From assembly GCA_945875545.1 (NCBI GenBank), contig CAMCKZ010000008.1:1-60142 (forward strand): DNA of 60,142 nt, in the 5' to 3' direction. Each line of letters opens with the position of its first letter. The first letter of the stretch is position 1. Positions 1 to 60,142 of this stretch are shown here, piece after piece. The notes beneath the pieces were generated by a model that made no database searches, had not been told where the DNA came from, and was given only the letters and a program-made list of their open reading frames with translations. Source of the DNA: Polyangium aurulentum. GTDB lineage: Bacteria; Myxococcota_A; Polyangia; Polyangiales; Polyangiaceae. The position numbers and the translations under genes were made by a program.

Positions 1-2168
1 GACCGCTGCAACCCCGCGCCCGACGGCCCAAAGCGTGCCACCGCCATCGACTCCGAGGGCACCCTGGACGACGTTCGGTCGGCCCCGCCACTAAACTCCG
101 GCACCATCGGACGTGACGCCGCGACGATGGCACTGCTGGGCGGCGGAACAATGCTTCGCGATACGGAGGCAAACGCGTTGACGCGAACCTGGACGCTGGG
201 CCGAGCCTCGACGGCCGGCAACGCGCACGCCTCAAGGCTGAAGGAAAACGTGGTACCATGGGCCGGAGAGTCGCCGGTCACGGTGGTCATTCGGAGCTCA
301 CCGCCCAGCAATTCCACGATGCGGCGCGCAAGCGGAAGACCGAGACCCAGGCCGCCCGTTTCGCGCTTTCCGCTGCCGTCCACCTGCTCGAGGGCCGTGA
401 ACAATCCTGCGGCCGCCTGCGCATCGATGCCCGGCCCCGTGTCGATGACGGAGATCGAAATGCGCCCCGCGTCATGCTCCGCGCGCAGTGTCACCGTTCC
501 CGATTCGGTGAACTTCAACGCGTTGCCCACGAGCTGGTGAAGAACCTGCTCGAGCTTTCCGAGGTCGCCCTGGCACCCGAGGCCGTCGAGCTTGGAGTGC
601 ACAGTAAGGACGATTTTTTTGTCGTCGGCCTGGCGCTGAAACACGGTTTTGAGCTCCGCGACCAAGGCCGAAACGTCCACGGGCGAGAGGCTCAACGCGG
701 CACCGTCTGCGCGCAGGGTCGCGAACGAGAGAACGTCGTCGACGATGGTGGAAAGGCGCCGACCCGACGTCACGATGAGTTCCGCTGTGCGTTTCGTCGC
801 CGCGTCGGTTGCTCCTGAAACCAGCGTTTCTGCGAGGCCCAAGATGCCGTTAAGCGGCGTGCGCAGTTCGTGCGAGGTGTTGGCGAGAAACTCGTCTTTG
901 AGTTTGTCGAGGCGGGCCAATTCGACGTTTGTGCGGGCAATGCCCGCAAGCGAAATGGCTTGACTTTTGGAAACTTCGTCTTGGAGGGCCTCGATGCGCG
1001 CCGCAAGGCCCAGGGAAAAGAGAACGACTTGAATGACCACGCCCGCTTCTTTTGCGTGGGCCGTGAAGGCATTGACCGGGAGAACACCGGCGCTCTTCAT
1101 GGCAAAGGTAGCCATGGCCAACATCAGCGCGAGGTTGCCCATCAGCATGTAGCGCGCAGGCGCGGAACCTTGGCGCACGCGCAGCACGAGGGCGAACAAA
1201 CAGAGGAGCAGCGAGACCGGCCCCGCCCAGGCGAGAACCCCTATTAGCAGCCGGGGTGGCAAGACAAAAGCCCCGAGAGTCACGGCACAGAAGGACCGCT
1301 CCACGACGACGAGCAGACGTCCAAGTCTCGGGAGGTGCGCCGCGGCGTCGATCGTTCTCGTGCAAAGGCTAAAGAGCAACAGACAGACCGCGGCCAGCCC
1401 GACGCTGCTCGCCCGCGCCTGCAGGAGCGGACTGGCACCCCAGAAATACTGATACCCGACGCCCGTCAGCGCGAGTTCGAACGAGACGAACGCCAGGAGA
1501 AAACCTACGTACATCGCGTAGATTTTTTCGCGGAGCATGGCGAACAAAAGGAGGTTGTACGCGGCCATCACCGCGAGAATTCCGAGGTAGACGCCGATCT
1601 TCGCGTGCTCGTCGCGGGCCTTGCGAAAGTACGCGCGGGGCTCCCACAAAAGTACCGGTGCCGAGACATTTCCCGTACTCGCGATGCGGAGATAAAGAGC
1701 CTGCACGGGCTCCGTCACCTCGAAAACAAACGTCGCCTCGGGCTGATCGCGGTCTGCAAACGGTCTTGCGTCGCCCGTGCGAACCTCGCGCCGGGTGCCG
1801 TCGGGCCGTTCCACGACGAGGGTCACGTGGTCGAACTGCGCGTATGGAACTTCCACAAAAAAAGGTGAAGTGCCCTCGGCCACCATCAGCCGCACCCACA
1901 GCGCGTGGGCCGTTACGCCCAGATTCGGCGTGGCTTTCGGCGAGACGTGAAACCGCGCCGGGGTGCCCAAGACTTCGCCCGTGGTGAGGGCCGCGGTCTC
2001 GTCGACGAACATTTCGAGGTGACCCGCGCCGTTCACGAAAGGCGTTTCCGCGGTTGGCCGGGGCACCGCCGCGAACGCTCCAGCGCTCACCAGGCACGCG
2101 CACAAGACGGCGAGCGAGCGGCACCGGGCGAGCGCGACGAGCAACCAGCGGACGGAGGGAATTCGCAT
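1..2168 (-). CDS. 7TMR-DISM sensor histidine kinase, 3' end outside the window
   Basis: A single open frame runs from an ATG at 2168 off the left edge with no stop, so about 722 N-terminal residues are seen. Residues 1-35 form a signal peptide. Residues about 45-185 fit the extracytoplasmic DISMED2 domain and about 195-385 the seven-helix DISM membrane module. A HisKA helix follows, with the phosphoacceptor in [12 protein letters not shown] (H433). The ATPase domain has its N box in LVGNALKF (about 551), G1 in DTGPGID (about 575) and G2 in GGLGLGLP (about 607). The sequence then enters a proline/serine linker. It is paralogous to the kinases at 43495 and 52910, so a receiver and a second kinase module may follow outside the window; that part is inference. 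The ligand is unknown (DISMED2 domains are thought to bind carbohydrates or similar ligands). It is divergent from the lipoprotein gene at 2260. Confidence 0.85.
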   Translation of the reverse strand, partial: MRIPSVRWLLVALARCRSLAVLCACLVSAGAFAAVPRPTAETPFVNGAGHLEMFVDETAALTTGEVLGTPARFHVSPKATPNLGVTAHALWVRLMVAEGTSPFFVEVPYAQFDHVTLVVERPDGTRREVRTGDARPFADRDQPEATFVFEVTEPVQALYLRIASTGNVSAPVLLWEPRAYFRKARDEHAKIGVYLGILAVMAAYNLLLFAMLREKIYAMYVGFLLAFVSFELALTGVGYQYFWGASPLLQARASSVGLAAVCLLLFSLCTRTIDAAAHLPRLGRLLVVVERSFCAVTLGAFVLPPRLLIGVLAWAGPVSLLLCLFALVLRVRQGSAPARYMLMGNLALMLAMATFAMKSAGVLPVNAFTAHAKEAGVVIQVVLFSLGLAARIEALQDEVSKSQAISLAGIARTNVELARLDKLKDEFLANTSHELRTPLNGILGLAETLVSGATDAATKRTAELIVTSGRRLSTIVDDVLSFATLRADGAALSLSPVDVSALVAELKTVFQRQADDKKIVLTVHSKLDGLGCQGDLGKLEQVLHQLVGNALKFTESGTVTLRAEHDAGRISISVIDTGPGIDAQAAAGLFTALEQVDGSGKRETGGLGLGLPLARRIVELLGGELRMTTVTGDSPAHGTTFSFSLEACALPAVEARPSVQVRVNAFASVSRSIVPPPSSAIVAASRPMVPEFSGGADRTSSRVPSESMAVARFGPSGAGLQR

Positions 2169-2259
2169 TTGAAACGTGGAGCAGCAGGCTCGCGGGCCTA
2201 TGATAGCAAGAGCCTCTAGGGTTCCATCCGAAAAACGTCGGAAGCCGCAACGGCATGCA

Positions 2260-3090
2260 ATGGCGAAACGCTCGCACCACAACATCGCGGTAGCCGCGGC
2301 CCTTCTAGCGGGCCTGGCATGCCAGCTTCCTGAGGCGCCCCAAGACCTCGACGAGGCGGCCCGGCGTTATTGGCGCGGCTTCGACACCGGGGCGGCGGAC
2401 GAACTTTCCTTGCTGTCCTCCACGGTCGACAAGCAGCTGCGTCTCCTCGAAGCCGACGGCGATCTTCCGATGGGCAGCGAAGCTCCAGGAGGGGCGCTAT
2501 CGGTTGCGGATTTCAACGTCCTCGGTCTCGGCCCCGTGGCGGATACTTCGAGCACCCGCGGCCTGATTGTGGCGTCGGCGCTCCCGTGCTCTTTTGAAAA
2601 AGCACGAGCGATTCTGGCGGCGAAAAACCAGCAACTTCTCTACCCGGAGCTCTTCACCGCTTTTACGCGAAGCTACACGACGAGCGTTTCTCCCGCGCTC
2701 CAAACGACCGACGGGCGCGTGAGCTGGACGTCCCTCTACACGGTCGAAGTTCCCATTTACGGCAGTTACACGAGCACCCTTTTCGGCGACGGGCGTACCG
2801 TGTGGGGCGGCGGCATCACCGGCGAGCCGCGCGACCCCATTTTTCTCGCCCGCGGCTACACCAAATTTCCGGCCACCGGCTCTTACCGATTTTCGCAGCA
2901 GTACCACGTGGAGGTCGTGTTTCCGCGCAGTGCCACAACCTCGTTTCACTTTTTCGCCGTGTGGCTCGACATGCAAGGCGTGAGCGACACCTTCACGTTC
3001 GGCGAGGTTTTAAAGCGCTTTCGGCGCATTGAGCGGCGCACCGCGGAACTGTGCGCGGCGTCCATTCCCGTTCCCGACACGTCGCCGTAA
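2260..3090 (+). CDS. Putative lipoprotein of unknown function
   Basis: 276 residues. I chose the internal ATG at 2260 because it begins a good lipoprotein signal: basic MAKR, a hydrophobic stretch, and the lipobox LAGLAC with Cys at about residue 17. The frame stays open 28 codons upstream, but that extension is basic and would bury the signal. The mature protein has no motif I recognise; it is rich in Thr, Ser and aromatic residues in its second half, which suggests a beta-rich periplasmic or outer-membrane-attached fold. It ends 10 bases before the flippase gene and is probably co-transcribed with it. No function is assigned. Confidence 0.7.
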   Translation: MAKRSHHNIAVAAALLAGLACQLPEAPQDLDEAARRYWRGFDTGAADELSLLSSTVDKQLRLLEADGDLPMGSEAPGGALSVADFNVLGLGPVADTSSTRGLIVASALPCSFEKARAILAAKNQQLLYPELFTAFTRSYTTSVSPALQTTDGRVSWTSLYTVEVPIYGSYTSTLFGDGRTVWGGGITGEPRDPIFLARGYTKFPATGSYRFSQQYHVEVVFPRSATTSFHFFAVWLDMQGVSDTFTFGEVLKRFRRIERRTAELCAASIPVPDTSP

Positions 3091-3094
3091 TATA

Positions 3095-3105
3095 TGTATT
3101 ATGCA
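3095..3105. repeat. TGYA-N3-TRCA element over a start codon
   Basis: TGTATTATGCA. The ATG of the flippase gene (3101-3103) lies inside the right half of this relaxed copy of the TGCA-N3-TGCA palindrome. Confidence 0.6.
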
Positions 3106-4672
3106 CACGAATGATACGGCCCGCGTTTCGTCGCCGGAGACAGTTTCGTCCGACGCGCCGATAGAAACCGCGACAGAACCTGCCAAGGTCGCGGGCGATT
3201 CCCTTCGGCACGGCAGCACGCGGCTCTTTGCGGCGAAGGTGTTTTTCCTGGGGGCCGGCCTCGTTCAGCAGGTTCTACTGCCTCACGCGCTGGGCCTCGA
3301 GGGCTACGGCCTCTTGGCGCGCGTGCTTGCGCCGCTCAATGTCGTCAACAATGTCGCGGTCGGCGCATCCATGCAGAATGCATCGAAAGCGACCGCCAGC
3401 GGGTTTCCAAAACTCGCCGCGATCCTCTCGGTGCAGCTCGTCTTGGCGGCGCTGGTCGTGACGGGCCTGTACGTGTTGGCACCGCTTTTGGCCGCGTTTC
3501 AGCACGCGCCGGCGATTCTTCTTCCCCTGCGATTTGGCGCGGTATTGTGCGGGCTATACGTCGTATACGCGGCTCTCGTGGGCGTTCTCAATGGGCGTCA
3601 GGCGTTCGCCCAGCAGGGGGCCCTCGACATGACCGCGGCCACCCTTCGCACCGCGGGGCTCGTCGGCGGAGGGCTCGTCGGGTTGCGCGTGTTGGGCAGC
3701 GGTCCTCTTGGTGCCGTGCTTGGAACCGTGCTCGCGGGCGCAAGCATGATCGCGATCGCGTGGCTCGTGGTGAAGCCCCGCGACCTCCTGGGGCAACCCA
3801 GCGAGGGGCATCTTTTCCTCGTGCGCTCGGTTGGTGCGCTGGCCGCGGCGCAGCTCGTCACGAACCTTTTGTTGCAGGCCGACATCATGCTTTTGGGCCG
3901 CGTATTTGCAGTGCGCGGCGCGATTTCCAGCGACGCCGATCGGGCCATCGGCGTTTACCGCGCATGCCAAATGTTCTCGCTCCTGCCGTACCAACTCGTG
4001 GCCAGCGTGTCGCTCACGCTGTTTCCGTTGGTCGCCAAAGTTCGCGCCGGCGGGAGCGCTTCCGAACTTCAAGAGCTCGTGCACCGGGGCCTTCGACTGG
4101 GCGCGGTGCTTGCCGCGGTGCTGGTCGCGGTGACCGTTGCCCTTCCTGGGCCTCTCTTGCGCCTCGCATTCGGCGTTCCCATTGCGACCCTCGGGCTGGA
4201 CATTCTACGGCCCCTCGGGGCCTCCCAGGGCATCCTCGTTCTTGGTGCCCTCGCCTCGACGGTGCTCGTCGCGCTCGGCGAAATTCGGCGCGCAGCTTTC
4301 GCTGGCCTCGTGGGTCTCGGCGTCATTATCGTAGGTATTTTGCTCATCGGGCCCGGTGCCGACCCGCTCCGAGGCACGGCGCTCTGGCTCGGTGCGGGCT
4401 TCGCGGCGCAGGCGTGCATCGCGTTTGGCGTGCTCCTGAAGTGCGCCCCGGGAGCTGTGCCCGGGAAGACGTTTTTGCGCGCGGCCTGCCTCGTGAGCGC
4501 GTGCCTTCAAGTCCCCAGCGCGGCAGATGGTCCGCGTCTCGCGGCCGTGGCGCTGGCGCCCGTCGTTGCCCTCGTTGCCGTCCTTTTTCTCGCGGCCACC
4601 GGCGAATGGACGCATGCAGAGTGCATGCACATTCGTTCCACGGTTGCCTCGCGCTTTCGCCCGCGCGCTTAG
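3101..4672 (+). CDS. MOP-superfamily (Wzx/MATE-like) membrane flippase
   Basis: 523 residues from the ATG at 3101, the first in-frame start after the upstream stop at 3090; an open extension upstream overlaps the lipoprotein and looks spurious. After about 50 polar residues the protein is almost continuously hydrophobic, with roughly 12-14 membrane segments. The conserved N-terminal look is LFAAKVFFLGAG followed by LGLEGYGLLA, as in polysaccharide/lipid flippases (the EYG/QYG-type motif after helix 1). Such proteins flip undecaprenyl- or lipid-linked glycans across the inner membrane. No glycan gene cluster lies next to it, although an FAD/GT2 pair is 8 kb away. The substrate is unknown. The start codon overlaps a TGTA-N3-TGCA element (3095-3105). 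Confidence 0.8.
   Translation: MHTNDTARVSSPETVSSDAPIETATEPAKVAGDSLRHGSTRLFAAKVFFLGAGLVQQVLLPHALGLEGYGLLARVLAPLNVVNNVAVGASMQNASKATASGFPKLAAILSVQLVLAALVVTGLYVLAPLLAAFQHAPAILLPLRFGAVLCGLYVVYAALVGVLNGRQAFAQQGALDMTAATLRTAGLVGGGLVGLRVLGSGPLGAVLGTVLAGASMIAIAWLVVKPRDLLGQPSEGHLFLVRSVGALAAAQLVTNLLLQADIMLLGRVFAVRGAISSDADRAIGVYRACQMFSLLPYQLVASVSLTLFPLVAKVRAGGSASELQELVHRGLRLGAVLAAVLVAVTVALPGPLLRLAFGVPIATLGLDILRPLGASQGILVLGALASTVLVALGEIRRAAFAGLVGLGVIIVGILLIGPGADPLRGTALWLGAGFAAQACIAFGVLLKCAPGAVPGKTFLRAACLVSACLQVPSAADGPRLAAVALAPVVALVAVLFLAATGEWTHAECMHIRSTVASRFRPRA
3372..3382. repeat. TGCA-N3-TGCA element
   Basis: TGCAGAATGCA inside the flippase gene, read as Met-Gln-Asn-Ala; flanking A and T extend each arm to five bases. 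Confidence 0.75.
4615..4625. repeat. TGCA-N3-TGCA element
   Basis: TGCAGAGTGCA near the 3' end of the flippase gene, inside Ala-Glu-Cys-Met-His; arms extend to six or more bases (CATGCA/TGCATG). Confidence 0.75.
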
Positions 4673-4692
4673 GCCTGCGACCTGGCCGAGCA

Positions 4693-5568
4693 CTACACGC
4701 GACGACGCAGCATTTCGTCGCCGAGCACCAGGAGAAAAAAACCAGCCGAAATCCAGGCATTCAGGTCAAAAAAGGCCTTGTTGATCCGCGACAAATCCCC
4801 CGCGCCGACGATCCAGTGTTCCCACACGAGCAAGAGGGCGGCGCCAATCGTTGCCGCATAAAAGAGCGCGCCGCGGTGCAGGAATGCGCCGGTCAACGCG
4901 AAGGCCACGACCGTCACCACGTGGGCCAAGCCCGACAGCCAGAGGGCACCCTTGGTGCCAAAGCGCGCGGGCACCGAGTGAAGCCCGGCGGCGCGATCGA
5001 AGTGCTCGTCTTGGAGGGAATAGAGAACGTCGAAACCAAAGAGCCACGTGACCACGCCGACCATGAGGGCCACGATGCCGAGGTTTGGCGCGGCGCCCAT
5101 CGCGATCCACGCGCCACCGGGGGCCAGCGCGAGGGCGACGCCGAGCCACAAGTGGGCCGCCCAGGTAAAGCGTTTTGCCAGGGAATACCCGAGCAATATG
5201 GCGAGCACAGGCCACGCGAGGAGCCCCGGCCAAGAGCCCAGGGAAAAAGCCGCGAGGAGGAAAACCGCCGATGAGGCCACGGTCAGAAGCAAGGCCTCAC
5301 GTGGCGCCACACGGCCCGCCGGAATGTCGCGAGAACGCGTGCGCGGGTTTGCCGCATCGACGTCGCGGTCCGCGTAGCGGTTGAAAGCCATGGCCGCGGT
5401 ACGTGCAGACACCATGCAAATCACAAGAGCCAGCGCGCGAAAAAGTGTGAGCGGCTGGTGGCTCTCGGCGTGGGCGAGAACAACGGCGCTCGCGGCAAAC
5501 GGCATGGCGAAGATCGTGTGCGAGAAGGCCACAAGGCTTGTGTAATTCTTGAGTCGGTCGGCGATCAT
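4693..5568 (-). CDS. mqnP: UbiA-type polyprenyltransferase, probably the menaquinone enzyme MqnP
   Basis: 291 residues with about eight or nine membrane helices. The two Asp-rich prenyl-diphosphate/Mg sites are visible: NRYADRDVDAANPRTRSR (about residues 62-79) and DEHFDRAAG (about 187-195). Length and motifs match the 4-hydroxybenzoate polyprenyltransferase group that also contains MqnP of the futalosine pathway. Its ATG overlaps the stop of the amidohydrolase by four bases (ATGA), so the two are translationally coupled. That neighbour looks like an aminofutalosine deaminase, which is why I favour MqnP over ubiquinone UbiA. The enzyme would attach the isoprenoid tail to the naphthoate-type precursor in the inner membrane. 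Confidence 0.8.
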   Translation of the reverse strand: MIADRLKNYTSLVAFSHTIFAMPFAASAVVLAHAESHQPLTLFRALALVICMVSARTAAMAFNRYADRDVDAANPRTRSRDIPAGRVAPREALLLTVASSAVFLLAAFSLGSWPGLLAWPVLAILLGYSLAKRFTWAAHLWLGVALALAPGGAWIAMGAAPNLGIVALMVGVVTWLFGFDVLYSLQDEHFDRAAGLHSVPARFGTKGALWLSGLAHVVTVVAFALTGAFLHRGALFYAATIGAALLLVWEHWIVGAGDLSRINKAFFDLNAWISAGFFLLVLGDEMLRRRV

Positions 5569-6815
5569 GCTTCGTCATTCGGTGAGGCAGAAACCAGGAG
5601 ATGGCGCTTGCTCATGGGTTGCCGCAGGGCGTGGCGCGCGGCATCCAGGCCCGCCGGCGGTGCGCCCTCGACAAGCAGAATTCCGGGGCGCGTTCCCTTG
5701 ACCAGGCGGCCCATGGAACCAAAGCCGAGGGCCCGCGCGCCGTAGCTTGTGACCATCGCCAAGAGCACCTCGGGAGGCACGTCGGGGAAGCGTTCATGGA
5801 GCACCTTGGCCTCCGCGAGAACGTCGAGCGTCGGGCACGACGCAAGGGAATCGGTGCCGAGCGCGGGCTCGATGCCGGCGCGGCGCATGGCCAGGAGAGG
5901 CGGCAACCTCATCTCGATGAACAGATTCGATCGTGGGCAAAGCACCACGCGGGCACCGCTCTCGGCGACCAAATCGAGCTCGTGGGGCTGGGCGTCGGTG
6001 AGGTGCACCGCGGTCACGTCTGCGCGCAGCAACCCCAGGGTTTTGGCGGTCAATATGGGCCCGTCCGTGTGCCAGCGAAAGGCCTCACGGGGCGTCTGCG
6101 TGCGGCGTTCAAGCCAATCCACCATGGGGCCCGTTCCGCTCTGGAGAGCCCACCTTTCCGCGGGGTGCTCCGCGAGATGAAGGCTCATCTGCGCACCTCG
6201 ATCGCGCGCGATGCGGGCCATGGCCTCGATGGCCAACGGGTGCGTCGTGTGAAGGGTGTGCGGGGAGGGGGCCCAGCGAAGAGACCTGTCGTCGAGCAGG
6301 CCCAGGGCTTCGGCCTCACGCGCGAGCGCCTCCACGCGCGCCACGGTTTTGGGTCCATCGAGACCGAAAACCTCGTGAAAGACGCAGCCCACGAGCCCGG
6401 CGCGGCGCAGCGCGGGCACCGCCGCGAGGGTGTTGGTCACCTCGCCAATGGCCACCGTTCCTGCCGCGAGAAGTTCCGCCACACCCTCAGAAATGCCAAT
6501 AGATTCATCTACTTCGTCGCAGTCATTTCGCGCCGCGAGCATTCCATCGAGCCACGGGACAAAGCCCTTTCCCGAGGGCGTGCGGCCTCTTAGAGACGAC
6601 AGTTCCACGTGCGTATGCGCGTTCACCAAGCCGGGCATCAAGAGGCCACGATGAAGCTCCGCGTGGAGACCCGCGTGCAGTCTGCACATATCCGATCGCG
6701 TGCCCGCATCGACAATCGCGCCGCGAGGGTCAACGATCACTGCGCCGTCGCTGACGATGGGGCCCTCGCCCAAAAAGACGGCGTCGGCACAGAGCAAACG
6801 CGGACGCTCACTCAT
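5565..6815 (-). CDS. mqnX: Amidohydrolase, probable aminofutalosine deaminase
   Basis: 416 residues, amidohydrolase (ATZ/TRZ, cytosine-deaminase-like) fold. The first metal-binding pair is in NAHTHVE (about residues 65-71), then SLHLAEHP with further His ligands, and the conserved Asp in GTDSLAS (about 318-324). A short N-terminal beta-sandwich (residues 1-55) and the C-terminal strand segment are typical of the family. Deaminases of this type include MqnX, which converts aminodeoxyfutalosine to futalosine. Coupling with a UbiA-type gene supports that reading; S-adenosylhomocysteine or 5'-methylthioadenosine deaminase is the main alternative. It lies downstream of a lipoprotein gene in the same direction (27-base gap). 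Confidence 0.75.
   Translation of the reverse strand: MSERPRLLCADAVFLGEGPIVSDGAVIVDPRGAIVDAGTRSDMCRLHAGLHAELHRGLLMPGLVNAHTHVELSSLRGRTPSGKGFVPWLDGMLAARNDCDEVDESIGISEGVAELLAAGTVAIGEVTNTLAAVPALRRAGLVGCVFHEVFGLDGPKTVARVEALAREAEALGLLDDRSLRWAPSPHTLHTTHPLAIEAMARIARDRGAQMSLHLAEHPAERWALQSGTGPMVDWLERRTQTPREAFRWHTDGPILTAKTLGLLRADVTAVHLTDAQPHELDLVAESGARVVLCPRSNLFIEMRLPPLLAMRRAGIEPALGTDSLASCPTLDVLAEAKVLHERFPDVPPEVLLAMVTSYGARALGFGSMGRLVKGTRPGILLVEGAPPAGLDAARHALRQPMSKRHLLVSASPNDEA
6676..6686. repeat. TGCA-N3-TGCA element
   Basis: TGCAGTCTGCA inside the amidohydrolase gene, read on the coding strand as Cys-Arg-Leu-His. Confidence 0.75.
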
Positions 6816-6842
6816 GGAGTACGCGCCGGTCGCAGTTCGCCC

Positions 6843-7916
6843 TCACGGTGCAGCCCGGGTTTCATCGCCGGGCGGCGGGTGGAGCAGCGGCGCGACGCGC
6901 ACAATCGTGCGGCGACGGGGCTGCTCGGAGAGGGAAATGCGCGGGGCGATGGTCAGCGTATTCGCAGAGGTTCCGAGGGCCCTCGCGGTAGCTGCACTCT
7001 GCACATCGACGGGCAACCCCGGCTCGCTTCGGCGGTCCACGACAAGCGTCACGCCGCCATAGCTTTGCACAAACGACGCGAGGGCCTCCAGCTCCGAGCC
7101 CCCCGCCCCAAGCGTGAACGTGAGACCCATCGCGTCGCGGGAAGCTTCGAGTCCCATGGAGGCCGCCGCGTCGATTCCTTGGTCGAGCAAGACCACGCGC
7201 AGCTCGGCGTCGCGCGCGGTCTCCGGCGCATGCAGCGCCAAGCACGCGGTGCGGGCCGCGGTGGCCGTCTCCAAGAGGTTCGCGCCGGAACCTTGACGCC
7301 GTTCCGCGGAGCGAAGGAGCGCCACGGCGGCGTCGACGGCCGGCACCTTGGCCCCAAGAATACGAGCAAATGTGCAGGTTTCTGCCGCATCGAGCAGGGC
7401 TGATTCGCCCGCAAGGCGGCGAGCTTTGTCGCGTGCTCCCCCGGCGGCGTCCATCGCGGCGACGCGGGCCTGGGCACGCGCCGTTCCGACCTTCGCCTCG
7501 GCCTCTTCGATGGCCCGAACCTCGTCGGCCTCGGTGAGCAGGATCGTGGCCCGTTCCTGCGCCGCGAGGGCGGTTTGGCGACGCGCAGTCTCCGCGCGTG
7601 ACGCTGAGTCCGCCTGGCGCGCGAGAGCCAACGCCTCGCCCCACGTGGCGCGGGCGGTCTCCAAAAGAAGCTCGGCTTGAGCGGGCTCTCCCGCGTCGCT
7701 GCGCCGCACCGCCTCGGCCAGCAGCGCATCGCCCTCGCGCAGCTTGGGGCTATCACCAAGCGCAGAAAAGCGAGGGTTTTCCCGTTCCGCAGCCACTTGC
7801 GCGAAGAGCGGCCCACGAAGATGCGCGCCCGGGCCGCACCCCGCAAGCAGAGGCCCCACGAGTGCGGAAAGTAGGGCCGCCGCCAGTGCGCGACACGCGT
7901 GTATTCTGCACGTCAT
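6843..7916 (-). CDS. Lipoprotein with helical repeats, possibly OmpA-like at its C terminus
   Basis: 357 residues from the ATG at 7916, which overlaps the upstream gene's stop (ATGA at 7913-7916); a longer frame exists but would bury the signal peptide. The lipobox is LLAGC (Cys about residue 27). Residues about 55-190 are Ala/Glu/Arg-rich and probably a long helical or coiled-coil stalk. The last about 80 residues (a V-V-D-R motif, then SAATARALG) faintly resemble an OmpA-like peptidoglycan-binding domain, but key residues are not clear. It is probably an envelope stalk protein paired with the exported protein encoded just upstream. No firm function. Confidence 0.65.
   Translation of the reverse strand: MTCRIHACRALAAALLSALVGPLLAGCGPGAHLRGPLFAQVAAERENPRFSALGDSPKLREGDALLAEAVRRSDAGEPAQAELLLETARATWGEALALARQADSASRAETARRQTALAAQERATILLTEADEVRAIEEAEAKVGTARAQARVAAMDAAGGARDKARRLAGESALLDAAETCTFARILGAKVPAVDAAVALLRSAERRQGSGANLLETATAARTACLALHAPETARDAELRVVLLDQGIDAAASMGLEASRDAMGLTFTLGAGGSELEALASFVQSYGGVTLVVDRRSEPGLPVDVQSAATARALGTSANTLTIAPRISLSEQPRRRTIVRVAPLLHPPPGDETRAAP
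6993..7003. repeat. TGCA-N3-TGCA element
   Basis: TGCACTCTGCA inside the helical lipoprotein gene, read on the coding strand as Val-Gln-Ser-Ala. Confidence 0.7.
7900..7910. repeat. TGYA-N3-TRCA element at a gene start
   Basis: TGTATTCTGCA covers codons 3-6 (Cys-Arg-Ile-His) of the helical lipoprotein gene starting at 7916 on the minus strand. Confidence 0.6.
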
Positions 7917-8377
7917 GGTTTTTCTCGGCCCTTCGAAGACGCCCCAGCGGCCTTGGCCCAAGTCCGATTCCGGCCCTTTGGCATCGAGACGAGAGGCGGC
8001 GTGTCGAGGTCTCTGCGGGCCTGAACGAGTTGGTCGGCGAGGCGTGCCAGGCGTTGCCGCCGCTCTTCACGCGCCGCGGCGGACGCGTCGCCCTCTCGAA
8101 GTTCGCGCACCTCCGCCTCCTCTGCGGCGTGGGCGTCGATCTCATTTTGCCAAGCTTTTTGCAGGGCGCCAGCCTCCGCGTGTCTCGCCAGGGCCAGGTC
8201 GCGCGCGAGGGTCGCCTGAATCGGCAAGCCCAATTTCGTGAACCGCTCGGCGCGCTCCTCCGCGAGCTTGGCGGCACCTTCTGCGCGCTCGGCTTCCGGC
8301 GAAAGAGCAGCCGCGGCCAGGGACGCGCGCAGAGTAACGGCGAGAGCCAGCACGAGAAGAAACGCGGGTTTGGCCAT
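7913..8377 (-). CDS. Small exported protein, Ala/Glu/Arg-rich
   Basis: 154 residues. I prefer the ATG at 8377 because it opens a clean signal peptide (MAKPAFLLVLALAVTL, cleavage near AAAA at about 24-26); an ATG at 8404 is possible. The mature part is one long, charged, Ala-rich helix region (residues about 28-125), likely a coiled coil, followed by a polar tail. The stop overlaps the start of the downstream lipoprotein by four bases, so the two are made together and may form an envelope complex. It resembles DUF4398-type helical proteins only in composition. No function is assigned. Confidence 0.65.
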   Translation of the reverse strand: MAKPAFLLVLALAVTLRASLAAAALSPEAERAEGAAKLAEERAERFTKLGLPIQATLARDLALARHAEAGALQKAWQNEIDAHAAEEAEVRELREGDASAAAREERRQRLARLADQLVQARRDLDTPPLVSMPKGRNRTWAKAAGASSKGREKP

Positions 8378-8454
8378 GGGCGGAGGAGGTTTCGAGGGCG
8401 GCATCGGAATCGAAAAGGGGCGACGAAGCGTGAACCGTGTGCAAAGTAGCGTGC

Positions 8455-9660
8455 GTGATTAGCTTCGAAGACGTTGAAAGAGCACGTGCACGCATAGGCC
8501 AGAGCGTTTTTCTGTCGCCGTGCGCCTACAGCGAAATGTTGAGCCAGGAAACCGGCTCCAAGTGCTGGCTAAAGCTCGAGAATCTTCAGATGACGGGCTC
8601 TTTTAAAGAGCGCGGGGCGGCCAACAAGCTCCTCACCCTCGATGCATCCGAGCGCGCGCGCGGGGTCATCTGCGCCTCCGCCGGCAACCACGCTCAGGGG
8701 GTCGCGTACCACGCCACGCGCCTCGGCATGAGCGCGACCATCGTGATGCCCGAGACGACGCCGCTCACGAAAATTCAGGCCACCACGCGCTTCGGCGGCA
8801 AGATTATCTTGCACGGCACGAGCTACGACGAGGCTTTCGAGGAGGCCAAGCGCATCGAAGCGCTCGAGAATCGGGTCTTCGTTCACGCCTTCAACGACGA
8901 CCTCGTGATGGCGGGGCAGGGCACCATCGGTCTCGAGCTTCTCGAGCAAAATCCCTACCTCGACGCGATCGTCGTGGCCATCGGCGGCGGCGGTCTCGCG
9001 GCCGGTGTCGCGGTGGCGGTCAAAGAGACGAACCCCAAGATCAAAGTGTACGGCGTGCAGGTGAGCTCCCACGCCGCCATGAAGAGCGCCATCGCAGCGG
9101 GTGAGCCTGTCACCTTGCCGCCCGCGCGAACCCTCGCTGAAGGCATCGCTGTGCGCCGCGTAGGCGACAAAACCTTCGAGGTGGTTCGCAAGTACATCGA
9201 CGACATCGTGGTGGTCGACGAAGAAGAAATCGCCGAGGCCATCTTGGCGCTCTTGGAGCGCGAAAAAACCGTCGCCGAGGGCGCGGGCGCGGCACCTTTG
9301 GCAGCGCTTCTGCACCGACGGTTGCCCCTCGAGGGCAAACGCGTTGGCGTCATTGTGTGCGGAGGCAACATCGACATGCACCTCCTGGGGCGCGTCATCG
9401 AGCGTGGCCTCGTGAAGTCCGGGCGCATGGTCAAGATGCGCTTGAAAATTCCCGACGTGGCAGGCTCCCTCGCGCGCGTTGCCAATCTTGTGGCGCAGGC
9501 GCGCTCGAACATTGTGCAGATCAATCACGAACGCACGTTTAGCGACGCCGCGCTCAATGAAACAGACGTCGAAATCGTCCTGGAAACGCGCGGTTTTGAC
9601 CACGCGCAAGAGGTCAAAGACTTGCTCCAAGCGAGCGGTTACGGCGTCACGATTCGCTGA
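8455..9660 (+). CDS. ilvA: Threonine ammonia-lyase with C-terminal ACT domain
   Basis: Fold-type II PLP enzyme that deaminates threonine (or serine) to 2-oxobutyrate and ammonia. The PLP lysine is in GSFKERGAANK (K51 from the GTG at 8455). The phosphate-binding loop GGGGLAAG is at about residues 178-185 and the Asn loop SAGNHAQG at about 76-83. Residues about 325-401 form an ACT domain (MVKMRLKIPDVAGSLARV), the allosteric module of the short catabolic/biosynthetic TdcB-like forms. The start is uncertain: the frame also opens at a GTG at 8437, but homologues usually begin with a sequence like ISFEDV, which fits 8455. It diverges from the exported-protein gene with a gap under 100 bases. A second, ACT-less paralogue lies at 48508. 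Confidence 0.92.
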   Translation: MISFEDVERARARIGQSVFLSPCAYSEMLSQETGSKCWLKLENLQMTGSFKERGAANKLLTLDASERARGVICASAGNHAQGVAYHATRLGMSATIVMPETTPLTKIQATTRFGGKIILHGTSYDEAFEEAKRIEALENRVFVHAFNDDLVMAGQGTIGLELLEQNPYLDAIVVAIGGGGLAAGVAVAVKETNPKIKVYGVQVSSHAAMKSAIAAGEPVTLPPARTLAEGIAVRRVGDKTFEVVRKYIDDIVVVDEEEIAEAILALLEREKTVAEGAGAAPLAALLHRRLPLEGKRVGVIVCGGNIDMHLLGRVIERGLVKSGRMVKMRLKIPDVAGSLARVANLVAQARSNIVQINHERTFSDAALNETDVEIVLETRGFDHAQEVKDLLQASGYGVTIR

Positions 9661-9686
9661 TTCCCATTCTTCGAGGGCTTCAAAAC

Positions 9687-10097
9687 ATGAGCACGGTCAA
9701 ACGCATCGACCACGTGGCGTACCTCGTTCCGAACATCGACGCCGCCCTCGTGGCTTTCGCCGCACTGGGGCTTGAGCCAAGCTCGCGAGAGCTTGTGGCG
9801 TCGCAGAAAACCGAGGCGTGCCTGCTGCCCATCGCCGACGGAAATATCGAGCTCATCTCGCCGGCGGGCAACGAGAGTCTTCAGCGATTTCTCGCCAAGC
9901 GCGGCCCCGGTCTGCATCACATTGCTCTCGAGGTCGAGAGCATCGAGCTCTTTCTCGCAGACCTTGAGGCGAAAGGTATTCCGCTGATCGACCGGGTCGC
10001 GCGCATCGGCGCCCGCGGTCACAAGGTGGCGTTCGTGCACCCAAAAGCCTTCGGCGGGTTGCTCGTCGAGCTCGTTGAAATAGCTTCCCATGAGTGA
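9687..10097 (+). CDS. mce: Methylmalonyl-CoA epimerase
   Basis: 136 residues, the usual length for this glyoxalase/VOC-fold enzyme, which interconverts (2R)- and (2S)-methylmalonyl-CoA. Expected metal ligands are visible: His in RIDHVAYLV (H9), His in GPGLHHIALEV (H77/H78) and Glu in GLLVELVE near the C terminus. It links propionyl-CoA carboxylation to the adenosylcobalamin-dependent mutase; the adenosyltransferase at 35584 belongs to the same chemistry, but the mutase itself is not in the window. It begins 26 bases after the threonine ammonia-lyase, whose 2-oxobutyrate product feeds propionyl-CoA, so the pairing makes metabolic sense. Its end overlaps the next gene by eight bases. Confidence 0.93.
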   Translation: MSTVKRIDHVAYLVPNIDAALVAFAALGLEPSSRELVASQKTEACLLPIADGNIELISPAGNESLQRFLAKRGPGLHHIALEVESIELFLADLEAKGIPLIDRVARIGARGHKVAFVHPKAFGGLLVELVEIASHE

Positions 10098-11124
10098 GGG
10101 CCGGCATCGCCGTCCCACGCGTTTGCGAGGGTTTTCACTGGCCTTCGTCGTCGTCGGCATCGGGTTCGTCGTGCCAGTCGCATGCCCTCGCGTGGCGACC
10201 GCCGCAGAGGCGATCGTGTCGGTGGCGGTGCGCGCGAAAGCCCGCCGCGCTGCCCAAGACGGAGAGGCCTGTTTCGCGCGCGGCGACCTCCCCGGGGCGC
10301 TTGCGGCATTCGTGCAGTCTGCAACCTTATTTCCAATGCCATCGACCCTTCGCGACGTCGCTCGAACCCTCGACGCCCTAGGGCGCATTCGCGAGGCCGT
10401 CGCAGCATACGACGCCTATATTGCGGCATGTGGCACCGCATACGCGGCAGAAAGGGAGACCGCGGGCCGGCGAGCCCTGGTCCTTCGCGCGTCTCCCGGT
10501 CACATGACGCTCCGCGGATCACCAGGCGAAACGCGGGTAACCGTCGATGGGGCGGGCATTTACGAGGGCCTTCCTCTGGAGCTTGACTTGGCCCCGGGCG
10601 AGCACGTTTTGCGCCTGGAGGCGCGCGGGTTTGGGTCCCAGGATGTCGTCCTTGTGGTGGACTACGCGTCCACGATGACGCCCGCTGTCGACCTCGAAGC
10701 GGACGCGCCAAGACCCATGGTGCCCATCATCGAGGTTGGCCGCGCGGAGCCCGTCGCGCTCCCGGTGGCCGTCGTGGTGCAGGCTGGGCCGACGATGGTC
10801 GCGGCGGAACGGTCGTGGGCGCGCGAACACACGGCGGGGCTTTTTTTGGCGGGCCTGGCGGCAGGCGCTTTCACGGTCGCGGGCGTGTTTGGAGCGCAGT
10901 CGTTGAAGGCCCAGCGCGGGTTTGCAACGCACCCCTCGGCGGACGCCGCTGATCGCGGGGAACGCGCTGGATTCATTAGCGATTGTGCCATCGGCGTCGG
11001 GGCATTTTTGGCGGCGGCGTCCGTCGCATTTCTCCTGCCGTCACGCGAGGCACCGCCGACGGCTCGCGTGTATTTTACACCTTTTATCGGTGTGTCTGCG
11101 TTCGGCGCGACGGGGGAGTTTTGA
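10090..11124 (+). CDS. Exported protein with TPR-like and PEGA-like domains and membrane helices
   Basis: 344 residues. An N-terminal hydrophobic segment (about 14-36) is a signal or anchor. Residues about 45-125 look like tetratricopeptide helices (ACFARGDLPGALAAF, then a repeat with LDALGRIREAVAAYDAY). Residues about 140-200 fit a PEGA-type beta domain (VTVDGAGIYEGLPLELDLAPGEH). Two hydrophobic segments follow (about 250-270 and 300-322). This TPR-PEGA-TM layout recurs in many copies in Polyangia genomes and has no established role; a cell-surface or envelope scaffold function is inference. It overlaps the epimerase by eight bases and the downstream lipoprotein by one base. Confidence 0.7.
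   Translation: MSEGRHRRPTRLRGFSLAFVVVGIGFVVPVACPRVATAAEAIVSVAVRAKARRAAQDGEACFARGDLPGALAAFVQSATLFPMPSTLRDVARTLDALGRIREAVAAYDAYIAACGTAYAAERETAGRRALVLRASPGHMTLRGSPGETRVTVDGAGIYEGLPLELDLAPGEHVLRLEARGFGSQDVVLVVDYASTMTPAVDLEADAPRPMVPIIEVGRAEPVALPVAVVVQAGPTMVAAERSWAREHTAGLFLAGLAAGAFTVAGVFGAQSLKAQRGFATHPSADAADRGERAGFISDCAIGVGAFLAAASVAFLLPSREAPPTARVYFTPFIGVSAFGATGEF
10313..10323. repeat. TGCA-N3-TGCA element
   Basis: TGCAGTCTGCA inside the PEGA-type gene, read as Val-Gln-Ser-Ala. Confidence 0.75.
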
Positions 11125-11372
11125 TGGCTCGTTCGTGCCCGGTCGCCGTATTGGCGGGCCTCGGGATGGCGCTAGCCTCGTGCAGTTTGGCCGTCGAGTT
11201 CGACCGATCGCGCCTCGAGACGGACGCGATGCCAGCGGTGCCAGGCCCCGATGCGGCGGACGCCAACCGTCTCGACGACGCCGCGGCGGACGCCCTTTCG
11301 CCCAGCGATTCACCGTCCACGCCGGCGCTGCACGCGGACGCAGGCGAGCCAGGCGACGCGTCACACTTCTAG
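11124..11372 (+). CDS. Small lipoprotein, Asp/Ala/Pro-rich
   Basis: 82 residues. The ATG at 11124 shares a base with the stop of the PEGA-type gene (TGATG), a classic coupled start. The signal sequence ends in the lipobox LASC (about residues 20-23). The mature part is low-complexity and acidic, with many Asp, Ala, Pro and Ser and no aromatic core, so it is probably an unfolded tail or linker on the outer membrane. Similar short disordered lipoproteins are common in myxobacteria. Function unknown; it probably acts with the PEGA protein it is coupled to. Confidence 0.6.
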   Translation: MARSCPVAVLAGLGMALASCSLAVEFDRSRLETDAMPAVPGPDAADANRLDDAAADALSPSDSPSTPALHADAGEPGDASHF

Positions 11373-11390
11373 GCGACGCTCGGAACCGCG

Positions 11391-11762
11391 TCAGCTGCCG
11401 ATCGGTTCGATGCGAACGCGTGCCGTGCTCTCGCGCGCGCATCCGAAGGCGTCGAAAAAAGTTCGCTGCCATCGTTGGGCCTTTGAGTAGCGAATATGAA
11501 TCGGAACTTCGTGCCTCTCCACATCGCGGAAATGGCGGAGCAGCGTGGAGATCGTGCTCGAGTTGAAGAAGTCCAACGTCGTAAAATCGTGCATCAAACC
11601 GACGCGCAGCATGCGGGCGCGAACAATCACTTCGCTGAGGTACGGGTCCAACAATGACTGCGGATCCATCGCGACGCTCTTGCCGTGCCACTGCACCACC
11701 ACGCCGCGCGGGTCGACAATCACCTGCAACAAAAGGTCACCGAGTTGATGACGATCGGACAT
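11391..11762 (-). CDS. STAS-like small protein
   Basis: 123 residues, no signal peptide. The central part (FTTLDFFNSSTISTLLRHFRDVE, positions about 60-83, then beta/alpha elements) resembles the STAS fold of anti-anti-sigma factors, where the Ser after the loop is the phosphorylation site: here NSST (about 68-71). The N-terminal 45 residues include a beta-rich segment with VVQWHGKSVAM. Such proteins act in partner-switching with a kinase of the RsbW type, but no such kinase is adjacent. Ends 18 bases from the convergent lipoprotein gene. Assignment rests on pattern only. Confidence 0.5.
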   Translation of the reverse strand: MSDRHQLGDLLLQVIVDPRGVVVQWHGKSVAMDPQSLLDPYLSEVIVRARMLRVGLMHDFTTLDFFNSSTISTLLRHFRDVERHEVPIHIRYSKAQRWQRTFFDAFGCARESTARVRIEPIGS

Positions 11763-12195
11763 TCTGTCAAGTCTCCACGGGATTCAGCGATGCGTCGGTT
11801 GTGGCGCCACACGAGGTGACGGAAGGAATGCAGCCCGCCGTCTGCCACGATCCGCACACGCTAGCACTCCTGAAGGCTGGCAGCGCAAGGGAGATGGCGC
11901 GGGACTTGGCTCAGACGTGCGCGATTTTCGTTCAGTTAGACCCCATCGGGGTATTCGACCGCCGAAGGCCGCTCCAGAAAATCGGCGGGAGCCGCCTCTG
12001 AGGAGCTGGGGAAGCGCGTAGCGGCGATCGGCTACCCACACCCCATGCTATGGTAGCCCGCTTCGCTTTTGGGCGAGGGTCTCTCGCGTGGGTCTTTTCA
12101 CTGGAACAAGTGCTCGGACCTTTTTCGGCGAAGCTCTAGATAGCGCCCTTTTTCCGAAGCGGCCGGCGAGGCGGCGTAAGCCCCTGAAAAGGGCG
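11763..12195. other. Intergenic region with two inverted repeats
   Basis: A 433-base stretch between two minus-strand genes with no convincing coding frame; the ORFs crossing it have shadow-like Arg/Ser/Pro composition. It holds GGCTACC (12030-12036) facing GGTAGCC (12052-12058). It also holds TAGCGCCCTTTT (12141-12152) facing AAAAGGGCGCTA (12187-12198), a 12-base perfect inverted repeat whose right arm includes the stop codon of the 47-residue membrane protein gene. The second could form a long hairpin in the 3' end of that minus-strand transcript and act as a terminator or stabiliser. There is no clean T-run. Confidence 0.5.
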
Positions 12196-12339
12196 CTAGT
12201 GGCCCATACGGCCTGCGAACGTCTTCAGGATGAAGAACGCGAGGGCCAGGGTGGCAACGCCGATGGCGATGAGTTTGGGGGCCGTCCACGCCTCTTCTTG
12301 CGGGGTGATGATTCGCTTGAACTCGCTTGGCATGGTCAT
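12196..12339 (-). CDS. 47-residue single-span membrane protein
   Basis: Too short for most gene finders. It starts at the ATG at 12339, with GAGAGG placed about eight bases upstream on the minus strand as a ribosome site. A hydrophilic N-terminal 20 residues (MPSEFKRIITPQEEAW from residue 3) precede one clear membrane helix (LIAIGVATLALAFFIL, about 24-39) and a basic tail. It follows the GT2 gene at a short distance, so it is probably the last gene of the FAD-GT2 cluster. Small membrane proteins of this kind often sit in glycosyltransferase complexes, but that role is inference. Confidence 0.65.
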   Translation of the reverse strand: MTMPSEFKRIITPQEEAWTAPKLIAIGVATLALAFFILKTFAGRMGH

Positions 12340-12357
12340 TGGAAAAACCTCTCGTGG

Positions 12358-13089
12358 TCAGCCCGCGATACGAATCGCGTAGGTGAGCTTGATAATGCTC
12401 TTTAGAACGTTCGGCACGCGCTTGAAAAGGTTGATGCTCGGCGGACGCTTCTCCATCACGCGTACAGGGATTTCCCTCGTGGAAATACGGGCCCTGTCGG
12501 CGCGAATGACAAACTCGCTCGCGAAAACGTCTTTGTCGATGACGCACGCGCGCGCGGTGTCGACGAGAGCGTCGCGGCGAAACGCCTTGAGGCCGTGGGT
12601 GTCGGTGCCGCGAAATCCGAGCAGCACCTTGAGAAGACCCGAATAGGCCATGCTCGCCACGTGGCGAATCATCGGGCGGTCGTCTTCGGCCCCCACCGCG
12701 AGCTTGGAGCCGATCACCAAGTCGGCCTCTTGACGCTCGAGAAGGTCGATGGCGCGCTTGTGAAAATCGGCGTCGCACAGGTCGATCTCTTCGCAGATCA
12801 CAAACTCGCCGCGGGCCAAGAGAATACCCTGGCGAAGAGCCTTCCCGTAGTTCGGCTCGCCGAGGCTCATCGCCCGCACGACGCCTACTTCATCGTTCGC
12901 GAAGCGTTCCGCGAGCTGCTCGGCAATTTCGACGGTCTTATCCTTCGAGCCATTTTCCGCGAGAATGATTTCGTACGTCCAGCCCGTTTCCGCGAGCCGA
13001 TCCCGCAGGTCGATCACGGCCGAATGGAGAATCGCCTCTTCGTTGTAAATGGGAATCACGATGGAAATACGCGGGTCGGCGACGGCCAT
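12358..13089 (-). CDS. Family 2 glycosyltransferase (DPM1-like)
   Basis: 243 residues, GT-A fold, no membrane segment. SIVIPIYNEEAIL (residues about 9-21) is the nucleotide-binding start, ENGSKDKT (about 45-52) the diphosphate loop, and the metal-binding acidic motif appears as EEIDLCDADF (about 99-108). The length and end (ISTREIPVRVMEKRPPS) resemble dolichyl/polyprenyl-phosphate mannosyl- or glucosyltransferases of bacteria, which load a sugar on a polyprenyl phosphate. It lies 24 bases downstream of the FAD oxidoreductase gene and 18 bases upstream of the small membrane protein, so the three form a cluster. The sugar is unknown. Confidence 0.8.
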   Translation of the reverse strand: MAVADPRISIVIPIYNEEAILHSAVIDLRDRLAETGWTYEIILAENGSKDKTVEIAEQLAERFANDEVGVVRAMSLGEPNYGKALRQGILLARGEFVICEEIDLCDADFHKRAIDLLERQEADLVIGSKLAVGAEDDRPMIRHVASMAYSGLLKVLLGFRGTDTHGLKAFRRDALVDTARACVIDKDVFASEFVIRADRARISTREIPVRVMEKRPPSINLFKRVPNVLKSIIKLTYAIRIAG

Positions 13090-13113
13090 GGGGGAGGGGA
13101 ACCTTTCGAGCGT

Positions 13114-14415
13114 TTAGCTAAGGAAAAGACGTGCTTTTTGAGCAGCGTCGCGGCCAAAAATGAGAGCGTCTTCCATCGACGAGTAGTTCCAGTCGCCGTA
13201 GCGACCCGCCGCAACAATGCGTGCATTCTGCACGAATGGTTTGACGACCTCGAGGGATGAAAAATACGCGTGGTCAAAAATCACGTAGGCGTAATCGATG
13301 CGTCGAGGGCGAGCGAAGGCCACATCGTCTGGCGACGACAGAATGCCCATTTCGATCATGCCGCTGACGACCTGCGGAAGAACCTCGGCCATGATCGGCT
13401 CTTCGCGGCTCGCAAGCTCAACGTAAAAACACGCGCCGTTTTCGGGCGCCATCGCGGCACTGAAATGCGAGTAGCAACCAAGGCGATAAAACGGGTATTT
13501 TTCCTCGGGAACGTACACCCAATGGTGGTCAGTTTTGGAGGGCACTTTGATGGCCACATCGAGGTACCAAAGGGGGTTGCATCGAAGCTTGGCTGCCGCC
13601 GCCACTACCGGCTCGGGCACGCCCTTCAAGGCTTGCACGAAGGGCCGGAGCGGGGCCGTGGTGATGAGCGAATCGTAGGTGACAATTTCGTCGTCGAAGT
13701 GCAGCTCGCGCTTCTCCCAGTCGATGTGCGAGGGCGCGCGGCTGTATTCGATCTCGGGAAGATCCCGGGCCATGCCCTTCGGAAGTTCGCCGATGCCGAG
13801 GCGCGGGTAGACGAAAGATGTATTGTACCCGAGTTCGCGATCGTTCAGACCGACGGCGCCGGCAACGACGTCTTCGAGCTTGGGAAGGGGTACAAAGCGT
13901 TGGCACCAATCGGCGGTAATTTCCGAAGGATGCACCCCCCACAAGCGGCAGTTGTACGGGATCATGAAGTGGCGTGAAATGCCCTCGCCGAACTTCTGCA
14001 AGCAATATTCTTCGAAGTTTTTCGGCGCGACGGTGTGAGGCGTGGCCTGCGCTTGAATGAAGCCGAGGAGGCACTCGTAGGCGACCTCGGGCGGCAATCC
14101 GAAGGTGTTCGCCTGAAACGGGTAACGCGTATAAACCCCGTGGAGCCACACGCGCGAGCGGCGATTGACCTCCACCCAATCGTTGCCGATCCACCGCATC
14201 ACGAGTTCGCGAATGGCCGGATCGCGGAGGTGCAGCAAGTGCCCCGTTTTATCGAAGCGGTAGCCCGCCTCAACATGCGTGGTGGCATGCCCTCCGGCGT
14301 GCGGTTGGCGTTCGAAAATGCGAAAGGGCACGCCATCGCGTTTCAGGTGGAAGGCGGCCGACATTCCGGTCAGGCCGGCGCCGAGGATGGCGATGGGCGT
14401 ATGCGAGCGATTCAT
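13114..14415 (-). CDS. FAD-dependent oxidoreductase, UDP-galactopyranose-mutase/protoporphyrinogen-oxidase-like
   Basis: 433 residues. The Rossmann FAD motif ILGAGLTGMSAAFHLKRDG starts at residue 9, followed by the acidic residue in FERQPHAGGHA, then GYRFDKTGHLLHL as in UDP-galactopyranose mutase and related amine-oxidase-fold proteins. The C terminus has the second FAD contact, NARIVAAGRYGDWNYSSMEDAL (residues about 402-423 region). Proteins of this family beside GT2 enzymes are commonly annotated as protoporphyrinogen oxidase-like or NAD(P)-binding proteins in glycan clusters. Reaction unknown; involvement in cell-surface sugar chemistry with the downstream GT2 is inference from context. 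Diverges from ssb. Confidence 0.75.
   Translation of the reverse strand: MNRSHTPIAILGAGLTGMSAAFHLKRDGVPFRIFERQPHAGGHATTHVEAGYRFDKTGHLLHLRDPAIRELVMRWIGNDWVEVNRRSRVWLHGVYTRYPFQANTFGLPPEVAYECLLGFIQAQATPHTVAPKNFEEYCLQKFGEGISRHFMIPYNCRLWGVHPSEITADWCQRFVPLPKLEDVVAGAVGLNDRELGYNTSFVYPRLGIGELPKGMARDLPEIEYSRAPSHIDWEKRELHFDDEIVTYDSLITTAPLRPFVQALKGVPEPVVAAAAKLRCNPLWYLDVAIKVPSKTDHHWVYVPEEKYPFYRLGCYSHFSAAMAPENGACFYVELASREEPIMAEVLPQVVSGMIEMGILSSPDDVAFARPRRIDYAYVIFDHAYFSSLEVVKPFVQNARIVAAGRYGDWNYSSMEDALIFGRDAAQKARLFLS
13222..13232. repeat. TGCA-N3-TGCA element
   Basis: TGCATTCTGCA in the FAD oxidoreductase gene, read on the coding strand as Val-Gln-Asn-Ala, in the second FAD contact segment. Confidence 0.75.
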
Positions 14416-14563
14416 GGCTTACTTATGAGTTCGGCGGTTGCCTACGCGAGGAAGACGCCCTGTGCATCCGCTTTATTCTGTAGGGGCGCGTTCTTCGCTT
14501 TACTTTCGCTGTTTCACTTCCCGTTAAGGGCGGCTATCCGCCGTGGCTTCACGAGGAGAAGCT

Positions 14564-15139
14564 ATGGCTGACGGACTCAACAAGGTCATGTTGTTTGGAA
14601 CACTTGGGGCAGATGCGGAGCTTCGCCTCACGCAGGGCGGCCAGGCACTCCTAAAAATTCGCATGGCGACGAACGAGAGCTACCTCGACAAGGGCGGACA
14701 ACGTGTAGAGCGCACCGAATGGCACCAGGTCACGCTGTGGGGCAAGCGCGCCGAAGGTCTTGCAAAATACCTCACCAAAGGCAGTTCGATCTTCGTTGAA
14801 GGCTCGCTGCGCACGGAGAGCTACGAGAAAAATGGCGAAAAGCGCTACAGCACGTCGGTGAACGCCTCGAACATCATTCTTGCAGGCGGGCGCCGCGGCG
14901 AGTCGGCTGGGGCGAGCGAGGGCGGCAACTACGCCAACAGTGGCGGTGGTGGTGGCGGCAGCAGTGGCGGCGGCGGAAACTACGGCGGCGGTGGTGGAAA
15001 TTATGGGGGCGGCGGGGCTCGTACGGGCAACCCGCAGCCGCGCCAAGCACCGGCTTTTGACCAGGGCGGTGGCTCCGGCGGAGACGAGTTTGCGGGCGGC
15101 GGCGACTTCGGTCCCGGCGACGACGACATCCCATTTTGA
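14564..15139 (+). CDS. ssb: Single-stranded DNA-binding protein
   Basis: 191 residues. The ATG at 14564 is set by GAGGAG at 14553-14558; a GTG-type start upstream adds seven residues without support. Residues 1-112 are the OB fold (NKVMLFGTLGADAELR, then WHQVTLWGKRAEGLAKYL). Residues about 115-175 are a Gly/Asn/Tyr-rich disordered linker with several GGGGNYGG-like repeats. The last six residues, DDDIPF, are the acidic tip that recruits repair and replication proteins. A short stem GGCGG-CTAT-CCGCC (14529-14542) sits in the leader. Stands alone, followed by gcvP after a 65-base gap. Confidence 0.95.
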   Translation: MADGLNKVMLFGTLGADAELRLTQGGQALLKIRMATNESYLDKGGQRVERTEWHQVTLWGKRAEGLAKYLTKGSSIFVEGSLRTESYEKNGEKRYSTSVNASNIILAGGRRGESAGASEGGNYANSGGGGGGSSGGGGNYGGGGGNYGGGGARTGNPQPRQAPAFDQGGGSGGDEFAGGGDFGPGDDDIPF

Positions 15140-15146
15140 TCCAATT

Positions 15147-15177
15147 CGCCTCGCCATGCGAATCCGCTAGCGAGGCG
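15147..15177 (+). terminator. Hairpin between ssb and gcvP
   Basis: CGCCTCGC (15147-15154) pairs exactly with GCGAGGCG (15170-15177) across a 15-base loop. It starts eight bases after the ssb stop. There is no T-run after it, so it may be a weak terminator or only a 3' stabilising stem for the ssb message. Confidence 0.4.
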
Positions 15178-15204
15178 ACAAACCACTGATTTATTGAGGT
15201 ATTT

Positions 15205-18072
15205 ATGGCCGTCTCCCTTGCACACCCGGACGTTTTTGCTTCTCGGCACCTCGGCTCTTCGGCGGAGGCGAACGGCGAAATGCTCGCCGAGATTGGCCTT
15301 AAATCCCTCGACGAGCTGGTCGAAGAAACGGTGCCCGCGGCCATCCGCTTTCGCGCGCCTCTCGACGTTCCAGCGGCGTTGAGCGAGGCCGAAATCTTGA
15401 AGCTGGCGCACAAACTCGGTGCCATGAACGAGGTTTGGCGCAGCTACATCGGCAACGGTTTCAGCGGCACGCTCACGCCTCCGGTCATCCTGCGAAACGT
15501 CCTTCAAAATCCCGGTTGGTATACGCAATACACACCGTATCAAGCCGAGATTTCCCAGGGCCGATTGGAGGCGCTCCTCAACTTTCAAACGATGGTCTGC
15601 GACCTCACGGGCCTTGCTGTGGCCAACGCGTCGCTGCTCGACGAGGCGACCGCCGCCGCCGAGGCCATGCACATGGCTTACGGTTTCGCGGGGGCCGCCG
15701 ATCGCAATGCGATTTTCGTTTCCAGCGCTTGCCATCCCGCGACGATCGCCGTGATCCGCACCCGCGCCGATGCCCTCCAGATCGACGTGATTGTAGGCGA
15801 CGCGGACGCCTTCGATTTTTCGACAAACGTCTTCGCCACGGTCGTTCAGTACCCGGAAACCGCCGGGCGTTTGCACGACCCGCGCGCATTCTTCACGAGG
15901 TCGAAAGAGCACGGCGCGATCGCGATTGTAGCCGCCGATATTTTGGCGCTCACCATGGTCACGCCTCCGGGCGAACTCGGTGCCGATATCGCCGTGGGCA
16001 GCACGCAGCGCTTTGGTGTTCCCCTCGGTTATGGCGGGCCGCACGCGGCCTTTTTTGCCTGCAAAACAGACTACGTGCGCAAACTTCCGGGGCGGATTAT
16101 TGGCGTCTCGCAAGACGTGCATGGCCACCGCGCCCTGCGAATGGCCCTGCAAACGCGCGAGCAACATATTCGCCGCGAAAAAGCGACGAGCAACATTTGC
16201 ACAGCTCAAGCCCTCTTGGCCGTGACCGCCAGCATGTACGCCGTTTACCACGGGCCAGAGGGGCTTCTCGCCATCGCGCGGCGCGTCCATGCCTCGGCGG
16301 TGACCTTGGCGCTCGGCCTTCGCGAGGGCAACGTGGCGGTCGCCCACGACGCATTTTTTGACACGATCCGCGTCGAGGTTGCGGCCGCCGAGCTCGCTGC
16401 CGTCACCGGGCGCGCAGCCGAAATGCGCATCAATCTCCGCGCCCTCGGCGGTTCGAGTTTCGCGGTCTCGCTCGACGAAACCGTGTCGAGCGACGACCTC
16501 GACGACCTTCTCTACGTCTTTCACGGAACACGCGCGCACCGAGCCTTGGAGCTCGCGGCCCGTGCGTCAGAAATGATTCCGGCTGCGCTACGTCGTACGT
16601 CGAAATACCTGACGCATCCTGTGTTTCACGAGCATCGGAGCGAGCACGAGATGCTTCGCTATTTGCGCATGCTCGAGGGCCGCGACCTCTCCCTGTGCCA
16701 CTCGATGATCCCGCTCGGATCGTGCACCATGAAGCTCAACGCGTCCGCCGAGATGATGCCCATCACCGACGCTCACTGGAACGCCATTCACCCGTACGTG
16801 CCCCTTGCGCAGGCCCGCGGCTACCAAGTGGTCATTCGTGAACTCGAGGCCATGCTCTGCGAGCTCACGGGGTTTTCGGCCGTGTCGCTCCAGCCCAATG
16901 CGGGCTCCCAGGGCGAGTACGCGGGGCTTCTGGTCATTCGCGCCTATCACCGCTCGCGGGGAGATTTGCAGCGCAACGTGTGCCTCATTCCTTCGAGCGC
17001 CCACGGCACCAACCCCGCGTCGGCGGTCATGGCCGGCTTCGATGTGGTCGTGATTGGATGCGATACGCAGGGCAACATCGACACCGCCGATCTCGAGGCG
17101 AAGGCGAAGTTGCACGCGCCAAAACTCGCGGGCTTGATGGTCACGTACCCCTCGACCCACGGCGTTTTCGAAGAGGGCATCGGCCGCATTTGCGCCATCG
17201 TCCACGAGCACGGCGGCCAAGTTTACATGGACGGGGCCAACATGAATGCGCAGGTCGGCCTGTGTCGCCCGGGCGATTTCGGCGCCGACGTATGCCACCT
17301 CAATTTGCACAAAACTTTCTGCATTCCGCACGGCGGCGGCGGCCCCGGAATGGGCCCCATCGGCGTGGCACCCCACCTCGCGCCCTTCTTGCCCGGGCAC
17401 CCGGAGGTGGCCGTGGGCGGGTCGCAAGCGCTCGGGCCTATCAGTCAAGCGCCCTGGGGAAGCGCGAGCATTCTCCTAATCTCGTGGGTTTACGCGCGTC
17501 TTATGGGCCCATCGGGTCTCAAAGCTGCGACCGAGCAGGCCATCCTCAACGCCAACTACATCGCCAAACGCCTCGCCCCACATTTCAGTGTAGTCTACAC
17601 GGGTACGAATGGCCGCGTGGCGCACGAATGCATACTTGACCTCCGCTCGTTCAAGAAATCGGCCTCCATCGAGGTCGAAGACGTGGCAAAGCGCTTGATG
17701 GACTACGGTTTTCACGCGCCCACCATGTCGTGGCCGATTGCAGGCACGCTCATGGTGGAACCGACCGAGTCCGAGTCGAAAGCCGAACTCGACCGTTTTT
17801 GCAACGCGATGATCGCGATCCGCGAGGAAATACGCTGGGTCGAAGAGGGTACGTGGCCGAAAGACAATAACCCGCTCAAACATGCTCCGCACACGGCGCA
17901 GCGGGTTACGGCGGCGGATTGGCCCCATCCCTACAGCCGGCAGGTTGCGGCCTTTCCTGCGGCGTGGGTGCGCGCGCGTAAGTTCTGGCCCCACGTTGGC
18001 AGGGTCAATAATGCGTTGGGTGACCGAAATCTGGTCTGCACGTGCCCATCGGTGGAAGACTACGCGTCGTGA
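15205..18072 (+). CDS. gcvP: Glycine dehydrogenase (decarboxylating), P protein
   Basis: 955 residues, the full single-chain form of the PLP-dependent P protein of the glycine cleavage system, which decarboxylates glycine and loads aminomethyl on the lipoyl group of the H protein. The N-terminal half carries the typical [14 protein letters not shown] start and [11 protein letters not shown]. The PLP lysine is in [13 protein letters not shown] (K703), followed by the Gly-rich [10 protein letters not shown] possible ribosome site TGAGG precedes the ATG by about seven bases. No gcvT, gcvH or lpd gene lies in the window and I saw no glycine riboswitch in the 65-base upstream gap. A four-base GTGA overlap couples it to a lipoprotein. 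Confidence 0.96.
17589..17599. repeat. TGTA-N3-TACA, doubly relaxed element
   Basis: TGTAGTCTACA in gcvP, read as Val-Val-Tyr. Both halves carry the symmetric C-to-T change, which supports dyad rather than direct-repeat recognition. Confidence 0.5.
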
Positions 18073-18575
18073 GACGAGCCAAACTCCTGTCCGTTGCGCT
18101 TTGTGCCTGTGCCGTCCTCGCGGCGTGCCGCACCCCCGCCTCGCCCACCTCGCGCACCACGCCCGCCGCTCCGTCGAACGCCGACGTGCTGCAAGACACC
18201 GATTTTCTTGTTGGTGAAGACGCGCTCGGCGACAACGCCACAGAAATGCCGCTCGGAAGTTTTCGGCGCAGCGTCGAGGGCGGAGGATTTTACGCCATTG
18301 GCGATTCCGTGGATATTTTCACAAAATATGCGTGGAAGTCCCGCCGCGCGACGGGCGGAGAACTCCAGAAAAGGGTGCATGTTGCATGCTTTTTGTCGGC
18401 GACTGCTTCGTTGACTTCGTGCGGAACCGACGTGAAGCGAGGGCCGCGAACGCGCGCCGAAGCGTTCACCGGGCAGTGGGTTGTGGCGCCACTGACCGAG
18501 GTGCCGAGCGGCGGGGTCGTGAACGTGGGCGGCTGCCGCTGCGACGCAGACGGCCTTCGTCTCGTCGTCCGCTAG
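18069..18575 (+). CDS. Putative lipoprotein
   Basis: 168 residues from the GTG at 18069, which overlaps the gcvP stop (GTGA); an ATG at 18042 lies inside gcvP. A basic start and hydrophobic segment lead to the lipobox LAAC (Cys about residue 20). The mature protein contains five or so Cys residues, including CGTD and CRCD near the end, so disulfides in the periplasm are likely. No known family. Coupled in expression to gcvP, but a functional link to glycine metabolism is not evident. Ends 63 bases before the convergent methyltransferase. Confidence 0.6.
18376..18386. repeat. TGCA-N3-TGCA element
   Basis: TGCATGTTGCA in the lipoprotein gene after gcvP, read as Val-His-Val-Ala-Cys; first of six exact copies in 1.4 kb. 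Confidence 0.7.
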
Positions 18576-18605
18576 ACGCCAGGCTGCATCGTGTTGCCGA
18601 CTGCG

Positions 18606-18632
18606 TGCAGTCTGCAGCAAGTGCAGAGTGCA
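18606..18632. repeat. Tandem pair of TGCA-N3-TGCA elements
   Basis: TGCAGTCTGCA (18606-18616) and TGCAGAGTGCA (18622-18632), centres 16 bases apart, fill the 63-base gap between the convergent lipoprotein (stop 18575) and methyltransferase (stop 18639) genes. This is the only double copy outside coding sequence. Confidence 0.75.
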
Positions 18633-18638
18633 CGGAGT

Positions 18639-20117
18639 TTATCGGTGACTCGTTGCCCCAAGGGGAACACGCACCGGGGCAAGAACGCTGCCTTGCGCCG
18701 CGAGAATTCGAACGACGTCGCGCAAACCGCGGCCCGCGCCTGACGATCCGCTCGCGCCTGCAAGCGGGCCTACGCCGTGCGCCGTTTTGAGCCACGCTTC
18801 GAGGGCGTCGAGGTCCGCGGGGGGAACAGCGGGAAGAAGTGCGCGCACCATGGGCGGCTCGTAGTCGCTGAGAGCAAGGCCCGGCAGCACTTTGGACGAC
18901 GGCGGAGGGGCTACGCGCGGGCCTACTTCCCGCGCGAGCCGATGCAGCCAATCGTCGGCGGACAACCCGTGAAAAGCCAGTAAATCGCCAAGCCGTTGCA
19001 GGCGAGATGCGAGCTCGGCGCCGATGGGATTGGGCACGAGAAGGTGCGTTGGCGTCGCAACGACGAGGTCCGCGAGCTTGGCGGCGATGGGACCAACAGC
19101 GTGCAGTATGCAGCCTTCTGCGTGCATCGAACCGGGGCGAGCGGAGGCCCGAGGAACGACGGTTGGCGCGTTCTCGGCGGCCCCCCGCGCGAGCCAAAAG
19201 ACAGGGTTTGCGCAGAGCTCCAAAGATTCGTCGAGAACGGCGAGGCGGTCCCAAGTACCGGGCAGGCGCGCGCCCACGGCCCCATCAACCTCGTCGACAA
19301 AGCTGCTCCGTGACGAAGGCGTTTGCCGCTCGGCCACCAGGTGAAGGCCCGATTGATGAATGCAGTATGCAAGCGTATCGAGGGGCATCGGCTCATCGTG
19401 CGCGTGAAGAAAGGCGTCGACGACGCCGGCGTCGCTGAGGGACTCGGGGTTCACGTCGAATGACAGGCGCAGGGGACTATCCGCCGCGAGGGCATCCATC
19501 GCGTTCGCCACCGCGCGGCGCGGCGCCGGGATGTGCGCGTGAAGACCGAGGGCGCCGAGATGGTGCTGAATCGCGGCCATCCAGAGGCGACTGGCGCGCG
19601 GATAAACCACCAGACGAAGTAGACCCTCGGCGGACAACAAAGACGCCAGGTGGGCCACCAGGAGGGCAGGGTTCGGCACGTGCTGGAGGACGTTGGACAG
19701 AAAGATGGCGTCGTAGGGGCCGTCTGCAATCGCGAGCAAATCACCCTGCCGAATCGTGAGTGGGGCCTGCGCGCAGAATGGCTGCACGATGCGTGCAAGG
19801 TGCACGCGATGGCCTAGGCGCGTGAGCGACGCCTCGGAGAGATCGATGGCCACAACCTCCCGCGCCGAAGGATTTGCGCGGGCAATCACCAAGGCTTCGA
19901 GGCTCCCGCACCCCGCGACGAGAATGCGCGGCGCGGTTGCGAACGACACGTAGCCCGCGAGTTTGGCTGCGGACGTCAACGCGAGTTCGGCCTCTGGGCG
20001 CCGGCTTGGGAGCGCGAAGACCGACGCGGGCGGATAGGGATGCCGCTCGTACTGCGCCCGTACACGCTCCGAAATGGGGTCGAGGAGCGGCGCGAGCGGC
20101 GCGATAGGACGGGGCAT
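18639..20117 (-). CDS. SAM-dependent methyltransferase with long C-terminal domain
   Basis: 492 residues. Residues about 25-180 are a class I methyltransferase: motif I ILVAGCGSLEAL (about 64-75), acidic motif II VVAIDLSEAS (about 88-97), and the post-motif DAIFLSNVLQHVPNP (about 136-150). The start, RVRAQYERHPYPP, is typical of the uncharacterised myxobacterial methyltransferases that begin with an EXXPYP-like segment. Residues about 200-492 match nothing I know; a possible second helical domain. Substrate unknown. The Ser/Thr kinase gene ends 17 bases upstream on the same strand, so the two are probably one transcript. Confidence 0.75.
   Translation of the reverse strand: MPRPIAPLAPLLDPISERVRAQYERHPYPPASVFALPSRRPEAELALTSAAKLAGYVSFATAPRILVAGCGSLEALVIARANPSAREVVAIDLSEASLTRLGHRVHLARIVQPFCAQAPLTIRQGDLLAIADGPYDAIFLSNVLQHVPNPALLVAHLASLLSAEGLLRLVVYPRASRLWMAAIQHHLGALGLHAHIPAPRRAVANAMDALAADSPLRLSFDVNPESLSDAGVVDAFLHAHDEPMPLDTLAYCIHQSGLHLVAERQTPSSRSSFVDEVDGAVGARLPGTWDRLAVLDESLELCANPVFWLARGAAENAPTVVPRASARPGSMHAEGCILHAVGPIAAKLADLVVATPTHLLVPNPIGAELASRLQRLGDLLAFHGLSADDWLHRLAREVGPRVAPPPSSKVLPGLALSDYEPPMVRALLPAVPPADLDALEAWLKTAHGVGPLAGASGSSGAGRGLRDVVRILAAQGSVLAPVRVPLGATSHR
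19102..19112. repeat. TGCA-N3-TGCA element
   Basis: TGCAGTATGCA in the methyltransferase gene, read on the coding strand as Cys-Ile-Leu-His. Confidence 0.75.
19361..19371. repeat. TGCA-N3-TGCA element
   Basis: TGCAGTATGCA in the methyltransferase gene, same spacer as the copy at 19102 but in a different codon phase (Ala-Tyr-Cys-Ile). Confidence 0.75.
19794..19804. repeat. TGCA-N3-TGCA element
   Basis: TGCAAGGTGCA in the methyltransferase gene, read on the coding strand as His-Leu-Ala-Arg. Confidence 0.7.
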
Positions 20118-20134
20118 GGCGCAAACCCCGGAAG

Positions 20135-21391
20135 CTAACGCGCGAAAAACGCGAGAATTCCCAGGGCGAAAAGCGTGACGACCGCCGCTGCCAGCAAGAT
20201 GACCATGGGGTTGCCATCCGTTGGCGCGGGCGCCTTGACGCGCGCCGGAAGCGCGAGAGGCATGGTTTCAACTTGGCTCTGCGGCAGGCTCAGCGACTCA
20301 ATGATCTCGAGCAGCGGGCCGCTTGGAACGTCGGGTACCGTACGCCGCGAAGCCCGGTCTTCTTCGGCGAGTTGGGCGAGGGTGGCCATGCGCGAGTCGT
20401 CTTCGAGTTCGCGAATGCGGCGCGCTCTTTCCCGGCGTTTCTCGATGTATTCGGTGCCGAAGGTTTCCGTGAGCCATTCGCCGAGGCGCAGCTGACTGCC
20501 CATCATGCGGCTCGCGCGGCCCCAGCTTTCGAGGTCTTTTTGGAGCAGCGCGGAGGTGGCGTAGCGGTCGTCGCGGTTCGCAGCGAGGGCTTTGCCAACG
20601 ATGCCCCGAATGCGCTCGAAGTCGGGCAAGTGGGCCGCGTCAAAAGGCGGAACATCGCCCGTTTTGGCGCGCTCGATGAGGCTCGTGGTTTCGCTCTTTC
20701 GGTACATGCGCTTGCCCGAGAGCAGCTCCCAAAGAATGACTCCGGCCGCGAAGACATCGGCGCGCGCATCGACGCTTTCACCGCGCGCGTGCTCCGGCGA
20801 CATGTAGCCAGCCTTGCCCACGAGCGCATCGCCGAGGGCGTGCGCGGTGACAACTTGGTTCGCATGCGCGATGCCGAAATCGCAGAGTTTCACCTCGCCT
20901 TCGAGGGACACGAGCACGTTCGACGGCGACACATCGCGGTGCACAATTCCGAGCGGTTTTCCGTCGTCGTCGCTGCGGCGGTGCGCGTGGTCGAGGCCCT
21001 TCAAGACCTCGACGACGAATGTTGTGGCGAAATTCGCTGGAAGCGCGATGCCTCGCGCGGAGCATTGGCGAAGGAGGGTCGCGAGATCAATTCCTTCGAT
21101 GTAGTCCATCGCGATGTACAGGCGATCGGCCTCGCGCCCCAGATCGAACACCTGCACGACGTTCGGGTGGTCAAGGCGGGCCGCAAGTTTTGCCTCAAAC
21201 GCGAGCTGGTCGGCGAAGGTCTTGTTGCCAGCGTATTCGAGGAGAATAAGTTTGATCACCGCCAGGCGCGATGCGCCGGAATCGGTCTTCACGCGCGCCA
21301 AATAAATCTCGGCCATGCCGCCACGACCGATGAAGTCGAACAGCGTGTAGCGACCAAAACGGTGCGGTAGTACGAGCGAATGGCCTTCCAT
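20135..21391 (-). CDS. Eukaryotic-type serine/threonine protein kinase with C-terminal anchor
   Basis: 418 residues. The kinase domain covers about 12-280: P-loop GRGGMAEIY (23-31), lysine in AVIKLIL (about 47), catalytic loop HRDVSPSNV (D153), DFG, and SPEHARG in place of APE. Residues 290-390 are a charged linker, and GNPMVILLAAAVVTLFALG at the end is a single membrane helix, so the kinase faces the cytoplasm with no extracellular sensor. This PknB-like, tail-anchored type is abundant in myxobacteria. It is divergent from the UbiB-like gene and upstream of the methyltransferase, which could be a substrate, though nothing in the sequence shows that. Confidence 0.9.
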   Translation of the reverse strand: MEGHSLVLPHRFGRYTLFDFIGRGGMAEIYLARVKTDSGASRLAVIKLILLEYAGNKTFADQLAFEAKLAARLDHPNVVQVFDLGREADRLYIAMDYIEGIDLATLLRQCSARGIALPANFATTFVVEVLKGLDHAHRRSDDDGKPLGIVHRDVSPSNVLVSLEGEVKLCDFGIAHANQVVTAHALGDALVGKAGYMSPEHARGESVDARADVFAAGVILWELLSGKRMYRKSETTSLIERAKTGDVPPFDAAHLPDFERIRGIVGKALAANRDDRYATSALLQKDLESWGRASRMMGSQLRLGEWLTETFGTEYIEKRRERARRIRELEDDSRMATLAQLAEEDRASRRTVPDVPSGPLLEIIESLSLPQSQVETMPLALPARVKAPAPTDGNPMVILLAAAVVTLFALGILAFFAR

Positions 21392-21462
21392 GACGTGTGG
21401 CGGGTACTGCTAGGCCACACTGCGGGGCAAGTCGCGGTAGAACGGCATGCTAGGCGGAGGCT

Positions 21463-22881
21463 GTGAAACGCGACGACGATCCCATCGACGCCATCAAGCG
21501 GCCGGATGCCGCGCCCTCTTCGCGCCTTGGGCGGGTCGCGCGCCTTGCGGCTTTGGCCCCGGCGGCGTTGCCATTCGCGGCGGAGGCGCTGCGCCGCGCG
21601 GTGGGCCGCGGGCGTTCCGAGGAGGACGAAAGTGCGGCGCAGGCGAAGCTACTTCGTCAGGTAAAAAGCGCGGCTGACGCCATGCTCACGACCCTCGGCG
21701 AGATGAAAGGATTGCCGCTCAAATTCGGTCAGATGGCTTCGTACATTGATGGGCTTGCGCCTCCGGGATACGAAGAAAAGTTTCACGCGGTGCTCTCGAA
21801 GTTGCAGCAGAAAGCTCCACCACTGAGCGATGCAGCGGCGCGAAAAGTCATCGCGCAGGAACTCGGCGCATCGCCGGAAGAACTCTTTGCGTCCTTCGAG
21901 CCCGCGCCTTTTGCGGCGGCGAGCATTGGCCAAGTGCACCGTGCCCGCACGCGCGCGGGCGACGCCGTGGCGGTGAAAGTTCAATACCCAGGCATCGATA
22001 AGGCGGTCGAAAACGACCTCAAAAGCGTGGCCTTGATCGAGCAGATGGTTGCTCCAATAGGCCGTAAATACCACACAAAAGAGACCCTCGACGAGGTGCG
22101 GCGAGTCTTTCTCGCGGAGCTCGACTACGCCGCCGAGGCCTGTAACATGGACGTCTTTCGCGGCATCCACGCGGGCGATGACTCCATTGTGATCCCGCGG
22201 GTCTTTCGCAGCCTGTCGGGAAAACGTGTATTGTGCACAGAGCTCCTTGAGGGCGTGGACTACGCGACTTTTTGCGCCGAGGCCTCCGAAGAGGAGAGAT
22301 CGCTGGCGGGGCAAACGATCGCCCGGTTCATGTTTCGCGCCCTCTTCAAACACGGGTGGCTCTACGCCGATCCCCACCCAGGGAACTACCGATTTCTTGG
22401 AGGCGGGCGGGTCGGATTCCTGGATTTTGGCTGCGTTCGTCGACTTCCCGATGACCTCGTGGAAGGCATGAAACGGTACATCCGCGCCCTTCAACGCGGC
22501 GACATCGCCGAGTTCGAGCGCGCCTGCGTGCAGGTGCTCGGCTACGACCCGGAAGACCTCGAAGGCTGGCCGATCTATACGTCGTATACACGGCTGATAC
22601 TCGAGCCTCTCGTCCATGACGGGGCGTTCACGTACACCCATGCGTTCGCGCGCGAGGCGGTCGCGTACCTGGTGCGCCACGGAAAAAAAGTTGTCTTCAA
22701 AGAGGGCCAGTCGTTTCCGAAGCTGCCGAAGCCCATTCACATGCCGCCGGAACATACGTTCGTGAACCGCCTTCAGTGGGGTCTCGCAAGCGTTTTGGCT
22801 GGCCTTGGATCGACGGCCAACTGGCGCGCGCTCGTCGACGAGTGGATGCAGACGGTCGTGGTCCCTGAGCGGCCTCGATGA
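21463..22881 (+). CDS. ABC1/UbiB-family atypical kinase (ADCK-like)
   Basis: 472 residues from a GTG at 21463. The family signature is clear: LGEMKGLPLKFGQMASY (residues about 74-90), the KxGQ-type motif that replaces the normal P-loop; PFAAASIGQVHRA (about 149-161) for the Ala-rich loop; VAVKVQYPGI (about 169-178) with the ATP lysine; and HPGNY plus FLDFG (about 306-326) for the metal-binding residues. UbiB-type proteins support quinone synthesis or lipid handling at the inner membrane. With menaquinone genes only 15 kb away, a quinone role is reasonable but not shown. Its stop overlaps the transglycosylase start by four bases. Confidence 0.88.
   Translation: MKRDDDPIDAIKRPDAAPSSRLGRVARLAALAPAALPFAAEALRRAVGRGRSEEDESAAQAKLLRQVKSAADAMLTTLGEMKGLPLKFGQMASYIDGLAPPGYEEKFHAVLSKLQQKAPPLSDAAARKVIAQELGASPEELFASFEPAPFAAASIGQVHRARTRAGDAVAVKVQYPGIDKAVENDLKSVALIEQMVAPIGRKYHTKETLDEVRRVFLAELDYAAEACNMDVFRGIHAGDDSIVIPRVFRSLSGKRVLCTELLEGVDYATFCAEASEEERSLAGQTIARFMFRALFKHGWLYADPHPGNYRFLGGGRVGFLDFGCVRRLPDDLVEGMKRYIRALQRGDIAEFERACVQVLGYDPEDLEGWPIYTSYTRLILEPLVHDGAFTYTHAFAREAVAYLVRHGKKVVFKEGQSFPKLPKPIHMPPEHTFVNRLQWGLASVLAGLGSTANWRALVDEWMQTVVVPERPR
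22227..22237. repeat. TGYA-N3-TRCA element
   Basis: TGTATTGTGCA in the UbiB-like gene, read as Arg-Val-Leu-Cys-Thr; one half relaxed. Confidence 0.55.
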
Positions 22882-24653
22882 CGTTTCGCCCTTCAGCGCT
22901 CGTTTTTTTTGTGACTCTGGGCGCATCGGCCGTTGCGAAGGCAGACCGCGCGTCGTTCGTGGATGCGCTCGCGGAGGAGAGGTGGCTTGAGGCCCTCGAG
23001 GCCTATTCGGGGCTCGCGCCAGGCGATCGCGACGACGTGCTGCTGCATTTTGGGCACGCGCAGGCGCTGTCGGCGGCGGGCCTTGATGGCGCCGCGGAGC
23101 GCGCGTTTGCCCTCGCCCAGGAACCGCGGTTGCGGGCGTTTCGCCAAGAGCCCCGGGCCAAGAGTCCGTTGCCGCTTTGGGGTTTTGGCTCCGCCCCGTC
23201 ATCGTCGCCTTCGTCCTTCGTGCCCGACATTCCGCGCCCCCTCGAGGTTCTGCGCGACGTGGCCCGCAAAGAGTCTCACGCGCAGGCCGGGCGAAGGCTG
23301 CGGGGCGAGAGCTCCGACGACTACCGCATGCGGGGACTCGCGCTCTATTACTTGGAAAATCGCACACATAGCGATGAGGCAGCGGTGCTGTTGGAGGCGG
23401 CCGCCGTAAAAAAAGCGGGCTCCCTCGGCCCATGGCTTTTGCCCGCCGCGAAGGCGTGGATGCGGGCGCGCAAAGAAGAGAGGGCGGCGTCGGCGTTTGA
23501 ACGCGTGCAGAATACAGGCAATGCGGCGGAGGCGCGGGAGGCGGCCCATTCGCTGCTCAAACTTCAGGTGACCCGAGCCGACTGGGCGTCGGTGTCGTCG
23601 ATGGTTTCAAAACTCGCACCGGGCTCGGGCCTCGACGCCGATGACCTTTTGCGTCTCAAGGGCATTGCCGCGGCGGTGAGCGAAGACGGGCCGTCCCTCG
23701 GTTCTTTTCGCGCATTTCGCGTCCTACATGAACCGCGTTCATCCAGTCTATTTGCTGGTCGATTGGCGTTGCTGGAGGCGCTCGGGCTTCAGCGTCGAGG
23801 CCGCGCCACAGAGGCTGTGGCCATATGGGAACGCCTCGAAACCGAAGGTCGTCCCATTGTGGCGTTCTTTGCGCGCGAGCACCTCAAACGCGTCGACGGG
23901 GTTTCTGCGGCAACGTGCCATGTAGCGCCGCGCCTCGTGGACCGCATTCTCCACGCCTTGCCGCGCGCAAGTGATTTGGCGTCGGGCCCTTGGCTTCACG
24001 CGCTCGCGGGGGCCGGCCTTGTGCACGAGGTTCGCCAAGAGCTTCGCTCCATCGGGTTTCTCGATGCGGGACCGAAGGCCCCGTTCACGAAAGAGGGTTG
24101 GGCGGAACTTCAGCTTTTGGCCGCGCGATTCGATCGCGGACTGGGAGCGGCGCCGGGTCATGGGCCCGCGGTTCATGGTCCCGCTTTTTGGCCCGAACTT
24201 GTGCACCTTGAAGGGAGCCTCGGCATTCCGCGCGGCCTCCTCGCGTCGCTTATGAGGCAAGAAAGCGGGTACCACGCGGACGCGCGAAGTCCGGCGGGCG
24301 CCCTTGGTTTGATGCAGCTGATGCCGGGCACCGCGGTTCGTTACCTGCCGTCCACGGGCGACGCGCCCCTCGCCGCGCGTCTTCGCGACCCCCTCGTCAA
24401 TCTTCATGCTGGGGCGGCCCACTTGGCCATGCTCCTCGTGCGCACGCGCGGCGAAATCTCTCTCGCCGTAGGGGCCTACAACGCGGGCCTAGAGCCCGTG
24501 GAGCGCTGGCGAACCGCATTGCGGGGCGGGCCCCCGGAGCTCCTTCTTGAGGCCGCTGCGTTCGGGGAAACGCGCCATTACATGTGGGCCGTCTTGGACG
24601 ACTGGATCGACGTGCGTCGCTGCCTCGGACTGCCGCTCGAAGACCCGATTTAG
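22878..24653 (+). CDS. slt: Soluble-type lytic murein transglycosylase
   Basis: 591 residues, translationally coupled to the UbiB-like gene. The signal peptide covers residues 1-22. Residues about 25-420 are helical, Ala/Leu-rich repeats forming the superhelical ring known from Slt70. The C-terminal goose-type lysozyme domain starts near 440: the catalytic Glu is in MRQESGYHADARSP (E462), followed by GALGLMQLMPGTA and LAVGAYNAGLEPVERW. It cleaves peptidoglycan between MurNAc and GlcNAc to give anhydro-muropeptides, in the periplasm. Length is a little under that of E. coli Slt70. Why it is coupled to a UbiB-family gene is unclear. Confidence 0.9.
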   Translation: MTFRPSALVFFVTLGASAVAKADRASFVDALAEERWLEALEAYSGLAPGDRDDVLLHFGHAQALSAAGLDGAAERAFALAQEPRLRAFRQEPRAKSPLPLWGFGSAPSSSPSSFVPDIPRPLEVLRDVARKESHAQAGRRLRGESSDDYRMRGLALYYLENRTHSDEAAVLLEAAAVKKAGSLGPWLLPAAKAWMRARKEERAASAFERVQNTGNAAEAREAAHSLLKLQVTRADWASVSSMVSKLAPGSGLDADDLLRLKGIAAAVSEDGPSLGSFRAFRVLHEPRSSSLFAGRLALLEALGLQRRGRATEAVAIWERLETEGRPIVAFFAREHLKRVDGVSAATCHVAPRLVDRILHALPRASDLASGPWLHALAGAGLVHEVRQELRSIGFLDAGPKAPFTKEGWAELQLLAARFDRGLGAAPGHGPAVHGPAFWPELVHLEGSLGIPRGLLASLMRQESGYHADARSPAGALGLMQLMPGTAVRYLPSTGDAPLAARLRDPLVNLHAGAAHLAMLLVRTRGEISLAVGAYNAGLEPVERWRTALRGGPPELLLEAAAFGETRHYMWAVLDDWIDVRRCLGLPLEDPI

Positions 24654-24661
24654 CGCCCGCA

Positions 24662-25348
24662 TCAATCGGCCACGATCCGAAAGAGCGCGGCACCGAGGGC
24701 CACAGCGATGGCGTCGAAGACCGCGACGAGGGCGTAGCCCCCGAGCCACAGCTCGCTTGGCGCATGAAGAAGCACGTCTCGCGTGGTGGCCATGGCCCCG
24801 AGAGCCATGGGCGTGAGGAGCGGCAGGAGCACCACGGCGAGCAGCAAATCGCGGGCTTTTGTTTCCACGGTGAGGAGTCCGAAGAGGGTGCCGAGGGCGG
24901 CAAAACCGAGAAACGCGAGGAGCAAAAGGAGCAGCACGGCACCGAGGGCGCCATCCGGGGGAATGTGCAAAAAAAGAGCCGTGGCCCCGAGCCCCACGAG
25001 GCCGATGGGCACGAGGAGAAAAAAGAGCGCCGCGGTTTTGGCGACAAAGAGGCCGAGGGGGTCTCCGGCCAAGAGCTTGGTCGTCGTCCACGCACGGTTC
25101 TCTCGCTCGCGATGCCAGAAACGTGCAAATGCAAATACCGAGGAAAAAAGCTGGGAAGTCCACAGTGTTCCCGCCGCCGCCACCGCGGGACTCGTCGCCG
25201 CCGCGCCAAACGCCGCCGCCGCAACGAGCGCCACGAGCAGGCCAAAAAGGGCCGCCGTAACCACGACCTCCCGCGATCGCATTTCGATGCGCAGATCTTT
25301 TACGAGCACGGCGCGAATGGTTCGCGAGAGGAGGAGGTGCGCCGCCAT
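24662..25348 (-). CDS. ccmB: Heme exporter protein CcmB
   Basis: 228 residues from the ATG at 25348; the frame stays open 48 codons upstream but that part lacks hydrophobic content and family length is about 220. Starts with RAVLVKDLRIEMRSREVV, the conserved cytoplasmic start of CcmB, followed by six membrane segments. CcmB is the permease of the CcmABC complex that releases holo-CcmE during cytochrome c maturation. CcmA, CcmC and CcmE are not in the window. Its start codon overlaps that of the plus-strand gene at 25347. Ends nine bases from the convergent slt stop. Confidence 0.82.
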   Translation of the reverse strand: MAAHLLLSRTIRAVLVKDLRIEMRSREVVVTAALFGLLVALVAAAAFGAAATSPAVAAAGTLWTSQLFSSVFAFARFWHRERENRAWTTTKLLAGDPLGLFVAKTAALFFLLVPIGLVGLGATALFLHIPPDGALGAVLLLLLLAFLGFAALGTLFGLLTVETKARDLLLAVVLLPLLTPMALGAMATTRDVLLHAPSELWLGGYALVAVFDAIAVALGAALFRIVAD

Positions 25349-25637
25349 GGGTTTCGCGTTAGACCAAAGCATGACCCGCGCCGAAGTCATCGCGATTCTC
25401 ACGAGTCCCGCGGGGGTCGATGAAACGCTCCGCGTGCATCGCATTGCCCGCGCCGTAGCCGCAACCGAACGCGCGATTCGCGAGGAGCCCATGACGCGAA
25501 CCGATGCAGAAAGCCTCGTCGATCACGTCGCGGCGATTGCCGAAAAGCTCTTCGAGGGGTCCGCCGAGAGTTTTCACATCATCTACGGGCGAGGCCTTCA
25601 ACGGGTCATTCGCGAAGTCTTCGGAGAGGGCGATTGA
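25347..25637 (+). CDS. Small helical protein of unknown function
   Basis: 96 residues from the ATG at 25347, preceded by GAGGAGG (25331-25337) nine bases away; an ATG at 25371 would give 88 residues. The frame upstream is an antisense shadow of ccmB. Amphipathic helices (RVHRIARAVAATERAIREE, then SLVDHVAAIAEKLFEG) and an end FHIIYGRGLQRVIREVFGEGD suggest a compact cytoplasmic helical protein. The start codon complements the ccmB start, so the two genes are divergent with zero-length spacing, and any promoter for each must lie within the other gene. No family recognised. Confidence 0.6.
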   Translation: MGFALDQSMTRAEVIAILTSPAGVDETLRVHRIARAVAATERAIREEPMTRTDAESLVDHVAAIAEKLFEGSAESFHIIYGRGLQRVIREVFGEGD

Positions 25638-25648
25638 TGCAGTCTGCA
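25638..25648. repeat. TGCA-N3-TGCA element abutting a stop codon
   Basis: TGCAGTCTGCA starts at the base after the TGA of the small helical protein gene; flanks A and T extend the arms. Confidence 0.75.
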
Positions 25649-25676
25649 TGAATGCGGAACGAGCACCGATGCGACG

Positions 25677-25973
25677 CTACTGTTCCCCGGGGCTCTCGCC
25701 TTCGCCGGGGGTCACCAAGCCTTCGAGGCCCGCGAGATGAGCTAGCGTGACCGGGTGGTACGGAGGCCGCGCGGTGAACGGAACCTCGGCTGTTCCCCCA
25801 TGACTTTCAAGGACTTGAGCACACACGGCCAAGCACCACTTTCCCTGGCAAAAACCAGTACCAAAGCCGCTGTACCGTTTGAGTGACTCGATGTCTCGAT
25901 GCCCTCGCTCGATGGCCTCAACGAGCTCGTGCTCGGTCACGTCTTCGCATCGGCAGACCATGGTCTTTCCCAT
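25677..25973 (-). CDS. BFD-like [2Fe-2S]-binding protein
   Basis: 98 residues. CRCEDV at the start (C7, C9) and CQGKWC (C42, C47) form the CXC...CXXXXC pattern of bacterioferritin-associated-ferredoxin-like domains, as also found in the small subunits of proline/hydroxyproline and octopine dehydrogenases. The intervening ELVEAIERGHRDIESLKRYSGFGTG matches the helix-turn seen in that family. The last 40 residues are Pro/Gly-rich and beyond the domain. The end after residue 60 (RPPYHPVTLAHLAGLE) is like the C terminus of the sarcosine oxidase type subunit family. Partner oxidoreductase subunits are not adjacent, so it may serve a complex encoded elsewhere. 37 bases downstream of queD. Confidence 0.75.
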   Translation of the reverse strand: MGKTMVCRCEDVTEHELVEAIERGHRDIESLKRYSGFGTGFCQGKWCLAVCAQVLESHGGTAEVPFTARPPYHPVTLAHLAGLEGLVTPGEGESPGEQ

Positions 25974-26010
25974 GAGAGGAGCCTAGCTGCCTTTCATGCG
26001 CGCGAAGGCC

Positions 26011-26376
26011 CTAAACCTCGCCCTCGTACTCGCAGCGCGACTCGCAGGTCTCGTGGACGACGACCCGGGTGAGCCCCGAAAAAATCGGTTTGAGCCGTTC
26101 CCAAATGAAGCCGGCGAGCACCTCGCTTGTGGGATTTTCGAGGCCCGGAATTTCGTTCAAGTAGCGATGATCGAGGGCGTCGTGGAGCGCCTTCCAGGCC
26201 TCTTCGATCTCGGCGAAATCGCAGATCCAGCCGCTCTCGGGCGACACCGCACCCGCAACCACGACCTCGACTTTGTACGAGTGGCCGTGAAGTCGAAAGC
26301 ACTTGTGACTTTCGGGAACGCGAGGAAGCCGGTGCGCGGCTTCGAAGCGGAACTCTTGAACAATGCGGGCGCGCAT
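26011..26376 (-). CDS. queD: 6-carboxytetrahydropterin synthase (QueD/PTPS family)
   Basis: 121 residues, the family length. Zinc ligands are H15 (FEAAHRL), H30 and H32 (RLHGHSY). The catalytic Cys is C26 in SHKCFRLHGH, Asp-His of the triad is D69-H70 in LDHRYLN, and the pterin-anchoring Glu is E109 in VVVHETCES. QueD makes 6-carboxy-tetrahydropterin from dihydroneopterin triphosphate for queuosine tRNA modification. Other queuosine genes (queC, queE, queF) are not in the window. A 6-pyruvoyl-tetrahydropterin synthase role is the alternative; the CxxxHGH layout fits both. Confidence 0.88.
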   Translation of the reverse strand: MRARIVQEFRFEAAHRLPRVPESHKCFRLHGHSYKVEVVVAGAVSPESGWICDFAEIEEAWKALHDALDHRYLNEIPGLENPTSEVLAGFIWERLKPIFSGLTRVVVHETCESRCEYEGEV

Positions 26377-26509
26377 GATGCCCGCCTAGCCCCGGATGGC
26401 CCCTGACGCGAGCCTCTCGGCACACGGCACATCGCTTGCCGGACGGGCGCATCGCACCGTTTGCATTTGCGCGCGGACTGTGCTACCGGCTCCGCTCCCG
26501 AGTCGAACC

Positions 26510-26629
26510 ATGTACCTGCAAATTTCGAAGAAGTCCCGCAAGCCCTCCCGCAACCGCTGCGCTCGCTACAAGGCGAAGCAGAAGGCAAAAGACAGGGCTC
26601 GCCGCGCCCGCATTTACCAGACGGCCTAA
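26510..26629 (+). CDS. 39-residue highly basic protein
   Basis: Starts at the ATG at 26510 and ends at TAA 26627-26629. About 40% of residues are Lys or Arg (SKKSRKPSRNRCARYKAK) with Tyr and Ile at both ends; a shape typical of small ribosome- or nucleic-acid-binding proteins. I do not recognise a family; it does not match bTHX or bL36. No clear Shine-Dalgarno is visible. The frame is open further upstream but that segment looks like shadow. It diverges from queD by 133 bases. Coding status is moderately supported by composition only. Confidence 0.5.
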   Translation: MYLQISKKSRKPSRNRCARYKAKQKAKDRARRARIYQTA

Positions 26630-26665
26630 GGTTCGAACGCCGTGTGCGTGCGCCTGCCCCGGTCC

Positions 26666-26701
26666 CAGTCGTCGCAGTCGTCGCAGTCGTCCCAGTCGTC
26701 G
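26666..26701. repeat. Nine-base tandem repeat, four units
   Basis: CAGTCGTCG repeated four times (third unit ends CC instead of CG) in the gap between the basic protein and the metallo-hydrolase genes. Translated on the minus strand it gives Asp/Cys/Trp runs, on the plus strand Val/Ala/Pro; neither frame looks like a gene. Confidence 0.7.
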
Positions 26702-26787
26702 CAGGCGCCGGTATTTTTCGCGTCGGTGCTTTGATGTGACGGCCCGCGCCGCGAACGCGTTAATGTGGCGCGTTCTCCGGAGGCTTC

Positions 26788-27621
26788 ATGCGCGCACGCT
26801 TTTTTCGAACCGTCGGTCAGCTTCGTGCACCTCGATTCATGTACGAACCCGGTGGCGTCCGGCATGCGGTGGCCCTCGGTAGTCTCTCGCTAACGGTCGC
26901 CGTCGTTGAGCGCAACGATGGCTCCATCGTGCTCATCGACGCCGGTTACGCCGAAGAGGTCTGCGCGAATCCGTCGAAGACGCTGCAGTTTTTGCAGGCG
27001 TTGAGCCTTGGGTTTGAAGGCACGGGCGAAGACTCCATCGTGCGTCAGTTGCAGCGAATGGGCTTCGATCCGGGCAAGGTCACGCAGATTGTGGCCACGC
27101 ATTTGCACCGCGATCACGTCGATGGCGTGGCTGATTTTCCGAACGCCGAACTCGTGGTCTCGCGCCAAGAGTTTGATGCATTCCTCACGCAACCTCGCGT
27201 CCCGGGTTACCGCCAACAAGACCTCGTTGCCGCAGGCCGCATACGCCTCGTGGACCTGAAACAAGACGGCCTCTACGGCTTCCCTGGGAGTTTCGATCTT
27301 TTTGGAGACGGCGAGCTCGTGCTTCTCGATGCAAACGGCCACTCGAAGGGCTCGATGGCGGTGGCTATCGATGACGGGAACATACCCTATATCCATATCG
27401 GAGATGCCGTGTACCAGTCGTGGGAATACGGGCTTGCTCCCTCTGGTCCGTCGCGCTTGGCGACCGTAACCGCTTGGAATCACAAGGCTTTGCACGAAAC
27501 GTATCGCGTCATGCGCGAGGCAGAAAACCACAAGCGGCGGCCCGTGCTGGTGCCGGCTCACGACCTTTCGGTCTACGAAACGCTGCCCCAGCTGCCCCAG
27601 CTGCCGCAAGCGCCCGCGTGA
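26788..27621 (+). CDS. Metallo-beta-lactamase-fold hydrolase (AHL-lactonase-like)
   Basis: 277 residues, no signal peptide. The metal motif is HLHRDHVDG (H105, H107, D109, H110), preceded by VTQIVAT as usual; a later Asp in DANGHSKGSMAV and a His in HIGDAVYQ supply the remaining ligands. The pattern and the size fit the N-acyl homoserine lactonase (AiiA/AttM-like) branch, which opens lactone rings of quorum signals; other lactonases or hydrolases in this branch are possible. The C terminus has a short LPQLPQLPQ repeat (27591-27614). Preceded by a GGAGGC-like ribosome site before the ATG. Stands alone. Confidence 0.78.
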   Translation: MRARFFRTVGQLRAPRFMYEPGGVRHAVALGSLSLTVAVVERNDGSIVLIDAGYAEEVCANPSKTLQFLQALSLGFEGTGEDSIVRQLQRMGFDPGKVTQIVATHLHRDHVDGVADFPNAELVVSRQEFDAFLTQPRVPGYRQQDLVAAGRIRLVDLKQDGLYGFPGSFDLFGDGELVLLDANGHSKGSMAVAIDDGNIPYIHIGDAVYQSWEYGLAPSGPSRLATVTAWNHKALHETYRVMREAENHKRRPVLVPAHDLSVYETLPQLPQLPQAPA

Positions 27622-27634
27622 CGGCGGCGTAAAA

Positions 27635-28084
27635 TCAAAGTTTCGCCAAAAAACGACGAAGCAATTTGCGGTCCAATGCGGGGGCCGGCGGTTCCACTTG
27701 CACGAGGAGCGCGAGGGTCTCTCCGTGGCGGCGCAGGGCCATGCGCACGGCCCCAAATGTGCTTTGCGCGGGATCGAAAATCGCGACGACCATGCCTTCA
27801 CCGAGGGGCCTAAGAAACGCGTGGGTGCCCGCGCCCTCAACGAATATCCCCTCCAAACGAGCTTCGCCCGCCGCGCGTAAGAGACCCGACCCCGCCTCGA
27901 TCAGGGCCTCGCTCGCCGCCGCTACGACGCCGTTTTCGAAGCTGGCACTGCTGCCCCCACCGGTCGCGGGGGCGCTCGCGCGAACCGTGCCCGCCGGGTC
28001 TACGAGAAAAATGGCGACGAGCGGCAACGCGCTGCGAATCTCTTCGAGCAGCGCCGTTGCAGGGTGAAAATCGTCGCCGTTCAT
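27635..28084 (-). CDS. Roadblock/LC7-like small protein
   Basis: 149 residues from the ATG at 28084, which overlaps the stop of the HD-GYP gene (ATGA). Alternation of beta strands and helices is that of the Roadblock/LC7 fold: VAIFLVDPAGTV (about 25-36), a middle helix VVAAASEALIEA, then THAFLRPLGEGMVVAIFD and GAVRMALRRHGE. In myxobacteria such proteins (MglB) regulate Ras-like GTPases that set polarity. No GTPase is adjacent; the coupled partner is instead a cyclic-di-GMP-type HD-GYP protein, an uncommon pairing. The C-terminal 25 residues are basic and Pro-rich. Confidence 0.65.
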   Translation of the reverse strand: MNGDDFHPATALLEEIRSALPLVAIFLVDPAGTVRASAPATGGGSSASFENGVVAAASEALIEAGSGLLRAAGEARLEGIFVEGAGTHAFLRPLGEGMVVAIFDPAQSTFGAVRMALRRHGETLALLVQVEPPAPALDRKLLRRFLAKL

Positions 28085-30003
28085 CGAAGCTGTGGACCGG
28101 TTTTCGAGGGGATCAGTGAACCGCCGTCGACGTCGAGTTCGAAACAACCCTTGGTCACGAAACGGTCGACGAGGACCGGATCCAAGTGGCCCTCGCGGCC
28201 ATTTGCCATGAGAATTGCCAGGGCTTCGTCGCGGCCCAGGGCGCGCTTGTAGGGGCGGTCGGCGGCGGTGAGGGCGTCGTAGACGTCGGCGACGGCCATG
28301 ATGCGCGAGGGCAGCGGAATGGCCTCTCCTGCGAGGCCATGGGGGTAGCCTTTGCCGTCCATGCGCTCGTGGTGGGCGCCGGCGATGAGGGGCACCCGTT
28401 CGAGGTCGCGGCTCCAGGGGATGCGCGAGAGAAAGCGAATGGAGTGGGTGACGTGGGAGCGAATTTCGGCGACCTCGGAGCGGGTCAGAGAACCTCGCGG
28501 AACCTCGAGGGCAAGCTGCTCGTCGGGCGAGATGAGCGAGCGCGCTTCTCCCCGCGCGTCGGTCCACCGAAAAGCTGAAATCGCAGCCAATTCACTGGCC
28601 GCGGACGCAGGGAGCACCGACGGCTCGTTGGCCCGAAGGACGACATTCAACCAGTGGTCGAGGCGCTTTTCAGCGTCGGCCAGGGTGCCGAGACAGGCCG
28701 TTGCCCGAGACGGATCGCGGAGAGCTTCTTCGAGGGCCATGACCCTGTTCTGCAGCTGCGCGTTTTCAAATCGGAGCCGCACCACCGCGAGTTGTTCGTC
28801 GTAAAGTTTCTTGGCCTTGACGAGCACGCGCTCGCGGACGCCTATCTTTCCGAAGTCGTGCATGAGGCTCGCGTACTCAAGTTCGCGAAGGGCTTGCGTG
28901 TCGAACGGGGCCATCGCAAGGGCCGTCGTCGAAGCGATGTTGACCTGGCGCGCGAGGGAAAGCGTGTATTGTGCAACACGAAGAGAATGGCCGCTCGTGG
29001 TGGGATCGCGCGACTCGATGGCGTCGATGGAGGCCCGCACAAAGCCTGCGAAGAGATGGTGGATCTCCTCGTAAAGCATGGCATTTTCCAGGGCAAAGCC
29101 CGCCTGCTGCGAGAGCATTTGCACCAAGTCTTGGTCGCGCCGATCGAACGAGCGGACCAGCCTCGGCATGTTTTCCGACGTGAGGCACGCGCTCCAATCG
29201 CGCTTGCGGTTGATCAGTTGGACGACGCCCAGAACCTCATCGCGCCGGGAGATCAGCGGCACGACCAGCATGGAGGTTGTGCGGTAACCGGCACGCTCAT
29301 CGAAGGAGGGATCGTAGCCAAAAGACTCGTGGGCACCGATGCTGCGCACGTCGTCGATGACGATGATTCTCCGCTCGGCCGCCGCAGCCCCCGCGATACT
29401 TCCGTGGCCAAAGGGGATGAGAAACTCGCTCGCAGGAAAGCGCACCGAATCGTTCTGGGTAAGCTTAAAGCGCAGGAAACGCTCGGATCCCTGACGCTCT
29501 GTGACGTAAATACTGCCGGCGTCGCTCTCGGTGAGCTGGCGCGCGTTCGTCAAAATAAGGGCGAGCAGCGTTTGCAAGTCGCGCTCCTGCGACATGGCCA
29601 AACTCGTGGTCAAAAGCGAATCGCGATCGTGGACGGCTTGCTTCGCGCGCGCTCTCTCGACGTCGGCGAGGCGATGGGCTTGAAGGACCTCGAAGTTCGC
29701 ACCGATCGCCATGCTCACGTCCGCGATGCGGGCGTCTGGCCGCAGCAAAGCGGCCACCCCCGGTGGGCACGAAGGCTCCTCCGCGCCAATCAGCAGAACG
29801 CGCGCAGTGCCGTTTTCAACACGCGGTCCCAGGGAGCCCGCAATCTGCGACCAGTCTTCGCGGGAGCTGTCCACGAGAAAGACCACAAGATCCCCGCGGT
29901 AAAATCCGAGGGCCCCCTCGTGAGCGAGGGCACCCGTGATGCCCTCCAAAAGGATGTACTCTGCAAGCATCCCCAGGAGCGAGCCAAAAGGGATGCCACT
30001 CAT
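28081..30003 (-). CDS. GAF/HD-GYP protein with a large insertion in the HD-GYP domain
   Basis: 640 residues from the ATG at 30003; the frame stays open to 30252 but that extension crosses the AT-rich promoter region. Residues 1-130 are an uncharacterised N-terminal domain, about 140-300 a GAF sensor (TESDAGSIYVTER, then SMLVVPLISRRDEVLGVVQLINRK), about 320-640 the HD-GYP domain. The metal pair is in HDFGKIGVRE (H382, D383) and the distal motif is HHERMDGKGYP (H544, H545; GYP at 552-554), followed by ADVYDALTAADRPYK. About 160 residues separate HD from HH, far more than the usual about 55-60, owing to a coiled-coil-like insert. The family hydrolyses cyclic di-GMP; with this insert activity needs proof. 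Coupled to the Roadblock gene. Confidence 0.82.
   Translation of the reverse strand: MSGIPFGSLLGMLAEYILLEGITGALAHEGALGFYRGDLVVFLVDSSREDWSQIAGSLGPRVENGTARVLLIGAEEPSCPPGVAALLRPDARIADVSMAIGANFEVLQAHRLADVERARAKQAVHDRDSLLTTSLAMSQERDLQTLLALILTNARQLTESDAGSIYVTERQGSERFLRFKLTQNDSVRFPASEFLIPFGHGSIAGAAAAERRIIVIDDVRSIGAHESFGYDPSFDERAGYRTTSMLVVPLISRRDEVLGVVQLINRKRDWSACLTSENMPRLVRSFDRRDQDLVQMLSQQAGFALENAMLYEEIHHLFAGFVRASIDAIESRDPTTSGHSLRVAQYTLSLARQVNIASTTALAMAPFDTQALRELEYASLMHDFGKIGVRERVLVKAKKLYDEQLAVVRLRFENAQLQNRVMALEEALRDPSRATACLGTLADAEKRLDHWLNVVLRANEPSVLPASAASELAAISAFRWTDARGEARSLISPDEQLALEVPRGSLTRSEVAEIRSHVTHSIRFLSRIPWSRDLERVPLIAGAHHERMDGKGYPHGLAGEAIPLPSRIMAVADVYDALTAADRPYKRALGRDEALAILMANGREGHLDPVLVDRFVTKGCFELDVDGGSLIPSKTGPQLR
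28965..28975. repeat. TGYA-N3-TRCA element
   Basis: TGTATTGTGCA in the HD-GYP gene, read on the coding strand as Val-Ala-Gln-Tyr-Thr. Confidence 0.5.
29955..29965. repeat. TGYA-N3-TRCA element
   Basis: TGTACTCTGCA near the start of the HD-GYP gene, read on the coding strand as Leu-Ala-Glu-Tyr-Ile. Confidence 0.5.
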
Positions 30004-30096
30004 GGCGCCGGAAGCTACCACGGCAGTCGCGTGTAGCCGTCTGTTTTCATCCGCGGCGGACCTCGGTGTGCCAGCGTCGCGGGAGCCAAAAATACG

Positions 30097-30190
30097 CAGC
30101 CTAGTATTAGAAAGCCCGAATACAGTTATGAACGCTATATCGGGTGTTTCGTGGTTATAAATAATTGATATTATACATGAAATAAGCATC
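30097..30190. promoter_or_regulatory. AT-rich divergent promoter region
   Basis: An abrupt low-GC patch in the 235-base gap between the HD-GYP gene and the ferredoxin-reductase gene. On the minus strand it contains a perfect TATAAT (30175-30170). On the plus strand TATAAA and TATTAT (30169-30174) occur about 65 bases before the reductase start. No strong -35 element is paired with either, so an activator may be needed, for which the MerR protein encoded in the plus-strand operon is a candidate. Confidence 0.5.
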
Positions 30191-30238
30191 TGCAAAGTGA
30201 TGCTTGACAACGGCTGCCGGTGTTGCCAAGGTTTGCTT

Positions 30239-31522
30239 ATGGGAGTCTCCACGGATAATTTTCGCTCTTGGGTTCCGCGGCCGGTGCTCGAGCAGGCTCG
30301 GGCAACTCTTCAAGATATTGCCCACATCGCGGCCTGTTTTCGCGGCGAGGGGCCTCCGCCTTTTCAGGCGCGCGGTGCCTCTGCGCCTTCGCCGGGCCCC
30401 GTACCCGTACCCGTACCCGTACCCGTACCCGTACCCGTGCGCGCGGCCTCGGCGGTCATCACGCGCCGCCTCCGGGTGCTTTCGTCGGAGCTTTGCACGC
30501 CATCGGCGCTGGCCATCGCGTTTGAAACGGAAGACGGGCAGCCGCTCGGCGCTGACGCGGGGCAGTTTCTCACGGTGCACTGGCCGTTGAACGGCGTCGT
30601 CGAAAAGCGCGCGTACTCGTTGGCGTCGCGCGCCGACGACGGAACACGGGGTCGCCTCGTGGTGAAGGGCGCGGCGGGGGGCCGCGTGTCAGCGTCGCTG
30701 GTGGCGCGGGCGGGCGAGCTTCGCCATCTCGAGGTCACCGGGCCCTCGGGTCATTTCGTGCTCGACGTGCGAAGCCGGAGGCACGTGTTTCTTGCGGCGG
30801 GCAGCGGCATTACGCCCATCGCGAGCATGCTGCTGACCCACGTTCCGCTCCGCAAACAAGACACGTTCACCCTCGTCTACGGAAGCACGTCGCCGGAAGA
30901 AACCATCCTGCGCCGCGAGCTCTTGGACTTGGCCAACGAGTTTCCCGAGAGGTTCAGCATCCGCTGGGCCTTCGACCAAAACGCCAACCACTTTCGCTCG
31001 GTGCCGCCGCCCTTTTCGGGGGCGCTCGGCGGCGACCTTCTTACGGAAATTCTTCGCACGCAGCCCGTCATCGACCTCCACGACGCGGCCGTTTACCTCT
31101 GCGGCCCGAGCCCCATGATGAAGGCGGCCCAGGCGGTGCTCGATGGGGCAAACGTGCCGCCGGCGCGCATTCGAACCGAGCGTTTCGCGAGCCCCGGCAG
31201 TCGCAACGTCGGGCCCCAAAACGCGGTGGCGGGTGCGGTGGGCTCTGTGCGGCGGGTGGCTTTGCGCGTGATCCTAGACGGAAAAACGCAGGAGATCATC
31301 GCATCCACCGCACAAACAATTTTGGAGGCCGGGCTCGGGGCGGGCTTGCCCATGCCCTACTCGTGTTCCATGGGCGGGTGCGCTTCGTGTAGAGTGCATG
31401 TAACGTCGGGAATGGCCGTCATGGAGGAGCCGAACTGCCTCGAGGCGGAGGAGCAGCGGCAAGGCTATGTACTTGCATGTTGCACGCGTCCCACGAGCGA
31501 TCTCACCGTGGAGGTCTCATGA
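30239..31522 (+). CDS. FAD/NAD(P)H oxidoreductase fused to a plant-type [2Fe-2S] ferredoxin
   Basis: 427 residues from the ATG at 30239. After about 70 residues with a Pro-Val repeat linker comes the ferredoxin-reductase fold: FAD-binding RAYSLAS, then NAD(P)-binding LAAGSGITPIASML and the CGPSPMM motif. The last 90 residues are a ferredoxin domain with YSCSMGGCASCRVHV and a final Cys in YVLACC, giving the CX4CX2C...C cluster. This domain order is that of PaaE-like and monooxygenase/desaturase reductases, passing electrons from NAD(P)H to an oxygenase. The diiron protein in the same operon is the obvious acceptor. It overlaps the MerR gene by four bases. Confidence 0.9.
   Translation: MGVSTDNFRSWVPRPVLEQARATLQDIAHIAACFRGEGPPPFQARGASAPSPGPVPVPVPVPVPVPVRAASAVITRRLRVLSSELCTPSALAIAFETEDGQPLGADAGQFLTVHWPLNGVVEKRAYSLASRADDGTRGRLVVKGAAGGRVSASLVARAGELRHLEVTGPSGHFVLDVRSRRHVFLAAGSGITPIASMLLTHVPLRKQDTFTLVYGSTSPEETILRRELLDLANEFPERFSIRWAFDQNANHFRSVPPPFSGALGGDLLTEILRTQPVIDLHDAAVYLCGPSPMMKAAQAVLDGANVPPARIRTERFASPGSRNVGPQNAVAGAVGSVRRVALRVILDGKTQEIIASTAQTILEAGLGAGLPMPYSCSMGGCASCRVHVTSGMAVMEEPNCLEAEEQRQGYVLACCTRPTSDLTVEVS
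30398..30439 (+). repeat. Hexanucleotide microsatellite (CCCGTA)7 in a coding region
   Basis: Seven CCCGTA units (the last ends GTG) encode seven Pro-Val pairs in the linker between the N-terminal segment and the FAD domain of the reductase. The unit is six bases, so copy changes alter linker length without breaking the frame. Confidence 0.9.
31388..31398. repeat. TGYA-N3-TRCA element
   Basis: TGTAGAGTGCA lies over the second and third Cys codons of the ferredoxin cluster motif (Cys-Arg-Val-His), 86 bases before an exact copy. Confidence 0.5.
31474..31484. repeat. TGCA-N3-TGCA element
   Basis: TGCATGTTGCA lies over the last Cys ligand region of the ferredoxin domain (Leu-Ala-Cys-Cys-Thr). 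Confidence 0.7.
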
Positions 31523-32286
31523 GTCGGCCGTCGACGGCCCCACCCGCTGGCAGCGGCGGCTACAAGATGGGCGAGCTGTGCGCGCTCACGGGGCTTCCTC
31601 GCCAGGTGATCCACTTTTACATCCAAGAGGGGCTGCTCCCGGAGGGAAAAAAGGTCGGCAAGACCATGGCCTATTACGGGCCCCAACACCTTGACCGTTT
31701 GCGCCTAATCAAGAAGCTCCAAGACGAGCGATTTTTGCCTTTGAAGGCCATCAAAGCGCTCTTTGATTCCGAGCTGGATGCCTTCACGCCCGAGCAGCGG
31801 GCGCACCTTTCGGAGGTCGCGAGTCGGGTGAAGGGTGAGCTCCAGGGCGGCACCGAGCGCACCGACGCAGTGGCGGTTGCGGCGGAACACGGTCTGCGTC
31901 CACAGGACGTGAGCGAGCTTGCGGACACGGGCATTCTGCGCATTCACGCGGCCGCGAACGGCGCTCTCGTGATCGATCGCCGCGATGCCGAACTCGTGGC
32001 CCTGTTCGGAGCTTTGCGCGTCGCCGGTTTCACGGAAGATGTCGGATTCTCAGCAAAAGACCTGGCCATTTACGTGGAGGCCGCCGCAATGATGCTCCGG
32101 CGCGAGACGGAACTCCTCGCCCAACGGGCAGCCTTCATCCGCCCGGAACGCCTCGCGCGCATGCTCGAAGAAGGCCTTCCGATTGTTCACGCCATTTTCG
32201 CCCGCCACCACGAAAACGTCGTGCGTGACCTCTTGGCAGCCCTTCGCGAAACCCCGCCCACCGGACCCACTGGAGCAAACTCATGA
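31519..32286 (+). CDS. MerR-family transcriptional regulator
   Basis: 255 residues from the ATG at 31519, which overlaps the stop of the reductase gene (ATGA). After about 14 flexible residues comes a MerR-type winged helix: YKMGELCALTGLPRQVIHFYIQEGLLP (helix-turn-helix) and the wing KKVGKTMAYYGPQHLDRLRLIKKLQDE. The effector domain (residues about 95-255) is all-helical with no Cys pair for metals, so a hydrophobic ligand is more likely than a metal. It overlaps the diiron gene by four bases, so it is made in fixed ratio with the enzyme pair it probably regulates. The operator is not identified; the AT-rich patch at 30097-30190 is the candidate. Confidence 0.85.
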   Translation: MSRPSTAPPAGSGGYKMGELCALTGLPRQVIHFYIQEGLLPEGKKVGKTMAYYGPQHLDRLRLIKKLQDERFLPLKAIKALFDSELDAFTPEQRAHLSEVASRVKGELQGGTERTDAVAVAAEHGLRPQDVSELADTGILRIHAAANGALVIDRRDAELVALFGALRVAGFTEDVGFSAKDLAIYVEAAAMMLRRETELLAQRAAFIRPERLARMLEEGLPIVHAIFARHHENVVRDLLAALRETPPTGPTGANS

Positions 32287-33479
32287 TCCTTCCAAGCCAA
32301 ATTTTTTCCATGCTTCCGCGCCCGGTCCAGAGGCAACTCGAGGCCTACCAAGATGCCCTCAGCGTCTTTTCTGAAATTCGCGACCCGCGCGTTCTGAGAG
32401 CACTCGGTCCGTCGGGGCTGCGCGGCCTGATTTTGCAGCGCGGAAAGCAGGGAACGCCCGCGCAGATGCCGGCGTCGCACGCGGCCCACTTCGACTGGCA
32501 GTACTCGGACGACATGCCGGAGATGCGTGTACTTTACGAGCGCGCCAAGGCGAACCAGTGGAACGGTGCAGACCTGCCGTGGCACATCAGCGTGGACCCG
32601 CTGAACCCGGAAGTGCCCGTGCTGCCGAAGAGTTTCGTCGACTTCGAGGGCCTCCGCGTGAGGGGCATTCATTTGACGCCGGCGGAAGAAATGCGTTTTC
32701 TCCACAGCCTCAGCGCGTGGATGTTGAGTCAGTTTCTGCACGGCGAACAGGGCGCACTTTTTGCGGCGGCCCAAGTGACTGAATCGGTGCAATTCTTCGA
32801 TGGAAAGCTCTATGGCGCGACGCAAGTGATGGACGAGGGAAGGCATGTCGAGGTCTTTCATCGGTACATCGACGAGAAGATGGGGCGCCTCTACCAAATC
32901 AACGACAACCTCTTCACGATCATCGACTCGCTGATGACCGACAGCCGCTGGGACATGAAGTTTCTCGGCATGCAAATCATGGTGGAAGGCCTGGCCCTCG
33001 GCGCGTTCGGAACGCTGTACCAAATCACGAGCGAGCCGCTCCTCAAGAACCTGCTTCGCAACGTCATTCAAGACGAGGCGCGCCACGTGCACTACGGGGT
33101 TTTGGCCCTGCGCGAACACTTCTCCACGGCACTCTCGGAGAGCGAGCGCCGGGAGCGCGAAGACTGGGCCTTTGAGGTTGCACTCCTCATGCGAAATCGC
33201 TTCATGGCCTTTGAGGTCTACGAAGAATGGTTCCAGGGATTGATGACCCGCGACGAATGGAAAATGTTCGTGACCGAGGTGCCAGGCATGAAAATGTTTC
33301 GCCAAGTCATGTTCACGCGGCTCGTTCCGAACCTGCGCGAAATCGGGCTTCTATCGCCGCGGATCATGCCGCACTACGACCGGGTGGGGCTGTCGCAGTA
33401 CTTCAAGGGCACTTCGGCCGACAAGCTGACCGCCTCCGACCTGATGTCCGGATTGGACCTCGCCGCCGCCGCCGAATAA
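32283..33479 (+). CDS. Ferritin-like diiron oxygenase
   Basis: 398 residues, four-helix ferritin-like fold. All six iron ligands of the R2/AurF-like pattern are present: E155 (GEQGAL), E185 and H188 (DEGRH), E235 (VEGLALG), E265 and H268 (DEARH). Two EXXH pairs with that spacing are characteristic of carboxylate-bridged diiron enzymes. The N-terminal part contains YERAKANQWNGADLPW, also conserved in this family, which includes N-oxygenases, acyl hydroxylases or desaturases. The substrate cannot be read from sequence. Encoded with a ferredoxin reductase and a MerR regulator by four-base overlaps, so electron delivery and control come from the same message. Confidence 0.85.
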   Translation: MILPSQIFSMLPRPVQRQLEAYQDALSVFSEIRDPRVLRALGPSGLRGLILQRGKQGTPAQMPASHAAHFDWQYSDDMPEMRVLYERAKANQWNGADLPWHISVDPLNPEVPVLPKSFVDFEGLRVRGIHLTPAEEMRFLHSLSAWMLSQFLHGEQGALFAAAQVTESVQFFDGKLYGATQVMDEGRHVEVFHRYIDEKMGRLYQINDNLFTIIDSLMTDSRWDMKFLGMQIMVEGLALGAFGTLYQITSEPLLKNLLRNVIQDEARHVHYGVLALREHFSTALSESERREREDWAFEVALLMRNRFMAFEVYEEWFQGLMTRDEWKMFVTEVPGMKMFRQVMFTRLVPNLREIGLLSPRIMPHYDRVGLSQYFKGTSADKLTASDLMSGLDLAAAAE

Positions 33480-33557
33480 CACCGCCCGGCGACGAAGCGC
33501 GCAGGTCCCGCAGGCCGCGCAAGTGCAAAGGCCCGACGCTGGGTCTCGGCGGTCTCT

Positions 33558-33797
33558 TTACGGGGCCGCGTTCGCTGGATGCGCTGTTACTGGCGTCGCG
33601 CCTTCGCTGGCCGTCTTGAGGCTGGCAAGGCCCTTCGCGAAGTCGCTTCCGATCATGGCGTCCATGGTCATGACGAGGCCGCAGAGTTTGCTGATCACGT
33701 TGTTCTCGCCCCCGATGGCCCACTGCACGGTGGTGGCCGATTCGCCCGAGGGCGTTCTGCAGTTTGTGGCAGCCGGCGCTCCCCCAAACGTAAACCG
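33558..33797 (-). pseudogene. Remnant of an SRPBCC-family protein (C-terminal part only)
   Basis: Between the convergent diiron and hotdog genes, one minus-strand frame reads through to a TAA at 33560-33558 as a plausible C-terminal half of a START/SRPBCC protein: SATTVQWAIGGENN, then SKLCGLVMTMDAMIGSDFAKGL and LASLKTASEG. In intact homologues a further about 80-100 residues precede this. Here that part is missing and the frame upstream of about 33797 runs into the hotdog gene with no start codon. It looks like a gene broken by deletion. Not in any start-to-stop ORF, so automatic annotation would miss it. Confidence 0.5.
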
Positions 33798-33799
33798 CT

Positions 33800-34213
33800 C
33801 TAGGCAGATTCGTCTTGGCGAATCGCGTAGCCAAGGTGCGCGATAGCGACGGTTTCTGAGGCCGTTTTTACATGGACCGCGTACCGCTCGCGAAGTCGTG
33901 TGCCGCCCTCAAACATGCATACTGCAAGCAACTCGGAACGCGCCGGCGCGAGAAAGTGGATGCTGAGATCGCTCGTCACCGACGCGTGGGCCGAGGCCCC
34001 GTGGCGGGTCAGGACGTGGAGCCACCCGGCGGTATCGACGAGGTCCATCAGCGTGGGGCCCGAGACAATCGCGCCGGGTCGAAGGTCGTGGGGGGCCAGG
34101 CGGCGGCGCAACAAGAGTTCCGCCAAGCTTGCCGTTTCAACGGAGAAAAGCGAGCAATCAAGCAGGGGAAAACCCTTCTTCAGAATTTCCCCGAGCTCAA
34201 TTGGCGTTAGCAT
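33800..34213 (-). CDS. Hotdog-fold thioesterase-like protein (PaaI/4HBT type)
   Basis: 137 residues from the ATG at 34213; a longer frame to 34426 crosses into the aminotransferase gene. The layout of strands and the central helix (GPTLMDLVDTAGWLHVLTRHG, then SVTSDLSIHFLAPA, then VHVKTASETVAIAHLGYAI) is that of small acyl-CoA thioesterases of the PaaI branch. Asp in LVDTAGW occupies the catalytic acid position. Substrate unknown. It follows the aminotransferase on the same strand after 43 bases. The adjacent 3' SRPBCC remnant suggests this locus was rearranged. Confidence 0.7.
   Translation of the reverse strand: MLTPIELGEILKKGFPLLDCSLFSVETASLAELLLRRRLAPHDLRPGAIVSGPTLMDLVDTAGWLHVLTRHGASAHASVTSDLSIHFLAPARSELLAVCMFEGGTRLRERYAVHVKTASETVAIAHLGYAIRQDESA
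33916..33926. repeat. TGCA-N3-TGCA element
   Basis: TGCATACTGCA in the hotdog gene, read on the coding strand as Leu-Ala-Val-Cys-Met. Confidence 0.75.
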
Positions 34214-34256
34214 TCGGACCCATTCGGCCGCGTCACTGCGCCCCCGCGTTCCCCCA

Positions 34257-35474
34257 TCACTGGGCCGCAAGCGGACGCGCGAAGGACTCCACGAGGCGCG
34301 GAATATCGCTCTCGCGCACCGCACAGAGGGCCACGCGCAGCGACGTGGCTTGGGGCACAACGAAGACGCCCTCGGCGCGCATCTGGGCGCCGCGAGCCTT
34401 CGGGCTGTCGTCGAAGACACTGACAAAAAAACCGCCGTCGTAGCGCGGGTAGCGAAGCCCAGCTTTTGTGGCGTGTTCGTTGAAAATGCTCACGCGGCGA
34501 TCAAGGCCCGCGACGAGGTTGCTGCGCTCTTGCTTCACCTGCGCGTGGATTTCGTTGCTCGCAAGGATCGTCGCGACCACCGACTGCCCGCCGCGGTTGC
34601 AATTCGACCACGTGCCGCGGCACGAATAGCTCAGCGCGGCTTGCGTCGCGGTGCGCTTGGCCTCGTCGGGAACGACCGCGACGATGGCACCGACGCGCAT
34701 GCCGTAGAGCGCAAACGTTTTCGATGCGGACCACGCGACGAGAATCTGAACGGTGTCGGCGATGGCACCCAAGTGGCGCAAGGGCCGCGATCCATCCGCT
34801 GCATATACAGCGTATGCGGAGTCGATCAAGACGCTGACCGGGCCCGTTTCACCGTGGCGCCGGAGCAGCGCCGTGAGCCTCGTGTATTCGGCGTCTGACA
34901 GGCTGTAGCCCGACGGATTGTGGCACGGATCGTTGAGAAAAAGCAGCACGCGCCCCTGCGCCGCGAGCTGGCGGCCGATGGCGGTGTCGAGGGCGTCGAG
35001 GTCAAAGGTGCCGTCTTGGGCGAACGTATTGAACGTCTCGATCTTGCGGTCGCTCTCGTCGGCCAGGGTGCCGTACGGGGACCAATAAGCCGACGTGGTC
35101 AGCAGGGCCTGCCCGGCCTCCAGGTAGTTGGCGATGGCGTGGCGCAAGGCTCCCGAGCCGCCCGGCGTGGCGGCGGCGATGGCCATGGGCCGCAGGTTCG
35201 GGAGGTCGGCGAACAAATCGTTCAGAACCGATTGCGTGTAAGATGCAAGGCCAGCGATGGGGGCGTAGGCGGACCACTCGGTCTCCGGCGTCTCTTTGAT
35301 GAGGCGGTTGACCGTGGGCAAAAGCGAGAGCTTTCCCTCGTCGTTGAGGAGAACGCCGATCGTGGCGTTGATGATGGATTCCCCTTTTTTGGCACGCTCC
35401 TGGGCCTCCCGATCGAGGGAGAAAATAGGGTCGTCTGTCGGGCGATTCCGATGCGATGCGATGAGATGATCCAT
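34257..35474 (-). CDS. Class I/II PLP-dependent aminotransferase (aromatic/aspartate type)
   Basis: 405 residues from the ATG at 35474; a longer frame to 35582 is less plausible because MDHLIASHRNRPTDDPIFSLD is the usual start. Landmarks: ATPGGSGALRHAI (PLP-phosphate loop), NDPCHNPSGYSLS with the Asn that contacts PLP, DSAYAVYA with the Asp, and the Schiff-base lysine in WSASKTFALYGMR. The order and the SASKT-LYG-R motif fit tyrosine/aspartate aminotransferase family Ia/Ib. It transfers an amino group to 2-oxoglutarate or a related keto acid; specificity is not clear. Divergent from the PduO-type gene. Confidence 0.85.
   Translation of the reverse strand: MDHLIASHRNRPTDDPIFSLDREAQERAKKGESIINATIGVLLNDEGKLSLLPTVNRLIKETPETEWSAYAPIAGLASYTQSVLNDLFADLPNLRPMAIAAATPGGSGALRHAIANYLEAGQALLTTSAYWSPYGTLADESDRKIETFNTFAQDGTFDLDALDTAIGRQLAAQGRVLLFLNDPCHNPSGYSLSDAEYTRLTALLRRHGETGPVSVLIDSAYAVYAADGSRPLRHLGAIADTVQILVAWSASKTFALYGMRVGAIVAVVPDEAKRTATQAALSYSCRGTWSNCNRGGQSVVATILASNEIHAQVKQERSNLVAGLDRRVSIFNEHATKAGLRYPRYDGGFFVSVFDDSPKARGAQMRAEGVFVVPQATSLRVALCAVRESDIPRLVESFARPLAAQ
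35237..35247. repeat. TGYA-N3-TRCA element
   Basis: TGTAAGATGCA in the aminotransferase gene, read on the coding strand as Leu-Ala-Ser-Tyr-Thr. Confidence 0.5.
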
Positions 35475-35583
35475 GCTCGCGGCAGTAGCAGAGATGCCGC
35501 CCCGGCGCGCAAGGTTCCACCTCGGAGACCCGTCAGAGGTACCGCCGCTCCCACGGCCAGAAGGCGCTAGCGTCGCGGCCACG

Positions 35584-36135
35584 ATGAAGATCTATACGAA
35601 GACCGGAGACGATGGGACGACGGGGCTCTTTGGGGGCGGCCGTGTGCGCAAATCTTCCACGAGGGTCGAGGCCTACGGCACGATCGACGAGCTCAATGCG
35701 TGCATCGGGCTCGCCGCAACCGAACCGCTCAGCGAAGAACTCTTCGCGGGTCTTGCCGCCATCCAGAGCGATCTTTTTACGATGGGCGCAGAACTTGCCT
35801 GCGTGCCCGGCAGGGAGGAAAAACTCAGGTTGCAGCTCTTGGGCGACGCGGATGTGGAGCGACTGGAGGCCTTCATTGACCGCATGGAAACGGGCCTTGC
35901 TCCGCTCACCACATTTGTCCTTCCCGGGGGGACGCGCGCCGCCGCATTGCTGCATCTTGCACGTACTGTTTGCCGCCGTGCGGAGCGGGCGATCCTGGCC
36001 CTCGACGACACGCCTCCGCGCTTCACGATTGTGCAGTACGTGAACCGTTTGAGCGATCTTCTCTTCGTGATGGCACGCCTCGCCAATCACCATGCGGGCC
36101 GCCCCGATGTGCCATGGATGCCCGCGCGCATTTAG
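35584..36135 (+). CDS. pduO: Cob(I)yrinic acid a,c-diamide adenosyltransferase, PduO type
   Basis: 183 residues from the ATG at 35584, since family members start MKIYTKTGDDG; the open extension upstream is antisense to the aminotransferase. TKTGDDGTTGLFGGGRVRK (residues 4-22) is the ATP-binding N terminus, with further conserved ELNACIG, FVLPGG and CRRAERAI...YVNRLSDLLFVMAR motifs. It makes adenosylcobalamin, the cofactor of methylmalonyl-CoA mutase; the epimerase at 9687 belongs to the same pathway. Starts 109 bases from the divergent aminotransferase. An exact TGCA-N3-TGCA element sits two bases after its stop. Confidence 0.93.
   Translation: MKIYTKTGDDGTTGLFGGGRVRKSSTRVEAYGTIDELNACIGLAATEPLSEELFAGLAAIQSDLFTMGAELACVPGREEKLRLQLLGDADVERLEAFIDRMETGLAPLTTFVLPGGTRAAALLHLARTVCRRAERAILALDDTPPRFTIVQYVNRLSDLLFVMARLANHHAGRPDVPWMPARI
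35951..35961. repeat. TGCA-N3-TGCA element
   Basis: TGCATCTTGCA in the adenosyltransferase gene, read as Leu-His-Leu-Ala. Confidence 0.7.
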
Positions 36136-36136
36136 G

Positions 36137-36147
36137 TGCAGTGTGCA
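36137..36147. repeat. TGCA-N3-TGCA element after a stop codon
   Basis: TGCAGTGTGCA begins one base after the TAG of the adenosyltransferase gene, in the 82-base convergent gap. Confidence 0.75.
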
Positions 36148-36217
36148 TTCAATATGTTCCACGTCGCACCGCCGGCGTGGCCTGGCTTGAGCCCCACCAG
36201 CGCTGAACCCCTGAGAT

Positions 36218-37759
36218 TCAGCGGGCTTTCGGAAGAAACTCGCCGATGATCCGTGGGAGTTCGTTCGCGAGCTCCGAGGGAAAAAGACCGCGGTCACTGC
36301 CCGTCGCGGCGGTGAAACGGTCGGCGACGACGCCGTGAATCGCAGCGCCAATGCGCGCAGCGTCGTAGGGGTCGGTCTTCAAGCAAAGAGCCCCGATGAT
36401 GCCCGCCAGCACGTCGCCGGACCCGCCGACGGCGAGAGCCGAAGACCCGGTGACGATGGCTTGGGGCGTGCGCCCGGGGGAGCCCACGAGGGTGCGCGAG
36501 CCCTTCAAGAGGACCGTGCAACGGGTCAGGGTGACGAGGTTTTGAAGCGCGGCAAACCGGTCGGCGTCGACGGCTTCTGCGGTCGTATCCAGCATGCGCG
36601 CCGCCTCACCCGCGTGGGGGGTCAGAATCGCGTGGGGCGGAACATTGGCGACCAAGTCGGGCCGCTGACTCAGGGTGGTAATCGCATCGGCGTCGACGAC
36701 AATGGGCCCCGCATACCGTGCAAAAAGGTGCTCCAAGAGCTCGCTGGTGCGGCCAGCTATACCGAAACCAGGCCCAATCACTACTGCGTGTTTTCCCTTG
36801 ATCAACGCCTCGTAATCATCGGCGCGCATGGTCGCGGGAAGGCCCTCCACCATCAGCTCCGGGAGGCGTCCGTCGAGCAGCGGCAACGCCAACGGATCCG
36901 TATGCAGACTGCACATACCTGCTCCCGTGCGAAGCGCCCCAAGAGCCGCGAGCATGGCAGCACCGGTCTTGCCGAGCGAGCCTGCGAGCACGAGAACATG
37001 GCCCTCGCGGACCTTGTGTGTATCGGCGCGCCGACGGTGCAGGAGGCCTGCGATATCGCTGGCCCCGAAGCTCTCGCCGACCACGCCGATGAGCTCCAAC
37101 AGCGAAGCTGGGACGGCCAGATCGACCACGTGCACCTTTCCCGCATGGAGAACACCCTCGCCGGTCACGAGGCCTGGTTTTAGCGCGGCAAATGTCAGGG
37201 TATGATCGACATGGGGCGCAAATCCAAGAACGCGCCCGGTGTCCGCATCAAGGCCGCTCGGGAGGTCGAGGGCGATGCGCAAACCCGGGTGGCTGTCGAC
37301 GAGAGCGGCGGCCTCTCGAATACGGCCCACCAGTGGCCGCTGAAGCCCGGTGCCGACGAGGGCATCGATCACAATGTCATCGCTCGTCAGTTCGTCGCCG
37401 AAGCTTGGTTTGCCACCGAGCAGGCGCACCGATCCACCGAAGGACGTCCACGCGTCGCACATAAGCTGCGCGTCGCCGCGCATGTCTTTCGTGTCGACGG
37501 CGAGATGCACGAACGGCGTTGCGCCGCGCGACAGAGCGTGCCTCGCAAAGGCCAAACCGTCTCCGCCATTGTTCCCAGGACCCACGAGGATGTGCAGGCA
37601 TTTTCCTCGCAAACCTCCTCGCGAGGCCAGGATGTCTCGGTCGAGAACCTCGGCGGCACCGCGCGCAGCATTCTCCATGAGGACGAGGGACGGAATCCCG
37701 TTGCCGACGGCCTCTGCGTCGTAACGTTGAAGCTGAAGCCTCGAGAGAATCGGTTGCAC
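36218..37759 (-). CDS. nnr: Bifunctional NAD(P)H-hydrate epimerase and ADP-dependent dehydratase
   Basis: 513 residues. Residues 1-215 are the epimerase (YjeF_N): LMENAARGAAE, then GPGNNGGDGLAFAR and the Asp in DALVGTGL. Residues 225-513 are the dehydratase of ribokinase-like fold: VLAGSLGKTGAAMLAALGALRTGAG, LTPHAGEAARML and the anion hole/catalytic AVGGSGDVLAGIIGAL. Together they repair damaged NADH/NADPH hydrates. This fusion is common in bacteria. It is last in the operon ctpA-pdxJ-acpS-nnr, starting five bases after acpS stops; no metabolic link to the others is evident. Confidence 0.92.
   Translation of the reverse strand: MQPILSRLQLQRYDAEAVGNGIPSLVLMENAARGAAEVLDRDILASRGGLRGKCLHILVGPGNNGGDGLAFARHALSRGATPFVHLAVDTKDMRGDAQLMCDAWTSFGGSVRLLGGKPSFGDELTSDDIVIDALVGTGLQRPLVGRIREAAALVDSHPGLRIALDLPSGLDADTGRVLGFAPHVDHTLTFAALKPGLVTGEGVLHAGKVHVVDLAVPASLLELIGVVGESFGASDIAGLLHRRRADTHKVREGHVLVLAGSLGKTGAAMLAALGALRTGAGMCSLHTDPLALPLLDGRLPELMVEGLPATMRADDYEALIKGKHAVVIGPGFGIAGRTSELLEHLFARYAGPIVVDADAITTLSQRPDLVANVPPHAILTPHAGEAARMLDTTAEAVDADRFAALQNLVTLTRCTVLLKGSRTLVGSPGRTPQAIVTGSSALAVGGSGDVLAGIIGALCLKTDPYDAARIGAAIHGVVADRFTAATGSDRGLFPSELANELPRIIGEFLPKAR
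36903..36913. repeat. TGCA-N3-TGCA element
   Basis: TGCAGACTGCA in nnr, the reverse complement spacer of the GTC class, read on the coding strand as Cys-Ser-Leu-His. Confidence 0.75.
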
Positions 37760-37764
37760 GAACG

Positions 37765-38145
37765 TTAGTTCCCTTCAAGAATCACGACCGCCGCCGCCAC
37801 CCCGGCATCGTGGGTGATCGAGAGATGCGAGCGAACCACCCCAAGTGTCGCACAACGTTCGGCGGCGTGACCAACAACCTCGATGCGGGGCCTGCCAGAG
37901 CTGTCGGCGAGGATCTGAACGTGGTGCCAGGGAATGCCCCGGGCGCCGTCAAGGCATTTCGACCATGCTTCTTTTGCAGCAAATCGCCCCGCAATCGTCG
38001 CGTAGAGGGCGCCGTCTTGCCTGCGCGAAAAAGTCACGCGTTCTTCTATCGTAAAGAGCCTGGCAAGAAGCCGTTCGCCGTGCCTCTCGATGGCCTTGCG
38101 CATCCGATCAATCGACGCGACGTCGATTCCGACCGCGAGGATCAC
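37765..38145 (-). CDS. acpS: Holo-[acyl-carrier-protein] synthase
   Basis: 126 residues from the GTG at 38145, which overlaps the pdxJ stop (GTGA). VGIDVASIDRM (residues about 5-15, with D8) binds Mg/CoA, and GRFAAKEAWSK (E58 region) is the second conserved motif. It transfers phosphopantetheine from CoA to ACP and is essential for fatty acid synthesis. The frame stays open upstream but overlaps pdxJ heavily. The length agrees with the family (about 120-130). Adjacent to nnr and pdxJ, an arrangement common in proteobacteria. Confidence 0.9.
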   Translation of the reverse strand: MILAVGIDVASIDRMRKAIERHGERLLARLFTIEERVTFSRRQDGALYATIAGRFAAKEAWSKCLDGARGIPWHHVQILADSSGRPRIEVVGHAAERCATLGVVRSHLSITHDAGVAAAVVILEGN

Positions 38146-38903
38146 TGGGGCTCGGCCCGAGACGCCTCGATGGCAGCGCGGTACGCGCGCACGGCGCCAG
38201 AGAGGGAAAGAAAGATCGCGTCGGCGATGAGCGCGTGGCCGATGTTGAATTCCTCCACGGACTCTATGGCGGCGAGCGGGCCGATGTTTTCGAGCGTGAT
38301 GCCGTGGCCAAGCGCTACATGCAGCTTCGCCGCGCGGGCTTCGTCGCACGCCGCCCTGATTATTTCCAGCTCACATGCCCGACTATCGCCTGTAAGGTTC
38401 GCGTATTCCCCTGTGTGGAACTCGACTTGCACGGCCCCCGCGGCAAGACTCGCGTGAAGCTGGGCGGGGCTCGGCGCGATAAAAAGCGAAACCGGAATTC
38501 CGGCCGATGTCAGCTCGGAAATCGCGGTGCGCAGCGACTCGCGGCCACCGGCGACGTCGAGGCCTCCCTCGGTGGTTCGTTCTTCGCGGCGCTCCGGAAC
38601 GAGCGTGACGATGTGAGGCTTGATCGCGATGGCGAAAGCCACCATCTCGCGTGTCGCGGCCATTTCGAGATTGAGGAGGCCCGGGATGCGGCGGCGAATC
38701 GCGCGCACGTCTTCGTCGCGAATATGCCTGCGATCTTCACGCAGGTGAGCTGTGATTCCGTCGGCACCCGCCGCCATGCACACTTCGGAAGCTTCCGCCG
38801 GGCACGGGTACGCAGTCCCTCGCGCGTTGCGAACCGTGGCCACGTGGTCCACGTTCACATGAAGCCGGACGCGCGGCTTTTGCGACTTGGGGCCGGGGTT
38901 CAT
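38142..38903 (-). CDS. pdxJ: Pyridoxine 5'-phosphate synthase
   Basis: 253 residues from the ATG at 38903, which overlaps the ctpA stop (ATGA); longer frames are antisense or overlap the protease. The beta-barrel start LHVNVDHVATVRNARGT carries the conserved His and Arg, followed by GADGITAHLREDRRHI with the phosphate/Arg site, LEMAATREM, LFIAPS and AVQVEFHTGEYA near the end. PdxJ makes pyridoxine phosphate from 1-deoxyxylulose 5-phosphate and aminoacetone phosphate. Next to acpS, as in many proteobacteria. Several PLP enzymes are encoded in this window. Confidence 0.93.
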   Translation of the reverse strand: MNPGPKSQKPRVRLHVNVDHVATVRNARGTAYPCPAEASEVCMAAGADGITAHLREDRRHIRDEDVRAIRRRIPGLLNLEMAATREMVAFAIAIKPHIVTLVPERREERTTEGGLDVAGGRESLRTAISELTSAGIPVSLFIAPSPAQLHASLAAGAVQVEFHTGEYANLTGDSRACELEIIRAACDEARAAKLHVALGHGITLENIGPLAAIESVEEFNIGHALIADAIFLSLSGAVRAYRAAIEASRAEPQ

Positions 38904-41900
38904 TCTTCGCCCGAGGCGTCGAGAGAGTCGAGTTCGTCGGAGTGTTTTTGCGTCGTCAAGAGTTCCCCGTTGGCACCGTCGCGGCGAATCACAAACGCGC
39001 GACGCGTGGTCGTTTCTTGACTGTGCCTCCCGACGATCGTGACCACGTTGGCCCCATTTTTGAGCGGCACCGACGCGGAAAAGGCCATCGACTTGGCGTC
39101 TTTTCCTGAGCGATTTGACGCGTAATAGACCTTGCGACCGCCGACGAAGATGAAGACATCGAGGAGCCCGCGCCCGTCGCTCGCGGTGCCGTTGAGGGTG
39201 AGCTGCGCGTCGCGCACGACGAGGGCCGGGAGCTGCACCTCGACGGACGGCGGCCCATGAACCACCGGAGGCAGCGACACCACGGGCGTCCCCGCCTTCG
39301 CGCCGTCCGAGCCCTCGTCTTTGCGTACGAATGCGAAGCGATTGCCTTCGAGGGAGACCTTCCAAAAGGCGCCCGTTGAACCCTCGACGAGGGCCGGCGT
39401 TCGCTCCGGCAAGAGGCCCAAGACGCGGGCGTTGTTCGCGGGGGCGGCCCGAAGTGCCACAGCACGCGGGGCCTCGAATGATGCGCGAACTGGGGTAATT
39501 TCCAGGGGTGCCTCGATCGGGAGGGCGATGCGCTCGACGACGCTCTCGCGCAGCTCGCTGTCGGTGATGGTCAGCTCGAGGCGCGCCTCTTTGCCTTCGA
39601 GTTGCGGGTCCACGTCGAAGGTGAACGCAAAACGTTTGGCCTCGCTCGGCTTCAAGTGACTGAGGTCGAAGCGTGCATCGCGGAGCAGAAGCCCTTCGCC
39701 GCTGAGGTTGCGAAGGTTGGCCTGCGCATCGAGACTCGGGCCCTTGCCAACGTTGCGCACCGTGAGCGCCATGGTGAAGGCCTCGCCCTTTTGAACGCGC
39801 CCGTCGCCGTTGCCCCGTCGGTCGTCGATCACGGCCCATTCATAAGCAAATACAGGGCGTTCCATCGCACGGGTGCCGATGCGAATTGTGGCGTCTGCCG
39901 GGGCACGCCCGCGCGCTTCTTCGAAGTGAACGACGATGCCGTCGGAGCGCGAGAGCGCATCTTTGGGCACTCGGCAGGTGCGCGGCAGCTCGGTCGGCAG
40001 CGCCGCGCTCGACCCGGGCTTGCGACCTTCGATGGTGCAAACGCCGAGGGGGACGTTCACCGTCTTTGTTTCGCCCGGGCTCAGGTGCCCGAAGACCAGT
40101 TCGCGTTCATTGAAATAGTAGGCGTCGGATTTTGTGACAGCAAAAACCCGATGAAGGTGCCCAGGGCTTTTGTTGGTCACCGTGACGCGCAGATCGGCTG
40201 GATCACCCGCGCGAACTTGCCCGTCTTTCGCGCTCGTCTCCACCAAAACCTCGGCACCGGATGGCGGCCGCGATCCCTCGGGCGTGACCGCGGGCAAGGG
40301 CGCGTCGGCCCAATCGATGCCCTGTTTGCGCAAGTCGTCGGTGAGCTTCGTTAGCTCTTGGGCGCGTACCCGCTCCAGGAAAGTCTTTGCATTCTGCAGC
40401 TGTACGGATCGCTTTCCGGGTGAGAGCGTGGCGATGAGATCGCGGGCAAAACGCACGGGAAAATCCAGGCGAACGCGGTCGTCTTCGAAGCCTATGTCGC
40501 GAAGTTCCAAGCGATCGCGGAGCGGAAAAACGTACCGAAGGACGTCGAAGGGCTTGTCTTCGGCGTGGGTGAGCGACGACACCAGGCGGCGCGAGAGGTC
40601 GCGTTCACGAAGCTGGTTTTGCTTGCCCACGAGATCCATCTCGATGGGATCGACGGTCATCGGATCAAGTTCGATGTCGGGCACGATGCCCACGCCCTGA
40701 ATCGAAACGTCGCCGGGCTCGGTCAAGTATTGCGCGATCGTCACCTTGAGCGCGGTGCCGTCGGGCATGTCTTCGAGGACCGCCTGCACACTGCCTTTTC
40801 CGAAGGTTGTCGTGCCCACGATGATCGCTCGGTCGTGATTTTTGAGGGCCCCCGTGACGATCTCCGACGCGCTCGCGGACTCGCCATCAATGAGCACCAC
40901 AAGGGGGTAGCCGGGCTCTGTGCCCTCGCGGTGCGCAGCGTGTTCGTCGCGGCCTTCAGCCTTGCCGACGGTGGCCAAAATGGGGCCCTCGGCCACGAAC
41001 GCATCGACGATGCGCACGGCTTGATCGAGCAAGCCGCCGCCGTTGCCGCGAAGGTCCAGAACCACGCCTTTTAGCGGGCCTTGGCGCTTCATGTCTTCAA
41101 GGGCCTTCAGCATATCGACGGACAGCGACGAGGCCATGAAGGTCTTGAGGCGCACGTAGGCCACGTTGCCGTCGAGCAGTTTGTACTCGATCGATTTGAC
41201 GTGAATGACCTCACGCGTCAGCTCGAAAGCCTTCGAGCCCTCCCAGCCCTCGGTGCCCTCGCGATGAATCCAAACGGTGACCTTCGTTTTGGGTACGCCG
41301 CGCAGGCGCGAGACGGCTTCGTTGAGGCCGAGATTCGTCGTGGATTCGTTGTCGATGCGTGTGATGCGATCGTGGCGATGAATGCCCGCGCGGTGGGCCG
41401 GCGTGCCGGGCATCGGGTTCATCACGGTGAGCTGTTGGTCGCGGATCGAGATCACGAGCCCAAGGCCCCCGAACTGCCCGCGCGTTTGCACTTTCATGTC
41501 GCGGTGCTGCTCGGGCGTGAGGAGTTGACTGTGCGGGTCCAGGGTATGAAGCATCCCGTTTGACGCCGCATATTCCACCTCGCGGAGGTCGACCTCGGAG
41601 CCCTCGAGCGCCGTCTGGAGGAAGGCAAACACCTCGCGAAGACGCGCGGCCACGTCCCACGGGGCCACAACGTCGTCGAGGCGAAAGCTCTTTTCTTGGG
41701 CCTCCGCTTTGATGTGCGCGACCGTTGCGCCCTCGTCGTACGTGACGAGAACCTGGGCCACATCGCGTTGCACGAAATCGAGCGCGCCGCGTAGCATCTC
41801 TTGGGGTCTTACGCGCTTGGGATCGACGTAACGCTCGACGATGGCGCGAAGAACCTCATTGATTACGCGCACTTGCTTCAGATCGTACGGCCCTCGTTTT

Positions 41901-42061
41901 TGCCCACTCGCGCTGCTTTCGCCCGCCGCAGCGCGGGCTTCTTGCGACGGGAATCGGGCCCAAAACGGGGCGCCCGAACGCAGTCCGCGGACGCTAAGCA
42001 GACTCGCGGCGGCGGCGGCGGCGAGAACAAGACTGACTCGAATCGTTGCGAAAGGGCGCAT
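38900..42061 (-). CDS. ctpA: S41-family C-terminal processing peptidase with a long C-terminal extension
   Basis: 1053 residues from the ATG at 42061, giving a signal peptide (residues 1-24); an extension of 11 codons is possible. Residues about 130-230 and onward hold a PDZ domain (QFGGLGLVISI..., AHRAGIHRHDRITRI). The protease core has the Ser in GESASASEIV (S397) and the Lys in TTFGKGSVQA (K422), exactly 25 residues apart as in the Ser-Lys dyad of the family. Residues about 560-1053 are additional: CARDB-like beta domains (LRVTVTNKSPG; ALTVRNVGKG) and a SH3-like region near 860. Usual CtpA proteins have about 400-500 residues. Such long forms occur in myxobacteria. Periplasmic; first in the operon ctpA-pdxJ-acpS-nnr. 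Confidence 0.85.
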   Translation of the reverse strand: MRPFATIRVSLVLAAAAAASLLSVRGLRSGAPFWARFPSQEARAAAGESSASGQKRGPYDLKQVRVINEVLRAIVERYVDPKRVRPQEMLRGALDFVQRDVAQVLVTYDEGATVAHIKAEAQEKSFRLDDVVAPWDVAARLREVFAFLQTALEGSEVDLREVEYAASNGMLHTLDPHSQLLTPEQHRDMKVQTRGQFGGLGLVISIRDQQLTVMNPMPGTPAHRAGIHRHDRITRIDNESTTNLGLNEAVSRLRGVPKTKVTVWIHREGTEGWEGSKAFELTREVIHVKSIEYKLLDGNVAYVRLKTFMASSLSVDMLKALEDMKRQGPLKGVVLDLRGNGGGLLDQAVRIVDAFVAEGPILATVGKAEGRDEHAAHREGTEPGYPLVVLIDGESASASEIVTGALKNHDRAIIVGTTTFGKGSVQAVLEDMPDGTALKVTIAQYLTEPGDVSIQGVGIVPDIELDPMTVDPIEMDLVGKQNQLRERDLSRRLVSSLTHAEDKPFDVLRYVFPLRDRLELRDIGFEDDRVRLDFPVRFARDLIATLSPGKRSVQLQNAKTFLERVRAQELTKLTDDLRKQGIDWADAPLPAVTPEGSRPPSGAEVLVETSAKDGQVRAGDPADLRVTVTNKSPGHLHRVFAVTKSDAYYFNERELVFGHLSPGETKTVNVPLGVCTIEGRKPGSSAALPTELPRTCRVPKDALSRSDGIVVHFEEARGRAPADATIRIGTRAMERPVFAYEWAVIDDRRGNGDGRVQKGEAFTMALTVRNVGKGPSLDAQANLRNLSGEGLLLRDARFDLSHLKPSEAKRFAFTFDVDPQLEGKEARLELTITDSELRESVVERIALPIEAPLEITPVRASFEAPRAVALRAAPANNARVLGLLPERTPALVEGSTGAFWKVSLEGNRFAFVRKDEGSDGAKAGTPVVSLPPVVHGPPSVEVQLPALVVRDAQLTLNGTASDGRGLLDVFIFVGGRKVYYASNRSGKDAKSMAFSASVPLKNGANVVTIVGRHSQETTTRRAFVIRRDGANGELLTTQKHSDELDSLDASGEE
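40388..40398. repeat. TGCA-N3-TGCA element
   Basis: TGCATTCTGCA in ctpA, read on the coding strand as Leu-Gln-Asn-Ala. Confidence 0.75.
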
Positions 42062-42141
42062 GGCGCGGGAGCCTAGCGCGCTTTCGGAACGCACAGAAAC
42101 GCGCGCGTCAGAGATTAGCGACTCGGGCTAAGAGTCCGCGA

Positions 42142-43437
42142 ATGCAGTCAACGGCGACCAAGAAGACAAACCACGGCACGCGGCTGATTTTCCTCGGTCT
42201 TTTGGCGGGCGTGCTCGCGGGCGGATTTCTTCCGCAAGACGCCCATCCCTTTGCCTACGAGCTCTTTCGCTTTCTCTCGAAGGCGTTTCTTCGCCTCATC
42301 AAAAGCGTCGTGGCCCCCATCGTCGTCGCGACGCTCATATCCGGCATGGTTCAAGCGGGCCCGAGCGGAGGCCTCGGACGCCTCGGAATGCGCTCATTTA
42401 TCTACTTTGAGATCGTCACCACGCTGGCCCTCTTCATCGGTCTCGGCGTCGCGCACCTCGTCGCCCCGGGGCTCGGACTGCCCCTTGATCTCACGTCTTC
42501 CGGGCCCGTCAAGGCCAGTGCGGCGAAGGGCGGCTGGGACGTGCTGCTGCATGCGTTTCCTGAAAATGCCCTGAGACACGCGGCAGACGGCGAGGTTTTG
42601 CCCCTCGTGATTTTCGCGACGCTCTTTGCCGTGGCCCTGCGCCGTTCCGGGGAAGCCGGCGCGCCTGTCGCGCGGTTTTTTGACGGACTAGCTAGTGTAA
42701 TGTTTAAGTATACCGAGATGATCATGGCGTTCACACCTCTAGGTGTTTTTGGCGCTATGGCATCTAACGTCAGTCATATGGCGTCTTCGCACGGTAGTGA
42801 CACGGGAGGCTGGGGCGCGGTGGCTCATCTTCTCGGCCGGTATGCGGCGCTGGTGCTGAGCCTCTACGGAGCGCTTGCGGGATTTATCGTCGCAGTCCTC
42901 GTGCCCATACTTCTCTTTGCGCGCGTGCCCATCGTTCGCTTTGTGGTCGCGATTCGAGATCCGATTTTGACGGCTTTTTCCACGGCTTCCAGCGAAGCGG
43001 CCCTCCCGAAATTGCTCGACGCGCTCGTGCGTTTTGGCGTGCCCAAGCCCGTGGCGGGGTTCGTTTTGCCCGCCGGGTATTCGTTCAACCTCGATGGCTC
43101 AACGCTCTATTTGGCGCTGGCGTCGATGGCGATCGCCCAGGCCGCGGGAATCTCTCTGACGTTCGCCGAGCAGCTCGCGATGATGGGAACGTTTATCCTC
43201 GCGTCGAAGGGTGTCGCGGGTGTGCCGCGAGCGACGCTCGTGATCATCGCGTCCACGTGCGAGGGATTTCGCATTCCTGGCGAAGCGGGGGTCGCGATGC
43301 TCTTGGCCGTCGACGAGCTGATGGACATGGCGCGCTCCGCGGCGAACGTCATCGGAAACGCGACGGCGACGGTGGTCATCGCGCGATGGGAGGGCCTGCC
43401 CGCGGCCGCCCTCGGTTCGGCGGACGAGGGCGACTAG
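42142..43437 (+). CDS. Sodium/proton:dicarboxylate (DAACS) symporter
   Basis: 431 residues from the ATG at 42142 (an open extension upstream is unlikely). About eight to ten membrane helices. Family signatures are clear: FLRLIKSVVAPIVVATLISGM (helix 2), TAFSTASSEAALP (the TXXSSXXXLP hairpin motif), and PAGYSFNLDGSTLYL with the NLDGS substrate motif, followed by the GTFILASKGVAGVP hairpin. It takes up glutamate, aspartate or C4-dicarboxylates with sodium or protons. Divergent from ctpA after an 80-base gap and convergent with the sensor kinase at 43495; a link with that kinase is possible but unproved. Confidence 0.9.
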   Translation: MQSTATKKTNHGTRLIFLGLLAGVLAGGFLPQDAHPFAYELFRFLSKAFLRLIKSVVAPIVVATLISGMVQAGPSGGLGRLGMRSFIYFEIVTTLALFIGLGVAHLVAPGLGLPLDLTSSGPVKASAAKGGWDVLLHAFPENALRHAADGEVLPLVIFATLFAVALRRSGEAGAPVARFFDGLASVMFKYTEMIMAFTPLGVFGAMASNVSHMASSHGSDTGGWGAVAHLLGRYAALVLSLYGALAGFIVAVLVPILLFARVPIVRFVVAIRDPILTAFSTASSEAALPKLLDALVRFGVPKPVAGFVLPAGYSFNLDGSTLYLALASMAIAQAAGISLTFAEQLAMMGTFILASKGVAGVPRATLVIIASTCEGFRIPGEAGVAMLLAVDELMDMARSAANVIGNATATVVIARWEGLPAAALGSADEGD

Positions 43438-43465
43438 TTTGCACGCACTGGGGCGGCGTGAGTCG

Positions 43466-43499
43466 CAGCGGCGTCGATGCCGCTGAAAAGGGCGCTAGT
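43466..43499. repeat. Hairpin plus 17-base repeat shared with 12184-12200
   Basis: CAGCGGC (43466-43472) pairs with GCCGCTG (43479-43485) over a six-base loop. It partly overlaps CTGAAAAGGGCGCTAGT (43483-43499), identical to 12184-12200. Both copies cover the 3' end and stop codon of an unrelated minus-strand gene. Possibly a terminator-like or regulatory 3' element. Confidence 0.5.
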
Positions 43500-46400
43500 C
43501 GTCGAACATCGCGTGCAGCCCCGAGGGGCTTTGGGCGGAGTGGGATGGTGGAACCGAGGGAAACCACACGCGAAAGCTCGCTCCGCCGAGGTCAGCGCTC
43601 GTCTCGATGGAGATGCGGCCGCCGTGCTGGTGAACGATCTTGGAGGTGATCGCCAAGCCGAGGCCCGTGCCTTTGCCGGCTGGTTTGGTGGTAAAAAAAG
43701 GTTCAAGAATTTTGGATCGAATCGCCTTGGGCACGCCTCCGCCGTCGTCGTCGACGCACAGCTCGATGCCGGCGACGCCGCCCGAATCGGCGTCGTGAAG
43801 TTCAATTTGCACCTGGCCGCACGACTCAAAGCCCTGCGCCTCGCGACGCTCGTGGAGAGCATCGATGGCGTTTCCGACGAGGTTCATGATGACCTGGCCG
43901 ACGTGACTGCGATGGCACGTGATGGGTGAAGCTTTTGAAGCCGACAGGGTGAGGCGGATTCCTTGGGCCTTTCCCTCGAGAATCACGAGAGCTTCGCGTG
44001 CCACTTCGTGGATGTTTGTGTCGGGGGTGGCCACGTCGTCGAGGCGACTGTAGTTGCGCATCGCTTGGCTGATTTCGCGGATCTTTTCGCACCCCGTTTC
44101 GACGTCGTTCAGGTGCTCGCGCAGGCGCTCAAAGTGGACCTGCACAGCCTCTCCTGGGCACTTTTCTTCGAGGTCCATGCACTCGAGGTTCATGAGCTGC
44201 GCGCTGCCCGAAATGTAGTTCAACGGATTGCCAATTTCGTGCGCGATACCCGATACCTGCTGCCCCAAAGACGCCATCTTTTCGGCCTGAACGAGCTGCT
44301 TTGTGGCTTCGTCGAGTTCCGCCGCCAAGGCCTGGCGCTCCCGCGCGATGGCGTCGAGGTTCGTACGGGCCGATGCATTCTGCAACAAAAGATGCTCGTT
44401 CGTTCCTTGCAGCCGGATACGCTCCGCAAGCTCGGTCGCGAGGCGCCGGGTTTGCCGTGTAACGGTCAAGTGATGGGCGACGCGCGCCTCGAGCTCAATG
44501 CGCGAAAACGGCTTGGTGATGTAGTCGTTCGCTCCCCATTTGAACCCCTCCGCAAGGTCGCGTTCCTGCGTTTTTGCGGTCAAAAGAAGAATGGGCAACA
44601 TCTCCTTGTTGTGGGTTTTTCGGACGTCGGAGAGCACTTCGTAGCCGCTCTTGCCTGGCATCATCACGTCCAAGAGAACGATGTCGGGAAGGGTGCCGTT
44701 GGCCATCTTTTCGACCGCCTCGATGCCGTCGTCGGCGGTGTCGACGGAGTATCCGCGCTGGGTGAGCAGCTGCACCAGGAGTTCGCGGTTGATGTACTCG
44801 TCGTCGACCACGAGAACATGGCCCTTGGTGGCCCCCTCGGCGGCTTCCGGCGGCGCGGCAGCCCCGAGGGCCTGGTCGGGAACAGAGCGCAGCACGAGGG
44901 ACGGTGGACGCTCGGAATTGGCCCTCTGGGAGTCGACCGACGCGGCACGGGCCGGGGGCGCGAACGACGGCAGTTTCGCTCCGACCAGTGGCTTGGTAGG
45001 GGCCGGCGACTGGAGTGCCGTCGCGGCGGGCATCGACACCGACTCGGGATTGAGATTGGACGACGGCAACACAACGACGAAGCGCGAGCCCTTTCCGATC
45101 TCGGATTCGACGGATATTTCGCCGCCGTGGGCCGCCACGAGTTGCCGCGTGACCGCAAGGCCGAGGCCCGTGCCGCCGTACTTGCGCGCGGTGCTGCCGT
45201 CGCCCTGTTCGAAGGACTCAAAAATGCGACCGATGGCTTGCGGCGAGATGCCAATGCCCGTGTCTGTTACCGTGATAGTTACGGTATTTTCTCCCTCAAA
45301 TGCCTCGATGGTCACCGCGCCGGATTCCGTGAATTTTATGGCGTTTCCGACCAAGTTCAGCAAGATCTGCTGAACCCGGTTGGCGTCGCCGTAGACGGGC
45401 TGGAGCTGCGACGACACGAGACTTGTGACCGTGAGCGCCTTCTTGCCCACCATGGTGCTCGCGAGGCCAATAACGGTCGTCACGATGGGCGCCAAATCGG
45501 TGCGCGTGCGTTGAAGAATCAGCTCATTTTTCTTGAGCTTCGAAAAGTCGAGGATGTCGTTGACGAGGCTCGCGAGACGCCGACCGCTGGACGCGATCAT
45601 GCGCAAGTTGCCCTTGGCCCGACCGTCGAACTGGGGCTCTTCTTCGAGCATTTCCGCGAGGCCGATGATGCCATTCAGCGGCGTGCGCAGCTCGTGCGAG
45701 GTGTTCGCCAGGAAGTCGTCTTTGAGGACGTTCATGCGCTCTTGCTCGGCGAGAGCTTGGAGCGTGGCTTGGTGCGTGAGCTTTTCTTGGCGGGCCACCT
45801 CGACCTGCAAAAAATTGATGCGGTCCGCGAGGCCGAAAGAGAGCAGCACCATCTGGCAGCAGGCACCCACGATGGCGGCGTAGTTCGTAAAGCCATTTTG
45901 CGGCAACGCGCCGCGGGTCATGAGGCTTGTGGTCGCTATGCCAACGAGGAATGCCGACCAGGCAATCAAGAAAAATTTGGCAGGGCGAAAGCCGCGGCGC
46001 GAAAGAAGCGCGCCGATGGTGATGAGGTAAATCGCCCAGATCGGAAGCGCAGCCGTCGCGAGGCTAGCCGCGACGCGGTACCCGCCGAACACGTGCGACA
46101 GCGGCGCCAACAATAGCACAAATGCCGTCAGCTTGCCGGCTTCGTAGAGACGGGGAAATTCGCTGTACAAGCCCGCGGCGCCGGACCTCGGACTCAAGAA
46201 CCGAATGGAGAACCAGAGGCCCACGGACATGGTGGGGAAGATGGCGTTGGGGATAAAGACATTCGCGAACGCAGGGTGCTCTGGGTAGAGATAAAAACTC
46301 GCGAAGCCGCGGATGGCGAGGTCTCCGGTGACGTAAAAAGCGATGAGAAGAACGTAACGCAAGAAGTTGGCGTCGCCCGTGCTCGCAAAGACAAATAGGT

Positions 46401-47163
46401 TGTACAATACAATGAGTAGACCGAAGCCCGCGAAGATACCGAGGAGCGTTCGCTCGTGGGCCTCGGCCTCCACGTACGTGGTCGCGGTGTACAGGGTCGA
46501 AAACAGCCGCGTGGCGCTCTCGGTGCGCACGCGAACGTAGGCTACGGCGTCGCCCTTTTGCGGGATGAAACGGAACCCGAGCTCGTGGGTCTTCACGGGC
46601 CGCAGGGAAAGCGGGAGGCGATCGCCGGACTCGGCGGTGACGGTCGTGCCGTCGGGTTGGTGCAGAGTGAGCGTGAGGTGGTCGAGACTTGCGTAGTGAA
46701 AAATCAGGAAAAGAGGCTCGATCGATGCGGACTCGACGTGCAGCCCGAAGCGAACCCACACCGTTCCGTCGTGAAAACCGAGGTTGAGATTGGGGTCGTT
46801 GGCGTCGGTGAAAAGCGAGTCGTCGAGATCGGCGACGTTGTCCGACCCTTTGCCTCCCGGGGGCACCAATTGCATCTGAAAATGACTGGACGCATTTTCG
46901 GATTCGAACGCCTCTCCGACAGCGATCGTGTTGCGCTCAGGCAGCGCGCTGGCCGGCCGTGCGAACGCAAAAACGAGGAGCGCGAGCTTTGCCGCGAGCG
47001 CCACCCAAGATCGCCATCGGATCTGTGGCACCACGGCAACGTTCTTTCGCAAACGGCAGGTAATCACTTCATTGATGGAAAGCGGCACGGTCGCGGAAAG
47101 ACTTAATGGCCTTCCCTCGGGGGGACGTTTCCTCCGTCGGGCGCTGTGGCCGTTGCAAGTCAT
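43495..47163 (-). CDS. DISM sensor with two kinase modules and a receiver
   Basis: 1222 residues if translation starts at the ATG at 47163; GTG starts at 47088 or 47067 give a better-placed signal segment. Domains in order: signal/membrane segment, DISMED2 (about 75-215), seven-helix DISM (about 225-415), a short coiled coil, HisKA with [12 protein letters not shown] (H490), ATPase with [12 protein letters not shown] and DTGIGISPQ, receiver with [15 protein letters not shown] (D832), a coiled coil, then a second HisKA-like module with [12 protein letters not shown] (H975) and a second ATPase ([31 protein letters not shown]). The second one is of the NtrB/HWE-like NPLNY type. No output domain, so phosphate must go to another protein. 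27 bases separate it from divergent serS. Confidence 0.9.
44374..44384. repeat. TGCA-N3-TGCA element
   Basis: TGCATTCTGCA in the sensor gene, read on the coding strand as Leu-Gln-Asn-Ala. Confidence 0.75.
46401..46411. repeat. TGTA-N3-TACA, doubly relaxed element
   Basis: TGTACAATACA in the DISM membrane segment of the sensor gene (Val-Leu-Tyr-Asn). Confidence 0.45.
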
Positions 47164-47190
47164 TGAAGGCTCGGGCACGGTGCGCGCGCC

Positions 47191-48465
47191 ATGCTCGATA
47201 TCGCTTTTATCCGCCAGAATCAGGACGCCGTGCGCGCCGCGATCGTGAACAAACGCTGCGATGTGGACCTCGATGAGCTCCTCCAAGCGGATCAGGAGCG
47301 CCGCGAAGCGCTGCAAGGCCTCGAGGCGCAGCGCGGGAAGAAGAATCAGCTTGCGGCGCAGATTCCCAAGGTTCCGAAAGAGGAAAAAGCTGCGCTTATC
47401 GACGAGGCCAAAGGGGTGCGCGCAGCCATCGAGCGCTTGGAACCCGGGTTGGCGGTGATTCAGGCCCGCTTCGATGACCTGATGCTCCGCGTTCCGTCGC
47501 TGCCGCGTCCCGAGGTTCCCGTTGGAAAAGGTGAGGCCGACAACGTCGAAGTGCGCAAGGTTGGAACGCCGCGCACCTTCGACTTCGCGCCAAAGGATCA
47601 CGTAGAGCTCATGAGCAGTTTGGGGCTCATCGACTGGGACGGGCCGCGGGGTTTCGCCGGCGGTCGATCCTACGCGCTCAAGGGCGATGGAGCTTTGCTG
47701 GAGCTTGCGGTCACCCGGTTGGCCGTCGATATTTTGCGCGCGCGCGGGCTTGAACTCGTGTTGCCGCCGGTCATCGTTCGGGAGACGGCCCTCGTGGGAA
47801 CGGGCTTTTTTCCGCTCGGCAAAGAAGAAACGTACGCCATCCCCGCCGACGATCTTTTCCTCGTGGGCACGAGCGAAGTGGCTCTGGTGTCGCTGCACGC
47901 GGGCCAAATCCTTGACGCCGCGAAGCTGCCAATTCGCTACGCGGGGCTGTCACCGTGTTTTCGCCGCGAAGCCGGTGCTCACGGAAAAGACACGCGAGGC
48001 GTGTACCGGGTTCATCAATTTACCAAAGTGGAACAGGTCGTGTTTTGCCTTCCCGACGAGGAAATTGCCGAGCGCGAACACTACCAGCTCCTCGCGAACG
48101 CCGAGGCTATTTTGGAAGCGCTGGAGATTCCATACCGCGTATGCCTTGCGTGTACGGGGGAAATTGGCCTCGGCCAAACGCGAAAACACGAGGTGGAATC
48201 GTGGATGTCGGGTCGCCAAGCGTACGCGGAAACCCACTCGTGCTCGACCCTCGGTGACTTTCAAGCCCGGCGATCAAACGTGCGCGTGCGCCAGCCCGAT
48301 GGCTCTCTCGCCTTCGCGTATACCCTCAACAACACGGCCATCGCGAGCCCGCGGATCCTGATTCCGCTCCTCGAAAATCATCAGAACTCCGATGGCTCCG
48401 TGACGCTGCCAAAACGCCTCGTCCCGTACATGAGCGGTATCGAGACTTTGCGCCCGCGCGGCTGA
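47191..48465 (+). CDS. serS: Seryl-tRNA synthetase
   Basis: 424 residues, full length. Residues 1-110 are the tRNA-binding coiled coil (MLDIAFIRQNQDAVRAAI start). The class II core follows: motif 2 region SPCFRREAGAHGKDTRGVYRVHQFTKVEQVVF (positions about 253-284) and motif 3 near the end, SDGSVTLPKRLVPY. Charges tRNA(Ser) in the cytoplasm. The 27-base spacing to the divergent sensor kinase leaves little room for two promoters. A long minus-strand ORF across this gene is an antisense shadow. Confidence 0.96.
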   Translation: MLDIAFIRQNQDAVRAAIVNKRCDVDLDELLQADQERREALQGLEAQRGKKNQLAAQIPKVPKEEKAALIDEAKGVRAAIERLEPGLAVIQARFDDLMLRVPSLPRPEVPVGKGEADNVEVRKVGTPRTFDFAPKDHVELMSSLGLIDWDGPRGFAGGRSYALKGDGALLELAVTRLAVDILRARGLELVLPPVIVRETALVGTGFFPLGKEETYAIPADDLFLVGTSEVALVSLHAGQILDAAKLPIRYAGLSPCFRREAGAHGKDTRGVYRVHQFTKVEQVVFCLPDEEIAEREHYQLLANAEAILEALEIPYRVCLACTGEIGLGQTRKHEVESWMSGRQAYAETHSCSTLGDFQARRSNVRVRQPDGSLAFAYTLNNTAIASPRILIPLLENHQNSDGSVTLPKRLVPYMSGIETLRPRG

Positions 48466-48507
48466 TCCCACGTTTATTCTCGCTGCAAACGCGCCGTATG
48501 GTCGTTC

Positions 48508-49518
48508 ATGCGTCTCGTGCCCGTGCCCCCAGGGCTCGTGCGACGGCCCTCACCGTCGCTTGAGGAGGCGCGCGCATTTCACCAAAAGTTCGCACCGCTG
48601 GGCGTTCGCCAGTGCGCGGTGATTCGTGCGGCGGTGCTTGATGAACGCGCCGATCCCACCGGCACCACGCGGGTCTGGCTCGCGTACGAACACTTGCAGA
48701 TTACAGGCAGTTTTAAGGTGCGCGGCGCGCTTCTCGCCACGTCGCGCGCGAAGAAAGACGGGCAGGGCGTGGTGACCGCATCTGCTGGAAATCATGGGGC
48801 CGGAATCGCTTTCGCGGCCCATCACTTGGGGGTGTCTGCCACGGTGGTGGTGCCCGCGACGGCACCGGAGAAAAAGAAGAATCGCATCGCGGCGTTCGGC
48901 GCGAAGCTCATTGAGATCAGCGGGTCTTACGACGACGCGGAGGACCACGCGAAGGAGCTCGCGCGAGCGTCCGGTTCCCGCTTTGTGTCCGCCTACGACG
49001 ACGAGCAGGTGGTCATCGGAAACGGGGCGTCCTTGGGCTTTGAAATCACGCTGGCCCTCGGCGGCATTCCCGACGTGGTCCTCGCGCCCTTCGGCGGTGG
49101 AGGCCTCTCCACGGGCCTCGCGTGGGCCTTCGCAGAAGACGCGGGAGAGGCTCTCGGGGCTTCGCGGCGGGTCTACGGCGTGCAGAGCGAGGTATCGCCG
49201 GTGATGGCGAAATCCCTCGTGGACGGGCGGGCTATCGAGCGTTTTACGCCGCGAACGCGGACCCACGCGGAGGGGCTCGAGGGCGGTATTTCTCAGGCCG
49301 CATTTGAACGCGCTCGGTCGGCAATAGGCGGAGTTTTGGTTGTAGAGGAGTTCTCTATTGCGTCCGCGATGGCCCTTGCGTTGAACGAGCTCGGGCAGGT
49401 CATTGAGGGCAGCGCGGCCACGGCCCTTGTGCCCGTTGCCGAGGGTTTACCCACGGCCTTGCGCGGTGGAGATGTGCTGTGCGTTGTGACGGGGCGCAAC
49501 GTCGATCGCGCAGGGTGA
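48508..49518 (+). CDS. Threonine/serine dehydratase-like PLP enzyme without ACT domain
   Basis: 336 residues. GSFKVRGALLA carries the PLP lysine (about K70), SAGNHGAGIAF the Asn loop, and GGGGLSTGLAWAF the phosphate loop. There is no C-terminal ACT or regulatory domain, unlike the enzyme at 8455. The family includes serine/threonine dehydratases, serine racemases and hydroxyaspartate dehydratases, so exact chemistry is open. It follows serS after 42 bases; a functional link through serine is tempting but not shown. Ends 176 bases before udk. Confidence 0.85.
   Translation: MRLVPVPPGLVRRPSPSLEEARAFHQKFAPLGVRQCAVIRAAVLDERADPTGTTRVWLAYEHLQITGSFKVRGALLATSRAKKDGQGVVTASAGNHGAGIAFAAHHLGVSATVVVPATAPEKKKNRIAAFGAKLIEISGSYDDAEDHAKELARASGSRFVSAYDDEQVVIGNGASLGFEITLALGGIPDVVLAPFGGGGLSTGLAWAFAEDAGEALGASRRVYGVQSEVSPVMAKSLVDGRAIERFTPRTRTHAEGLEGGISQAAFERARSAIGGVLVVEEFSIASAMALALNELGQVIEGSAATALVPVAEGLPTALRGGDVLCVVTGRNVDRAG
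48695..48705. repeat. TGYA-N3-TRCA element
   Basis: TGCAGATTACA in the PLP enzyme gene, read as Leu-Gln-Ile-Thr, just before the PLP lysine motif. Confidence 0.5.
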
Positions 49519-49531
49519 CATGTACGTATGC

Positions 49532-49559
49532 GTATAGCACATATACGGAGCATATGTGC
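49532..49559. promoter_or_regulatory. Nested inverted repeats upstream of udk
   Basis: GCACATAT (49537-49544) pairs with ATATGTGC (49552-49559) across ACGGAGC, and GTATA (49532-49536) with TATAC (49542-49546) inside it. The region is AT-rich compared with neighbours and lies 14 bases after the PLP enzyme stop and 136 before udk. Could be a dyad operator or a hairpin; no T-run follows, so it is not a standard terminator. Confidence 0.5.
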
Positions 49560-49694
49560 GGCACGATATGTTTTCGGTGTCCGGAGTAGGGGCGAGGTCT
49601 TGGGCAAAAAAAGGAACCCAATGAGCCCGCTCAAACGTAAGATGGGGGCGGCGGTTGCCGGTTCTTCTTCTCGCGCCGAAATGTAGAAAATCCC

Positions 49695-50336
49695 ATGCCG
49701 AACGATGCCACGAAGAAGCCTTTTGTTGTTGCGGTCGCGGGCGGTTCTGGCTCGGGGAAAACCACGGTTGCGCGCGCGATTGGTGCCGCGCTTCCCGCCG
49801 GATCAAGCGTGACGCTGGAGCAGGACCACTACTACCGCGAACGCACGGACCTGCCCCTCGAGAGCCGTGAAAACGTCAACTACGATCACCCCGACGCCAT
49901 CGAATTTGCGCTCCTCCAACACCACATCGACGAACTTGTGGCGGGCCGCGCCATCGACCGGCCCATCTACAGTTTCTCAACGCACGCGCGGCAAGTGCAG
50001 AGTGTGCACCTCGAGCCGGCACCGGTCGTCATCGTCGAGGGTATTCTCGCGCTGGCCCTGCCCGAGGTTCGCGAGCGTTTCGACCTCAAAATTTTCGTCG
50101 ACACCGACGCGGACATCCGGCTGATGCGCCGCATTCGCCGCGACTTGGAAGACCGCGGCCGATCTTTCGCGCAAGTTCGTGCGCAGTATTACGAGACCGT
50201 GCGCCCCATGCACCTCGCGTTCGTCGAGCCGTCCAAGCGCTTCGCAGACGTCATCATGCCCGAAGGCGGCACCAATCGCGTGGCCCTCGAAGTGATTCTC
50301 AGTCGCCTCCGCGAGCACATCGTGTCGGTGCGCTAA
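49695..50336 (+). CDS. udk: Uridine kinase
   Basis: 213 residues. GGSGSGKTT (residues about 15-23) is the Walker A loop; LEQDHYYRERTDL with the catalytic Asp and the uridine-binding tyrosines; NYDHPDAIEF; IYSFSTHAR; VVIVEGILAL; and FVDTDADIRLMRRIRRDLEDRGR. This is the standard bacterial uridine/cytidine kinase of the salvage route. The ATG at 49695 has little Shine-Dalgarno signal (TAGAAAATCCC). Confidence 0.94.
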   Translation: MPNDATKKPFVVAVAGGSGSGKTTVARAIGAALPAGSSVTLEQDHYYRERTDLPLESRENVNYDHPDAIEFALLQHHIDELVAGRAIDRPIYSFSTHARQVQSVHLEPAPVVIVEGILALALPEVRERFDLKIFVDTDADIRLMRRIRRDLEDRGRSFAQVRAQYYETVRPMHLAFVEPSKRFADVIMPEGGTNRVALEVILSRLREHIVSVR

Positions 50337-50360
50337 ATCCGCAAACGCATGACGTTTCAT

Positions 50361-50389
50361 TTGAAAAAACGCCGGATGGCGCGGATAAT
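50361..50389 (+). promoter_or_regulatory. Sigma-70-like promoter before the MshEN/HD-GYP gene
   Basis: TTGAAA (50361-50366) and GATAAT (50384-50389) are separated by 17 bases, a near-consensus housekeeping promoter. The predicted start near 50396 gives a leader of about 40 bases to the TTG start at 50436. Confidence 0.6.
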
Positions 50390-50435
50390 CGCCACGCGTC
50401 CACGGATGCGGCGCTTCAGATAGGACCCGAAAGAA

Positions 50436-52460
50436 TTGCAGCAGACTGCTCACAGCATCAAGCGAATCATCGACCATCTGGAGCGCGACCGCCTTCTCAC
50501 CGCGGGCCAGACGGCGGCTGCGATGGCCCATCATCAGCGCAGCGGAATCCGCATCGAAGAGGCTATTTTGGAGCTCTCGTTGATCGAAGAAGGCCTCCTT
50601 CTTCGATCATTGGCGTCGCTTTATCACACCAAGTTTGTGGGCACCGAGCGCCTCGCAAACCTCAACCTGGATGCCTCGCTGACCTCCCTCGTTCCGCGAA
50701 AATACGCTGACCAATACAACGTATGCCCCGTGAGTTACGACGGCGATCGCGGCCTGCTCGGAGTCGTGACCCCCGACGCCGATAGCGCCGAGGTCGTCGA
50801 TGGCGTGCGCTTGTCGTCTTCGGCCCGGGAGGTGCGTGTATTTGTCGTAAGACCAGCCGCAGCCAAGGCCATGATAGCGCGCCTTTACAGCGGTGATCCC
50901 CACGCCTTTGCATTGCTCGAACGCGAGACGTTTTCCAGGTCCGCAGAGGTATCGCTGGGCAGCCCGCCCGGCGACTCGTTGCGCCCCGGTTCTGGCGAGC
51001 GCGCGTCGGTGCCTCCGCCCACGGAGCCCGTTCATTCCGCCAACCGGCGCCGTTTGTCGGAGCGCCCCGGGGGCACATTCGGCAGCTCCCCGACGCTCAG
51101 TGCCCTTGGTTCGTTCGGTTCCATGCCGGGCACAAACCCGACCGCGAACCTCGTGCCCGGTCCCCGCACCACAGACGCCCTCCGCGAGTCGATTGCGCGA
51201 CTCCTCGGCTTCTTGTCTGCGCGCGACAACCTGAATCAGGCGGCTCACCCCCATCACACAGCCCGCATCGCGAAGAGACTGGCGGAGCGCCTCGTGGCCC
51301 CGCAAGCAACGGTGCAAGCCGTTGAACTTGCAGCGTTTATTCACGACCTAGGCAAGTCCAGTGCCGGCCACCTGTCTACGTTCAACGTGGCACAATATGC
51401 AGAATACACGTTGATCGCGCGGCATGCGTACGCCAATCCGGTGCGCTTGTTTGAGGGGGCCAAGCTGCCTCTGGAGGTTGTCGCCGCGTTGCAGCACATG
51501 TACGAGCGGGTCGATGGCAAGGGTTTTCCCCTCGGGCAAAGGGGCCGTGAGATTCCGCTGGCCGCGCGCATTCTCGCGGTCGCCGATGCCTACGCGGATC
51601 TGACCGAAAGCTCCGAAAACGCGTATCGCCGCCGGCTCTCGACGGAAGAGGCTTCCGGCGTCATCGTGTCCTTGTCCGACACGATTTTTGATCCCACGGT
51701 GGTCGAGGCCCTTACGCGGGCGCTGATTTCGGGGCCCTCGCGCGCCGCGATGTCTCCCCCGTGGGACGATTTGCTGATCGTGGAGTCGTCGGCGGACGAC
51801 GCCTTTCTTCTTCGCGCCGCCGCCCTCGACGCGGGCTTTCTCCCAGCGATCGTCCACACGAGCGACGCGGCCCGCGCCGCTTTGAGCGCCGCGCGTTACG
51901 CTCTTCTCATCGTCAATACCGACGACGACCCGTGGTCCCTTCTCCAGGATTTGAAAGCCGGCCTCCTCGGCGAATCCATCCCATTTGGAGTCGTGGGCCG
52001 GTCTTTGGAGCGCTCGGTCATCGAGCGACTGACGCCCATGGGCCCCATCGATATCGCGCCGAAAGCGTTGGCACCGGCCGCTTTGTTTGAGCGAATGAGG
52101 CAAGCGCTTGATCCGATTCGCACCCGTGGCGTGGCGGCCATTCGTGGAAAACTCCAAGATGTCGAGCTCCCAGACGTCCTCCAGTCGCTGATTCAGGGGC
52201 GGCAAACCGGGCGACTCGTGGTGCGCAGCGCGGGGGGGGTCGGCGAAATTCACTTCAGTCTCGGGGCCATCGTCGGAGGCTTTTTCGGCGAGCGGCTGGC
52301 CGAAGAGGCGGTCGTAGCCCTTGTCCGATTGCGCGAGGGCGAGTTTGCGTTCGACGGAAGTTTCAAGCCGGGTCCGTCGCGCATCAAGACGCCGACCGAG
52401 ATGCTTCTCCTCGATGCCATGCGCCGCATCGACGACCAGTCGCTAAGGCCGCGGTCCTAA
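50436..52460 (+). CDS. MshEN, HD-GYP, pseudo-receiver and DUF4388 fusion protein
   Basis: 674 residues from a TTG start at 50436. Residues about 5-150 look like the MshEN/GspE N-terminal domain, known in some ATPases to bind cyclic di-GMP. About 250-410 is an HD-GYP domain with HTARIAKRLAERL, FIHDLGKSS (H303, D304), and HMYERVDGKGFP (H354). The GYP has become GFP. About 440-550 is receiver-like, but the phosphoacceptor position reads N in LLIVNTDDDP, so it is probably a pseudo-receiver. About 570-665 is DUF4388 (LPDVLQSLIQGRQTGRLVV), a myxobacterial signalling domain. So one chain may both bind and degrade cyclic di-GMP. Preceded by a good promoter. Confidence 0.82.
   Translation: MQQTAHSIKRIIDHLERDRLLTAGQTAAAMAHHQRSGIRIEEAILELSLIEEGLLLRSLASLYHTKFVGTERLANLNLDASLTSLVPRKYADQYNVCPVSYDGDRGLLGVVTPDADSAEVVDGVRLSSSAREVRVFVVRPAAAKAMIARLYSGDPHAFALLERETFSRSAEVSLGSPPGDSLRPGSGERASVPPPTEPVHSANRRRLSERPGGTFGSSPTLSALGSFGSMPGTNPTANLVPGPRTTDALRESIARLLGFLSARDNLNQAAHPHHTARIAKRLAERLVAPQATVQAVELAAFIHDLGKSSAGHLSTFNVAQYAEYTLIARHAYANPVRLFEGAKLPLEVVAALQHMYERVDGKGFPLGQRGREIPLAARILAVADAYADLTESSENAYRRRLSTEEASGVIVSLSDTIFDPTVVEALTRALISGPSRAAMSPPWDDLLIVESSADDAFLLRAAALDAGFLPAIVHTSDAARAALSAARYALLIVNTDDDPWSLLQDLKAGLLGESIPFGVVGRSLERSVIERLTPMGPIDIAPKALAPAALFERMRQALDPIRTRGVAAIRGKLQDVELPDVLQSLIQGRQTGRLVVRSAGGVGEIHFSLGAIVGGFFGERLAEEAVVALVRLREGEFAFDGSFKPGPSRIKTPTEMLLLDAMRRIDDQSLRPRS
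51398..51408. repeat. TGYA-N3-TRCA element
   Basis: TGCAGAATACA in the MshEN/HD-GYP gene, read as Tyr-Ala-Glu-Tyr-Thr. Confidence 0.5.
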
Positions 52461-52468
52461 CGCGATTG

Positions 52469-52906
52469 TCACTGCTCGCCATTCTGCAAAAGGGCGATCA
52501 TGTCGTCCTCCAGCCGGCACAACTTTCCGTCGTCGTTGATGCACGCGTGGCGCGTCATTCCCTCGGTTACGACGACGCCCGATCGCCGAATAACGTAAGA
52601 AAAACGGAGAGATGCTGCTCGCAGCTCCGAGAGTTCCGTCTCGATGTCGAGCAACTCGTCAAAGCGTGCAGTCTGCAAGTATTTGCCCGTGGCTTCGACG
52701 ACTGCGAGATGCCTCCCCATCGCAGCCCAGTCCGCATAGAGAACCCCGCGATTGCGAAGCCACTCGATGCGAGCGATTTCAAAGAGTCCAAAATAACGTG
52801 CATGATGCACGATTCCCATCGCGTCGGTTTCATCGAAGCGAACGCGCACGGTGACAACCGATCGCAGCTTGAGGGGATTGAGCGGAACGATGGATGCAAA
52901 GGCCAT
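52469..52906 (-). CDS. Acyl-CoA thioesterase, 4-hydroxybenzoyl-CoA thioesterase family (YbgC/FadM-like)
   Basis: 145 residues. The catalytic motif is VRFDETDAMGIVHHARYFGLFE (Asp and Asp at about 24-27, with conserved VHHA), followed by a helix and three strands. Proteins of this type hydrolyse acyl-CoA or act at the Tol-Pal/lipid interface. Convergent with the MshEN/HD-GYP gene (eight-base gap). It lies three bases downstream of the sensor kinase gene, so it may be its co-transcribed last gene. Confidence 0.82.
   Translation of the reverse strand: MAFASIVPLNPLKLRSVVTVRVRFDETDAMGIVHHARYFGLFEIARIEWLRNRGVLYADWAAMGRHLAVVEATGKYLQTARFDELLDIETELSELRAASLRFSYVIRRSGVVVTEGMTRHACINDDGKLCRLEDDMIALLQNGEQ
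52667..52677. repeat. TGCA-N3-TGCA element
   Basis: TGCAGTCTGCA in the thioesterase gene, read on the coding strand as Leu-Gln-Thr-Ala. Confidence 0.75.
52799..52809. repeat. TGCA-N3-TGCA element
   Basis: TGCATGATGCA over the catalytic motif codons Val-His-His-Ala of the thioesterase. Confidence 0.7.
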
Positions 52907-52909
52907 CGG

Positions 52910-55900
52910 CTAACGCTGTCCGCGTAGCGTCACCCGACCGGGAAACGTCAGGGTAAACCGAGCGCCGCCGAGCGAGGGCGAGCGATCCACGACGAGGGAG
53001 CCCTGATGCTCCTCGGCAATTCGCGTGCAGATTGCAAGCCCAAGGCCGGTGCCGCGTCCGGCGGCTTTCGTCGTGAAAAACGGTTTCATGATCGCCGCGA
53101 TCGACTGCTCCGGAATGCCGGGCCCGTCGTCTTCCACGCAAATGATGACGCCCGTGTCGTCGTCGGTCAGGGCCGTGCTGAGGCGGATAACCCCTTGATC
53201 GGGCGTCGTGCCGCGAACGACGCCTTCAAGCGCATCTGCGGCGTTTACCACGAGATTAAGCACGACCTGCCCGATGTGACTTCGGTGGCAACTGATTGGC
53301 GAGGTGACGCCGAAATCGGTCTGGAGTTCGAAGGGCCGCGTGCGAGCGCCGACGATCACGAGGGCCTCCGCGATGACCGTGGAGAGGTTCACGTGGTCGG
53401 TGCGTTCGTCGTCGGTGCGGCCGTAATTTCGCATGGCCCGCGTGACTTCCGACAGCCGATGCACGCCGTCGGTGATGACGCTGAGAAACCGATCAATGTC
53501 GTTCATTGGCCCCGCCACAGCTGCGTTCGTGGCCGCCGCAAGATCGCCGGTCAAGGCGCTGCGAATGGTGAGCATGCGTCGCTCGCACACGGCCACAGCG
53601 CCGCCTACGTAGTTCAGGGGGTTGTCGATTTCGTGGGCCACGCTCGTCACCATTTGACCGAGGGACGCCATTTTTTCTGCCTGAATCAGTTGGCGCTGTG
53701 CCTCTACGCGTTCGATTTCCAGTGCCCGTTTTACTCCGCGCACCGCTTCGAGTTCCGTCGTCGCGTGGCCGTGTTTTTCGCGAAGCATCTCCACGGCCCC
53801 TTCGAGGCGAAGTCGCTCGTCGAGTTCCCGTTCAATGCGCGCGCGCGCTTCGAGATTTTCCATGGAAAAGCGGCGAAGCGACATGTGATGACCAATGCGC
53901 ACGAGGAGCTCTTCGCGCGTAAAGGGTTTCGTCAGGTAGTCGCTCGCGCCGTGGCGAAACCCGTCGACGATGTCGTTTTCGCGCGCGAGAGCGGTGAGAA
54001 GAACCACGGGCAATTCGGTCGACGTGCGAAGGGGCCGAATGCGATCGAGGACATCGAAGCCGCTGATCTCGGGCATCATCACATCGAGAAGAACGAGGGC
54101 CGGGCAGTCGTCGGAAAGAATGCGCGCGATGGCCGCCGCGCCGCTGTCGCACTCGTCGACGGAGAGGCCTGCGCGCGAAATCTGTTGCGTGAGCACATGC
54201 CGGTTGATGGCGTCGTCGTCGACCACCAAGATGGTCTCCGCCCGCGGGTTCGGAGCGCGCGGAGTGAGGGGCGCGGCGCTCGGCACGGGGCCGATGGAGG
54301 CCGCGGCAACGGCTCGCGGCGGGGTCGCGATCGGTGCAGCGGTCACGATGGCCGTTGAGGCCAGCGCCTCCAGGTCAAAGCCGAACACCGAGCCGACGCC
54401 GGCGCGATGCTCGTAGGTCATTGTTCCGCCGTGCGCAGCCGCGAGCTGGCGAGCGATCGCGAGGCCGAGGCCACTGCCCTGGCGCGCCAAATGCACTTCC
54501 GAATCGCCCTGATTAAAGGGCTCAAAAATCGATGAACGCGCGTCGTTAGGCACGCCGGGCCCCGAGTCGAGCACCTCGACAAAAATGCGACCGTCCTTGC
54601 GGTGCGCTTGCACATCGACGAAACCCGCGGCGGTAAACTTGAGCGCGTTGCCCACGAGGTTGTGGAGGATCTGCTGCACCCGTCCCTCGTCGATAGACAC
54701 GACAAAATCGGGCGGTACTTGGGAAGTGAGCGCGAGTCCTTTGCGCAGGGCTTCGGGCCGCTGGAGATCCAAGACAAAGGTCACGCACTTCGCGAGCGAC
54801 GAGGGGCGGCGCTCCATCACAATGTCCGCGTGGCGTAGGCGCGCGTAATCGAGAATGTCATTCACGAGGGCGCTCAGACGCCGACCGCTCTCCACGATGA
54901 TCCGCAAATTCCTGTCCACGCGCGGAGGAAGCGGACCTCCCGAGCCGTCGAGGAGCGCGTCTGCGAGCCCCAAAATGCCATGAATCGGCGTGCGAAGTTC
55001 GTGCGAAGTCGTGGCCAGAAAGATGTCTTTGAGGTGGTCTAGTCTCTTGATTTCATTAGTTATTTTAGACTGCTCGTCGATTTGGTTCTTGGCCAGTTCG
55101 AGGGCGACCTGGCCGCTGCGAAGGGCCTCCTCTCGAAGGAGCCGCACGCGCTCGCCAAGGCCGCTGCTCAAGATGAGGGCATGAAACGCGCCGCCCAAAA
55201 ACGGCGCCTGCTGGAAGAACGCCACTGGAGGAATAAATCCGCGAATCATCCCGATGTACGTCACATTCGCGATGGCGAGCGCGAGAGTGGCAAGCAAGTA
55301 GTTCGACGGAAAAAAATCGCCCTTGGCCCGAAGGCTTCGCATGAACGCAAAAAATCCGAGGAGGAGGAGCAGCGCGAGCCCGAGGGCGGGCGCGGACACG
55401 GCTACATCGAGTTTGCGAACGGACCACGGCACCACCAGGCCCCACGCCGTGAGCGTCCACACCATGCCCCCCAGAAACCGGTCAATGCGGGGAAAAGCAT
55501 CTTTCACGCCCACGTATCGCCGCCCAAATTCGATGTTGCTCGCTACGGCAAGCGCACTAAATCCGTTGACCGCGCCGTCGACGAACCAGGTGGCGTCTGT
55601 CACCAACGAGAGACTGCCGGACATGCCAAGCCCCATCAACACCTGGCCACAGACGCTTGCAGCATACACCAAAAAGATTCGGTCCCGCGTGCCGTAGAAA
55701 AGCGTGATGTTGTAGATGGCCAGGGCCAGTAGAAAGCCCGTGAGCAGAAGGAGTGCGCCGATACTGACCACCGTGGAGGAGACAAAGCCGGCGGCGTCGC
55801 ACAGCTGAAATCGCAGTAAAATCGCTGATAGCGTGCGCACCTCCACGACGAACTCGCGCGCCTCGCCCGGGGCAAGATGGAGGGCAAACGCGGGCCCCAG

Positions 55901-56374
55901 GGAAAAGGGCACCGGCCGTGCAGCGCGTGGAACATGGTCACCGCTGCGCTGCGCTCGCCACCGGTCGCCAACGTGTTCGTAAAGATTGACGTGGTCGGGG
56001 AGTCCGTGGCTTTGAACAAGGAAGAGCGTTTGGTGTGCCGACGTGGCGTTGCGCACGGTGCCGTGCAGCCAATAAGTTTCGTCGCCGAGGCTGGCGCGCC
56101 GGCTGATGCCGTGGGTCGCGAGAGGTTCGAACGAATCGAGCTGGCCAAGAATATTCTCGAGCGGGAGCTCAGCGCCGGGAACGCGGAGTACCCCGAGCGA
56201 TTGGGTCGCCGACAGGTCGTTTACGGAACCGTCGTAGACGAGCTCTTGCGCCTGCGACACGCTCGTGAAAAACACGCAGGAGAGCACAATGGCAAGTAGG
56301 CTCCAAGCGCGCGCGCGAAGTCTTTGGGCCAGCGAAGTCAGCTCTCGACAGAGGGTGTTCCGTGTCATCCGCAT
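52910..56374 (-). CDS. DISM sensor with two kinase modules and a receiver
   Basis: 1154 residues from the ATG at 56374. The same order as the protein at 43495: signal/membrane helix (about 20-42), DISMED2, seven-helix DISM (about 190-385), HisKA with [13 protein letters not shown] (H458), ATPase with LVGNALKFTAAG, receiver with LLDVMMPEISGFDVL (D764), second HisKA-like with SVAHEIDNPLNY (H914) and second ATPase with LNLVVNAADALEG and DGPGIPEQ. It is clearly a paralogue, sharing motifs in both kinase halves. 93 bases separate it from divergent glmS. Thioesterase gene follows closely. Confidence 0.9.
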   Translation of the reverse strand: MRMTRNTLCRELTSLAQRLRARAWSLLAIVLSCVFFTSVSQAQELVYDGSVNDLSATQSLGVLRVPGAELPLENILGQLDSFEPLATHGISRRASLGDETYWLHGTVRNATSAHQTLFLVQSHGLPDHVNLYEHVGDRWRAQRSGDHVPRAARPVPFSLGPAFALHLAPGEAREFVVEVRTLSAILLRFQLCDAAGFVSSTVVSIGALLLLTGFLLALAIYNITLFYGTRDRIFLVYAASVCGQVLMGLGMSGSLSLVTDATWFVDGAVNGFSALAVASNIEFGRRYVGVKDAFPRIDRFLGGMVWTLTAWGLVVPWSVRKLDVAVSAPALGLALLLLLGFFAFMRSLRAKGDFFPSNYLLATLALAIANVTYIGMIRGFIPPVAFFQQAPFLGGAFHALILSSGLGERVRLLREEALRSGQVALELAKNQIDEQSKITNEIKRLDHLKDIFLATTSHELRTPIHGILGLADALLDGSGGPLPPRVDRNLRIIVESGRRLSALVNDILDYARLRHADIVMERRPSSLAKCVTFVLDLQRPEALRKGLALTSQVPPDFVVSIDEGRVQQILHNLVGNALKFTAAGFVDVQAHRKDGRIFVEVLDSGPGVPNDARSSIFEPFNQGDSEVHLARQGSGLGLAIARQLAAAHGGTMTYEHRAGVGSVFGFDLEALASTAIVTAAPIATPPRAVAAASIGPVPSAAPLTPRAPNPRAETILVVDDDAINRHVLTQQISRAGLSVDECDSGAAAIARILSDDCPALVLLDVMMPEISGFDVLDRIRPLRTSTELPVVLLTALARENDIVDGFRHGASDYLTKPFTREELLVRIGHHMSLRRFSMENLEARARIERELDERLRLEGAVEMLREKHGHATTELEAVRGVKRALEIERVEAQRQLIQAEKMASLGQMVTSVAHEIDNPLNYVGGAVAVCERRMLTIRSALTGDLAAATNAAVAGPMNDIDRFLSVITDGVHRLSEVTRAMRNYGRTDDERTDHVNLSTVIAEALVIVGARTRPFELQTDFGVTSPISCHRSHIGQVVLNLVVNAADALEGVVRGTTPDQGVIRLSTALTDDDTGVIICVEDDGPGIPEQSIAAIMKPFFTTKAAGRGTGLGLAICTRIAEEHQGSLVVDRSPSLGGARFTLTFPGRVTLRGQR
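53026..53036. repeat. TGCA-N3-TGCA element
   Basis: TGCAGATTGCA in the sensor kinase gene, near its 3' end, read on the coding strand as Ala-Ile-Cys-Thr. Confidence 0.7.
55658..55668. repeat. TGYA-N3-TRCA element
   Basis: TGCAGCATACA in the DISM membrane part of the sensor gene (Val-Tyr-Ala-Ala-Ser). Confidence 0.5.
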
Positions 56375-56467
56375 CGGTCTCGGTTGCCCTTCTCGGCCAG
56401 TCGATTAGCCTCGACCCGCAGCTGACGGTACATGAGCGACCGTCGCAGCCCAAGCTGCTCGTGAACC

Positions 56468-58336
56468 ATGTGCGGAATAGTCGCTTTCATCGGGGGTCGC
56501 CTTGCGACTCCGGTCCTCGTCGAGGGCCTTCGTAAGCTCGAGTACCGGGGGTACGATTCAGCGGGTGTTGCCGTGCACGCAGGAGGCGACCTCTCGGTGG
56601 TGCGCGCCGTGGGAAAACTCGCGAATCTCGACGCCGCGTTGGCCAAAGCACCCCTCACGGGAACGGTGGGTATCGGTCACACCCGCTGGGCGACTCACGG
56701 GCGGCCGAGTGAGGCCAACGCGCATCCGCATGTCTCCGGGCCGGTGGCGGTGGTCCACAACGGAATCATCGAAAACCACGTGGCGCTGAGGTGCGAACTC
56801 GAGGCCCAAGGCGTGCAGTTTGCGAGCGACACCGACACCGAGATCGTCGCGCATCTCGTCGCGCGCGCTCTCGCGGCCGGGGCGCAGTCGCTCGAAGACG
56901 CCGTCCGAAAAGCGTTGCGCTTGGTGCATGGCGCGTACGCCATCGCGGTGCTCTCGAAGACCGACCCGAATGTGATCGTGCTTGCCAAAGATCAGTCGCC
57001 GCTCGTCCTCGGTTTGGGCGACGGAGAACTCATCGCGGCCAGCGATATTCCAGCAATTCTGTCCACCACGCGCGACGTCATCTTTCTCCAAGACGGCGAA
57101 ATGGCCGTCCTTCGCCGCACCACCCGAGACGGCGAAATCGTCCTCGAAGCGAGCCTGCACACGATGAGCGGAGAGCCCGTGGTGCGCGCGCCAAAGCGCA
57201 TCGATTGGTCGCCGGCCCAGGCTGAAAAGGGCGGCTACAAACACTTCATGCTCAAAGAAATTCACGAGCAGCCGCGGGCCATTGAAGACACGCTGCGAGG
57301 GCGTATTTCTCTCGAAGGTGACGACGTCGTTTCGCAAGAACTGGGCCTGACCGACGCCGTCGCGAAAGACATCGATCGCGTTTATTTCGTGGCGTGCGGC
57401 ACAAGTTCCCACGCGGCCATGGCGGGCCGTTATTGGGTCGAAGCTCTGTCGCGCGTTCCCGCGCAGGTCGAGATCGCAAGCGAAGTGCGCTACCGAGATC
57501 CGGTCTTTACGCCGCGCGATCTCGTGGTCGCGGTCAGTCAATCGGGTGAAACGAGCGACACGCTGGCAGCCGTAAAAGCGGCGCGTGCGGGCGGTGCACG
57601 CGTGCTTGCCATCGCCAACGTTCTTGACAGCGCCATTCCTCGCGGCAGTGATGGTGCATTCTACACGCATGCGGGGCCCGAGATTGGCGTGGCCTCCACC
57701 AAGTGTTTCACGACGCAGCTTGTGGCCATGCTGCTTTTGGCCGTGTGGCTCGGCCGGCGCCGCGAAACGCTTTCGCGTGAAAGGGCGAAGGCGGTGCTTG
57801 ACGGGCTCTCCCATGTGCCGGCGCTGATGCGCGAGGTTCTCGAACAAGACGCCGCGATTCGCGTCTTGGCCCGGCGCCACATGAAGGCCCGCGACATGCT
57901 CTTTCTAGGCCGCGGCGTGGGCTTTCCGATCGCCCTCGAAGGTGCGCTGAAAGTGAAAGAGATAAGCTACGTTCACGCGGAGGGCTACGCGGCCGGCGAG
58001 ATGAAACACGGGCCGATTGCCCTCATCGACGACGCGATGCCCGTGGTCATCGTCTGCCCGCGCGACAACCATTTTGAAAAAACAGCATCGAATCTGCAAG
58101 AGGTTCGTGCCCGCGAAGGCCAGATCATCGCCGTCGGAACACAAGGCGACGAAGAGCTGGCGAAGCTCGTGGTGCAGCAAGGCGGCGACCTCGTGACGGT
58201 GCCCGCGTGCGCACCGGAACTTGTGCATTTGCTCACGGTTGTTCCGCTCCAACTCCTCGCGTACCACATGGCCGATCTCAAAGGCACCGACGTAGACCAG
58301 CCGCGAAACCTTGCCAAAACGGTCACCGTCGAATGA
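56468..58336 (+). CDS. glmS: Glutamine:fructose-6-phosphate aminotransferase (isomerizing)
   Basis: 622 residues, full length. The N-terminal nucleophile Cys is C2 (MCGIVAFIGG), followed by RGYDSAGVA and TRWATHGRPS of the glutaminase domain (about 1-240). Two SIS domains follow, with ACGTSSHAAMAG and SQSGETSDTLAA (phosphosugar site) and EVASTK-like IGVASTKCFTTQ. It ends with DVDQPRNLAKTVTVE, the conserved C terminus with the LAKTVTVE tail. It makes glucosamine 6-phosphate for peptidoglycan and lipopolysaccharide. I saw no glmS ribozyme or sRNA site in the 93-base upstream gap. Overlaps the next gene by four bases. Confidence 0.96.
   Translation: MCGIVAFIGGRLATPVLVEGLRKLEYRGYDSAGVAVHAGGDLSVVRAVGKLANLDAALAKAPLTGTVGIGHTRWATHGRPSEANAHPHVSGPVAVVHNGIIENHVALRCELEAQGVQFASDTDTEIVAHLVARALAAGAQSLEDAVRKALRLVHGAYAIAVLSKTDPNVIVLAKDQSPLVLGLGDGELIAASDIPAILSTTRDVIFLQDGEMAVLRRTTRDGEIVLEASLHTMSGEPVVRAPKRIDWSPAQAEKGGYKHFMLKEIHEQPRAIEDTLRGRISLEGDDVVSQELGLTDAVAKDIDRVYFVACGTSSHAAMAGRYWVEALSRVPAQVEIASEVRYRDPVFTPRDLVVAVSQSGETSDTLAAVKAARAGGARVLAIANVLDSAIPRGSDGAFYTHAGPEIGVASTKCFTTQLVAMLLLAVWLGRRRETLSRERAKAVLDGLSHVPALMREVLEQDAAIRVLARRHMKARDMLFLGRGVGFPIALEGALKVKEISYVHAEGYAAGEMKHGPIALIDDAMPVVIVCPRDNHFEKTASNLQEVRAREGQIIAVGTQGDEELAKLVVQQGGDLVTVPACAPELVHLLTVVPLQLLAYHMADLKGTDVDQPRNLAKTVTVE
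57655..57665. repeat. TGYA-N3-TRCA element
   Basis: TGCATTCTACA in glmS, read as Gly-Ala-Phe-Tyr-Thr. Confidence 0.5.
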
Positions 58337-59655
58337 CGTCTCTCAGTGCCGACTGGACTCATCGCCGTGGCGATTTGCTGGGCTCCCGCTTTGTTCGCGG
58401 AAACGTCGCCGAGGCCAAGCCCCGCGTCGCGTGGACGTGGAAGCCCGCGCATGGCGGGCGCGTCGATCAGATTCGCATCGCCGGCGACAGCATTTATGTC
58501 GTCACGATGCCGCCCGGTTTGCCCGGCTGGACGCACGCGATGGTGCACATTCTCGATGCCAAATTGGGCAAAGAGCGCGTGTCGCGTCGCCTTCCTGATC
58601 CGGCCCCCGTCGGCGCTTTGGCGCTTGGTCCGCGCTCGCTCCATTTGGCCGTGGCCGGCGATACGGTGGCCCCGTACCACTACGCCCTTGAGCGCGAAAC
58701 GCTTCGACCCCAACGCCGAACCGCGCTCCCGCTCGTGACGAGTGGCCTCGAAGACGACGTGCTCGATCTCTGGGCACCGAGCGACGAACGCGTGGCCGTG
58801 GAGGTCGAGCTCGGAGCGGAGCGGGCGCGTCGATTCGGTTGGGTAGACTTGGCCTCGCGTCGTGGGTCGTTGCGGGCCCATGAAGGGGGCTTGGCGGCCG
58901 GCGACCGGGGGGGGCCTCCCCGGGACGCCGCAGTGTCCGGCGAGTTCCTGGTGGTGCCTGTACCGGGCGCCATTGGGCCGCCCCAGAGCGCCGCTGGGGC
59001 CCATCGCATGGGGGTTTCCGAGGTCACGGGCGGGGGCGAGGCATCAAAGGGCTCCAGCCCGCCACCAGCCGCCGTATGGGTTCTGTCTTCCCTCGAGCAG
59101 CCCGTGGCTGCTACCACAATTATCGGCGGTGAGTCCTCGGTGACCTGCGTGTTTGCGGCGATGGCAACCGGCGGCGAAAACGACTTGGACGTGGAGGTCT
59201 TGACGATGGACCGCGCCACTTCCGTCGTGCGCCAGCGCCATTTCGCGCGCATGTCTGGGGCGCCCGCCCGCGCGTTTTCGGGCTTTCGAGGGGTGCGCAC
59301 CCCCGCGGGAAATCTCTACTTGCAGCCCGTGGTTGCGGGCGGTGCGTCGTGGGGATTGGCCCTGCGGCTTTCGAGCGGCGCGGGCGCGCAAGAGGGCGTA
59401 TTGCTGGGTCCGCGCGGCGTGAACCTGTGTTTCGGCACCGACGACGCGCTCGTCGTCTTGCGGGAAAAGGCCGCGGGGATCGTGACGTTGGCGGCCCTCG
59501 ATGCGCAATCGACGGGCGGGCTTCAAGGGCGGCGCGCCAAATCGCTTTGGGCCCTCGACGTCGCCGACGCGGGCGAGGGTGTCGTGGCGTACGCGGGCCA
59601 GCCGGGCATCGTGTTGCGCTCAACGAAAGCCGTGTCCCTCGTCGCGCTCGCGTAG
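58333..59655 (+). CDS. Beta-propeller-like protein of unknown function
   Basis: 440 residues from the ATG at 58333, which overlaps the glmS stop (ATGA). No signal peptide, so it is probably cytoplasmic. Repeated strand-turn patterns (DQIRIAGDSIYVVTMPPG, LALGPRSLHLAVAGDT, VFAAMATGGENDLDVE) look like blades of a beta-propeller or a WD40/PQQ-like fold, with a flexible Gly/Pro/Ser-rich insert near residue 195-250. No clear family. Coupled to glmS, so it may have a cell-wall-related role, which is inference. A run of eight G at about 58907-58914 lies in the insert. Confidence 0.55.
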   Translation: MTSLSADWTHRRGDLLGSRFVRGNVAEAKPRVAWTWKPAHGGRVDQIRIAGDSIYVVTMPPGLPGWTHAMVHILDAKLGKERVSRRLPDPAPVGALALGPRSLHLAVAGDTVAPYHYALERETLRPQRRTALPLVTSGLEDDVLDLWAPSDERVAVEVELGAERARRFGWVDLASRRGSLRAHEGGLAAGDRGGPPRDAAVSGEFLVVPVPGAIGPPQSAAGAHRMGVSEVTGGGEASKGSSPPPAAVWVLSSLEQPVAATTIIGGESSVTCVFAAMATGGENDLDVEVLTMDRATSVVRQRHFARMSGAPARAFSGFRGVRTPAGNLYLQPVVAGGASWGLALRLSSGAGAQEGVLLGPRGVNLCFGTDDALVVLREKAAGIVTLAALDAQSTGGLQGRRAKSLWALDVADAGEGVVAYAGQPGIVLRSTKAVSLVALA

Positions 59656-59668
59656 CCCGATGGCGCCA

Positions 59669-59695
59669 ACGGGGCCGACGGGGCCGACGGGGCCG
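59669..59695. repeat. Nine-base tandem repeat, three units
   Basis: ACGGGGCCG repeated three times just after the stop of the propeller-like gene, in the 173-base gap before the VWA lipoprotein. Confidence 0.65.
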
Positions 59696-59828
59696 GCCTT
59701 TCCAGTTGAGGCGAAGGAATCCCAACAGATTAGAATCGGCACCCCACAGAAACATTCCCGCGGTGCGCGCTTTGCTTTGTTCGGCGGTTCGCGTGCTAAG
59801 CAGCACGGCTGCACCCGTGATAAGCACC

Positions 59829-60142
59829 ATGATCTCGAAATCGCCCCATTCCCGACCCCGCCGGTTTCCCAATCTCGTCACCGCGTCTGTCATCACCGGG
59901 GCCATCGTTGGTTTCGGGTGCATGAGTCGTCCCATCGCCGAGGTGGAACCCATCGTTTCGTCCAGCGTTGAGTACAAAATCAACCTGAAGGGCGTCGACA
60001 AAGTCGACCTCCTTTTCGCGATCGACAACTCCGCATCCATGGCCGACAAGCAAAAAGTGCTTGGCGAAGCGGTTCCAAAACTCGTCGGGCGGCTGCTCAA
60101 TCCCCTATGCAAAAAGGGCAACGGTTCTGGCGCAACGGTGGG
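59829..60142 (+). CDS. VWA-domain lipoprotein, 5' part
   Basis: About 104 residues from the ATG at 59829 to the right edge, no stop. The basic start and hydrophobic segment end in a lipobox-like GFGC (Cys about residue 31). The mature part begins a von Willebrand A domain: LKGVDKVDLLFAIDNSASMADKQKVLG with the MIDAS DXSXS in DNSASM (about 64-69). Polyangia carry families of such lipoproteins with metal-dependent adhesion domains, usually about 400-700 residues long. Function on the cell surface is inferred. Diverges from nothing; follows the propeller-like gene. Confidence 0.65.
   Translation, partial: MISKSPHSRPRRFPNLVTASVITGAIVGFGCMSRPIAEVEPIVSSSVEYKINLKGVDKVDLLFAIDNSASMADKQKVLGEAVPKLVGRLLNPLCKKGNGSGATV

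Follow-up and report, generated by a model that had tools for sequence, protein, structure and literature searches.

A MshEN–HD–receiver–DUF4388 protein of Polyangium aurulentum as a possible pseudo-enzyme regulator connected with type IVa pili

A stretch of Polyangium aurulentum DNA, 60,142 nucleotides in length and referred to here as the window, encodes a protein that raises a simple question: does it sense and hydrolyse c-di-GMP, as the names of its domains would suggest, or do these domains serve another purpose? Taken alone, the names imply a c-di-GMP receptor joined to a phosphodiesterase. Both labels look wrong, and the following sections consider what remains of them and what the protein may do instead.

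Architecture, family and precedents

The open reading frame occupies positions 50436–52460 of the forward strand and comprises 674 codons before the stop, beginning with TTG. The sequence AGGA at 50422..50425 (+), 10 bases upstream of this start, is a possible ribosome-binding site. Relatives with the same parts support the whole frame. Pfam recognizes three domains above their cut-offs in the 674-aa product: MshEN (PF05157; residues 72–154, 34.7 bits versus 23.1), HD_5 (residues 274–422, 70.5 versus 27.2) and DUF4388 (residues 571–668, 66.7 versus 25). The order along the chain is MshEN, a disordered linker, an HD domain of the HD-GYP fold, a receiver fold and DUF4388. A sequence-only reading had proposed such a fusion in a single chain, and the four domains and their order were borne out by Pfam, by the family profile and by structure matches, including the assignment of the N-terminal part to the MshEN fold. 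Foldseek and VIA likewise match parts of the chain to the N-terminal domains of MshE and PilF, to HD-GYP proteins and to receivers. The AlphaFold model of the full chain has a mean pLDDT of 85.8 and a pTM of 0.42, with a low-confidence linker (residues 175–239, 50958..51152 (+), pLDDT under 50); the packing of the domains is therefore not defined by the model.

A protein search across 377 genomes of the phylum returned full-length relatives mostly from the same order. The alignment consists of 69 relatives and the window protein (70 rows), with two partial HD hits from its own genome (L002, L003) and a duplicate (L033) left out. Two reduced sets, A1 with 61 rows and A2 with 47, omit 9 and 23 of the 70 rows, respectively, as near copies, as partial sequences or to limit size. 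MshEN (at E<=0.01), HD_5 and DUF4388 are all matched in 61 of 61 A1 members, so the architecture is not a product of chance. Response_reg is matched in 59 of these 61, and the window protein itself is among those without a match. Additionally, L033 was considered as a further close relative in the genome contigs and set aside, being the sole locus there and apparently the same contig as L004, with the same score.

The family is widespread in the order. A match at E<=1e-40 occurs in 160 of 183 genomes, and in 96 of the 111 good ones, defined by a completeness of 90% or more and a contamination of 5% or less. Nine genomes of the order have two such matches and the rest have one, which makes the gene mostly single-copy. 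In the tree, members follow taxonomic families only roughly, and the window protein lies with a 61%-identical congener on a long branch. A short form of the family, a 485-aa frame that matches MshEN and HD but has no receiver or DUF4388, was also seen in both sampled genomes of one genus (G032:C281 and G316:C710).

The pairing of MshEN with HD-GYP or REC is not new. MshEN joined to REC, HD-GYP and other domains was noted in 2016 (PMC5013675), and MXAN_2807 of Myxococcus xanthus, a protein of 661 aa (PMC4877007), was reported as HD-GYP plus MshEN (PMC8844925). Compared by description only, MXAN_2807 is almost as long as the window protein and has two of its four domains. The exact four-part chain appears in no title or abstract listed in the literature searches, and DUF4388 as a word occurs in one paper of the literature searched. 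In other words, the combination was rightly called unfamiliar as a four-part chain at the level of titles and abstracts, while two of its pairings were already in print.

The MshEN motif and the HD pocket

The MshEN domain covers residues about 8–154 (50457..50897 (+)), as indicated by Pfam, by profile matches to PilF and PilB and by Foldseek matches to PDB 9g1w and 5htl. In Vibrio cholerae MshE, c-di-GMP is reported to be bound by two 24-residue motifs of the form RLGxx...Q (PMC5013675). The corresponding place in the window protein, residues 10–62 (50463..50621 (+)), is degenerate. Its R10 and R39 are 29 residues apart, exactly the spacing of the V. cholerae protein, but both RLG glycines are replaced (by I12 and E41), as are both glutamines (by H33 and L62). 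The same losses run through the family: among the 65 of 70 rows with letters at all 14 positions, motif I retains its third-position glycine in 6 and its last glutamine in 3, and motif II retains them in 2 and 1, respectively. The glutamate at position 41 is itself conserved, in 59 of 70 members. The sequence therefore does not show the c-di-GMP binding that had been ascribed to this domain.

The NCBIfam model of the c-di-GMP motif, NF053729, points in the same direction. With a cut-off of 38 bits, it gives the window protein 14.2 bits and five other members from the order 12.6–28.0, all five under the cut-off. Of three other MshEN proteins of the same genome, scored as controls, two do pass, namely PilB (41.4 bits) and a 287-aa protein (56.7 bits); for the third, GspE-like one (L097), NF053729 is absent among the 25 of 37 families listed. 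Seven family members were scored singly with this model, five falling below the cut-off and two above it. The two that pass are L072 (49.2 bits) and L073 (60.4 bits), both from outside the class. Judged in this way, the motif is degenerate in the window protein and in each of the five further members scored from the order, while the two outliers have it. Depending on where the tree is rooted, a forebear of the family may have bound c-di-GMP through its MshEN domain. Since L072 and L073 keep the motif, the change of role becomes testable by comparison.

Among known systems, the N-terminal domains of PilB, PilF and MshE (5htl, 9g1w) share the fold, the 29-residue arginine spacing and a Pfam MshEN match above cut-off with the window protein, which differs from them in its replaced motif residues, in the missed NF053729 cut-off and in having no ATPase behind the domain. 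A PilB-like ATPase was considered and rejected: the chain has no ATPase part, and TIGR02538 reaches 23.5 bits against a cut-off of 675.65, on the N-terminal part only. In its motif loss the domain resembles the non-binding XpsE and PilF GSPII-A. Changes in such a motif are reported to have cost XpsE its c-di-GMP binding (PMC5013675), and for PilF GSPII-A binding is described as depending both on Arg, Gln and Gly positions and on further features of the domain (PMC12002112).

The own-genome 287-aa protein mentioned above (L098:1315-2175 (+), contig C85) is a small MshEN protein with a near-perfect c-di-GMP motif, and its locus also holds a frame resembling, by eye, a Ser/Thr kinase.

The HD part, a stalk helix followed by the HD domain (residues 246–434, 51171..51737 (+)), was folded on its own because the VIA table for the whole model consisted mostly of receivers. 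The resulting AF2 model has a pLDDT of 92.4 and adopts the HD-GYP fold, with VIA Z scores of 19.8 for DvhD (9rbz), 18.1 for both V-cGAP3 (5z7c) and PmGH (4mcw), 17.3 for PA4781 (4r8z) and 14.9–17.1 for Bd1817 entries, other proteins scoring 11.1 or less. The window protein shares with PmGH and PA4781 this fold, the equivalents of PmGH H189, H221, D222 and D305, and a DGxG(F/Y)P loop. The HD pair itself, H303-D304 (51342..51347 (+)), is present in 70 and 67 of 70 members, respectively.

The metal ligands of PmGH are given as E185, H189, H221, D222, H250, H276, H277 and D305, and their alanine mutants essentially abolished activity, except for E185 and D305, where it was reduced (PMC4159591). 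Only four of these eight ligands are kept in the window protein (H271, H303, D304, D384). PmGH H276-H277 align, in the profile alignment, with M355-Y356 in the stretch HMYERVDGKGFP (residues 354–365, 51495..51530 (+)), where the canonical HH has become MY and GYP has become GFP. Position 355 is Met in 45 of the 70 members, Leu in 14, Arg in 9, and Gln and Val in one each; position 356 is Tyr in 63, Phe in 6 and His in 1. PmGH H250 aligns with position 331. Histidine is thus found at the places of H250, H276 and H277 in 0, 0 and 1 of 70 members. The equivalent of E185 is Asp or Glu in 57 of 70 members, but not in the window protein.

The GFP in place of GYP had been read correctly (F364 in the window protein, Phe in 53 of 70 members). 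It counts for less than it may seem, because the GYP alanine mutants of PmGH are reported to have kept most of their activity (PMC4159591). The replacement of HH by MY before E-x-x-D-G-x-G-F-P is the more telling change.

These results bear directly on the proposal that MshEN senses c-di-GMP and the HD domain destroys it. The domain names speak for such an enzyme, and so do L072 and L073, which pass the c-di-GMP motif model. Against it stand the failed motif of the window protein and the replacement of H250, H276 and H277, each of which was essential in PmGH (PMC4159591). In L072 and L073, moreover, LF and VY, respectively, stand in place of HH, and L072 has HN for HD. An active enzyme of this kind was rejected on the combined loss of the MshEN motif and the HD metal ligands, and the model is highly improbable.

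The alignment nevertheless shows a pocket that has changed rather than decayed, with residues that stay under selection: H271 is kept in all 70 members, H303 in 70, D304 in 67, H312 in 69, E357 in 70 and D388 in 68. The place of D384 is Asp in 44 and Glu in 25. K307 is kept in 61 of 70, and H312 is specific to the family. Additionally, histidine occurs at position 324 in 56 of 70 members (Tyr in the window protein) and at position 354 in 44 of 70 (present in the window protein); lying near the lost ligand places, these residues could bind metal in another geometry.

One unlikely reading of this pattern is that the domain remains a working hydrolase with another substrate, in which the H-HD-D set would hold one or two metals, as in HD-superfamily nucleotidases, with the family's own histidines helping. 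The conserved ligands and the further kept residues just listed are consistent with it, and HD enzymes with a mononuclear centre are reported to act on phosphomonoesters (PMC4159591). The glutamate found at the D384 place in 25 of 70 members argues against it, and so do the structural comparisons, in which HD-GYP proteins come closest and other HD hydrolases reach Z scores of about 8–11.

A somewhat less doubtful alternative is that the HD domain is a receptor for c-di-GMP (or cGAMP), binding without hydrolysis and transmitting the signal through the stalk helix. The model for this is DvhD of Desulfovibrio vulgaris, in which SQ stands in place of HD and Met-Asn in place of HH; it is described as binding c-di-GMP without hydrolysing it (PMC13090378). 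Among the chains compared, DvhD is the top match of the HD model both by Foldseek (4.4e-8) and by VIA (rmsd 2.8 over 173 aligned residues), and it shares with the window protein the lost HH and the stalk helix in front. Seven of the eight c-di-GMP contacts of its canonical site could be mapped through the profile alignment, with numbers counted by hand: K582 (K307) and Y652 (Y397) are kept, and L577 (I302), Y621 (F364) and M646 (L389) have similar residues. The genome also holds 10 GGDEF matches. On the other side, R650 and E668 are lost, replaced by N395 (Asn in 65 of 70) and L413, and the changes at Y621 and M646 also weaken the case. The window protein keeps HD where DvhD has SQ, so the two may not share a metal state; V-cGAP3 and PmGH, moreover, come next in the ranking, at Z 18.1. 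The remaining architecture is different as well, with MshEN, receiver and DUF4388 here and periplasmic dCache and cytosolic PAS parts in DvhD. Such a receptor would be compatible with the explanation favoured below, in which the protein is a pseudo-enzyme.

The window also encodes a GAF and HD-GYP protein at 28081-30252 (-) with an intact canonical HHERMDGKGYP and, by eye, an insertion of about 100 residues between its HD and HH motifs.

Receiver, DUF4388 and the link to type IVa pili

The receiver region (residues 443–566, 51762..52133 (+)) escapes Pfam when the single window sequence is searched, but a search with the family profile matches this region to PleD and to receivers of the CheY type. 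The model shows a receiver fold, its best ten VIA rows having Z scores of 18.7–19.1 and rmsd values of 1.4–2.4. The phospho-Asp had been noted as missing, and this is correct: the site is N494 in the window protein, Glu in 68 of 70 members and Asp in the congener L004. In the window receiver the Thr is lost as well, and the acidic pair in part (E450, S452, G521), K543 being kept; the domain does not qualify as phosphorylatable. The C-terminal domain (residues 568–668, 52137..52439 (+), Pfam PF14332) is an ordinary DUF4388, which we take to be the PATAN domain.

In Synechocystis, PATAN regulators are reported to bind PilB (PMC10519157, PMC7690835), and in M. xanthus two PATAN proteins are among ten reported to co-occur with SgmX, a regulator of type IVa pili (T4aP) (PMC11580455). 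The same source describes FrzS as a pseudo-receiver regulator of T4aP. The window protein has DUF4388/PATAN and a receiver in one chain in common with the PATAN-CheY regulators PixG, PixE and LsiR of Synechocystis; it differs from them in the reversed order, with the receiver first, in the lost phosphorylation residues and in the added MshEN and HD domains. To our knowledge, the binding of PATAN to PilB is known only from cyanobacteria.

Because of these precedents from Synechocystis and M. xanthus, the presence of the family was compared with that of T4aP over the same 183 genomes, scored by PilM (PF11104) and PilB. Among the 111 good genomes, PilM is absent in G463–G465 and represented only by a weak paralogue (E about 2e-13 to 3e-13) in G036 and G022. 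The best PilB matches in these five, at E 1e-145 to 1e-153, were read as below the cut-off, for which the own GspE-like protein, with 565.9 bits at 1e-169, served as a gauge. The family (E<=1e-40) is absent in 5 of 5 T4aP-less good genomes and in 10 of the 106 others (p 2.3e-5 by Fisher's test, with each genome taken as independent). This value overstates the link, because the five fall into no more than three lineages: three of them belong to one genus, and each of the other two stands alone. When all 15 good genomes without the family were searched more loosely, the five T4aP-less ones gave nothing that matched the N-terminal MshEN part of the query. G437 and G378 are also good genomes whose PilB stays below the cut-off (E 1e-141 to 1e-153), but their PilM is strong; they were counted as T4aP-positive, and both carry the family. 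When PilB alone is scored, the family is absent in 5 of 7 and 10 of 104 (p 4e-4). The ten T4aP-positive good genomes without a full match comprise, by the looser search, two with the 485-aa MshEN-HD form, one with a partial form and seven with none.

The GAF and HD-GYP protein of the window served as a single control. At E<=1e-40 it is matched in 129 of the order's 183 genomes. Among the good ones it is missing from 2 of the 5 without T4aP and from 26 of the 106 others (p 0.60), and G463–G465 keep it. Altogether, the absence of the family from genomes that lack the pilus machinery, in three lineages and with one control, is no more than suggestive of a link to T4aP.

The explanation favoured here, tentatively and with a little less than even confidence, is a cytosolic pseudo-enzyme regulator built from former c-di-GMP parts and working in a pathway that is relevant only where type IVa pili exist. 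The protein would act as a scaffold. Its MshEN part may be used for docking, much as the PilB N-terminal domain is, and its DUF4388/PATAN part may contact the pilus motor in the manner of the Synechocystis PATAN regulators. The glutamate-bearing receiver would be fixed in a single state, whereas the altered pocket of the HD domain would bind a ligand, possibly a cyclic dinucleotide, without hydrolysis, thereby rearranging the chain. That the protein touches PilB directly is a guess. A more specific version of this regulator, rather doubtful as a whole, would be an undescribed and widespread T4aP regulator of the order in which a decoy of the PilB N-domain is combined with a motor-binding PATAN domain and gated by a non-hydrolysing HD-GYP pocket.

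Several observations speak against a role in pili. The gene has no fixed neighbour, ten T4aP-positive good genomes are without a full family match, and two with a weak PilB carry the family. Single mutation of 21 genes other than dmxA, sgmT and tmoK, MXAN_2807 included according to the strain list, is reported to have left growth and motility unchanged in M. xanthus (PMC4877007). If MXAN_2807 is a relative, its single deletion without an effect on growth or motility counts against the pilus reading.

The genomic surroundings give room for a regulator unconnected with pili, for example one linked to growth, with the T4aP pattern arising by chance over three lineages. In five regions (L085, L089, L092, L093, L094) the gene follows two long frames resembling rpoB and rpoC, and in three it stands beside frames resembling rplM and uvrB, all judged by eye; the wide presence of the family in the order is also in keeping with such a role. 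Neighbours differ between genomes, however, so the rpoC synteny may be local, and the control protein displays no T4aP link. This alternative is improbable, to about the same degree as a hydrolase with another substrate. An operon partner was sought and rejected. Across 20 regions and the window, with neighbours clustered and some of them named by eye, none keeps a fixed place, and the commonest neighbour cluster (14 of 21), itself a loose single-linkage one, varies in place and strand. A pilus gene may still lie close by in some of the genomes.

If the more specific version, with its PilB decoy and gated PATAN domain, is true, a receptor domain and a hydrolase domain of c-di-GMP signalling would both have left their classic roles, while strong selection would still maintain them for the control of pili. 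Should the pilus link hold, the family would offer a mostly single-copy handle on pilus control in this order, and it would test for an action of PATAN domains on pilus motors beyond the cyanobacteria.

The neighbours tested in the window itself are a uridine-kinase-like protein, a thioesterase-like protein and two hybrid kinases. The latter two, at 43495-47907 (-) and 52910-56374 (-), are similar to each other and lie near the gene, one on either side of it, in the reverse orientation. Both contain 7TMR-DISM, HisKA, two HATPase stretches and a receiver, and the start of the frame at 43495-47907 (-) was probably called too long.
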